Positions 1 to 34,286 of a stretch of DNA of 34,286 nt are shown one piece after another. Under the pieces are notes generated by a model. The model searched no databases and had not been told where the DNA came from. It saw nothing but the letters and a program-made list of their open reading frames with translations. The stretch is from Fimbriimonadales bacterium (lineage in GTDB: Bacteria; Armatimonadota; Fimbriimonadia; Fimbriimonadales; GBS-DC), in NCBI GenBank assembly GCA_025061985.1, contig JANXAW010000001.1:1-34286 (forward strand), written 5' to 3'. The position numbers and the translations under genes were made by a program. Position 1 is the first letter of the stretch; every line of letters begins with the position of its first letter.

Positions 1-12
1 TGCCAGTGAAGG

Positions 13-2526
13 TTATCCTATCTCACCTGCGTGTAAGTGTACCTGTTCCACCAGCGCGGCTTGCCCGTCGCGCCCTGCCTCTACCTCTTGCAATCGCTTG
101 CTCAGCACGACGCGCGTAATCGCCGCCACCGTGTCGCCCTCGGCGAGGTCAATCAGTTTCACACCCTGCGCGATGCGCCCTGTGATGCGCAGATCCGCCA
201 CACGCAAACGGATGCCCTTGCCGTTCGCCGTGACTAAAATCACGCGGTCGTCTTTCTCCACCACTTCGGCGGCGACCACGCTGCCCGTTTTGCGCGTGAC
301 ATTCATCGTGAAGATGCCCTTGCCCCCGCGCGATTGCACGCGATACTCCTTGAGGGGCGTGCATTTACCGAAGCCGTTCTCGGAGACGACCAGCAGCAGG
401 GCGTTAGGCTGCACACGGCATGCCGCCACCAGCGCGTCTTCTTTGCCCAGCGTGATGGCTTTCACGCCGCCCGCTGTGCGACTGCGCACAGGCACATCGG
501 TCTCTGGGAAGCGGATTGCCAAGCCTGCCTTCGTGACGAGGATAATCTCGTCTGCGCCTGAGGTGTGTAGCACCCAGCCCAGCGCATCGCCTGGCTCTAA
601 GTCAAACGCATTCAGCCCGCTGCTGCGTAGGTTAGCGAACTCGCTCAGGGGCGTGCGCTTGATTTCGCCCTTGCGCGTGACCATCGTGAGGTAGCCCGGC
701 GCATCGAAGTCGCGCACCGATACAGTCGCCGTCACCTTCTCGTCGGGCTGAATGTTGATGTAGTTGATAATCGCCGAGCCGCGCGCTTGGCGCGAGGTTT
801 CAGGGATCTCGTAGGCTTTCAAGCGGTACACGCGCCCGCGATCGGTGAAGAACAAGATGTAATGATGTGTGCTGACTTGGAACAAGTGCGCCACTTCGTC
901 TTCCTCGCGGGCGGTGGTGGCGACTACGCCTTTGCCTCCGCGCTTTTGCGAGCGATAGGCATCGATGGAGACACGCTTGATGTAGCCGTCGCGCGTAATC
1001 AGCACAAGGCTCTCCTCTTCGGGGATGAGTTCCTCTTCGGAGAACTCTTCAGCTTCGCGGGCGATGATGCGCGTGCGACGCGGATCGCCGTACTTTTCCT
1101 TTAGCGCGCGCAGCTCCTCTTTGATGATCGCGTCTATCTGTTTTGGGTCAGAGAGGATGTGCTCCAGTCGGGTGATTTCGCGTAGTAGCCCGCGATATTC
1201 CTCAGCGAGTTTCTCCTGCTCCAGTCGGGCGAGCTGGCGCAGTTGGGTGTTGAGGATGGCGTCTGCCTGCAGCACAGTCAGCCCAAAGCGCTGGATCATC
1301 GTGCGACGCGCTATCTCGGCGGTTTCCGACTGGCGGATGATGCGGATGATTTCGTCTAAAAAGTTCAGCGCGATTTGTAGCCCCTCTAAGATGTGGGCGC
1401 GTGACTTGGCGCGGTAAAGCTCGTGGCGCGTGCGCCGCTCGATCACCGCACGCCGATGCTCTAGGTAGTTGTCCAGCAGGTCGAGCAGGCTCATGATGCG
1501 GGGCACATTGTCCACCAGCGCGAGCATAATTGCCCCGAAGGTGGTGCGCAGTTGCGTGTGCTTGAGGAGTTGGTTCAGCATGCGGTTGGGGTTCACATCG
1601 CGGCGCAGTTCGATGACCACGCGCATGCCTGTGCGGTCGGAATAGTCGGCGATGTCGGTGATGCCGTCCAGTTTGCCTGCCTTCACCAGCTCAGCGATTT
1701 GCTCAATCAGGCGCGCTTTACTCACCTGATAAGGCAGCTCGGTGATGACGATCGCGCTTTTGCCCCCGTCCAGTGGCTCAATCTGCGTCTTGGCTTGCAT
1801 GACGATGCTGCCGCGCCCAGTTTCGTAGGCTTGGCGGATGCCTTTTGTGCCCAAAATCAGCCCGCCTGTGGGGAAATCGGGACCAGGCAGCAGCTTCAGA
1901 ATCGGCTCAAGGGTGCAGTTGGGGTGTTCGAGGCGGTAAATCAGCGCGTCCACTACCTCGCTGAGGTTGTGGGGTGGGATGTTAGTTGCCATCCCGACGG
2001 CGATTCCGCTGCTCCCGTTGCACAGCAGGTTCGGAAAGCGTGCGGGTAGCACCGTTGGCTCCTCGGCGGTTTGTAGGTAGTTGGGCATCCAGTCGACGGT
2101 CTCTTTGTCGATATCGGCGAGCATTTCCATCGCAATGGGAGTGAGGCGCACCTCGGTGTAGCGCATCGCGGCCGGAGGATCGCCGTCTATGCTGCCGAAG
2201 TTGCCTTGCCCATCCACCAGTGGGTAGCGCATGTTGAAATCCTGCGCCAGTCGCACCAGGGTGGGGTAGACCACCTCTTGCCCGTGCGGGTGGTAGTTTG
2301 CTGTCGTCTCACCGCAGACTTTCGCAGATTTGGTGTGGGCAGAGTCGGGGGTCAAGCCAAGTTCGCGCATGGCGTACAGAATGCGTCGCTGCACGGGCTT
2401 GAGACCATCCCGCACATCAGGGAGCGCACGGGCAATAATCACACTCATCGCATAGTCGAGGTAGGAGCGCTTCATCTCCTCCTCGACGGGCACCTGCAAC
2501 ACCTCGCGACCGATGGGAGTACTCAT
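13..2526 (-). CDS. gyrA: DNA gyrase subunit A
   Basis: GyrA is the breakage-reunion subunit of type II topoisomerase and works with GyrB to introduce negative supercoils. The 837-residue protein has the family layout. The N-terminal winged-helix/tower region carries [18 protein letters not shown] (about residues 33-50) and YHPHG (78-82). The catalytic tyrosine is in AMRYTE (Tyr123). The C-terminal beta-pinwheel contains a GyrA box, QKRGGKG, which argues for gyrase rather than topoisomerase IV ParC, and a second similar motif, QSRGGKG, further on. The residues aligned with E. coli Ser83 and Asp87, the quinolone contacts, are Glu84 and Pro88. The ATG at 2524-2526 is chosen because the conserved N-terminus follows directly. 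Only 9 bases separate it from a TATACT -10 element, so the leader would be very short. gyrB is not in the window. Identification is secure; ParC is the only alternative. Confidence 0.97.
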
Positions 2527-2535
2527 ACAAGGGAT

Positions 2536-2541
2536 AGTATA
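2536..2541 (-). promoter_or_regulatory. Putative gyrA -10 element (TATACT)
   Basis: Read on the minus strand, this is GGTATACT, with 9 bases between the hexamer and the gyrA ATG. No good -35 hexamer is visible at 16-18 bp. If this is the promoter, the gyrA mRNA would be leaderless or nearly so, and no Shine-Dalgarno sequence could precede the start. Confidence 0.45.
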
Positions 2542-2550
2542 CCTGCTCGG

Positions 2551-2692
2551 TTAGCCTCGCGAGTAAGGTTTCAAGAGTTGCAGGTTAGGGAGATCACGAT
2601 AGTGCCTCTCGTTGAAGGTGCAAAGAACGAGGTTGTGATGCACCGCTGTTGCAGCGATTGGAGAGTCCAGTATCCCTGAACCCTGCTTCAAC
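2551..2692 (-). pseudogene. C-terminal remnant of a PIN-domain (VapC-like) protein
   Basis: On the minus strand an open frame ends at TAA (2551-2553). Its last 45 or so codons read like the end of a PIN-domain ribonuclease: ILDSPIAATAVHHNLVLC, then TFNERHYRDLPNLQLLKPY. The VapC hallmarks are the acidic residue before xxIAATA, the T-x-N motif, and H-(Y/F)-x-x-(L/I)-P-x-L-x-L-L-x-P near the C-terminus. The N-terminal two thirds, including the first catalytic Asp, is missing. Upstream the frame runs into the start of the oppositely oriented oxidoreductase without further PIN features. No antitoxin gene is visible. The piece looks like the stump of a toxin gene cut off when the neighbouring region was inserted or rearranged. 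It lies directly upstream of gyrA. The call is from motif recognition only. Confidence 0.6.
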
Positions 2693-2707
2693 AGGTAAAC
2701 TCCGTGT

Positions 2708-4363
2708 GTGCGCGGCACATTCAATGCGAAGGTCGATGTGCTGATAGTTGGAGGTAGCTTGGGCGGGTGTGCTGCGGCGATGGCGTGCGCCTCGCTGGGC
2801 GTAAAAACGCTGCTGGCAACCGAACCCGACCAGTGGATCGGCGGTCAGCTCACAGCGCAAGCCGTGCCCCCTGATGAGCACCGCTGGATAGAGACGCAGG
2901 GCTGTACGCGCCGCTACCGCCAACTGCGCGAGGCAATCCGCGACTTCTACCGACGCTATTACCCGCTCACAGAGACTGCGCGTAGCGATCCGCACCTAAA
3001 CCCTGGTGGGGGCTGGGTCAGTCGCCTTTGCCACGAGCCGCGCGTCGCTAAGATCGTATTGGAGTCGATGCTCCACTACCCCCAAATGCGGGGCGACCTG
3101 ATTGTGGAGCCATTGCGCCTCCACGCCGTGGATGGAGACGGCGACTTCCTGCGCGGCGTGCTGTTTTATTACCCTGACCAGCCTGCTACGCTCTATGTAG
3201 AGGCAAGATACATTCTGGATGCTACCGACACGGGCGAGTTGCTCCCGCTAGCGGGTGCCGAGTATGTCACGGGCGCAGAATCGCATTGGGAAACAGGCGA
3301 GCCACACGCAAAGCCCGAGCCACAACCCGCGAATATGCAGGCGTTCACATGGTGCTTTGCGCTGGGCTATGACCCGAAGGGCAACTACGTAGGCAGCAAG
3401 CCCAAAGGCTACGAGTTCTGGAAGGCGTTCCGCCCACCGTTTGCGCATGCGCCCTTGTTCAGCTGGATCGACATAGACCCCATTACTCACGCACCACGTC
3501 GCCTCAGCCTGTTTGGCGAGGACGGCACGCCCTCTATGTTCCGCTACAGGCAGATCGTTGACCCCGCCCTCTACCCGCCTGAAGTCGCCCCTGAACCCGT
3601 GACGATCGTGAACTGGTTTATGAACGACTACTTTTTAGGTCCACTCTACCCCCCAGCGGGTGCGGAGTCAAGTGGCAGCATGCCTGACCCAAGCGCAGTG
3701 CCCTCTGCCTACGGCTTCACGAATGCCGAGATCCCAAACGCAACGCTTTCCCACGCGATGGCGGCGCGTACCCTTTCTGAGTGCCTCCTTTACTGGCTGC
3801 AGACCGAGGCACCACGCCCCGACGGGGGCGTTGGCTACCCAGGCTTGCACTTGCGTCCCGACATCACGGGCACCGACGATAACCCCTACCACAAACTGGC
3901 GCAACGGGTCTATGTGCGCGAGTCGCGACGCATCAAGGCGCGGTTTACGATTTTGGAGCAGCATGTAAGCGCGGAACTGCGCCCTAACGCCACCCTTGCC
4001 GAGCCGTTCCCCGACAGCGTGGGCGTAGGGCACTATCGGATTGACCTGCATCCCACCACAGGCGGGGACAACTACTTAGACATCCCCACCTTGCCGTTTC
4101 AAATCCCACTGGGCGCGCTCATACCTATTCGCTTGCGCAATTTGCTACCCGCGTGCAAAAACATCGGCACCACGCACATCACCAACGGCTGCTATCGCCT
4201 GCACCCTGTGGAGTGGAACATCGGGGAATCAGCAGGGCTATTGGCAGCGTTCTGCGTCCTGCGCGGCGTGGAGCCACACCAAGTCTACGAGTCGCCTTCG
4301 TTGCTGCACGAGTATCAACAACTGCTGCGTCAGCAGGGGATTCAACTGGCGTGGGAGTTGTAG
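2708..4363 (+). CDS. FAD-dependent oxidoreductase (FAD_oxidored family)
   Basis: A 551-residue flavoprotein of the family matching Pfam FAD_oxidored. The N-terminal Rossmann strand and glycine loop are VLIVGGSLGG (residues 11-20). A second FAD-contact segment, IGGQL (44-48), follows, as is typical of this family. Near the C-terminus the sequence LLPACKNIGTTHITNGC and the block after it (GESAGLLAAFC) match the usual FAD-closing region, with a conserved small/acidic pattern. There is no signal peptide and no membrane segment, so a soluble cytoplasmic enzyme is expected. The substrate is unknown; relatives are often annotated simply as FAD-dependent oxidoreductase. The start is GTG at 2708, the only reasonable start before the glycine loop, with a weak AGG at 2693-2695. 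It is flanked by a PIN remnant upstream and a phage portal gene 43 bases downstream. Confidence 0.85.
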   Translation: MRGTFNAKVDVLIVGGSLGGCAAAMACASLGVKTLLATEPDQWIGGQLTAQAVPPDEHRWIETQGCTRRYRQLREAIRDFYRRYYPLTETARSDPHLNPGGGWVSRLCHEPRVAKIVLESMLHYPQMRGDLIVEPLRLHAVDGDGDFLRGVLFYYPDQPATLYVEARYILDATDTGELLPLAGAEYVTGAESHWETGEPHAKPEPQPANMQAFTWCFALGYDPKGNYVGSKPKGYEFWKAFRPPFAHAPLFSWIDIDPITHAPRRLSLFGEDGTPSMFRYRQIVDPALYPPEVAPEPVTIVNWFMNDYFLGPLYPPAGAESSGSMPDPSAVPSAYGFTNAEIPNATLSHAMAARTLSECLLYWLQTEAPRPDGGVGYPGLHLRPDITGTDDNPYHKLAQRVYVRESRRIKARFTILEQHVSAELRPNATLAEPFPDSVGVGHYRIDLHPTTGGDNYLDIPTLPFQIPLGALIPIRLRNLLPACKNIGTTHITNGCYRLHPVEWNIGESAGLLAAFCVLRGVEPHQVYESPSLLHEYQQLLRQQGIQLAWEL

Positions 4364-4406
4364 CCATGCATGCGCGCTGATGTCCCTCTTTACAGGAGGT
4401 TCGCGC

Positions 4407-5477
4407 ATGCGTTGGTTTCGCAAGCGTAAGCCTGCTTTAGCACGCGAATACGCGCCTGTAGAGATCGACACCTCTGGTGAACGCGAAGCGACCGAGTTCG
4501 AGGACGAGCTACTTGCCAAACATGGCTATGCTGTCTACGAGCGGATGCTCACAGACGCCCACGTAAAGGCGTGTTTCAACCTCAAGCGCTGGGGTGTGCT
4601 GAGCGCAAACTGGCGTCTGGAACCCGCTGATGACACCCCTGAAGCGCAGCAGGTGCATGCGTTCGTCCGCTACAACCTGCTCACGATGCAAGGGGGCGTG
4701 TTCAGCCTGCTGTGGCGCGTGCTGGATGCCCTCGCTAAGGGCGTGGCGATTTTGGAAAAGCTCTATGCCTACCGCACGAAGCCACCCTACGCAGGCTTTT
4801 GGACCTTGCGCAGCTTCAAAGCGAAAGACCCCGCTCTGTTCCGCTACGAGGTGGATGCCTATCGCAACCTCAAGTCGCTCATCCTCTACGCCCCTAACGG
4901 CGAGCGACTGGTGCTGCCGCGTGAGAAGTTCATCGTGTACACCTACAACCCGCGCTACGAGTCGCCTGTAGGCGAGTCGGATTTGCGCGCGGCGTACCGC
5001 GCGTGGCGCAGCAAAGAACGTATTCTGCAACTGTGGGACCTGTATTTAGCAAAATACGCTTCACCCACGCTGATTGGCACTTACAAGCGCGGGCTGCCCC
5101 CTGCTCAGCAAGAAGAGCTGCTGCGCGCGTTAGACAAGGTGCAGCAGGAAACCGCGATTATTGTGCCTGAGGAAGTGAAAGTGGACGCGCTGGAGTTTAA
5201 GCAAGCAGGCGCTGAAAGCTTCGCACAAGCCGTCGCGCACCATAACGCCGAAATCTCCAAAAGCATCCTAGGCGAAACGCTCACTACCGAAGAGGGACAG
5301 CGTGTAGGTAGCCTCGCGCTGGGGCAAGTGCATCTCAAAGTGCTACAGACGCAGCTACGAGCGTTGCGCGAAGACCTCGCCGAGCGCGTGATGCAAGACC
5401 AAGTGATCCGCCCGCTGGTGCACCTCAACTTCGGCGAGGCGCCAATCCCCCGATTCGTGTGGGAAGAGGCTCAGTAG
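4407..5477 (+). CDS. Mu gp29-like phage portal protein (DUF935), orphan
   Basis: This 356-residue protein resembles the DUF935 / phage Mu gp29 portal family. Portals form the dodecameric ring through which DNA enters the capsid. Family-like segments are YERMLTDAHVKACFNLKRW near the N-terminus, ESPVGESDLRAAYRAWRSK in the centre, LAKYASPTLIGTY after it, and ILGETLTTEEG near the C-terminus. It is shorter than Mu gp29 (about 500 residues), mainly at the C-terminus. The ATG at 4407 is preferred over the one at 4380 because AGGAGG (4394-4399) lies 7 bases before it. No terminase, head, tail or integrase gene is visible nearby, so this is an isolated phage gene: a decayed prophage remnant or a domesticated portal. 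The frame is intact. The 3' end overlaps the convergent downstream gene by 7 bases. Confidence 0.8.
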   Translation: MRWFRKRKPALAREYAPVEIDTSGEREATEFEDELLAKHGYAVYERMLTDAHVKACFNLKRWGVLSANWRLEPADDTPEAQQVHAFVRYNLLTMQGGVFSLLWRVLDALAKGVAILEKLYAYRTKPPYAGFWTLRSFKAKDPALFRYEVDAYRNLKSLILYAPNGERLVLPREKFIVYTYNPRYESPVGESDLRAAYRAWRSKERILQLWDLYLAKYASPTLIGTYKRGLPPAQQEELLRALDKVQQETAIIVPEEVKVDALEFKQAGAESFAQAVAHHNAEISKSILGETLTTEEGQRVGSLALGQVHLKVLQTQLRALREDLAERVMQDQVIRPLVHLNFGEAPIPRFVWEEAQ

Positions 5478-6334
5478 CTGTAGTAGTCGGCTCCCTGTGC
5501 CATATAGGCGCTGTAGGCAAGCCACACCGCTGCGCCTCCAATCACAATAAGCACCGCCATCGGCAACGCCACTTGTAGCGCGGGCAAGAGGCGCTGCACA
5601 GGTGGCAGCAGTTGTAGGGCAGGCGTCAACGCCAGTAAGTACAACAACACCAGCTGCCCTAGCGTGAGGCTCGCAAACCCCAGCGCCAGCGTCCATAGCA
5701 GCATAAACAAGAACATCGTCAGCGTGACGGCGCCCCTGCCGAGCGTGAACCCACGCAGGGATAGCCCCAACAGGACGCCCACACCCACCATCGCTCCCAG
5801 CGTACCTGAGAGTTGGGCAAGCGATGCGCTTTTGCCCCCATAAAACAGCACGCCTGCACTAACCCCGCCTAAAGTAGCAATCAGCAACGGCGTGGCAAAC
5901 CCCTGCACCTCGCCTGCTGAGGCGGTTAGAAGCAGCAACACCCATGTTGCAAGCGCGAAAGTCAAAATGTACGCCACCCCCACTGTGTAGCCCCAATAGC
6001 CCCCCAGCAGCGGATAGAACGGCAGCACGAACAGCCACAGCACACCCAGCAACGCCACCCACGCCCACACCCAGCGGTACGCCGCAGGCAACGCTGCCAG
6101 CCATCCAATCGGCAAGCCTAACAGCGCGTGCCAAAACGCCCACTGCGTGGCATCTATCGGCGGAAAATCAGGGCGTCCCAGCACGCGCCAATACAGCACT
6201 ACAAATCCCAAACTCACTCCCAGCGCGCTCAGCCACGGAGCAGCACGGCGGAGCCGCCAGCCCAGCAGCCAACATACCCCCGCCACCAGCGCTGCCAACC
6301 CCGCCGTGAGCGCACTGCTGACGATTACACTCAC
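5471..6334 (-). CDS. Multi-pass membrane protein of unknown function
   Basis: A 287-residue, very hydrophobic protein with roughly nine predicted transmembrane segments and almost no soluble domain; the longest polar stretches are short loops. I do not recognise a family and see no catalytic motif. It starts with GTG (6332-6334) inside the stop of the upstream yceI-like gene (GTGA overlap), so the two are almost certainly cotranscribed and translationally coupled. That suggests a related envelope job, but the function is unknown. Its stop overlaps the convergent portal gene by 7 bases. The final residues are a tyrosine-rich tail (ADYYSY). Confidence 0.7.
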   Translation of the reverse strand: MSVIVSSALTAGLAALVAGVCWLLGWRLRRAAPWLSALGVSLGFVVLYWRVLGRPDFPPIDATQWAFWHALLGLPIGWLAALPAAYRWVWAWVALLGVLWLFVLPFYPLLGGYWGYTVGVAYILTFALATWVLLLLTASAGEVQGFATPLLIATLGGVSAGVLFYGGKSASLAQLSGTLGAMVGVGVLLGLSLRGFTLGRGAVTLTMFLFMLLWTLALGFASLTLGQLVLLYLLALTPALQLLPPVQRLLPALQVALPMAVLIVIGGAAVWLAYSAYMAQGADYYSY

Positions 6335-6930
6335 TGACGGATAGCCTCCACCGAGACCGTCACGCGCACCTCGTCCGACAAGCCGTTGTTCTGTAGCCCG
6401 TAGGTGATGCCAAACTGGCTGCGCCGAATAGTGAAAGTGGTCTCAAAGCCGATAATCTCCTGACCTCGCTGGTTGCGCCCTTTGCCCGTGAAGGTCACGC
6501 GCACCGTCAGCGGGCGCGTAATCCCGCGAATGGTCAGGTTGCCCTGCACCTCGACAGTGGTGTTGTCGATTTTGCGCACGCGCGTGCTCTTGAAGGTGAG
6601 CTTAGGAAACTGTCGCGCGTTGAAAAAGTCGGGGCTGCGCAAGTGCTCGTCGCGACGCGCATTCCCCGTGTCGATGCTGTTGGCGTCTACCTCAATCTCC
6701 ACCGAGCTATTGCTTGGGTTGCGCTCGTCCACCACGATCTTGCCCGAAACATTGTTGAACCGCCCGTAGGCGAAGCCCGTGTTCAAATGCTTCACGCGGA
6801 AAAGCACGAATGTGTGCACGGGGTCAATCTGGTAAGTCACAGGCTGCGCTTGTACCGACGGAACAGAACCTACAAGCAGTGCAACAGTCGCCAAATGTGT
6901 CCAAACGCGCGTTCGAAACCGCATAGCCAT
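6331..6930 (-). CDS. YceI-family secreted protein
   Basis: A 199-residue protein of the YceI family: periplasmic lipocalin-like beta-barrels that bind isoprenoid or polyprenyl lipids. Residues 1-28 form a signal peptide with a likely cut after VQA. The mature domain opens with YQIDPVHTFVLFRVKHL and contains the family segments RDEHLRSPDFFNARQFPKLTFKS (split here by description), then GNLTIRGITRPLTVRVTF and the closing FGITYGLQNNGLSDEVRV-type strand. The start ATG at 6928-6930 follows an AGGAGG about 8 bases upstream. A strong promoter lies at 7054-7083, and a stable hairpin sits in the intervening leader. The gene overlaps the downstream membrane-protein gene (GTGA). The exact ligand is unknown. 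Confidence 0.93.
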   Translation of the reverse strand: MAMRFRTRVWTHLATVALLVGSVPSVQAQPVTYQIDPVHTFVLFRVKHLNTGFAYGRFNNVSGKIVVDERNPSNSSVEIEVDANSIDTGNARRDEHLRSPDFFNARQFPKLTFKSTRVRKIDNTTVEVQGNLTIRGITRPLTVRVTFTGKGRNQRGQEIIGFETTFTIRRSQFGITYGLQNNGLSDEVRVTVSVEAIRQ

Positions 6931-7010
6931 TCTCCAACCTCCTCAGATTTTGCCTTTCAGCGAGGCTAACACCAATCCCTTAGCGCGACACTATCTCCGC
7001 CCTCATCTTG

Positions 7011-7030
7011 CGACGGCGGGAACGCCGTCG
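7011..7030 (-). repeat. Perfect 8-bp stem hairpin in the yceI leader
   Basis: CGACGGCG and CGCCGTCG flank a four-base loop (GGAA on the plus strand, TTCC on the minus strand). It lies between the YceI promoter and its start codon, so it would be in that 5' leader. It also lies downstream of pheS, but no T-run follows on the minus strand, so a classical intrinsic terminator is unlikely. Confidence 0.6.
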
Positions 7031-7053
7031 TGCTTGGCAAAATAGCTTCTCGT

Positions 7054-7083
7054 ATTATACCTAATCCTGCAATAAGGGTTCAA
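7054..7083 (-). promoter_or_regulatory. Sigma-70-type promoter of the yceI operon
   Basis: On the minus strand, TTGAAC (7078-7083) and TATAAT (7054-7059) are separated by 18 bp. The predicted transcription start is near 7047, giving a leader of about 116 bases that contains the 7011-7030 hairpin before the YceI ATG. Confidence 0.7.
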
Positions 7084-7121
7084 GAAAACTCTTGCTGCAC
7101 CTGTGGGCAATCCTGCGAGGG

Positions 7122-8153
7122 CTATAGCAAGGGGAACTGCTCTAAGAAGCGCAAGTCGTTTTCCAAGAAGAGGCGCAAGTCGTCTACGCCGTACTGGAGC
7201 ATCGGAATGCGCTCAATGCCCAGCCCGAAGGCGAAACCTGTGTAGCGTTCCGTGTCGATTCCGTAGCGTTCCAAGATGGCGGGGTGGATTAGCCCTGCGC
7301 CGCCCAGCTCCAGCCAGCCACCTTTCCATGAGATGGCGAAGTCTACGCCCGGCTCTACGAAAGGGAAGTAATCGGGGCGGAAGCGCACGCGCACCTCTGG
7401 GCCGAACATCATCTGCGCAAACTGTGTAAGCGTACCCTTCAGATGTGCCATGCTCACGCCTTCGTCCACCATAAAGGCGTCCACTTGGTGGAAGGTGTGG
7501 GAGTGTGTGGCGTCTACGTTCTCGTAGCGGTAGCAGCGTCCGATGATGGCGATACGCAGCGGTAGCGTGCGTTCTCCGCGCTGGAGCTGCTCAAAGATTC
7601 GCCCCTGAATCGAGGTGGTTTGCGTACGCAGCAGGTAGCCAGGGGCGATGTGGAACGAGTTTTGCTCGTCCATGGCGGGGTGGTCGTCGGGGTAGTTGAG
7701 CGCGCCGAAGTTATACCGGAACTCTTCTATGTCGTAGCCATCCACGAACTCAAAGCCCAGCCCTATCAGCGCAGCTTTGACGCGCTGAATTGTAAGCGTG
7801 AGGGGGTGTAGGCGTGCGGGGCGCAACGGCATGCCGGGCAAGGTTACGTCTAGCTGCTCGCTTTCAATGCGGCGCGCAAGCTCCAGCTGCTCCAGTTCGG
7901 CGCGGCGCTGGGCGATGCGTGCTACTAGTGTTTCGCGCGCCGCGTTGACCCGCTGCCCAAAGGCTGGACGCTCTTCAGGAGGCAGGGTACCCACTTGGCG
8001 CAGCAGCTGGCTTATGGCACCTTTTTTGCCCAAGTAGCGCGTTTCTACCTCCTGCAGCTCAGCCGTGGAGCCTGCCTCCGCAACAGCGCGCGTGGCTTCC
8101 TCCAGCAGTTGCTCGACGGTTTGCACAGTGCCTACGACAGGTGGAGTGTCCAT
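7122..8153 (-). CDS. pheS: Phenylalanine--tRNA ligase alpha subunit
   Basis: PheS is the catalytic alpha subunit of the (alpha-beta)2 phenylalanyl-tRNA synthetase. The 343-residue protein is of normal length. The N-terminal coiled coil, which binds tRNA, covers about residues 10-95. The class II catalytic core follows: RTQTTSIQGR, FHQVDAFMVDEG, RFRPDYFPFVEPGVDF (motif 2 region), GGAGLIHPAILERYGID and motif 3 FGLGIERIPMLQYGVDDLR. It is the last gene of the infC-rpmI-rplT-pheS run, 8 bases after rplT. No clear Shine-Dalgarno precedes the ATG at 8151-8153, so coupling to rplT is likely. pheT, normally next to pheS, does not follow: the next gene downstream is the independently promoted YceI gene. 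Confidence 0.97.
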   Translation of the reverse strand: MDTPPVVGTVQTVEQLLEEATRAVAEAGSTAELQEVETRYLGKKGAISQLLRQVGTLPPEERPAFGQRVNAARETLVARIAQRRAELEQLELARRIESEQLDVTLPGMPLRPARLHPLTLTIQRVKAALIGLGFEFVDGYDIEEFRYNFGALNYPDDHPAMDEQNSFHIAPGYLLRTQTTSIQGRIFEQLQRGERTLPLRIAIIGRCYRYENVDATHSHTFHQVDAFMVDEGVSMAHLKGTLTQFAQMMFGPEVRVRFRPDYFPFVEPGVDFAISWKGGWLELGGAGLIHPAILERYGIDTERYTGFAFGLGIERIPMLQYGVDDLRLFLENDLRFLEQFPLL

Positions 8154-8161
8154 CAGAGTAG

Positions 8162-8509
8162 CTACGCTGGGCGCACCGACTCTACCAGCATGCGGAACGC
8201 CTCAGGATCGCGAACAGCCATCTCCGCGAGCTGCTTTCGGTTGATTTGAATGCCGCGCTCACTAAGGGCGTGGATGAACTCGCTGTAGCGGATGCCAAGG
8301 GCGCGGCAAGCAGCGTTGATGCGAACAATCCACAGGCGACGGAAGTCGCGTTTGCGCTGACGCCGATCGCGATAGGCGTACATCAGCGACTTCATCACCT
8401 GCTCGTTCGCCTTGCGGAACAGGCGACTCTTCGCGCCGTAGTAGCCCTCTGCGAGCTTGAGAATCTTCTTATGACGACGCCGTGTAACTATTCCACCTTT
8501 GACTCGCAT
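8162..8509 (-). CDS. rplT: 50S ribosomal protein L20
   Basis: A 115-residue, highly basic protein of standard L20 length. It begins with the conserved MRVKGG followed by [19 protein letters not shown]. It binds 23S rRNA early in 50S assembly, and in several bacteria it represses its own operon by binding the mRNA. The ATG at 8507-8509 is preceded by AAGGAGG, which overlaps the rpmI stop codon, so translation is probably coupled to rpmI. It is followed after 8 bases by pheS. No L20-specific leader mimic of 23S rRNA was identified. Confidence 0.97.
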
Positions 8510-8519
8510 TTTTGCCTCC

Positions 8520-8717
8520 TTATCTGCCAGCTAGTAAACGGTTCACACGCCAGCGCTCGCTCTTGGATAGTTCGTCTTCCTTCTCAAGGCGGCGCTTGCG
8601 GGCGGGCGACTTACTCAGAAACAGGTGGCTGTTCCCTGCCTTCTTGTGCATCAGTTTGCCCGTCGCCGTGCGCTTGAACCGCTTGGCTGCGGTTTTGCAT
8701 GTTTTCATCTTGGGCAT
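8520..8717 (-). CDS. rpmI: 50S ribosomal protein L35
   Basis: A 65-residue basic protein beginning [17 protein letters not shown], the standard L35 N-terminus, with the typical [17 protein letters not shown] core. The start at 8717 is fixed by homology and by AGAAGGAGG just upstream; a longer in-frame extension to 8783 is not plausible. The first 35 or so codons lie inside the 3' end of infC in another frame (8611-8717), and the L35 ribosome-binding site is inside infC coding sequence. Translation of the two should therefore be coupled. Order infC-rpmI-rplT is the conserved one. Confidence 0.96.
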
Positions 8718-9276
8718 GTTGCGAACCTCCTTCTGGCTGTGCCGACGGCTTGGGCTTTGGAGCGGGCTTGCGCAACGGCGCAAGCACCATCACCATATGC
8801 CTGCCCTCCATCGTCGGCTGTCTTTCTATAGAACCGTACTCTTCTACAGCAGCAGCGATTTTACGCAGCAGTTTCTCAGCGGCTTCGGGTCGCTCCGCCT
8901 CACGCCCGCGGAAGGCGACGATGAATTTTACCTTATCGCCATCCTGCAAGAACTGGATGGTGTTGCGGATTTTGACCTCGAGGTCGTGGGCACCGATAGT
9001 TGGTCGCACCTGCAAGGTCTTGACATCGCCGCCTTTCTGCTTTTTCTTGGCTTCTTTGGCGAGCTTTTCTTGCTCGTAGCGGTAGCGCCCGTAGTCTAGG
9101 ATTTTACATACGGGCGGGTTGGCGTTTGGGGCTACCTCCACGAGGTCTAAGCCGCGTTCTTGGGCAATCTTGAGGGCGCGCCGCAACGGCATGATGCCTA
9201 GCTGCTTTCCATCAGTATCAATAACGCGCACCTCTTTCGCGCGGATGCGATTGTTGATGCGTAGCTCCTTTACGAT
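8611..9276 (-). CDS. infC: Translation initiation factor IF-3, probable AUC start
   Basis: IF-3 binds the 30S subunit and checks start-codon/initiator pairing. The recognisable core includes ELRINNRIRAKEVRVID at the N-terminus, LDLVEVAPNANPPVCKILDY, and the C-domain ending MEGRHMVMVLAP. The conserved N-terminus lies upstream of the first GTG (9229-9231), and an in-frame TAA stands at 9295-9297. No ATG, GTG or TTG occurs between that stop and the conserved region. The best start is ATC at 9274-9276, which matches the usual family length exactly (six residues before INN). A second ATC at 9256-9258 has AAAGGAG 6 bases upstream and is the alternative. A non-AUG start is the known basis of IF-3 autocontrol. 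The C-terminus carries an extra tail of about 50 residues, rich in Pro, Lys, Gln and Glu, overlapping rpmI by 107 bases. Confidence 0.93.
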   Translation of the reverse strand: MVKELRINNRIRAKEVRVIDTDGKQLGIMPLRRALKIAQERGLDLVEVAPNANPPVCKILDYGRYRYEQEKLAKEAKKKQKGGDVKTLQVRPTIGAHDLEVKIRNTIQFLQDGDKVKFIVAFRGREAERPEAAEKLLRKIAAAVEEYGSIERQPTMEGRHMVMVLAPLRKPAPKPKPSAQPEGGSQHAQDENMQNRSQAVQAHGDGQTDAQEGREQPPVSE

Positions 9277-9298
9277 GGCTCCCTCACCCTCGCTTTAG

Positions 9299-9811
9299 TT
9301 AGTTTTCGATAAGTGCTTGACCAATGACACGGCGGATCTCTTCCATCAACTCAGGTGCAAACCCCTGTTCCGAGTAACGGATGATGCCGCGCTTGTCGAC
9401 AATATACACGGTGGGGAAGGCTCGGATGCGCGCACGCCGAGCCACCTCCGACTGGTTGGGCGGAATCACAATCGGGTAGGTGATCTTGAGCTGTTCAACA
9501 AAGGCGCGCACCTCCTCAGGAGTGGAGTCAAGCGCGATACCTACCACCATCAGCCCGCGATCGCGATACTTATCGTAGAGTTCCTGAAAGTACGGCATTG
9601 CTTCGCGGCATGGGGAGCACCACGTTGCCCAAAAGTCCACTAAGTAAACCTTGTCTTGCTTGCCCCCAATCTTAATCTCGTTGCCGTTGAGGTCCTTGAA
9701 GGTCATTTCGGGCATCTTTTGCCCCACGCGCAACTGCGCGTTGATGGGTATCGTGGTGATTAGAACTGCCGCGATCGCCAGCAGAACTGCAGGTAGCGCG
9801 TACCGCCTCAT
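9299..9811 (-). CDS. TlpA/ResA-like thiol-disulfide oxidoreductase
   Basis: A 170-residue thioredoxin-fold protein exported by an N-terminal signal anchor or signal peptide (residues 1-25, ending around INA-Q). The redox centre is WCSPC (Cys65 and Cys68) in the context VDFWATWCSPCRE. The cis-proline segment is RAFPTVYIVD (Pro133). The region between (residues 70-110) carries the TlpA/ResA/peroxiredoxin-type insertion. These proteins keep haem-binding or other exported thiols reduced outside the cytoplasm, but the partner here is unknown. The gene ends 22 bases before the infC start, so the promoter at 9829-9834 probably also reads into infC-rpmI-rplT-pheS. The start ATG at 9809-9811 has GGAGG upstream. 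Confidence 0.92.
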   Translation of the reverse strand: MRRYALPAVLLAIAAVLITTIPINAQLRVGQKMPEMTFKDLNGNEIKIGGKQDKVYLVDFWATWCSPCREAMPYFQELYDKYRDRGLMVVGIALDSTPEEVRAFVEQLKITYPIVIPPNQSEVARRARIRAFPTVYIVDKRGIIRYSEQGFAPELMEEIRRVIGQALIEN

Positions 9812-9828
9812 AATCGCCTCCGAGCCGT

Positions 9829-9834
9829 ATTATA
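9829..9834 (-). promoter_or_regulatory. Extended -10 promoter of the tlpA-like/infC operon
   Basis: Minus strand: TGGTATAAT, a perfect -10 hexamer with the TGn extension, 17 bases before the thioredoxin-gene ATG. The -35 is weak (TAGGCA at about 18 bp). This would give a leader of about 10 bases that contains GGAGG. Confidence 0.6.
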
Positions 9835-9855
9835 CCATGCAAGCCCCGATAATGC

Positions 9856-10278
9856 CTACAGTCCACGCAAAATCATCTCGATAGACTCTTTGTGCTTGGT
9901 TTCGTCGGAGATGATCTCTTCAAGGTCGTTGACTAGTCCAAAGTCACCTAGCTCTTCGGCTTGTTGGCGTCGCTGCTTGTAGCGGGCGATGGTCTCTTCT
10001 TCAGCGCGTAGCACGTTTAGGAGCATTTGTTTGAGGTCTGTGGCAGGCGGTACAGCCGCTGGAGTGGTGGTTGGCGTGCCACCTAACGCAGCGATCTTGT
10101 TTGCCAGATACTCAGCGTGGCGCAGTTCATCGGGCACCTCACGCATGAAAAACTCTTTCATCTCCTCGCGATAGATGCCTGTGACGGTCGCGCCGTAGGT
10201 GATGTAGGTGATGATCGCCTGATACTCGTGTGCAAGATCTGTATTCAGCCCCTCAATCAGTTGTTCTCTAATCGACAT
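9856..10278 (-). CDS. Ferritin-like (bacterioferritin/Dps-like) diiron protein
   Basis: A 140-residue four-helix-bundle protein of the ferritin-like superfamily. Likely diiron ligands are Glu18 in the helix-A AHEYQA segment, Glu51 and His54 in DELRHAEYL, Glu95 in EEETIARYK, and Glu121 plus His129 in EEIISDETKHKES. A Thr/Pro-rich loop (residues 68-80) separates the helix pairs. Probable roles are iron storage or peroxide detoxification; small proteins of this type may assemble as dodecamers. The ATG at 10276-10278 is chosen over an earlier TTG because GGAGG (10285-10289 on the plus strand) is 6 bases before it. It follows the ABC transporter genes with a 40-base gap, so it may be cotranscribed with them. 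Confidence 0.85.
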   Translation of the reverse strand: MSIREQLIEGLNTDLAHEYQAIITYITYGATVTGIYREEMKEFFMREVPDELRHAEYLANKIAALGGTPTTTPAAVPPATDLKQMLLNVLRAEEETIARYKQRRQQAEELGDFGLVNDLEEIISDETKHKESIEMILRGL

Positions 10279-10318
10279 CTCCAACCTCCGTGACCCAAGT
10301 GTACCCTATAACGCAGGT

Positions 10319-11245
10319 CTAGCTTACTTCGCCTTTGGTGATTTGCATAAACACATCTTCCAAGTCGAGCGGTTCCTCGCGAAAGGTGGCGATGCGGTAG
10401 CCGTCGCGCACAAGCGCGGTTAGCAAGTCAGCTTGCTCTTCCAATCCGCCCGAGAAGTGGACATATAGGCTACCGTTCTGCGGCTCGATGCTGAGCACGT
10501 GTGCCTCGCGCTCCAGTCGTCGAATCAGTGGCTCTATCTCGCCCAGCGGTTTGATTTCCAGCACGCGATTGGCTTGCAGTTGGCGCACGATGTCGTCCAC
10601 TGCCCCCCACACTAGCAACTCGCCCTTTTCGATAATGCCAATCTTGTTGCAGAAGTCAGCTAGCTCGGGCAAGATGTGCGAGGAGACCAGCACGATTTTG
10701 CCCATGGCGCCCAGCTCGCGGATCAGCTCTTTGATTTCAATGCGCGCGCGTGGGTCTAAACCCGAAGCTGGCTCGTCCAAAAGTAAAAGCAGGGGGTCAT
10801 GCACAAGGCATTTTGCCAAGCACAAGCGCTGTTGCATCCCTCGCGATAGCGTTTCCACATAGGCATCCCGCTTGACCGTAAGGTCGGTTAGCTCCAGCAC
10901 GTTCTCGATGACCGCCGCCCGCTGCGACTTAGGGATTCGATAGGCAGCTGCGAAAAACTCCAAATACTCCGTAACAGTAATCCCTTCGTATAGCCCAAAG
11001 AAATCGGGCATGTAGCCCAGCAGTGGGCGCACCTCTTCGGGATGGCGCACGATGTCAATACCGTTGAGGGCCGCTGTGCCTGCGGTCGGCTCCAGCAACG
11101 TGGCGAGCATCTTGATCGTCGTGGTCTTGCCTGCCCCATTGGGACCGATAAAGCCAAACACATCCCCCGGATAGAGCTGGAAGTAAAGATCGCGCACCGC
11201 CACTAACTCCCCAAACTCTTTGCGCAGCCCCTTGACATCCAGCAT
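10319..11245 (-). CDS. ABC transporter ATP-binding protein
   Basis: A 308-residue ATPase of the CcmA/DrrA-like ABC-2 class. The Walker A motif is GPNGAGKTT (residues 34-42). The signature is LSRGMQQR (133-140), Walker B is LLLLLDEP (152-159), the D-loop is SGLDP, and the H-loop His is in SSHILPE (His190). A C-terminal domain of about 80 residues follows, typical of ABC-2 exporters. It powers the adjacent six-helix permease, whose stop lies 10 bases upstream of this start. The substrate cannot be told from sequence. The neighbouring large secreted/membrane protein is probably part of the same system. Confidence 0.95.
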   Translation of the reverse strand: MLDVKGLRKEFGELVAVRDLYFQLYPGDVFGFIGPNGAGKTTTIKMLATLLEPTAGTAALNGIDIVRHPEEVRPLLGYMPDFFGLYEGITVTEYLEFFAAAYRIPKSQRAAVIENVLELTDLTVKRDAYVETLSRGMQQRLCLAKCLVHDPLLLLLDEPASGLDPRARIEIKELIRELGAMGKIVLVSSHILPELADFCNKIGIIEKGELLVWGAVDDIVRQLQANRVLEIKPLGEIEPLIRRLEREAHVLSIEPQNGSLYVHFSGGLEEQADLLTALVRDGYRIATFREEPLDLEDVFMQITKGEVS

Positions 11246-11255
11246 GGGTTACCCC

Positions 11256-12104
11256 CTACTTGCGCCATGCTAATTTTAGCCCGCGGTAGGTGAGTCCTGC
11301 GAACAGTAGGGCAATGAGGATGTAAAGTACCCCTTGTACGAAGCCCCAGTTCAGATAAAACAGCCCTTGCGCTTCGTCGGGCACCTCTTGGTTGATGCGC
11401 GTCACTTCTTCCAGTCTCGCGAGCGTTGCGAATGGGTTGAGGTCAACAATCCAGCGCATCTGCGCGAGCGACTGTCCCCACCACCAGACCCCTTCTATGT
11501 AGTTGGTTGGCAGTTGCGGAGAGGGCGCCTTGCCCCCAAGGAGGTTGTAGTAAAGAAGGGGCAGCAGCATTAGCAAGAGCACCTGTCCTGCATACAGGGT
11601 GGAGGCTGCTGGCAAGGTACGCTTGAGCTTGAAGGAAAGCCACATCCCAGCAGAAACTAGCAAAACACTCCATCCCAGCACCACCAACGCCCCCGCCAGT
11701 AGCGGGTACGGGCGCAGCGTATCGGGAGACGAAGCTGCCAACATCGGCGAAAACAAGAGCAAAGTAAAGCCGATGCGCGCCAGCGCTGCCCCCCACTTGC
11801 CCCACAAGATGTCCCACGCACTAAGGCGGGTGAGGGCTAACGCTTCCCAAGTCTGCTTTTCATACTCCAGCGAGAAGAGGTTGTAGGCAAACAGCGGTGC
11901 TAGAATGCACATTGCTGTTAGGATGGTCGTCCAAACGGCGATGACGCTCGGCTCGCCGAGCAACACCAGCTGGAACAGGAGCAGGTAAGCCAAGCCGACA
12001 CTAACCGCCACTGCCCCATAAAGCAAGGGTTGGCGTTTCCAACGGTTGCGTGTGAACACGAGTAGCTGATAGCTCAACAGTGGGTTCTCGGCGCGCCGTT
12101 TCAT
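11256..12104 (-). CDS. ABC-2-type transporter permease
   Basis: A 282-residue membrane protein with about six transmembrane segments, starting near residues 28-50 and ending near 255-275. The N-terminus is cytoplasmic and basic (MKRRAENPLLSYQLLVFTR). The segment YEKQTWEALALTRLSAWDI after the second helix fits the coupling region usual in ABC-2 permeases, which often read EKE(R/K)gTle.LL. An extracytoplasmic loop lies between helices five and six. The ATG at 12102-12104 overlaps the stop of the upstream large protein (ATGA), so the three genes are translationally linked. It is likely to function as a homodimer with the downstream ATPase. Confidence 0.85.
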   Translation of the reverse strand: MKRRAENPLLSYQLLVFTRNRWKRQPLLYGAVAVSVGLAYLLLFQLVLLGEPSVIAVWTTILTAMCILAPLFAYNLFSLEYEKQTWEALALTRLSAWDILWGKWGAALARIGFTLLLFSPMLAASSPDTLRPYPLLAGALVVLGWSVLLVSAGMWLSFKLKRTLPAASTLYAGQVLLLMLLPLLYYNLLGGKAPSPQLPTNYIEGVWWWGQSLAQMRWIVDLNPFATLARLEEVTRINQEVPDEAQGLFYLNWGFVQGVLYILIALLFAGLTYRGLKLAWRK

Positions 12105-14053
12105 GGGGCTTTCTCCAACGGCAGGCTGATGTAGTAGGTCACGTGTGCGTCGGTCTCGGCTGCCTCGCGCAGCTCAGGGGGCAAAGCAGGTTCGGAGGCT
12201 TGAGCAATCACAAACCCAACGCCCTTGAAGTCGCGCGAGTCTAGCAGCTCTTTGATTATCGCTTCGGGACCAAACACGGGGACTTGCCACCAACTGCCGC
12301 GAGGCGTTTGCGGAATCGCGGGCAGGGGGGTAGGGGTTCGATCAACGAAGGTGTAAGCGCGCCCGCGCTTCAAAGTGCCTAGCTCCACAGACCCGTATGG
12401 CGTCCATAGTTGCACATTCTTGAAATCATACAGCAAAGTATTGCGAATAGCCCCTGAGAGGCGTATTTGCCCAGAGGCTATGCGCACCTGTACTCGCCCT
12501 TCAATGCGTCCCTTGAGCTGCACTGCGCGCGTGTAGCGAAACCATTGGAAGCTAAGGCTCGTGACACGATAGCCTTCAAGACGCATCGGATCGCCTTCTA
12601 CGGTACGCACGCGCGCTGGTTGCGACCGCCTGCGCCATGTGTCGCTTGCTATGCCTGCCTCCACCATATCAGCTTGGTCAAACTGCATATCGAACACCCC
12701 TGCACGGGGGAAGAAGAAGAGTGCACTGTTGACAGCGTACGCCTCGGAGTTGCCCGCTTGCGCCACGATCACTGTTCGGACGGTGCGTGAGAGTGCTCTT
12801 CGGTAGAGGTCGCCAGCCATTCGCCACATCACACCCACAAACACCAAGGCGAGCACAGGGGTCACCAGCCACGCCCAATCTAACGCTCGCAGTCGCCGAA
12901 GCACCCAATAGTTGACGGGCACTACCAGCACAAAATACACAGCTAGCAAGGCAAGGATCATCTTTGCACTCGGGGGCTTAACCTCTACAGGGACGTTCAG
13001 CTGCGGTGAGTGGGGATAGGGGTTATGAGTGTAGCCCGCTTGGTACTGGTGGAGCGCAGCAATGATCGCGCCTGGCGGTAGACACACTGCTTGGTCTAAT
13101 AGGCGTTGCCAAAGGGGTACGCGCGCTGCGTAGTCGCGCAACGGCGGCTCTATGGGATTGAACGCCAGAAAGACCACTGCCCCTAACCCATAGGGGCGAA
13201 TGGCGATCAGCGGCAGCCCATCTTGCTGAAGCAAGACTTCTCCTATGGTTGGGCGGGCGCGCACGATCACTGCACTGCCCTCAGGGGGGCGCCCACCAAC
13301 CCATTCGCCAAGCGCGCGCAGCTGGCTCACCGAGGTAGTGCCCTGCACCTGCACGGGCAACAACGGTTGCAACGCGGGATGCTGTAGGTGCACCGCTCCA
13401 GCGCCGCCTGTGGCAATCAGCACGCCCCCCATCAGCACCCACTGGCGCAGTGCCGTCCACTGCTCTGCTCGCAAGCGCTCTGCGCCGTTGCTAAGCACAA
13501 TCACAGATATCCCGCTCAGGGCAATTGTCTTGTCGGGAAACCACTCAGCGCGGCAATATACGGGCACATACGCTCCTGCAGACGATGAGGGACTACTGTA
13601 CCCAATGGAAAGCCTCGTAGGAGCTTTCACCTGCGCGAGGAACTGTAGCCCGCCGATAGCGTCACCTATCAGCGCTGCTGCGTAATCCTGCTCTAGCAGG
13701 CGGTCAACGCTCTGCCGCACTTCAGTGCTGAAGCTTCGTGTTGTGAAGCGTATGGTGACCTGAGTGGTGTAGCGATCGAGGATCGGTGTGGCAATGACCA
13801 CTTTGCGTGCGCCCGCGGGCAGCTCTATGGGGTAGTCATATTCGCGGTGTACCTCAAAATCGTCTACTACAACGCTCAGCACGCCCTGGTGGTTACCGCT
13901 GTGAGCGATCAGCTCAATCGCTAATGGAAACGCCCCATTGAGCGCAGGTGCTGTACCCAGCAGCGGACGCACGCGCAGTTCCACGGGCGACTGTGCCCAG
14001 CTGCTCAGTAGCAGTGCCCCCAAAAACCCACACCAACTCACCCAGCGCAGCAT
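12101..14053 (-). CDS. Exported membrane protein linked to the ABC-2 transporter
   Basis: A protein of about 650 residues without a recognised name. The start ATG (14051-14053) begins a clear signal peptide (MLRWVSWCGFLGALLLSSWA). Earlier in-frame starts up to 14338 would run through the divergent rpsN gene and its promoter and are rejected; a GTG at residue -7 is possible. Next come a beta-rich N-terminal region and a segment like type-1 glutamine-amidotransferase folds (SGISVIVLSNGAERLRAEQW and VLMGGVLIATGGAG, about residues 180-230) with no catalytic triad visible. Two transmembrane helices follow (about 363-412), then a C-terminal beta-rich domain of about 240 residues. The stop overlaps the permease start (ATGA). 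It is likely an accessory or substrate-handling subunit of the transporter; the function is unknown. Confidence 0.75.
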   Translation of the reverse strand: MLRWVSWCGFLGALLLSSWAQSPVELRVRPLLGTAPALNGAFPLAIELIAHSGNHQGVLSVVVDDFEVHREYDYPIELPAGARKVVIATPILDRYTTQVTIRFTTRSFSTEVRQSVDRLLEQDYAAALIGDAIGGLQFLAQVKAPTRLSIGYSSPSSSAGAYVPVYCRAEWFPDKTIALSGISVIVLSNGAERLRAEQWTALRQWVLMGGVLIATGGAGAVHLQHPALQPLLPVQVQGTTSVSQLRALGEWVGGRPPEGSAVIVRARPTIGEVLLQQDGLPLIAIRPYGLGAVVFLAFNPIEPPLRDYAARVPLWQRLLDQAVCLPPGAIIAALHQYQAGYTHNPYPHSPQLNVPVEVKPPSAKMILALLAVYFVLVVPVNYWVLRRLRALDWAWLVTPVLALVFVGVMWRMAGDLYRRALSRTVRTVIVAQAGNSEAYAVNSALFFFPRAGVFDMQFDQADMVEAGIASDTWRRRSQPARVRTVEGDPMRLEGYRVTSLSFQWFRYTRAVQLKGRIEGRVQVRIASGQIRLSGAIRNTLLYDFKNVQLWTPYGSVELGTLKRGRAYTFVDRTPTPLPAIPQTPRGSWWQVPVFGPEAIIKELLDSRDFKGVGFVIAQASEPALPPELREAAETDAHVTYYISLPLEKAP

Positions 14054-14113
14054 ACAGCTTAGGCTGTACGGCACACCCCCCAAGATTCCTGCTACCTCGC
14101 AACAGCCCGCTCT

Positions 14114-14136
14114 GGGAGCGTGCTTACTGCGCTCCC
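14114..14136. repeat. 7-bp inverted repeat upstream of the rpsN promoter
   Basis: GGGAGCG (14114-14120) and CGCTCCC (14130-14136) flank a 9-base spacer. The repeat ends 2 bases before the -35 box of the ribosomal operon and lies in the divergent region upstream of the ABC-linked protein. It could be an operator, or a transcribed hairpin in the minus-strand leader. No T-run follows it on either strand. Confidence 0.4.
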
Positions 14137-14138
14137 CC

Positions 14139-14167
14139 TTGAATCGCTCGCCCCCAACAGGTATAAT
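14139..14167 (+). promoter_or_regulatory. Near-consensus promoter of the ribosomal protein operon
   Basis: TTGAAT (14139-14144) and TATAAT (14162-14167) are separated by 17 bp, preceding the rpsN GTG start at 14192. The predicted start of transcription is near 14174, with a GAGGTG ribosome-binding site in a short leader. The promoter marks rpsN as the first gene of a transcription unit here. Confidence 0.8.
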
Positions 14168-14191
14168 ATCCCCTCGCTGAGGTGAAGTGCC

Positions 14192-14377
14192 GTGCCAACT
14201 GCTGCATGGATAGAGAAGGCAAAGAGAAAGCCGAAGTTTAAGGTGCGCAAGGTGAACCGGTGCAGCATCTGCGGGCGCAAGCGCGGCTACATCCGCTTCT
14301 TCGGGCTTTGCCGTATTTGCCTGCGCGAGCAAGCCCATCGCGGTGTGCTGCCCGGCGTACGCAAAGCCAGCTGGTAA
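14192..14377 (+). CDS. rpsN: 30S ribosomal protein S14, zinc-binding type Z
   Basis: A 61-residue S14 of the short zinc-containing type. Four cysteines form two CxxC knuckles (Cys24/Cys27 in CSIC and Cys40/Cys43 in CRIC). The C-terminus [11 protein letters not shown] is the family signature. It starts with GTG, with GAGGTG upstream. It begins the operon, whereas in the usual order rplN-rplX-rplE precede it. It lies in the 30S head near the 3' major domain of 16S rRNA. rpsH follows after 14 bases. Confidence 0.96.
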
Positions 14378-14391
14378 GGAGGCAAAAAAGC

Positions 14392-14787
14392 ATGATGACC
14401 GATCCTATCGCCGATATGCTGACCCGCATTCGCAACGGCGTGATGGCACGCAAAGAGACTGTAGAAGTGCCCGGCTCACGCCTGAAAACCCAAATCGCAG
14501 CAATCCTCAAGCAAGAAGGCTTTATCAAAGATTACGAAGTAAAACAAGAAGGTGTGCGTTCAACTTTAGTGATTCACCTCAAGTACACGCCTGATGGCGA
14601 CCCTGTGATTCACCACATTCAGCGCATAAGCAAGCCGGGGCAACGGATTTATGCATCTGTAGAGCAGCTGCGCCCTATTCGGCGCGGGTTGGGCACAGCG
14701 ATCGTTTCCACTTCGCAAGGGCTGCTAACTGACCGCGAATGTCGCCGTCGACGCATCGGCGGCGAGGTGATCTGTGTCGTTTGGTAG
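14392..14787 (+). CDS. rpsH: 30S ribosomal protein S8
   Basis: A 131-residue S8, a primary 16S rRNA binding protein and translational repressor of the spc operon in E. coli. It starts [16 protein letters not shown] and ends with the family C-terminus, [19 protein letters not shown]. The first ATG (14392) has AAGGAGG 10 bases upstream; the second ATG (14395) is possible. A longer frame from 14260 overlaps rpsN and is rejected. No S8-binding hairpin like the one in the E. coli leader was recognised. Confidence 0.96.
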
Positions 14788-14797
14788 GAGGTTTGCG

Positions 14798-15364
14798 ATG
14801 TCGCGCGTTGGTAAAAAGCCGATTCCGCTGCCACCTGGGGTGCAAGTGCAGATAGAGGGCAACCGCATCACGGTCAAGGGGCCAAAGGGCGAATTGAGCC
14901 ACGAGCTGCCCAGCGTGATTCAAGTAGAGCAAGTAGACGGCACGCTGGTGGTCAAGCGCACCAATGATGAGCGGTTTGCGCGCGCCCAGCACGGATTGCA
15001 GCGCACGCTGATTGCTAACATGGTCAAAGGCGTTTCCGAAGGCTACGAGAAGGTGTTAGAGCTAATCGGCGTGGGCTACCGCGCGCAAATGGAAGGCAAA
15101 ACGCTCGTGCTGCAAGTAGGCTACTCGCACCCGGTGCGCATCGAACCGATGCCCGGGATCACCTTAGCCGTGGACCAAGACCCTCAAACCCGTACCACGC
15201 TGATTATTGTTCGCGGCATTGATAAGCAAGCGGTCGGGCAACAGGCGGCGATTATCCGCTCGGTGCGCCCGCCTGACCCCTACAAGGGCAAGGGGCTGCG
15301 CTATCGCGGTGAAGTTATTCGCCTCAAGCCCGGTAAGCAACAAGCCGGTAAAGGCAAGAAGTAA
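14798..15364 (+). CDS. rplF: 50S ribosomal protein L6
   Basis: A 188-residue L6 with the two duplicated alpha/beta domains. It begins [17 protein letters not shown] and has the conserved [23 protein letters not shown] region (about residues 75-97) and the late block [15 protein letters not shown] before a Lys/Gln-rich end. The start at 14798 is set by homology and by TAGGAGG 6-7 bases upstream; the frame's earlier ATG overlaps the end of rpsH. It sits near the factor-binding centre of the 50S subunit. Confidence 0.97.
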
Positions 15365-15377
15365 AGGGTGAGTAGCG

Positions 15378-15740
15378 ATGAAACGAACGCGACGCGAAAT
15401 GCGTTTGATACGGCACCGACGAATTCGGCGCAAGGTGTTTGGCACACCCGAGCGCCCACGGCTGTGCGTCTATCGCAGCTTACGCCATATGTACGCGCAA
15501 ATCATTGACGACACTATCGGACACACGCTGGTCGCTGCATCTACCACAGAGCCTGAGCTACGCGCCACGCTCAAAAGCACGGGTAACAAAGAGGCAGCCG
15601 CTGCCGTAGGGCGCCTTATCGCTCAACGCGCTTTAGAGAAGGGCATCACTAAAGTAGTGTTTGACCGTGGCGGATTCAAGTATCACGGGCGCGTCGCTGC
15701 GCTCGCTGATGCTGCCCGCGAAGCAGGACTACAGTTTTAG
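15378..15740 (+). CDS. rplR: 50S ribosomal protein L18
   Basis: A 120-residue, basic L18 that binds 5S rRNA in the central protuberance. Family segments are [21 protein letters not shown], described here in two parts: the Arg-rich N-terminus and the [19 protein letters not shown] strand. Near the end, [19 protein letters not shown] and AAREAGLQF match the family C-terminus. It follows rplF after 13 bases and precedes rpsE by 8. Confidence 0.97.
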
Positions 15741-15748
15741 GAGGGCTT

Positions 15749-16303
15749 ATGCGAAGGAAAAAAGTGAACCTGATTAATCCCGACGAGTTGAATCTGCATG
15801 TGGAGCGCGTGGTTTACACAAACCGCGTCTCCAAAACGCACAAAGGTGGTCGCACGCTCAGCTTCCAGGTGATGGTTGTGGTGGGCGACACGAACGGGCA
15901 CGTGGGGGTCGGCTTAGGTAAAGCGCGCCAAGTGCCCGACGCCATCCTCAAAGCGATGGAAGCGGCGCGACGCAACATCGTGTACGTGCCACGCATTGGC
16001 ACGACTATTCCGCACGAGGTGGAAGTGAAGTTCGGAGCAACGCGACTAATCCTCAAACCGGCGTCGCCCGGAACTGGCATTGTGGCAGGCAGCACAGTGC
16101 GCGCCATCCTTGAGGCTGCTGGCGTGAGCGATGTGCTGGCAAAACTCATCGGCTCGCGCAACCCCATCAATGCGGCGTGGGCAACTATGGATGCTCTTCG
16201 CCAACTGCAGACCCCCGAAGCCACCGCCCAAGCCCGCGGCGTGCCCCTCAAAATGCTCACCCCATGGTACGTACGCAAGTTCAAAGAAGCAGTGGAGGCG
16301 TAA
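15749..16303 (+). CDS. rpsE: 30S ribosomal protein S5
   Basis: A 184-residue S5 with the double-stranded RNA-binding-like N-domain and the ribosomal S5 C-domain. The loop VSKTHKGGRTLSFQVMVVV, the spectinomycin-site region in other bacteria, is followed by GHVGVGLGKARQVPDAI. The C-domain contains APASPGTGIVAG-like KPASPGTGIVAG and GSRNPINAAWATMDAL. It has GGAGG upstream of the ATG at 15749 and is 3 bases from rpmD. It acts in the decoding region and in translational accuracy. Confidence 0.97.
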   Translation: MRRKKVNLINPDELNLHVERVVYTNRVSKTHKGGRTLSFQVMVVVGDTNGHVGVGLGKARQVPDAILKAMEAARRNIVYVPRIGTTIPHEVEVKFGATRLILKPASPGTGIVAGSTVRAILEAAGVSDVLAKLIGSRNPINAAWATMDALRQLQTPEATAQARGVPLKMLTPWYVRKFKEAVEA

Positions 16304-16306
16304 ACG

Positions 16307-16504
16307 ATGCTTAAGATTACTCTTAAGCGTAGCCCGATTGGGTACTCGGAAACCCAGAAGCGCACCGTGCGCGCGCTGGGATTACGCAAACTGCATCAGT
16401 CTGTGTATCACCGCGACGACCCCAGCATTCGCGGGATGATTAGCAAAATCGTGCACCTAGTTGAGGTAGAAGAGGTTCCTGACGAGGAGGCAAATAAGCA
16501 ATGA
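16307..16504 (+). CDS. rpmD: 50S ribosomal protein L30
   Basis: A 65-residue L30 with the family motif [19 protein letters not shown], then [20 protein letters not shown] and a final VVEVEE-like segment. A short acidic tail follows the usual end. Its stop overlaps the rplO start (ATGA at 16501-16504), so translation is coupled. Confidence 0.96.
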
Positions 16505-16950
16505 TTGGCTTGCACACGCTTAAGCCTGAACCCGGCAGCAAGAAGCGTCGCAAGCGGGTAGGGCGCGGAATTGGATCTGGGCACGGTAAAACCGCTACCC
16601 GCGGCACCAAAGGGCAGAAAGCACGCGAAAATGTCCACCCACGCTTTGAAGGTGGACAGACCCCTATCCACCGCCGCCTACCCGTGCGCGTTGGCTTTCG
16701 GAATGTTAACCGCATTGAGTACGCGATCGTGAACGTAGGTACGCTCGCCCAGCGGTTCCAGCCCAACGATACCGTTACCCCCGAAGTGCTGCTAGAGCGG
16801 CGCATCATCCGCAAGCTCAAAGACGGGCTGAAAATCTTGGGCAACGGCGAAATTAACATTCCTCTTACCATCTACGCTCACGCAGTGAGCGAGTCTGCAC
16901 GCGCCAAAATCGAGGCAGCGGGGGGTACCATACACCTGATAGAGCGGTAA
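16501..16950 (+). CDS. rplO: 50S ribosomal protein L15
   Basis: A 149-residue L15. It has the basic, glycine-rich N-terminal tail with [19 protein letters not shown], then [19 protein letters not shown], and the C-terminal globular domain ending [15 protein letters not shown]. It starts in the ATGA overlap with rpmD; GAGG lies 12 bases upstream. It is a late-assembly 50S protein. secY follows after 19 bases. Confidence 0.97.
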
Positions 16951-16969
16951 GCTGCTAAGCGAGGTCGCC

Positions 16970-18304
16970 ATGCTAAGCGTGAACTTTGTTAGCGCGGTGC
17001 AAGGCGCGCTCAAAATCCCAGAGCTGCGAGCGCGCATCCTTTTCGTGTTTGCGATGTTCACAGTATACGCCGTGGGTCTACACATTCCCATCCCCGGCGT
17101 AGACCGCGAACAACTCCAGCGCATCTTTGAAGATCAGCAGCTGCTGGAGTTTTTGAACATGTTCACGGGGGGCGCACTGCGTAAACTCACCATCCTCGCG
17201 CTGGGGCTAAACCCCTATATCACTGCCTCAATCATTATGCAGATTTTCTCGTATGCAGACCCCCGCATGCGTGAGATGATGCGCGAGGAGGCGGGGCGAC
17301 GCTTGATGCAACAGCGCATACGCCTGCTGACGATTGCTATTTCGGTGGTGCAAGCGATTGGGCTGATTGCCACCTTCCGCTCGGCAGGCGCGCTGGAGCT
17401 GACGGGCATCCAGTATGTGCAGGTGGTGATTGCTTGGACCGCGGGCGCGATGTTCCTGCTGTGGCTCGGCGAGCAAATCACGGAGAAAGGCTTAGGCAAC
17501 GGCGTCTCGCTGATGATTTTCGCCAGCATTGTCGCCAGCATGCCCTATCAAGTGGCACGCACTTACGAGGCTGTGCGCGACGGCGCCGTAAGCTTTGGGC
17601 AGGTGTTGCTGCTTCTGGTCATCTTTATCGCTACAGTGTGGGGCGTGGTGTACGTGACCACCTCCCAGCGACGCATCCCCATCCAGTATATGCGGCGTAT
17701 CGTGGGGCGACGGCAGACCGTGGGTGGCTCCTCCTACCTGCCTATCCCCCTAAATGCTGCAGGTGTTATCCCGATTATCTTCGCGATTTCGCTCCAGTTG
17801 CTGCCTGCGACCATTCTGCAAATGATCCCCTATGACCGCCGGAACCCCGGTCCGTTCTTCAGCTTTATGGAAAGCTTTGTTCAGCTGCTTACGCCAGGGG
17901 GCACGGGCTGGATCGGCGTGTTTGGCTCGTTGCTGTACGCATTCCTCATTTTCATCTTCACTTACTTCTATGTTTCGGTGATATTCAACACGGACGAGAT
18001 CGCAGAGACGCTCAAGCGGCAGGGTGCGTTCATCCAAGGGGTGCGCCCAGGTAAGCCGACCGCGGATTACCTTAACGATGTGCTAACCCGCATTACCTTC
18101 GTGGGCGCAGCATTCTTGGCGTTTATCGCGCTGATGCAGTATTGGGTGCCTACCATCACGCGCATTGACACGATCACGATCGTGGGCGGTACCTCGCTGC
18201 TGATTTTGGTGGGCGTGGCGATAGACTTTGCCCGCCAGCTGCAGGCACATTTGGCGATGCGCCAATACGATGAGCTGATGACGGGCAAGTACGCGCGGCT
18301 GTAG
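16970..18304 (+). CDS. secY: Preprotein translocase subunit SecY
   Basis: A 444-residue protein of normal SecY length with ten transmembrane helices. It forms the SecYEG channel through which exported proteins and inner-membrane proteins pass. Visible family blocks are HIPIPGVD at the end of helix 1, GGALRKLTILALGLNPYIT in the plug/helix 2 region, ADPRMREMMREEAGRR, and ITEKGLGNGVSLMIF in helix 5. Later come QRRIPIQYMRR (cytosolic loop C4) and FNTDEIAETLKRQGAFI plus GVRPGKPTADYL (loop C5, SecA/ribosome contact). It lies between rplO and adk, the conserved order. Confidence 0.98.
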   Translation: MLSVNFVSAVQGALKIPELRARILFVFAMFTVYAVGLHIPIPGVDREQLQRIFEDQQLLEFLNMFTGGALRKLTILALGLNPYITASIIMQIFSYADPRMREMMREEAGRRLMQQRIRLLTIAISVVQAIGLIATFRSAGALELTGIQYVQVVIAWTAGAMFLLWLGEQITEKGLGNGVSLMIFASIVASMPYQVARTYEAVRDGAVSFGQVLLLLVIFIATVWGVVYVTTSQRRIPIQYMRRIVGRRQTVGGSSYLPIPLNAAGVIPIIFAISLQLLPATILQMIPYDRRNPGPFFSFMESFVQLLTPGGTGWIGVFGSLLYAFLIFIFTYFYVSVIFNTDEIAETLKRQGAFIQGVRPGKPTADYLNDVLTRITFVGAAFLAFIALMQYWVPTITRIDTITIVGGTSLLILVGVAIDFARQLQAHLAMRQYDELMTGKYARL

Positions 18305-18315
18305 CAAGGTAGGCG

Positions 18316-18936
18316 ATGCGACTGGTGTTTTTGGGCGCTCCGGGCGCAGGTAAGGGCACACAAGCAAAACGCCTTGAAGCCGAAAAAGGCTGGCCCGTGG
18401 TGGCGACGGGCGACCTTTTGCGGGCTGCCATCGCACAAAACACGCCCTTAGGACAGCAAGCGCAAGCTTACATCCAGCGGGGCGAACTAGTGCCCGACGC
18501 ACTGGTCAACCAAATCGTCGCCGAGCGAATTAGCCAACTAGAGTCGTTTATCTTAGACGGCTACCCGCGCAACCTTGCCCAAGCCCAGATGCTGGAAAGC
18601 ATCCTCACCAAGCCCTTAGACGCCGTCATCTTCTTTGAGATCCAAGAGGAAGCCCTTATTGAACGGCTGAGCGGGCGACGGATTTGCCCGGAGTGCAACG
18701 CCGTGTACCACATCAAAAACAACCCCAGCAAAGCAGGCGACCAGTGCGACCAGTGTGGCGCAACTCTTGTCACGCGCGAGGATGACCAGCCCGACGCCAT
18801 CCGCCGTCGCTTCCAAGTCTACCGCGAGCAAACCGAGCCACTGGTGGCGTACTATCGCGAGCGCGGGCTGCTACGCACTATCAACGCCGACGCCCCCCCA
18901 GATGAGGTCTACCAACAACTGCTCAGCGTTCTATGA
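18316..18936 (+). CDS. adk: Adenylate kinase, zinc-LID type
   Basis: A 206-residue adenylate kinase, catalysing ATP + AMP to 2 ADP. The P-loop is GAPGAGKGT (residues 8-15). The AMP-binding segment contains VVATGDLLR, and DGYPRN (81-86) is the NMP core motif. The long LID carries four cysteines (Cys124/Cys127 and Cys144/Cys147) in CPEC and CDQC, a structural zinc site common in Gram-positive and many thermophilic bacteria. The ATG at 18316 follows the secY stop by 11 bases, with AAGG upstream. Its stop overlaps the map start (ATGA). Confidence 0.97.
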   Translation: MRLVFLGAPGAGKGTQAKRLEAEKGWPVVATGDLLRAAIAQNTPLGQQAQAYIQRGELVPDALVNQIVAERISQLESFILDGYPRNLAQAQMLESILTKPLDAVIFFEIQEEALIERLSGRRICPECNAVYHIKNNPSKAGDQCDQCGATLVTREDDQPDAIRRRFQVYREQTEPLVAYYRERGLLRTINADAPPDEVYQQLLSVL

Positions 18937-19685
18937 AAATCTATCTCAAGACCCCAGAGCAGATTGAGCGCATTCGCAAGGCAGGGCGTATCGCGGCGCG
19001 CGTGTTGCGCACTTGCGCCGAAGCCATTGAACCCAACCGTACCACCGATGTAGAACTTGACCGCCTTGCTGAGCAACTAACGCTGGAGCTGGGCGGCTTC
19101 CCTGCCTTCAAGGGCTATCGGCTGTTTCCCAGCACGCTGTGCGTCTCTATCAACGAAGAGGTGGTGCACGGCTTACCTTCAGGCAGGGTACTGCGTTCGG
19201 GCGACCTCGTAACGCTGGATATCGGCGTGTATTACGAAGGCTTCTGCTGCGATACTGCCATTACAGTCATTGTGGGACACACGGACTACCAGCGCAAACG
19301 CCTTGTGCGCGTTACTGAAGAGGCACTATACAAGGCGTTAGAAGTTGCCCGCGCGGGCAACACTACGGGCGATATTGGAGCTGCCGTTCAACGACACGCC
19401 GAAGCGCACGGTTTCAAGCCCGCCAAGGGGCTGGCAGGGCACGGCGTGGGACGCTTCGTTCATGAGCAGCCTGATGTGCCCAACACGGGTGAGCCGGGCA
19501 AAGGCGTCGTGCTCAAACCCGGCATGGTACTTGCGATTGAACCGATGTTAGTTATGGGCGACCCTGAAGTGGAGTTCGCTGAGAACGAGTGGTCTATTGT
19601 CACACGCGACCGCAAGCCCGCCGCACACTTTGAGCACACCGTCGCCATCACCGAAAACGGCGTCGATGTGCTGACCGTTGAATAA
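18933..19685 (+). CDS. map: Methionine aminopeptidase, type I
   Basis: A 250-residue MetAP that removes the initiator Met from nascent proteins. All five metal ligands are visible: Asp96 (LDIGVYYEG), Asp107 (CCDTAI), His170 (GHGVGRFVHEQP), Glu203 (AIEPML) and Glu234 (FEHTVAIT). Substrate-site His79 is in EEVVHGLPS. There is no N-terminal zinc-finger extension and no type II insertion. Translation is coupled to adk through the ATGA overlap. It ends the operon: infA, rpmJ, rpsM, rpsK, rpsD, rpoA and rplQ, which often follow, are absent. Confidence 0.97.
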   Translation: MKIYLKTPEQIERIRKAGRIAARVLRTCAEAIEPNRTTDVELDRLAEQLTLELGGFPAFKGYRLFPSTLCVSINEEVVHGLPSGRVLRSGDLVTLDIGVYYEGFCCDTAITVIVGHTDYQRKRLVRVTEEALYKALEVARAGNTTGDIGAAVQRHAEAHGFKPAKGLAGHGVGRFVHEQPDVPNTGEPGKGVVLKPGMVLAIEPMLVMGDPEVEFAENEWSIVTRDRKPAAHFEHTVAITENGVDVLTVE

Positions 19686-19791
19686 GGGGATTGCGCCCAA
19701 GACCAAGTTCCTATCCGCAGCCTGCGTGGGTGGGCTACCTGCTCCAGCCACCAGCTAGTACAGGTGTTTTTCCGCACGGCGTAAGACGCCC

Positions 19792-19819
19792 TTGACTCGC
19801 CTCGCCCGTTGGGTATAAT
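19792..19819 (+). promoter_or_regulatory. Promoter of recA
   Basis: TTGACT (19792-19797) and TATAAT (19814-19819) are separated by 16 bp. The predicted start of transcription is near 19826, inside a 16-bp palindrome at 19823-19838. Confidence 0.75.
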
Positions 19820-19822
19820 CGT

Positions 19823-19838
19823 GTAGACAATTATCTAC
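19823..19838. promoter_or_regulatory. Palindrome at the recA transcription start, possible SOS operator
   Basis: GTAGACAATTATCTAC is a 16-bp palindrome with a single mismatched pair. It lies 3 bases after the recA -10 box and overlaps the predicted transcription start, where a LexA-type repressor could act. It does not match the E. coli (CTGT-N8-ACAG) or Bacillus (GAAC-N4-GTTC) operators. Assignment as an SOS operator is inference. Confidence 0.45.
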
Positions 19839-19858
19839 TCTTGCTCTTGGGGACGACA

Positions 19859-20908
19859 ATGGCAGCACAGAACGTTTCTGCAGTGGATCGGCAGAAGGCT
19901 CTGGAAGCAGCAATTGCTCAGGTGGAGCGACAGTTCGGCAAGGGCAGCGTCATGCGCCTAGGGGATGCGGCTCGGATGTCCGTGTCTGTTATCCCGACGG
20001 GCAGCATGGCGCTGGATATGGCGCTAGGCGTGGGTGGCATCCCACGCGGGCGGATCATAGAGCTGTACGGCAGCGAGTCGTCGGGCAAGACGACGCTTGC
20101 GCTTCATATGATTGCCGAAGCTCAAAAGTTAGGGGGCAACGCGCTCTTTGTGGATGCCGAGCACGCGCTCGACCCCGAATACGCCCGCGCGATCGGCGTC
20201 GACGTAGACCGGCTCTACATCTCCCAACCCTCCACGGGAGATGAAGCGCTGGAGATTATGGACACCCTTATCCGCAGCGGTGCGTTCGACATCGCAGTGC
20301 TCGACTCGGTTGCCGCGCTAATGCCTCGCCAAGAGCTTGAGGGCGACATTGGCGACCTTGCCGTAGGCGCGCAGGCACGCCTAATGTCGCAAGCACTGCG
20401 CAAGCTTGGCACTTCCGCTGCCAAGACCAACACAGCCGTAGTGTTCATCAACCAAATCCGTGAAAAGGTCGGCGTGATGTATGGCAACCCCGAAACCACA
20501 CCAGGGGGACGTGCGCTCAAGTTCTGGGCGTCAGTACGCCTAGAAGTGCGCCGCGTAGATAACATCAAACAGGGCAACGAGATCATCGGGGCGCGCACGC
20601 GCGTCAAAGTGGTCAAAAACAAGGTTGCCCCACCCTTCCGCCAAGCGGAGTTCGATATCATCTTCGGCAAGGGCATCTCGAAGCTGGGCGACCTGATTGA
20701 CCAAGCACTAGCACTAGGTGTGATCCAGAAGTCAGGCACGTGGTTTAGCTTTGGGGAGACGCGCTTAGGGCAAGGGCGCGAGAACGTGCGCGCTTACTTA
20801 GAGCAAAACCCCGAGCTGGCAGCGCAAATCGAGCAGCAAGTGCGCGCTCAAATGACGCCCGCAGCAGTTGTCTCGCCCATAACCGACGACTACGACCTCG
20901 TTGATTGA
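19859..20908 (+). CDS. recA: RecA recombinase
   Basis: A 349-residue RecA that forms the nucleoprotein filament for homologous recombination and, in SOS, stimulates LexA self-cleavage. The Walker A motif is GSESSGKTT (residues 71-79). The core includes [18 protein letters not shown], the [10 protein letters not shown] Walker B segment, loop L2 region [20 protein letters not shown], and the [11 protein letters not shown] strand. The C-terminus ends in an acidic tail (ITDDYDLVD). The ATG at 19859 (MAAQNVS) with GGGGA upstream is preferred over the TTG at 19841. A strong promoter and palindrome lie upstream. Confidence 0.97.
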
Positions 20909-21141
20909 CGCAGGCACAGCGTTGGCGCCCTTGCTCGGAAGGCATGCCGTAGGTATTTTGCTCAGGCATGCCATCAGCAAGGCACTGAATAGGCACTGGA
21001 CCCGGCTCCCTACCAGTGGGCGACGCAGGCACAGGCTGCGCGCCTAACGCGCTTTTCCGCGTGCCCGCATCAACCCCCCAAGCGCGGAGCGCGGAATCGG
21101 GCTTATAAAACAACGCCTCTATCGAAGCAGGAGGTGAAGTG
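20909..21141. other. recA-dsrE intergenic region with imperfect repeats
   Basis: No gene is supported here. The 8-bp palindrome GGCATGCC occurs twice (20941-20948 and 20965-20972), each within a similar block starting TTGCTC. The 13-mer GACGCAGGCACAG occurs near 20908-20920 and again near 21022-21034. GGCACTG also repeats. TATAAA at 21104-21109 could be a -10 box for the next gene, but no good -35 is visible. The region reads like degraded duplicated sequence. Confidence 0.4.
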
Positions 21142-21573
21142 ATGCAACGCTATAGCCGATGGATCGGAGTGATAGTGTTGGCGACGATTGCCGGTGTGCT
21201 GTGGCTAAGCGCGCAATCCCCCAAGCGTTCGGGCACTTACTACGTCTACATTCTCAGCGATGACCCGTGGCGCGTGAGCACTGCTGTGACGATGGCTTCC
21301 GTGGCGAAAAGCCGTGGCTACGAAGTGATTGTTCACCTTTCCGCGCGCGGCGTGAAGCTGGCAGATAAGAGAAACCCAAACGACGCGCTTGCAGAAGCGC
21401 GCCAGAACCTGCAAGCGCTCATCCGCGAAGGTGTGAAAGTGTACGTCTGCCCACGCAACAGCGCACGGGCAGGCATGAAGGTGCCCGATGACTGGATTAG
21501 TGGCGTGCTGCGCGGTGTACCAGAAACGGTGGATATCCAAATGCGCCACGACACCCAAGTGGTCACCTTCTAA
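21142..21573 (+). CDS. DsrE-family protein with N-terminal membrane anchor
   Basis: A 143-residue protein of the DsrE/DsrF-like superfamily. After a hydrophobic N-terminal segment (about residues 7-24, ending LSAQS), the mature part has the DsrE pattern: YYVYILSDDPWRVSTAVTMA, then GYEVIVHLSARGVKL, and REGVKVYVCPRNSARAGM. The single cysteine in VYVCP is where sulfur-transfer relatives place a reactive Cys. Most DsrE proteins are cytoplasmic; this one appears exported or anchored. The ATG at 21142 is chosen over the GTG at 21139 because AGGAGG (21129-21134) is 7 bases upstream. Partner proteins DsrF and DsrH are not present. Confidence 0.8.
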   Translation: MQRYSRWIGVIVLATIAGVLWLSAQSPKRSGTYYVYILSDDPWRVSTAVTMASVAKSRGYEVIVHLSARGVKLADKRNPNDALAEARQNLQALIREGVKVYVCPRNSARAGMKVPDDWISGVLRGVPETVDIQMRHDTQVVTF

Positions 21574-21632
21574 AAAGGCTAACGAGGGCGACAGCGCTGC
21601 ATGAGGTTGTTCTGTCTCAATGCGTCGGGGAG

Positions 21633-21654
21633 CGCAGGGATTGTAATCCCTGCG
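21633..21654. repeat. Perfect 10-bp stem hairpin between dsrE-like and SCP2 genes
   Basis: GCAGGGATT and AATCCCTGC form a nearly continuous palindrome with a 2-base centre (GT), extended by one C-G pair on each side. A second, overlapping hairpin is possible (CGTGC-TTCT-GCACG, 21653-21666), so the two would be mutually exclusive in RNA. No T-run follows. It could be a dispersed repeat or a transcript-processing element. Confidence 0.55.
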
Positions 21655-21721
21655 TGCTTCTGCACGTCAAGGGCAGGAATCGAGGCAAATTTGTCTAACC
21701 ATTCAGTTGGAGGTAGTGACG

Positions 21722-22126
21722 ATGGGCTTCCCGTATCGCGATCCGGAGCAGGCGAAGGCGTTCGTGTTGGAGTTTGTTGAACGGCTGCGCGATGTTGAGG
21801 TGATCCGCGAGGGCTGGCGAAAGCTGGACATGCTGATTGGTATCCACATCAAGCAGCCCGACTTTGACTTTTGGATTGATACGCGCGGGGGCAAGTTAGA
21901 GTTGCTAACCGAAAAGCCCGAGGGTGAGGAAGAAGCTGCATTGACCCTTACTGCAGACCTGTTCCACAAGCTCTACACGGGTCAAGAGAACGCGATGATG
22001 GCGTTCACGCAGCGAAAAATCCAGCCGAAGGGGCGCGTGAGCGGTATTATGCAGCTCACCAACACAATGCCTCAGGCAATTGCGGTCTACCGCGCGTACC
22101 TCAAAGAGAAAGGGCTGGAAGCGTAA
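21722..22126 (+). CDS. SCP2 sterol-binding domain protein
   Basis: A 134-residue protein of the SCP2 (sterol carrier protein 2) fold, a small alpha/beta domain with a hydrophobic lipid-binding tunnel. The sequence shows the usual order: an N-terminal helix, the strands IGIHIKQPDFDFWIDTRGG and KLELLTEKPE, then LTLTADLFHKLYTGQENAM, AFTQRKIQPKGRVSGIMQL and a C-terminal helix. There is no signal peptide. The ATG at 21722 is chosen because TTGGAGG is 8 bases upstream; an earlier in-frame GTG at 21707 is less likely. The ligand is unknown. The stop is 2 bases from the convergent downstream gene. Confidence 0.85.
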   Translation: MGFPYRDPEQAKAFVLEFVERLRDVEVIREGWRKLDMLIGIHIKQPDFDFWIDTRGGKLELLTEKPEGEEEAALTLTADLFHKLYTGQENAMMAFTQRKIQPKGRVSGIMQLTNTMPQAIAVYRAYLKEKGLEA

Positions 22127-22128
22127 AG

Positions 22129-23670
22129 CTACTTAGGCTGGCTAATCGCAACGAACCGCCCATTGATGTAGCCAACGAGCTGGTAGCGCTGCAACAGCGA
22201 CCAATGGATGATGAGTCGATCGCGCAACACGATCGGCTCGTCGCGTAGGGGAGTTGCTACGTTCTCTAGCGGTAGGAAGATGTCCTCTGAGCTGGTAAGG
22301 CGTGCCACGCCCTCTGCGTACTCAATGCTCACTTCCGTGCTGGTGCGGAGCGTGAAACGACTGGCGACATAAATGGGCTGGCTTGCGCGCTCTGGTAGCA
22401 AGAGCCGAACCGCATCGTGAAACCCTGCCCGCCAAATGTACGCGCCGTGGTAGTGGTCAGGTACGCCCAAAAGCAGCAAGGGCTGGTCTGCAGGTAGCTG
22501 CCGAAGCGACAGGATGGTGCTTCGCGCTGTCTCGCCCGCCACGCGCCAAGCATCCGCTTGACGCACCGTGCCCGCGCTGTAGGCAAAAAGCACCAGCGCG
22601 CTCCCGATCATTGACCACCGCCAGCGACGCATCGCCTGGTGCAAGAGCGCTCCAAGGCCAATCGCTGCGAATGCCGAGGCTAAGTAAGCGTAGCGACTGT
22701 TGAGAAAGTAAAAAGGCGAGGGCTTGAAAAGCAACACTGGCACCAGCGCAATCACCACCGTGGCCCCGAGCAGTCGCCAGTCCACAAAGCGCCTCGGCTT
22801 AGGCGGTGCAATACGCCAGCCTAAGGCTACTAACAGCGCGCCTCCGATCCAGATGACCCACGCAAAGGTGTCCCACACATCGCGCCCTGCCCCATACAAG
22901 GTCGCAGGTATCGCCAGCTGTACTAAGTAAGCTACAAGGTTGATCGCAATCTGCCAGGGCTTGTAAACCGTTTCCCACCCTTGGGGGTAGGATCCTACAC
23001 CGCCGAGCGTCGCTGTGCGGATCGCCAAGTACGCTGCTAACACAGCTACAAACGGCGCCGTGTACCACCCCGCACGTGGCACACCCCAAAACCGCAGCCA
23101 AAGCCATACAACCAACGGAAAGCTGAGCAACGACTCTTTGCAGAACAGACCACCTGTAAAGCAGGCTAGCGCGCCTCCATAAGCTAACCAATTGGGGCGT
23201 TGCTGGAGATGCTGAAGCAACAAGAGCGTGCCTAACGCAGCGGCGGTTGCTACCATGTCGGCTCGCGCAGCGAACCATGCCACTGCCTCTACGTTCGCAG
23301 GCAACGCCACAAACGCGAACGCCCCCAAGAAGGCTGCGTGATGGGCTATCCTCGCTCGCCAACCCCACTGCTGCAATACCCGCACTGCCAAAAAGTAAAG
23401 CAGAACCACACACAGGATATGCCACAGTAAGTTCACCAGATGGGAAAGCAAGGGAAACATCCCCCACAGCGCGTAATCCAGATAGTACTGGAGCGAGATG
23501 AGGGAGTGGTAGGAAAGGGTGGGCGGGCGAGTGGCAAACCCAAACGCGCCGCCTTGCTGCAGACGATAGAAAATCGAATGGTCGTCGGCGACGAACGGCG
23601 CCTTCAGACGAACTTGGTACAGCGCCAGCCCAACCACCGCAAGGACAAGGAGATTGCTTGCTATACGCAC
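22129..23670 (-). CDS. GT-C-like multi-pass membrane glycosyltransferase
   Basis: A 513-residue protein with about ten or eleven transmembrane helices in the first 370 residues and a soluble C-terminal domain. The layout resembles GT-C lipid-sugar-dependent transferases such as PMT and TMTC proteins. The acidic pair Asp29-Asp30 (FVADD) sits in the first extracytoplasmic loop, where GT-C enzymes place catalytic acids. The motif ANVEAVAWFAARADM (about residues 125-139) and FCKESLLSFP are typical of this group. It likely transfers a sugar from a polyprenyl carrier outside the membrane; substrate unknown. It starts with GTG, with GGGGAAG upstream. The methyltransferase gene lies downstream of it by coordinate, on the same strand and upstream in transcription. 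Confidence 0.75.
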   Translation of the reverse strand: MRIASNLLVLAVVGLALYQVRLKAPFVADDHSIFYRLQQGGAFGFATRPPTLSYHSLISLQYYLDYALWGMFPLLSHLVNLLWHILCVVLLYFLAVRVLQQWGWRARIAHHAAFLGAFAFVALPANVEAVAWFAARADMVATAAALGTLLLLQHLQQRPNWLAYGGALACFTGGLFCKESLLSFPLVVWLWLRFWGVPRAGWYTAPFVAVLAAYLAIRTATLGGVGSYPQGWETVYKPWQIAINLVAYLVQLAIPATLYGAGRDVWDTFAWVIWIGGALLVALGWRIAPPKPRRFVDWRLLGATVVIALVPVLLFKPSPFYFLNSRYAYLASAFAAIGLGALLHQAMRRWRWSMIGSALVLFAYSAGTVRQADAWRVAGETARSTILSLRQLPADQPLLLLGVPDHYHGAYIWRAGFHDAVRLLLPERASQPIYVASRFTLRTSTEVSIEYAEGVARLTSSEDIFLPLENVATPLRDEPIVLRDRLIIHWSLLQRYQLVGYINGRFVAISQPK

Positions 23671-23751
23671 TTCAAGCTTCCCCGCGTTGGGATTGTTCGT
23701 AAACGACTGCGCGCGAGTTCGTATTAGGCGCAGTGGATCGACTTCCTTGCC

Positions 23752-24510
23752 CTACCGAAGGGCAACATAAAAGACGCGGTCGCTGCGTCGGGTGGGCGGG
23801 TCAAGCGTGTAGGCGTCGAAGGTATGTACCTCAGCAAACCCTGCAGCGTAGAGCATTTGGCGTACTTCTGCCTCAGAATAGGCGCGCTGTCGGTGTATTT
23901 CGGTGAAGTAGCGCTCCGTGTTGCCCTCGCGCACCCAAAACTCCATCTCCACGGTGCACAGGCGCGTTGACTTGTCATACCGACTGCGCCAGCGGTAGCG
24001 CAAAGGCGCCTTCGGCTCCAACTGCGACTGGTCGAATAGCTTATGAACAAAAGCGTACTCCGTGTTGAGGTCGAAAATGAAAAGACCCGTAGAAGTGAGG
24101 TGTTGGTAGGCGCGGCGCATCGCCTCGGCAAATCGGCTTGGCTCTGTGATGTAGTTGAGGCTATCAAACAGGCTCACGATGAGGTCAAAGGTTTCGTTGA
24201 GGGCTAACTCAGCTGCGTCTTGCACATAGTAGCGCACGCCGCTGCGGCTGGCTTCGGCTTTGCGCCGTGCCTGCTCGATCATCGCAGGCGACTTGTCTAC
24301 GCCCACCACCTCGTAGCCGCTGAGGGCGAACAGCTCGCTGAGATTGCCCGTGCCACAGCAAAGGTCAAGCACCTTGTGAGCGGATCGGTCGAAGTGTTCC
24401 AGAAGCGTTTCCACATAGTGCATCCACCATAGGTAGGGGATGCTTTGCATCAGCAAGTCATAGTAAGGCGCAATCGCCTCAAATGCCTCAGATGCTGAAG
24501 AGCCTGTCAT
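23752..24510 (-). CDS. Class I SAM-dependent methyltransferase
   Basis: A 252-residue methyltransferase with the Rossmann-like fold. Motif I is VLDLCCGTGN (about residues 47-56), an acidic residue ends strand 2 (GVDKSPAM, Asp75), and IVSLFDSLNYI fits motif IV. The C-terminal half is beta-rich and accounts for substrate specificity, which is not evident. No membrane segment. The ATG at 24508-24510 with AAGGA 5 bases upstream is preferred over a GTG at 24528. Its start overlaps the end of the LolA-like gene by about 23 bases, so the two are coupled. The GT-C-like gene follows 81 bases later. Confidence 0.88.
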   Translation of the reverse strand: MTGSSASEAFEAIAPYYDLLMQSIPYLWWMHYVETLLEHFDRSAHKVLDLCCGTGNLSELFALSGYEVVGVDKSPAMIEQARRKAEASRSGVRYYVQDAAELALNETFDLIVSLFDSLNYITEPSRFAEAMRRAYQHLTSTGLFIFDLNTEYAFVHKLFDQSQLEPKAPLRYRWRSRYDKSTRLCTVEMEFWVREGNTERYFTEIHRQRAYSEAEVRQMLYAAGFAEVHTFDAYTLDPPTRRSDRVFYVALR

Positions 24511-25150
24511 CGAGTCCTTGATTGACACGGATGTTGGTATTTACGGTGCGCCCGCCGAACCGCTGGTCAACATTGTACACCTCGATTTTGCTCGGAATCC
24601 AAATGCCAGGTGCGGCTTCCACAGGATCCTTGTATTCGAAGCGAGCGCGGTAGCGTCCTGTGCGGCTATACCACACGCGTCGTGCGGAGTAGCGTCGCTC
24701 AGGGTCTATCCAAACGATGTGGCGGGCGTCATCGTCGCCGTAGTTCCACTGGAGTTCGAACACGAGATATAAAACGCCGTTTTCACGCTCTTCGCGCAAA
24801 AACTTTACATCAAACCGGCGGGCAAGCGATGGGGTGAAAAAGCCGAAATCCATCGGGGTTTGCTTTTTGCCCGGCGAGTTGGACACATCTTCGCGAATGC
24901 GTTGGCGCGGAGCAATCACCAGCTTTTGCCCACCGTTGAGAATGTAGATTAGCCGTTGCCCTTGCACTTCCGACTCCAAGCGCAGTTTGAAGGGTTCCTT
25001 GTAGAACACGGTCATGCGACGGAAGCGGTAGGCGTTGGCAAAGTCTTTGTTGATTTTGCGCAGTTCGCCAAGACGCACGCCTTCGGCACGCGCTTCCATC
25101 TGCAAATCGCGCAGCTTATCCTGCGTTAGTGCCATAAACTCGCGATTCAT
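24488..25150 (-). CDS. LolA-like outer-membrane-lipoprotein-sorting-type protein
   Basis: A protein of about 220 residues resembling the LolA/LppX half-barrel group. Strands include FRRMTVFYKEPFKLRLES, QRLIYILNGGQKLVIAP, GVLYLVFELQWNYG, VWYSRTGRYRARFEYKD and IWIPSKIEVYNVD, the usual LolA alternation of substrate-binding strands and a shielding helix. No convincing signal peptide is visible after the chosen start, so localisation is uncertain. The ATG at 25148-25150 (MNREFMAL) fits the -10 at 25172-25177; a longer frame to 25249 begins inside the divergent WD40 gene. It ends in an overlap with the methyltransferase start. The family assignment is moderate. Confidence 0.65.
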   Translation of the reverse strand: MNREFMALTQDKLRDLQMEARAEGVRLGELRKINKDFANAYRFRRMTVFYKEPFKLRLESEVQGQRLIYILNGGQKLVIAPRQRIREDVSNSPGKKQTPMDFGFFTPSLARRFDVKFLREERENGVLYLVFELQWNYGDDDARHIVWIDPERRYSARRVWYSRTGRYRARFEYKDPVEAAPGIWIPSKIEVYNVDQRFGGRTVNTNIRVNQGLDDRLFSI

Positions 25151-25171
25151 GGCGGTTTGCCCCCACAAGCA

Positions 25172-25197
25172 AGTATACCTGCCGAGCGATAGGCAGG
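25172..25197 (-). promoter_or_regulatory. Divergent control region with -10 box and inverted repeat
   Basis: Minus strand GGTATACT gives a -10 hexamer at 25172-25177, 21 bases before the LolA-like ATG. Directly behind it, CCTGCC (25178-25183) and GGCAGG (25192-25197) form an inverted repeat with an 8-base spacer, where the -35/-10 spacer would lie. GATAAT near 25231 could serve the divergent plus-strand gene. Confidence 0.4.
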
Positions 25198-25247
25198 CTT
25201 CCACCCCTGCAATTTTTGGCATCTGTGTGCCGATAATCGCACTTGGC

Positions 25248-28200
25248 ATGCGAAGACTGGGAGTGGTTTTGGGTGCAGTGTGGCTGCTGGCGCTGAGTTG
25301 GAGCCAACAGATATTATGGCTTCAGCCGATTTTGACGGGGCAGGCGGTTGCTTATTCACCCGACGGGCAGCTATTGGCGACGCCCACACACGGCTTTCGC
25401 ATCGCAATTTATCAGGCGGGGCAATTGGTGCGCTTTCTGGAGGGTAGCAACGCGCTGGTTACCGACATAGCTTTCTCGCCCAATGGACAGGCATTAGCAG
25501 CTGTGAATATTGACGGACAGTTGCTGCAGTGGCGGCTGAGCGATGGAAGGCTTCTGTGGCAGGTGTCTGTCTTTACCAGTCAGGCGGTCTGCGTGGCTTA
25601 TGTAGGTGCCGACCTGATAGCTGTGGGAGGGGCAGAGGGGCAGCTGCAGTTGCGACGCGCCAGCGACGGCGCACTTATCCGAACGCTGTCGGGGCACGAA
25701 GAGACGGTGCGCGCTCTTGCCGTTGCACCTAATCAGGCAGAGTTGGTTAGCGTGGATGATGGTGGGCAGGCACGTGCATGGCAAGTTAGCGACGGAAGGC
25801 TACTTCAGGCTTGGCAAGCGCACGCAGGTGCGGCAACCGCCGTCGTATGGTCGCCCGACGGTGCTACCTTAGCCACTGCTGGAGATGACGGGCAGATTCG
25901 GTTGTGGAACCGCAACTTCCAAGGCGAGTGGAGGCTTGTTGGCACAATCAACGCGCACGAGTTTGGGGTCGCAAGGCTTGCCTTTGCTAACTCGACACTA
26001 CTGTACTCTGCAGGGAGTTTTGATGGCAGAGTTCGCCTTTGGAACACCGCCACGGGCACGCCAGTAAACGAGCTTCTCGCACACCCCAGTGGCGTTTTGA
26101 GTATGGCATTGCGCCCCGATGGCAGGGAACTGGCAACTGCAGGTTTCGAGCAAGAGGTGCGCTTGTGGAACCCCACCACAGGTGCTCTGCAGGGAATGTT
26201 AGGGGGGCATCGAGCCCCTGTAGCTGCCGTAGGCATCACTGGTAGCCAAGTCGTATCGGCGGGTTATGAGGGCGTTCTGCGTCTGTGGCAGTTTGCGAAC
26301 GGTTTTCCAGTAGGCGACCGAATTGCTCATGATGCTTCCATTCAAGCAGGAGCCGTTGCCCCAACGGGCGGTGCGATTGCCGTGGGGGATGTTGCAGGGC
26401 AGATTACTGTGCGTGCCTTGCCCAGCGGCAACGAAATCTATCGGCGCGGGGCACACGAGGGAGCGGTACTCTGCCTTGCCTACTCGCCTGACGGCACCAT
26501 GCTGCTTAGCGGTGGCGAAGACGGACAAGCAAAGCTGTGGAACGCCGCAAACGGCGCGCTTATGCGCACTCTTAGTGGACATGGGGGAAGTGTGCTAAGC
26601 GTAGCAATCGGCGCAAACCTTGTCGCAACGGGCGACACAGCGGGGCAACTGCGATTGTGGAACCCTACCACGGGGCAAACAGTGCGCGTGATTGACACGC
26701 AGCAGGGGAGCATCCTCGCGCTTGCCTTCTCGCCCGACGGTACGCTTATCGCCTCAGGAGGCGCGGATGGCACGGTCAAACTTTGGCGCATCGCCGAGGG
26801 CACACTGCACCAAGCGTTCGTTGGGCACGAATGGGGTGCTACGGCATTAGTGTTTGTGGATGCACAGCGATTGTTCACCGCCGACGGCACAGGCTACCTG
26901 CGCCTGCTGGATGTGCAAGTGGGGACCGTATTGGGGCAATGGCAGCCGACTCCGGGGCGCATCCAATCGCTTGCCCTTAGCACCGATAGGCGCCACTTAG
27001 TGGTTGGAGGCGACGAAGGCGTTGCGCTGCTGCGCTTTACTGAAACCCTCAACCGCCCGCCCGATCCACCTGCACTACTGGAGCCTGCCGAAGGAGCGAC
27101 GGTTCCACGCACGCCCACCTTCCGCGTGCGCATCAGCGACCCTGACCACGACCCGATGGAAGTCGAGTTAGAAATCGAGCAGCAGGGGCAGCGATACACT
27201 ATGCGCAGCGCCCCGCAGCTTAGTGGCGCAGAGGTCACGCTCGCATGGGAAGGGGCGCCGCTGCGCCCAGGCGTAGCGACTTGGCGCGCACGAGCCATCG
27301 ACTCCCAACGCAGCGTAAGCACTTGGAGCGAGCTACGGACCTTTACCGTACTCAACAACCCCCCAAATCAACCCGAATTGCTGGAGCCAGCCGATGGAGC
27401 CACCGTCTCTGCCCAGCCGCGCTTCCGGGTGCGTCTCACTGACCCCGACGGCGATCGCTGCCGCGTCATCATCCAGATTAGTGGCAACAATCAAGACCTC
27501 GTCCTTCGCTCCAGCTTGGTGGACTCTGGCGCCGAGGTAGCGGTCTCGGTTCCAGAGCGGTTAGCGCCTGGCACTTACGCTTGGCGGGCAAAAAGCGAGG
27601 ATGCATTCGAAGCCAGAAGCGATTGGACAGCGACACGCACTTTCACTGTGCCCCAGCCTAACCGCGCGCCAGATGTACCAGAACGCCTCGAACCGCCTAA
27701 TAGTGCAACTGTCTCGCCCACGCCTGTGCTGCGCCTAAGGCTCTCAGACCCTGACGGCGACCGCGTGAAGGCAATCGTGCAGATTCGCCCAGCTAACGGC
27801 GAGTCGCTTTTGCTGGAAGGCGACTTTGTGGAGGCTGGAAGCGTGGCAGAAGTGCGCGTACCTGCCACGCAACCGCTGGCGGCTGGTACCTACCAGTGGC
27901 GCGCTCGCGCGATTGACAGTCGCAACGCCTCCAGCGATTGGAGCGAGTGGTGGACTTTCCAAGTAAGCGAGGGCAACAACGGGGGTGGCGGCGACAATCC
28001 GCCTGCCAACCGCCCGCCGAGTGTGCCTGCACTGCTCGCTCCTGAGGCAAACAGCATCGTGTCGCCAACGCCCATCCTACGCGTTAGAGCAGAAGATCCC
28101 GATAACGACTCGCTTCACTATGAGATTGAAATCTTCACAAACGATCGTCGTTTCCTCTTTACCACTGGGTCGGCACCCAGTGGTCAGGTGGTGGTGTTCC

Positions 28201-29579
28201 GTGTGCCTGCTGAGCCGCCCTTGGCTACAGGGGTGTGGCAATGGCGAGCACGTGCGCGCGATAGCGCAGGGAACCTTAGCAGCTGGAGCGAGCCACGCCA
28301 CTTCACTGTCAGCGATGCACTACCTTCGCGGTTGCAAGGCGTGCAAACCTTTGGGTTGAACCTGCAGGTGAGCGATACCTCGCTAAACGCGCTCAATCTC
28401 AGCCAAGCCCGCGTAGTGGAATGGGATGCCGCTACCCAGCAGTATCGGGATGCTGACCGAATTCAAGTGGGCAAAGGCTACTTCGTCAAGGCGGACACGC
28501 CTGTGCATCCTGAACTAAGCGGAGCACCAATTACAGGTGAGGTACGCATCGTTCTGCAGCCAGGTTGGAACCTTATCAGCAACCCGTACCTGACGCCCTT
28601 CGCGTGGAACTTGGATGCGATTCGCGTAGTGTATGCGGGCGAAACTCGCTCGCTTCGCGATGCCCACAGCGCGAGCTGGATAGAACCCTACGCGTGGTGG
28701 TGGGACGGTACTCAGCGCCAGTACCGACTGGTATATGACCCGCAGGTAGTGCCAAACGCCCAGGGGGAGGTGCCGCCTGGGTCAGGTGCGTGGGTGTTGG
28801 CGTGGCAGCCGTGCGAGCTTATCCTTAGCCCAAGCGGGCGTAGCAGGCGCGCGCCTCTTGCCGAGCGAGGCGGGTGGTCGCTGCGCATCCAAGCCTGTGT
28901 AGACGAAGCCGCACGCGAGGTGGTGCTTGGGGTTGGCACATCGCTGCAAGCTGTGGCGCCGCCCACCCCGCTGGATACAAGCACTCCCGTTCAGGCGCAC
29001 TTGCGTCGCGCCCAAGCCCTGCTAAGTGCCGACCTGCGTAGCTTCACTGAGCCACTAGAGTGGACGCTGGAGGTAATGGTCGCGCCTGCTCAGGCACCGC
29101 GCGTCGCCGAGTTGAGGTTTCCCGACCTTGCATACCTGTCGCGCGCAGTTACTTTGGTGTTGTACGACCACCAAGCGGGACGCACGGTACCCTTGCAAGG
29201 GCGTGGTCGCTACCGATTTGAGGTGCCTGCGGAAGGTGGCGTATTTCGGTTCCGTGTGCAGCTGGTGCGTACGCAAATGCCGTTGCGCATCTTGCAGCCT
29301 GTAGTGCAAGGTGGACGCGCTTCTGGTGGTCAGTTCACCATTCAGGCAACGCTCACTGCGCCTGCACACGCCCAAGTGCAGATTATCGCTGCAGGGCGCG
29401 CTGTGCGCACGCTTCCGCCCCAGTTCCTTCGCTCGGCGGGGATGCTGCAAACCACTTGGGACGGGCGCGATGATGCAGGGCGCGCCTTGCCTCCGGGCAC
29501 TTATCTTGTGCAAATCACGGCGCAAACCGAGGACGGACAAGTGGCACGCGCTACCATCCCGCTCATCTTGACGCGCTAA
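25248..29579 (+). CDS. Secreted WD40 double propeller, Ig/Fn3-like, FlgD-like tail
   Basis: A 1443-residue exported protein. The ATG at 25248 begins a signal peptide (MRRLGVVLGAVWLLALSWSQ); the frame is open further upstream but runs over the divergent gene. About 14 WD40-like repeats (residues about 25-600) each contain a SPDG-type turn and a DG-x-(I/V)-x-LW end, consistent with two seven-bladed propellers. Four Ig/Fn3-like domains follow (about 600-1020), each starting NRPP/NNPP..P.LLEP and ending W.A.A.D......W. Next comes a region with GWNLISNPYL (about 1105), common in secreted proteins of these lineages. The last 100 residues (about 1345-1443) are a FlgD-like Ig domain with TTWDGRDDAGRALPPGTY. 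A large cell-surface or secreted scaffold is likely; the ligand is unknown. Confidence 0.9.
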   Translation: MRRLGVVLGAVWLLALSWSQQILWLQPILTGQAVAYSPDGQLLATPTHGFRIAIYQAGQLVRFLEGSNALVTDIAFSPNGQALAAVNIDGQLLQWRLSDGRLLWQVSVFTSQAVCVAYVGADLIAVGGAEGQLQLRRASDGALIRTLSGHEETVRALAVAPNQAELVSVDDGGQARAWQVSDGRLLQAWQAHAGAATAVVWSPDGATLATAGDDGQIRLWNRNFQGEWRLVGTINAHEFGVARLAFANSTLLYSAGSFDGRVRLWNTATGTPVNELLAHPSGVLSMALRPDGRELATAGFEQEVRLWNPTTGALQGMLGGHRAPVAAVGITGSQVVSAGYEGVLRLWQFANGFPVGDRIAHDASIQAGAVAPTGGAIAVGDVAGQITVRALPSGNEIYRRGAHEGAVLCLAYSPDGTMLLSGGEDGQAKLWNAANGALMRTLSGHGGSVLSVAIGANLVATGDTAGQLRLWNPTTGQTVRVIDTQQGSILALAFSPDGTLIASGGADGTVKLWRIAEGTLHQAFVGHEWGATALVFVDAQRLFTADGTGYLRLLDVQVGTVLGQWQPTPGRIQSLALSTDRRHLVVGGDEGVALLRFTETLNRPPDPPALLEPAEGATVPRTPTFRVRISDPDHDPMEVELEIEQQGQRYTMRSAPQLSGAEVTLAWEGAPLRPGVATWRARAIDSQRSVSTWSELRTFTVLNNPPNQPELLEPADGATVSAQPRFRVRLTDPDGDRCRVIIQISGNNQDLVLRSSLVDSGAEVAVSVPERLAPGTYAWRAKSEDAFEARSDWTATRTFTVPQPNRAPDVPERLEPPNSATVSPTPVLRLRLSDPDGDRVKAIVQIRPANGESLLLEGDFVEAGSVAEVRVPATQPLAAGTYQWRARAIDSRNASSDWSEWWTFQVSEGNNGGGGDNPPANRPPSVPALLAPEANSIVSPTPILRVRAEDPDNDSLHYEIEIFTNDRRFLFTTGSAPSGQVVVFRVPAEPPLATGVWQWRARARDSAGNLSSWSEPRHFTVSDALPSRLQGVQTFGLNLQVSDTSLNALNLSQARVVEWDAATQQYRDADRIQVGKGYFVKADTPVHPELSGAPITGEVRIVLQPGWNLISNPYLTPFAWNLDAIRVVYAGETRSLRDAHSASWIEPYAWWWDGTQRQYRLVYDPQVVPNAQGEVPPGSGAWVLAWQPCELILSPSGRSRRAPLAERGGWSLRIQACVDEAAREVVLGVGTSLQAVAPPTPLDTSTPVQAHLRRAQALLSADLRSFTEPLEWTLEVMVAPAQAPRVAELRFPDLAYLSRAVTLVLYDHQAGRTVPLQGRGRYRFEVPAEGGVFRFRVQLVRTQMPLRILQPVVQGGRASGGQFTIQATLTAPAHAQVQIIAAGRAVRTLPPQFLRSAGMLQTTWDGRDDAGRALPPGTYLVQITAQTEDGQVARATIPLILTR
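28161..28184. repeat. Perfect 10-bp stem hairpin inside the WD40 gene
   Basis: ACCACTGGGT (28161-28170) and ACCCAGTGGT (28175-28184) flank CGGC. It encodes part of the fourth Ig-like domain. A coding origin is possible, but the symmetry is complete. Confidence 0.6.
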
Positions 29580-29589
29580 GGAGGACGCA

Positions 29590-30027
29590 ATGCGAACCGT
29601 CCGCAATCTGCTGCTGTTGCTTGTGATTGTATCTATGATTGCCTGCGGTGGAGGGGGCGGCGGAGGCGGAAATGCATCCAGCCCCCCTAACCCACCAACT
29701 GCCGATACCAACCCGCCCACCATCAGTAATCTGCAGGTGCAGCCCAGTTTACTGACTGCTGGCAGCAGCGCCACCATCCAAGCAACTGTGGGCGACGACC
29801 GCTCTGGTGTAGCGACCGTACTGGCGATGATAACCTATCCTGATAGCAGGCAAGAAAGCATCGGGCTGAGCTTAGCACAGGGCGTCTATCAAGGCACTTT
29901 CGTGGCGCGGTGGGACGGCAGAGCGGGGCGCATCCGCGTGCTACTACGCGCAGCAGACCAGGCAGGCAACCTCGCTGAACGCGAAACCACTGTGAACGCC
30001 GCAGGCACTCCCCCATCACCGCCGTAA
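29590..30027 (+). CDS. Small lipoprotein with an Ig-like domain
   Basis: A 145-residue predicted lipoprotein. The signal peptide LLLLLVIVSMIAC ends in a lipobox, so lipidation at Cys19 and membrane anchoring are expected. It is followed by a run of eight glycines, a Pro/Asn/Ser linker, then an Ig-like domain of about 95 residues (from TNPPTISNLQVQPSLL to RAADQAGNLAERETTV), similar in style to bacterial surface adhesion repeats. It has AAGGAGG upstream of the ATG, starts 10 bases after the WD40 gene, and may be cotranscribed with it. Function unknown. Confidence 0.8.
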   Translation: MRTVRNLLLLLVIVSMIACGGGGGGGGNASSPPNPPTADTNPPTISNLQVQPSLLTAGSSATIQATVGDDRSGVATVLAMITYPDSRQESIGLSLAQGVYQGTFVARWDGRAGRIRVLLRAADQAGNLAERETTVNAAGTPPSPP

Positions 30028-30050
30028 GTGCACCGTGTTGCGAGGTCTGC

Positions 30051-30074
30051 AGGGGCGCGATTATCCACGCCCCT
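30051..30074 (+). terminator. Possible terminator after the lipoprotein gene
   Basis: AGGGGCG and CGCCCCT form a 7-bp stem around a 10-base loop. A T-rich stretch (CTTTTGCTTT) begins about 5 bases later. It is weaker than a classical intrinsic terminator, but it is positioned 24 bases after the stop. Confidence 0.35.
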
Positions 30075-30123
30075 AACGCTTTTGCTTTGCCACAAACCGC
30101 GAGGTACACTGTTGCCCAGTGCG

Positions 30124-30222
30124 ATGGATGCTGAACACGCGCTGGAAACACTCCTGCAGCATGGAGGCGAAAACGACCTTATTTGCGACTTGCAGAACGG
30201 TTTGCCGCATCTCAGCCCGTGA
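30124..30222 (+). other. Possible small ORF (32 codons)
   Basis: ATG at 30124 opens MDAEHALETLLQHGGENDLI and ends at TGA 30220-30222. There is no strong ribosome-binding site and no recognised homology. It lies in the 222-base gap before the acyltransferase gene and may be chance or the end of a decayed gene. Confidence 0.15.
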
Positions 30223-30233
30223 GGGCGGCGGGG

Positions 30234-30239
30234 TATCCT
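30234..30239 (+). promoter_or_regulatory. Weak -10 element (TATCCT) before the acyltransferase gene
   Basis: GGTATCCT ends 10 bases before the ATG at 30250. No good -35 is seen. Like gyrA, the transcript would be leaderless or nearly so. Confidence 0.25.
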
Positions 30240-30249
30240 CTTGGCATAG

Positions 30250-31176
30250 ATGGCGACCAAACCGCGCTGGCGCAAGCGAGTTGAAGGCAGGCTGGGGAGT
30301 TTAGGGCTGCGCGTCGCGTGGAAATTGTTTCAGCTGTTACCCTTGCGTTGGGCGCAGCGCCTCGGCGCAGGTTTAGGGCTGCTGGCATACGCGCTGGCTG
30401 CTCGCTATCGCCGCGTGGCTATCCAGAACTTGAGGCGCGCCTTTCCCGACTGGACGCCCGCGCAAGCGCGCGCCGTGGCACGGCGCGTGTTCCGCAACTT
30501 TGGAGTGGGATTGGCAGAGTTCCTCAAAGCCCCCACAATGACCCGTTCCCAGATTGAGCAAATCTTGAGTGTGGTTGGGTTGGAGCACCTAGATGCAGCG
30601 TTTCGCGAGGGCAAAGGGGTGCTGCTGATTACGGGGCATTTTGGCAACTGGGAGCTGATGGCGCGCTACCTCTGTTTGCTGGGCTACCCGATCGCGGTGA
30701 TTGCCCGCGATGCCGACGATCGAGACACCACCGAACTGATTACAACCTTGCGTGAACGCAGTGGCTACAAAGTGTTTCCCCGTGGCAACGCCGCCCGCTT
30801 CGTGCTCAAGGCACTTCGCGCGAACGAAGCCGTGGGCATCTTGCCTGACCAAAACGCAGGCGATGTGTTTGTAGAGTTCTTCGGGCAGAAAGCTGGAAGC
30901 GTGGCAGGACCTGCCGTGTTCCACTTGCGCACAGGCGCACCGATAGTGCCCCTGTTTTGTGTGCGCCTGCCCAACGACCACCACCGAGTAGAAATCCTAC
31001 CTCCGATGCACTTCGAGCCAACGGGCGATACGCAAGCCGACTACCGACGGATTATGCAGTCGCTCCACAATGTGCTGGAAAGCTACGTGCGCCGCTACCC
31101 AGACCAGTGGCTATGGCTCCACGATCGCTGGAAGTCTGGACGAAAACAGTTTGCAACACTGGCTACAAAGGGGTGA
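30250..31176 (+). CDS. LpxL/HtrB-family acyltransferase
   Basis: A 308-residue acyltransferase of the LPLAT superfamily, lipid A biosynthesis type. The catalytic HxxxxE motif is HFGNWE (His130, Glu135), and a later family block is LPDQNAGDVFVEFFGQKA, followed by GPAVFHLRTGAPIVPLF. The N-terminal hydrophobic stretch (about residues 38-52) would anchor it to the inner membrane. In Gram-negatives the enzyme adds a secondary acyl chain to lipid A; related enzymes acylate other glycolipids, so the acceptor here is unproven. The ATG at 30250 lacks a clear Shine-Dalgarno. Confidence 0.9.
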   Translation: MATKPRWRKRVEGRLGSLGLRVAWKLFQLLPLRWAQRLGAGLGLLAYALAARYRRVAIQNLRRAFPDWTPAQARAVARRVFRNFGVGLAEFLKAPTMTRSQIEQILSVVGLEHLDAAFREGKGVLLITGHFGNWELMARYLCLLGYPIAVIARDADDRDTTELITTLRERSGYKVFPRGNAARFVLKALRANEAVGILPDQNAGDVFVEFFGQKAGSVAGPAVFHLRTGAPIVPLFCVRLPNDHHRVEILPPMHFEPTGDTQADYRRIMQSLHNVLESYVRRYPDQWLWLHDRWKSGRKQFATLATKG

Positions 31177-31402
31177 AACTTTTGCCCAGTTTTCCGTATT
31201 AATACTATGTGGAAGCCCCTTGCGCGGGATAGCACGCCCCCACGGGAGGGACACGCGCTGAGCAGCAGAGCTTTCCAGAGCCGACGCGACCAAGCCACAT
31301 CGCAGGCACGAACATCAAGCGCAACTGCTTTCCCGAAGCGTGGGGGCTGCAAAGCGTATCGATAACCGACGCCGAGAATCCTAACAGGAGGTTGAGCGAA
31401 CT

Positions 31403-32326
31403 ATGGCAGCGTTCACTCCAGCAGAAGTTGAGGTCATCCTGCGCCGCTTAGCAGACGAGAAAGCGGAGCGGTTCCAGCGCGAGGTGCTGTTCCCTCAGAT
31501 GGCACGCGCGATGCGCTTGCCCTCGAGCGATGGTAAGGCGGTGCGGGAGGCACTGGCAGACCCGTACTACGCCTTCCGCGTAATGCTGGGTTACTATGCG
31601 TTTGCAAAGCGTGGCAACGACCGCGTGGAGTATTCTAACTTCGCGTTGCAAGCGCTGGAGCGCGTACTTAAGGGGAACAAAGCCAACTTCGGCGCATTCT
31701 TGGCTTCTGGCGACGCGCCCGCCCAACTGTGGAACGCCTTTGTGGAGGTCTGCCAGCAGAACCAGCGTAAGGTCAACGAGCAACTCAACCGCGGGCTGAT
31801 TGAGGGCTTAGCTGCCTACGCCGCGCGCGTCTACGCCGAAGACGAAATCGGCAACATCTGGATGGATATTCAGCAGGCGATTGTCAAGTCGGGGCGCGTG
31901 GAACCCATCTACCAGAAAATCACCGAAATCCGCGGCATCGGACCCAAAGTCGGCTCGCTGGTGCTGCGCGACATGGTCGCAATGTATGACCTTGAACGCT
32001 CCATCGAGCCAAGCGACTACCACTACCTCCAGCCCGTAGACACTTGGATCCGACGCATTGGCCCGATGCTGACCGATGAAATCACCGAAGAGACCGCCGA
32101 CTGGGTGATCGCGGGCAAGCTCTCCAAGCTATGCCGTCGCCACCAAGTCAGCGGCGTGCGCTTCAACCAAGGCGTGCAGTACCTAGCGATTGTGGAGCTG
32201 CGCGACCTTGAGCGACTGAAGCCGTACCTGCGCAGCTTGGCTCAGAGCGCCTCGCGCACAACCGACGGCACACGCGCTGCCACAGGCACGCGCCCAGCCA
32301 CACGCTCGCTCACTTGGCGCGGGTAA
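31403..32326 (+). CDS. HhH-GPD DNA glycosylase-like protein, possible new subfamily
   Basis: A 307-residue protein whose middle resembles the helix-hairpin-helix-GPD family. The hairpin is IRGIGPKVGSLVL (about residues 176-188). Lys182 aligns with the Schiff-base Lys of endonuclease III (GVGRK), and Asp213 in PVDTWIRR aligns with the catalytic Asp (VDTH). The Lys-Asp spacing is about 31 residues, against 18 in E. coli Nth, so there is an insertion. The C-terminal four-cysteine iron-sulfur cluster of Nth is absent (only one Cys follows). The first 150 residues are helical without a recognised domain. The ATG at 31403 has AGGAGG upstream. The function may be base excision, but activity is unproven. 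Confidence 0.65.
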   Translation: MAAFTPAEVEVILRRLADEKAERFQREVLFPQMARAMRLPSSDGKAVREALADPYYAFRVMLGYYAFAKRGNDRVEYSNFALQALERVLKGNKANFGAFLASGDAPAQLWNAFVEVCQQNQRKVNEQLNRGLIEGLAAYAARVYAEDEIGNIWMDIQQAIVKSGRVEPIYQKITEIRGIGPKVGSLVLRDMVAMYDLERSIEPSDYHYLQPVDTWIRRIGPMLTDEITEETADWVIAGKLSKLCRRHQVSGVRFNQGVQYLAIVELRDLERLKPYLRSLAQSASRTTDGTRAATGTRPATRSLTWRG

Positions 32327-32338
32327 AATAGCGGCGGC

Positions 32339-32851
32339 ATGAAACTGTTCCGTTTTGAAACCGCACAGATCATCCCTGCGCCGTTGGACGTCGTGTGGGA
32401 CTTTTTCTCCAGCCCCGTCAACCTGAAACTCATCACGCCACCCTACATGGGCTTTGACATCCTTACGCCCGTGCCCGACAAGATGGAGGCGGGGCTGATT
32501 ATCGCCTACATCGTGCGCCCACTATGGAACATCCCGATGCACTGGGTCACCGAAATCACCCATGTAGACCCGCCGCGCTTCTTTGTGGACGAGCAGCGGT
32601 TTGGTCCCTACCGCTTTTGGCACCATCGGCACACCTTCACGCCCGTTGAGGGCGGCGTGCTAATGCACGACCTAGTCTACTACGCCTTCAAGCAGCCCTT
32701 CATCAACGGGCTAATCAACAAGTACATCGTGCGCCCACGGATTGAGGAGATTTTCGAGTTCCGCCGACGCAAAATTATTGAGCTGTTTGGCGAGGCGCCC
32801 CAGCCACTAACTGCCTCAGGCGCGCCCACTTCGCCCTCGACCAAGCCATAG
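32339..32851 (+). CDS. SRPBCC (START-like) family protein
   Basis: A 170-residue SRPBCC-fold protein, a helix-grip domain with a deep hydrophobic pocket. The N-terminus FETAQIIPAPLDVVWDFFSS is the usual first strand and helix. The central strands (WVTEITHVDPPRFFVDEQ, then RFWHHRHTFTPVEGG) and a long C-terminal helix with RKIIELFG complete the fold. No signal peptide. The ligand is unknown; relatives act as polyketide cyclase-like, CoQ-binding or unknown proteins. It starts 12 bases after the HhH-GPD gene, so the two may be coexpressed. Confidence 0.85.
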   Translation: MKLFRFETAQIIPAPLDVVWDFFSSPVNLKLITPPYMGFDILTPVPDKMEAGLIIAYIVRPLWNIPMHWVTEITHVDPPRFFVDEQRFGPYRFWHHRHTFTPVEGGVLMHDLVYYAFKQPFINGLINKYIVRPRIEEIFEFRRRKIIELFGEAPQPLTASGAPTSPSTKP

Positions 32852-32897
32852 GGCAACACCGTCGCTGAACCAAGTGAGCAGCCTGCAGGATTCGCCG

Positions 32898-32923
32898 CCC
32901 CTCTAACGAAGCCGTTAGCGGGG
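32898..32923 (+). promoter_or_regulatory. Hairpin overlapping the ribosome-binding region of the STN gene
   Basis: CCCC-T-CTAACG and CGTTAG-C-GGGG pair around an AAGC loop, with one mismatch. The 3' arm runs into the purine-rich GGGGGAAAGG ahead of the ATG at 32932, so the stem could hide the ribosome-binding site. It could alternatively end the upstream transcript, but no T-run follows. Confidence 0.35.
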
Positions 32924-32931
32924 GAAAGGCA

Positions 32932-33519
32932 ATGCGACGCGGACTGTGGTACGGAGTGGTCTGGAGCATTGCGTTGGCAACGGCTTTGGCTCAGCCTGCT
33001 GCGCTGCAAGAAGATCCGCTGTTGCAACGACGCATTACCGTCTGGCTCAAGCTGGAGCCGATGCGCGACGCGCTGCGCTTCATCGCGCGACAAACGGGTG
33101 TGTCTTTGCGCTGCCAAGATGCGATTGCTGAAGAGAAAGTGGCAATCTTTGTGGAGAACCGCCCCGCCCACGAGATACTGACTCAGTTAGCGCGCGTGTT
33201 TCGATACGAGTGGCGTCTGCACGAGGATGGGGGCTACATCTTGTATGTGCCCGACGAGACACGCTTTGCAGAAGAGCGGCTCGCGCGCTATGCGGGAGGC
33301 GCGTCGCAAAGCAGTAAGGGATTTAGTGCAAGCAGCGCGCAAAGTGCGCCAGATGAGCCTGCAGCAGCGCCAAGAAGCGCTCCGAGCACTTCAGCAAGAC
33401 AGCAAGACGCCTTCCACGCCAGAACAACTGGCATTCAGGACTGCCCTGCAGCACATGACACCCATCAGAGTTCAGCTTGCAACCACCGATGGGCAACTTA
33501 CGCAGGTAGAGGTACATGA
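32932..33519 (+). CDS. STN-domain secreted protein, N-terminal part before a frame break
   Basis: The frame begins with a signal peptide (MRRGLWYGVVWSIALATALA). Residues about 36-100 resemble the short secretin/TonB N-terminal (STN) domain: LKLEPMRDALRFIARQTGV, then FVENRPAHEILTQLARVFRY and a final strand. Up to about residue 120 (ARYA, near 33290) the sequence looks natural. After that it becomes a Ser/Ala/Pro-rich string that shadows a better coding frame, and stops at 33519. The real protein therefore probably continues in the frame starting at 33290. The gene is either broken, misread by one base, or uses frameshifting. Its function could be in an outer-membrane secretin or type II/IV pilus assembly, or another envelope role. 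Confidence 0.65.
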   Translation: MRRGLWYGVVWSIALATALAQPAALQEDPLLQRRITVWLKLEPMRDALRFIARQTGVSLRCQDAIAEEKVAIFVENRPAHEILTQLARVFRYEWRLHEDGGYILYVPDETRFAEERLARYAGGASQSSKGFSASSAQSAPDEPAAAPRSAPSTSARQQDAFHARTTGIQDCPAAHDTHQSSACNHRWATYAGRGT

Positions 33520-34286
33520 CGGCAAGTATGCCGTGTTGCACGCTTTGGCTGCCCTACCTGAGCGCGCAATTCAGGCACTTCTGAACGGGCAGACGATAGG
33601 GCTAAGCACGAAGCCTGCTGCAGGCATATATCCCCTGCCTGACGATGCACTCTTACCCAACTACATGCGCAGCCCGAGCATAGTTCGGCGTAGCCTTGTG
33701 GAGGATGACCAGGTATACCCGCCACGCAACCCAGAGTTTGCAGGGATGTGGTTGCGTCTACTCCCACGCATAAGCGCGATTGAGTGCTGGCTGATCAGCG
33801 TGCGAACAAGTCAGCCTGATACTGGCAACCCTTCGTCCGCTAATCCAATTCGGGAAACTACGTGTACCACAGCCATCGTGCCTCTTGAGCTGACGGCATA
33901 TCTCCAAGAAGAGCCACTTCTGCGGGAGTGGAGCAACTGGGCAACTCGTAGGGAAGCGCTGCTCGAATCAGTCCCCGAACGGTTCAGCCCTACCGAAGAA
34001 CGCCCCCTCCGCACCCCCCCAACTTATCGATGCGTGGGGAGAGTAAGCTGCAATCATGTGACTACTGCGGACGCCTTGGAACTGCTCGCGTGGACGACAC
34101 GCCGTCCTATTGTCGGCGACGCCTTTCGGCTGGTAAGAGTTTGGTATGAGCCTCAGCGCCAGTACATGCCTCGCATGCTCTTATCCGACCTCCTGCCGTA
34201 CTGCTGGGTTCGTGCAGACGAGTCGGACTACTTGCTCGTTAGACACCGGTTCTACTGGGACTACCAGCAGTATGAGTTGCCAGAGG
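33290..34286 (+). CDS. Continuation of the STN protein in another frame, open at window end
   Basis: From ATG 33290 the second frame stays open for 332 codons to the end of the window with no stop. The opening MREARRKAVRDLVQAARKV and the following MSLQQRQEALRALQQD are typical amphipathic helices, followed by a longer mixed alpha/beta region. This is much more protein-like than the end of the overlapping frame. A +1 shift at about 33287-33290 would join it to the STN-domain part (ERLAR joined to MREARR). There is no strong ribosome-binding site before the ATG. I recognise no family in this part. The C-terminus lies outside the window. Confidence 0.7.
   Translation, partial: MREARRKAVRDLVQAARKVRQMSLQQRQEALRALQQDSKTPSTPEQLAFRTALQHMTPIRVQLATTDGQLTQVEVHDGKYAVLHALAALPERAIQALLNGQTIGLSTKPAAGIYPLPDDALLPNYMRSPSIVRRSLVEDDQVYPPRNPEFAGMWLRLLPRISAIECWLISVRTSQPDTGNPSSANPIRETTCTTAIVPLELTAYLQEEPLLREWSNWATRREALLESVPERFSPTEERPLRTPPTYRCVGRVSCNHVTTADALELLAWTTRRPIVGDAFRLVRVWYEPQRQYMPRMLLSDLLPYCWVRADESDYLLVRHRFYWDYQQYELPE

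Follow-up and report, generated by a model that had tools for sequence, protein, structure and literature searches.

A divergent protein family of Fimbriimonadales with a predicted HhH-GPD fold and an extended lysine-to-aspartate span

In the HhH-GPD superfamily, the catalytic lysine and aspartate sit at helix starts; the lysine of Escherichia coli EndoIII is K120, and the two residues lie 18 apart in MjOgg, a member of the OGG2 group. AGOG is a proven glycosylase/lyase with the pairs K140/D172 and K142/D174, at a spacing of 32 (PMC9638937, drawn on here, like the other PMC sources, in excerpt). The AGOG residues superimpose on those of OGG1 and OGG2, and AGOG is described as archaea-only in the excerpt available (PMC3397491). 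The AGOG hairpin is reversed in orientation, and the 8-oxoG pocket residues of Pab-AGOG are Q24, W62, F146, K149, D208, and W212. Here, we report a family from the bacterial order Fimbriimonadales that carries a comparable lysine and aspartate at a spacing of 31, and that most likely comprises lysine-dependent DNA glycosylases.

The window is the whole 34,286-nucleotide stretch analyzed (contig JANXAW010000001.1, assembly GCA_025061985.1), taken from a genome bin of 1.35 Mb that is 65.9% complete; the features of the gene and the open reading frames downstream of it described below lie on its plus strand. An ATG-started open reading frame at 31403 to 32326 (307 codons) encodes a 307-residue protein of an unnamed family with a predicted HhH-GPD fold, and is preceded by a likely ribosome-binding site, AGGAGG (31386 to 31391, 11 bases upstream of the ATG). 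It is a genuine gene under purifying selection: pairwise dN/dS against seven relatives was 0.08 to 0.15 (NG86) and 0.06 to 0.08 in the five pairs for which YN00 returned values, residues are conserved among homologues, and the predicted fold matches known structures. Elsewhere in the window, positions 25035 to 29579 hold a 1,514-residue open reading frame that reads by eye as WD40-like repeats and then segments resembling fibronectin and FlgD.

Sequence profiles did not place the protein. Against Pfam, the window protein had no match better than E 0.27 and none to PF00730 at E values up to 10, and against NCBIfam it had no match. A set of 26 family members was no more revealing, since PF00730 was absent from the 16 families listed for them (E up to 1), the best Pfam match was to flagellar FlaF (E 0.0072, two members), and the best NCBIfam match had an E value of 0.022, both of which we take as chance. 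PADLOC profiles matched none of the 26 members. Among PDB sequences, neither the window protein alone, nor the full profile, nor the divergent paralogue found anything relevant; a profile of the hairpin region alone gave sub-threshold matches to OGG2 (E 0.63 and 1.1) and topoisomerase V (E 0.42 to 0.75). With hhalign, the family aligned to the MutY, OGG1, and Nth proteins of relatives at probabilities of 1, 69, and 72%, over 27 to 87 columns around the hairpin, and at 3% to one single Nth-like sequence. Seven members of a distant-homologue alignment searched against PHROGs gave a best E value of 0.0082, the family hit having no assigned function; four queries run against viral contigs yielded no confirmed relative; and in a phage collection two queries had no match, while the window protein (E up to 10) had one irrelevant match at E 9. 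The literature search returned no paper joining Fimbriimonadales to a DNA glycosylase, and no title on this family. The absence of any credible family match agrees with the earlier description of the protein as a divergent, distinct subfamily.

An AlphaFold2 model built on the 26-member alignment had a mean pLDDT of 91.9 and a pTM of 0.87, and the sole stretch below pLDDT 50 was a tail at residues 290 to 307 (32270 to 32323) that is variable in the same alignment. VIA-align 2 compared the model with 997 chains, 85 of which had Z scores of at least 8. All 50 of the matches listed belonged to the HhH-GPD superfamily (EndoIII, OGG2, MutY, OGG1, Mag1, AGOG, thymine-DNA glycosylase, and Qng1) with Z scores of 11.1 to 8.4, a range in which the score (below about 13) can reflect only the common arrangement of helical proteins. 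EndoIII-3 (8a5g; Z 11.1, root mean square deviation [rmsd] 5.0, 221 residues aligned) led the list, with EndoIII 4uob (Z 11.0), E. coli EndoIII 2abk (Z 10.8, rmsd 3.8, 199 aligned), and MjOgg 3knt (Z 10.5, rmsd 4.3, 191 aligned) among the others. In most EndoIII, OGG2, MutY, AGOG, and Qng1 rows listed, 191 to 231 residues were aligned, over model ranges running from residues 1 to 9 through to residues 265 to 283. Because the list is uniform, the ranges are near full length, and the lysine and aspartate fall at helix starts, a chance fold match is unlikely.

Other searches set limits on this result. No PDB match to the model passed E ≤ 0.001 in Foldseek. Transporters and an unrelated synthase filled the six leading rows (probability 0.12 to 0.30), glycosylases appeared from rank 7, and within the best 50 the rows for OGG1 and MutY had probabilities of 0.47 to 0.89 and query TM-scores of 0.27 to 0.40. 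A divergent copy from another genome (L142, 20% identity), modeled from an alignment of 16 family members (pLDDT 79.1), again had only HhH superfamily members among the 50 matches listed by VIA-align, with four OGG2 entries on top (Z 13.0, 12.1, 11.8, and 11.4, the fourth being tied with EndoIII at 11.3); this model is no independent test, since its alignment consisted of family members. We therefore file the window protein, from its model, in the HhH-GPD superfamily at the level of the fold, as a predicted all-alpha, two-domain protein with a helix-hairpin-helix, belonging to a family named in no profile library searched. A fold unrelated to HhH-GPD, which would have spoken against the initial annotation, was thus not what the model predicted. 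The N-terminal 150 or so residues, called unfamiliar at that stage, do not stand apart in this model, because alignments to EndoIII, OGG2, and MutY begin at residues 1 to 9; this region belongs to the fold and is a larger form of the N-terminal half seen in these proteins.

Conservation was read from rows collected by hmmsearch with the 26-member profile (E ≤ 1e-5; 122 rows, 62 distinct, among which truncated copies of one protein may count separately, and of which one, L080, misses the lysine/aspartate site). The predicted helix-hairpin-helix spans residues 167 to 194 (31901 to 31984), with model helices at 167 to 174 and 181 to 194 and a sub-threshold alignment to OGG2 (3fhf and 3fhg). Its hairpin, IRGIGPKVGSLVL, contains K182 (31946 to 31948), the putative Schiff-base lysine; the stretch G178-I-G180-P-K182 runs into the second helix, near the start of which K182 lies. 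K182 is lysine in all 61 distinct rows that cover the site, so the G-x-G-x-K hairpin lysine of the bifunctional type is present throughout, and the hairpin glycines are nearly as constant (G178 in 58/61, G180 in 60/61). The GPD element P211-V-D213 (32033 to 32041), within QPVDTW, carries the putative catalytic aspartate just ahead of model helix 214 to 223; P211 is proline in 56/61 rows, and D213 is aspartate in 57/61, asparagine in L079, L083, and L085, and glycine in the partial L088. Both residues are thus kept in homologues, the lysine in all of these rows and the aspartate in most. The three asparagine rows read QPIN and retain the lysine; their sequences suggest that this subset may have altered chemistry. 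Other conserved positions are R189 (61/61), E198 (60/60), G257 (60/60), W234 (60/61), and W110 (59/61).

K182 and D213 are separated by 31 residues. Among the PF00730 proteins of relatives, 5 Nth-like and 11 MutY-like ones have an equivalent spacing of 18 (counted in the latter from the tyrosine that replaces lysine in MutY) and 6 OGG1-like ones a spacing of 19, the labels having been assigned by eye from motifs to 23 of 30 fetched loci (11 MutY-like, 6 Nth-like, and 6 OGG1-like), with seven loci (L153 and L160 to L165) left unlabeled; the sixth Nth-like protein, L091, was left out of the spacing figures. The insertion of about 13 residues proposed from the window sequence thus holds up as a real one of 12 to 13 residues, provided that D213 is the catalytic aspartate. 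The extra residues lie in an extended segment between the hairpin and the GPD element (residues 195 to 210; 31985 to 32032), which includes a short helix at 203 to 209 and D205. The divergent copy L142 has a spacing of 29; in L016, L017, and L019, where the script picked an earlier P-x-D, the aligned aspartate is that of the 26-member alignment.

The assignment of K182 and D213 as catalytic residues, made from the window sequence, stands firmly for the lysine and less so for the aspartate. When the 26-member alignment was set by hhalign against the Nth and OGG1 alignments of relatives, their catalytic aspartate faced D205, not D213. D205 sits in E-P-S-D, 23 residues past K182, and is kept in 54/61 rows (six glutamate, one lysine). 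We favor D213, because P-V-D-T-W-I-x-R copies the P-V-D-T-H-V-x-R of the relatives' Nth, and because D213 directly precedes a helix, gives a spacing near that of AGOG, and is slightly better kept than D205; the exact residue is less sure. The glycosylase reading is independent of this choice, so its odds are unaffected.

Two further motifs may contribute to substrate handling. The conserved loop Y-x-F-x-x-R-G-x-D-R at residues 65 to 74 (31595 to 31624; R70 and G71 in 58/60 rows each, Y65 in 57/60) joins model helices 54 to 65 and 71 to 88. We take it to correspond by topology to the alphaB-alphaC wedge loop of EndoIII, and it is possibly a DNA wedge loop itself. The motif V249-S-x3-F-N255-x-G257-x2-Y260 (residues 249 to 260; 32147 to 32182), at the start of model helix 251 to 265, is likewise well kept (S250 in 58/60, N255 in 56/60, Y260 in 53/60) and is possibly a wall of the base pocket. 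The equivalent region of OGG1, OGG2, and AGOG combines a polar residue with an aromatic one, four positions later, that stacks on the base, the pairs being Gln315/Phe319, Asp194/Trp198, and Asp218/Trp222, respectively (PMC3397491, excerpt). By analogy, N255 and Y260 (or a tryptophan one residue earlier in the archaeal and L142 sequences) could take the polar and aromatic roles.

Against this background, the protein resembles several described groups without joining any of them. OGG2 structures (MjOgg 3fhf/3knt, SsOgg 3fhg, and Tm1821 3n0u) share the predicted fold (Z 10.5, 10.4, 10.2, and 9.7 with the window model), and in the sub-threshold alignment the family pattern K-x-x-S-x-[FLV]-[LVI]-R-[DN] faces K-E-A-S-H-F-L-R-N of MjOgg. 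Unlike OGG2, the window protein is about 100 residues longer, its lysine and aspartate lie 31 apart, and the C-terminal lysine, which reads 8-oxoG in OGG2 (PMC3397491, excerpt), is not conserved (2 of 26 members end in lysine). AGOG (PF09171; 1xqo) is also all-alpha with a lysine and a P-x-D, at a spacing of 32 versus 31, and aligns over 222 residues (Z 8.6, rmsd 4.8), but its Z score is below those of EndoIII and OGG2, and PF09171 matched neither the window protein nor the 26 members. Across 61 phylum genomes, PF09171 gave no match over its cut-off; 2 of the 14 controls matched, both below it. EndoIII and MutY share the hairpin and the aspartate, and EndoIII gave the top single Z scores, within 1 of OGG2; the window protein differs in having about 60 more residues ahead of the hairpin than EndoIII, 13 extra residues between lysine and aspartate, and no 4Fe-4S pattern. 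The absence of the Nth cluster, remarked on in the initial annotation, extends to the family, as C-x6-C-x2-C-x5-C occurs in 0 of 26 members and the window protein has two cysteines. In sum, the span resembles that of AGOG, and the hairpin and the L142 model most resemble OGG2; with no PF09171 match and no conserved C-terminal lysine, we do not hold the family to be a member of either.

The single window protein (E ≤ 0.001) found matches in 41 of 61 relatives and in 74 of 291 phylum genomes, one of which, G259 (E 1.8e-4), was dropped by the 26-member profile. That profile (E ≤ 0.01) matched 73 of 291 phylum genomes, 72 in the window's order and one outside it (G284); the homologue in the latter (L143:1690-2442) is interrupted by an in-frame TGA. 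Within the window's own taxonomic family, 17 of 18 genomes match, the miss (G003) being 68% complete. In the other families of the order many genomes match and several near-complete ones do not (e.g., G019, G026, and G041), which indicates that the gene is dispensable there. Of the 73 bearers, 71 have one match; G023 carries the second, divergent copy L142 (20 to 22% identity to the window protein). A scan of named genomes gave 52 loci with Armatimonadota/Armatimonadetes, Fimbriimonad-, or Chthonomonas-labeled titles, besides two titled "bacterium" and one "Bacterium HR15"; many of the named relatives are titled as Fimbriimonadales. Distant homologues occur on plasmids of Haloquadratum walsbyi C23 (L145:5827-6792) and DSM 16790 (L146:4545-5456). 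A search with the window protein reached the C23 copy at E 4e-6, with 24% identity across residues 67 to 262, and the DSM 16790 protein, 60.6% identical to the C23 copy, was reached via L142 (E 0.07). Both have the lysine and a P-I-D at a spacing of 31, and both are annotated as hypothetical proteins; they also carry a C-terminal segment missing from the bacterial rows of the distant-homologue alignment. The Haloquadratum plasmids also carry NucS-like, Mrr-like, and HNH genes no more than about 2 to 3 kb from the homologue.

The SRPBCC-fold gene (PF03364; 32339 to 32851) that begins 12 bases past the stop codon had been offered as context but carries little weight: its family was found in 5 of 53 loci, and a partnership was rejected. 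Downstream, open reading frames 32932-33519 and 33227-34285 lie in different frames with an overlap of about 290 bases, the second leaving the window end; they could be a single gene interrupted by a frameshift that is either genuine or an assembly artifact. The 16 loci nearest the window have no neighbor common to all, and small groups share some. In the other 37 loci, a caspase-domain gene lies upstream in at least 32, coaX downstream and convergent in at least 29, and glmM in at least 27, all lower bounds given short contigs and with opposite-strand shadow open reading frames set aside by eye; one representative caspase-like protein (L052:6509-7876) matched PF00656 at E 2.5e-8. We could not connect these genes to a repair role.

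Taking the evidence together, the protein is most likely a lysine-dependent (bifunctional) N-glycosylase/AP lyase acting on DNA, to which we assign a probability of roughly 0.6. The joint conservation of lysine and aspartate argues, by comparison with related folds, for the bifunctional chemistry of the superfamily. The hairpin before K182 would grip the DNA backbone, and the loop at residues 65 to 74 would wedge into the helix, so that a damaged or modified base could flip into a pocket that the 249 to 260 motif helps to line. K182, assisted by D213, would then attack C1′ and free the base; the sugar would be held as a Schiff base, and cutting 3′ of the site by beta-elimination may follow. 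The four rows that depart from aspartate, together with the non-DNA activity of Qng1, call for caution on function. The initial annotation is, overall, partly supported, and a role in DNA repair is something that we infer.

It is unlikely that the family instead acts like Qng1 (DUF2419), a nucleoside/nucleotide N-glycosidase, with a nucleotide or RNA, rather than DNA, as the source of the modified base that it releases. DUF2419 proteins share the superfamily fold and free queuine from queuosine (PMC9406330, excerpt), and their structures align over long stretches (7ugk, Z 8.9, rmsd 5.3, 231 residues, the longest among the matches listed; 7u1o, Z 8.6, 220 aligned), but at lower Z scores and higher rmsd than EndoIII and OGG2. 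Their substrate class differs, and PF10343 did not match the window protein and was absent from the list of families matched by the 26 members. Nor did it give a match over its cut-off in 151 phylum genomes, where the controls were also silent, making this absence weak; the single match below the cut-off was, by eye, a uroporphyrinogen-decarboxylase-like protein. The near-invariant hairpin glycines also favor DNA, as in repair enzymes the hairpin binds DNA phosphates (PMC3397491, excerpt).

A non-catalytic DNA-binding protein that recognizes lesions or DNA structures on an HhH-GPD scaffold is an improbable alternative. It would accommodate the 4 of 61 rows with asparagine or glycine at D213, and Sis-HhH-GPD has Ser152 in departure from the usual aspartate (PMC11754123, excerpt). 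The title of that paper, however, concerns alkylated-DNA repair, and a pure binder would need neither the invariant K182 nor the nearly invariant D213. An amino acid:DNA transferase of the ADDT/aGPT-PPlase kind, modifying bases rather than removing them, is highly improbable, since its support consists of a top BFVD row to a Mycobacterium phage Fortunato protein with an ADDT domain (E 0.19, probability 0.82, TMq 0.35, no BFVD row reaching E 0.001) and of an aGPT-PPlase domain listed among predicted, unvalidated defense domains (PMC13092281, excerpt), whereas PF18724 matched neither the window protein, the 26 members, nor 201 phylum genomes (a weak absence, as the controls were silent too), the phage M6 ADDT found with that profile has a lysine-to-aspartate spacing of 14 rather than 31, and no hypermodification genes were recognized among the neighbors looked at, mostly by eye.

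Returning to the DNA glycosylase reading, 39 of the 41 relatives (a count that takes in the window's genome) have between one and five PF00730 matches; the incomplete bin of the window and G002 have none. Related genomes thus also carry Nth-, MutY-, and OGG1-like genes, and the family is probably not a mere substitute for any of these. More tentatively, and with doubt outweighing confidence, it may constitute one more class of lysine/aspartate DNA N-glycosylase, alongside Nth, MutY, OGG1, OGG2, and AGOG, with the 31-residue span, shared by Fimbriimonadales and halophilic archaeal plasmids, and acting on a lesion or modified base unhandled by the hosts' Nth-, MutY-, and OGG1-like proteins. The family escapes the profile libraries searched, and its Haloquadratum homologues pass as hypothetical proteins; the window protein is small and directly expressible and assayable. 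New glycosylase families are uncommon, and one of them can bring to light a lesion or modified base whose handling was previously unrecognized.
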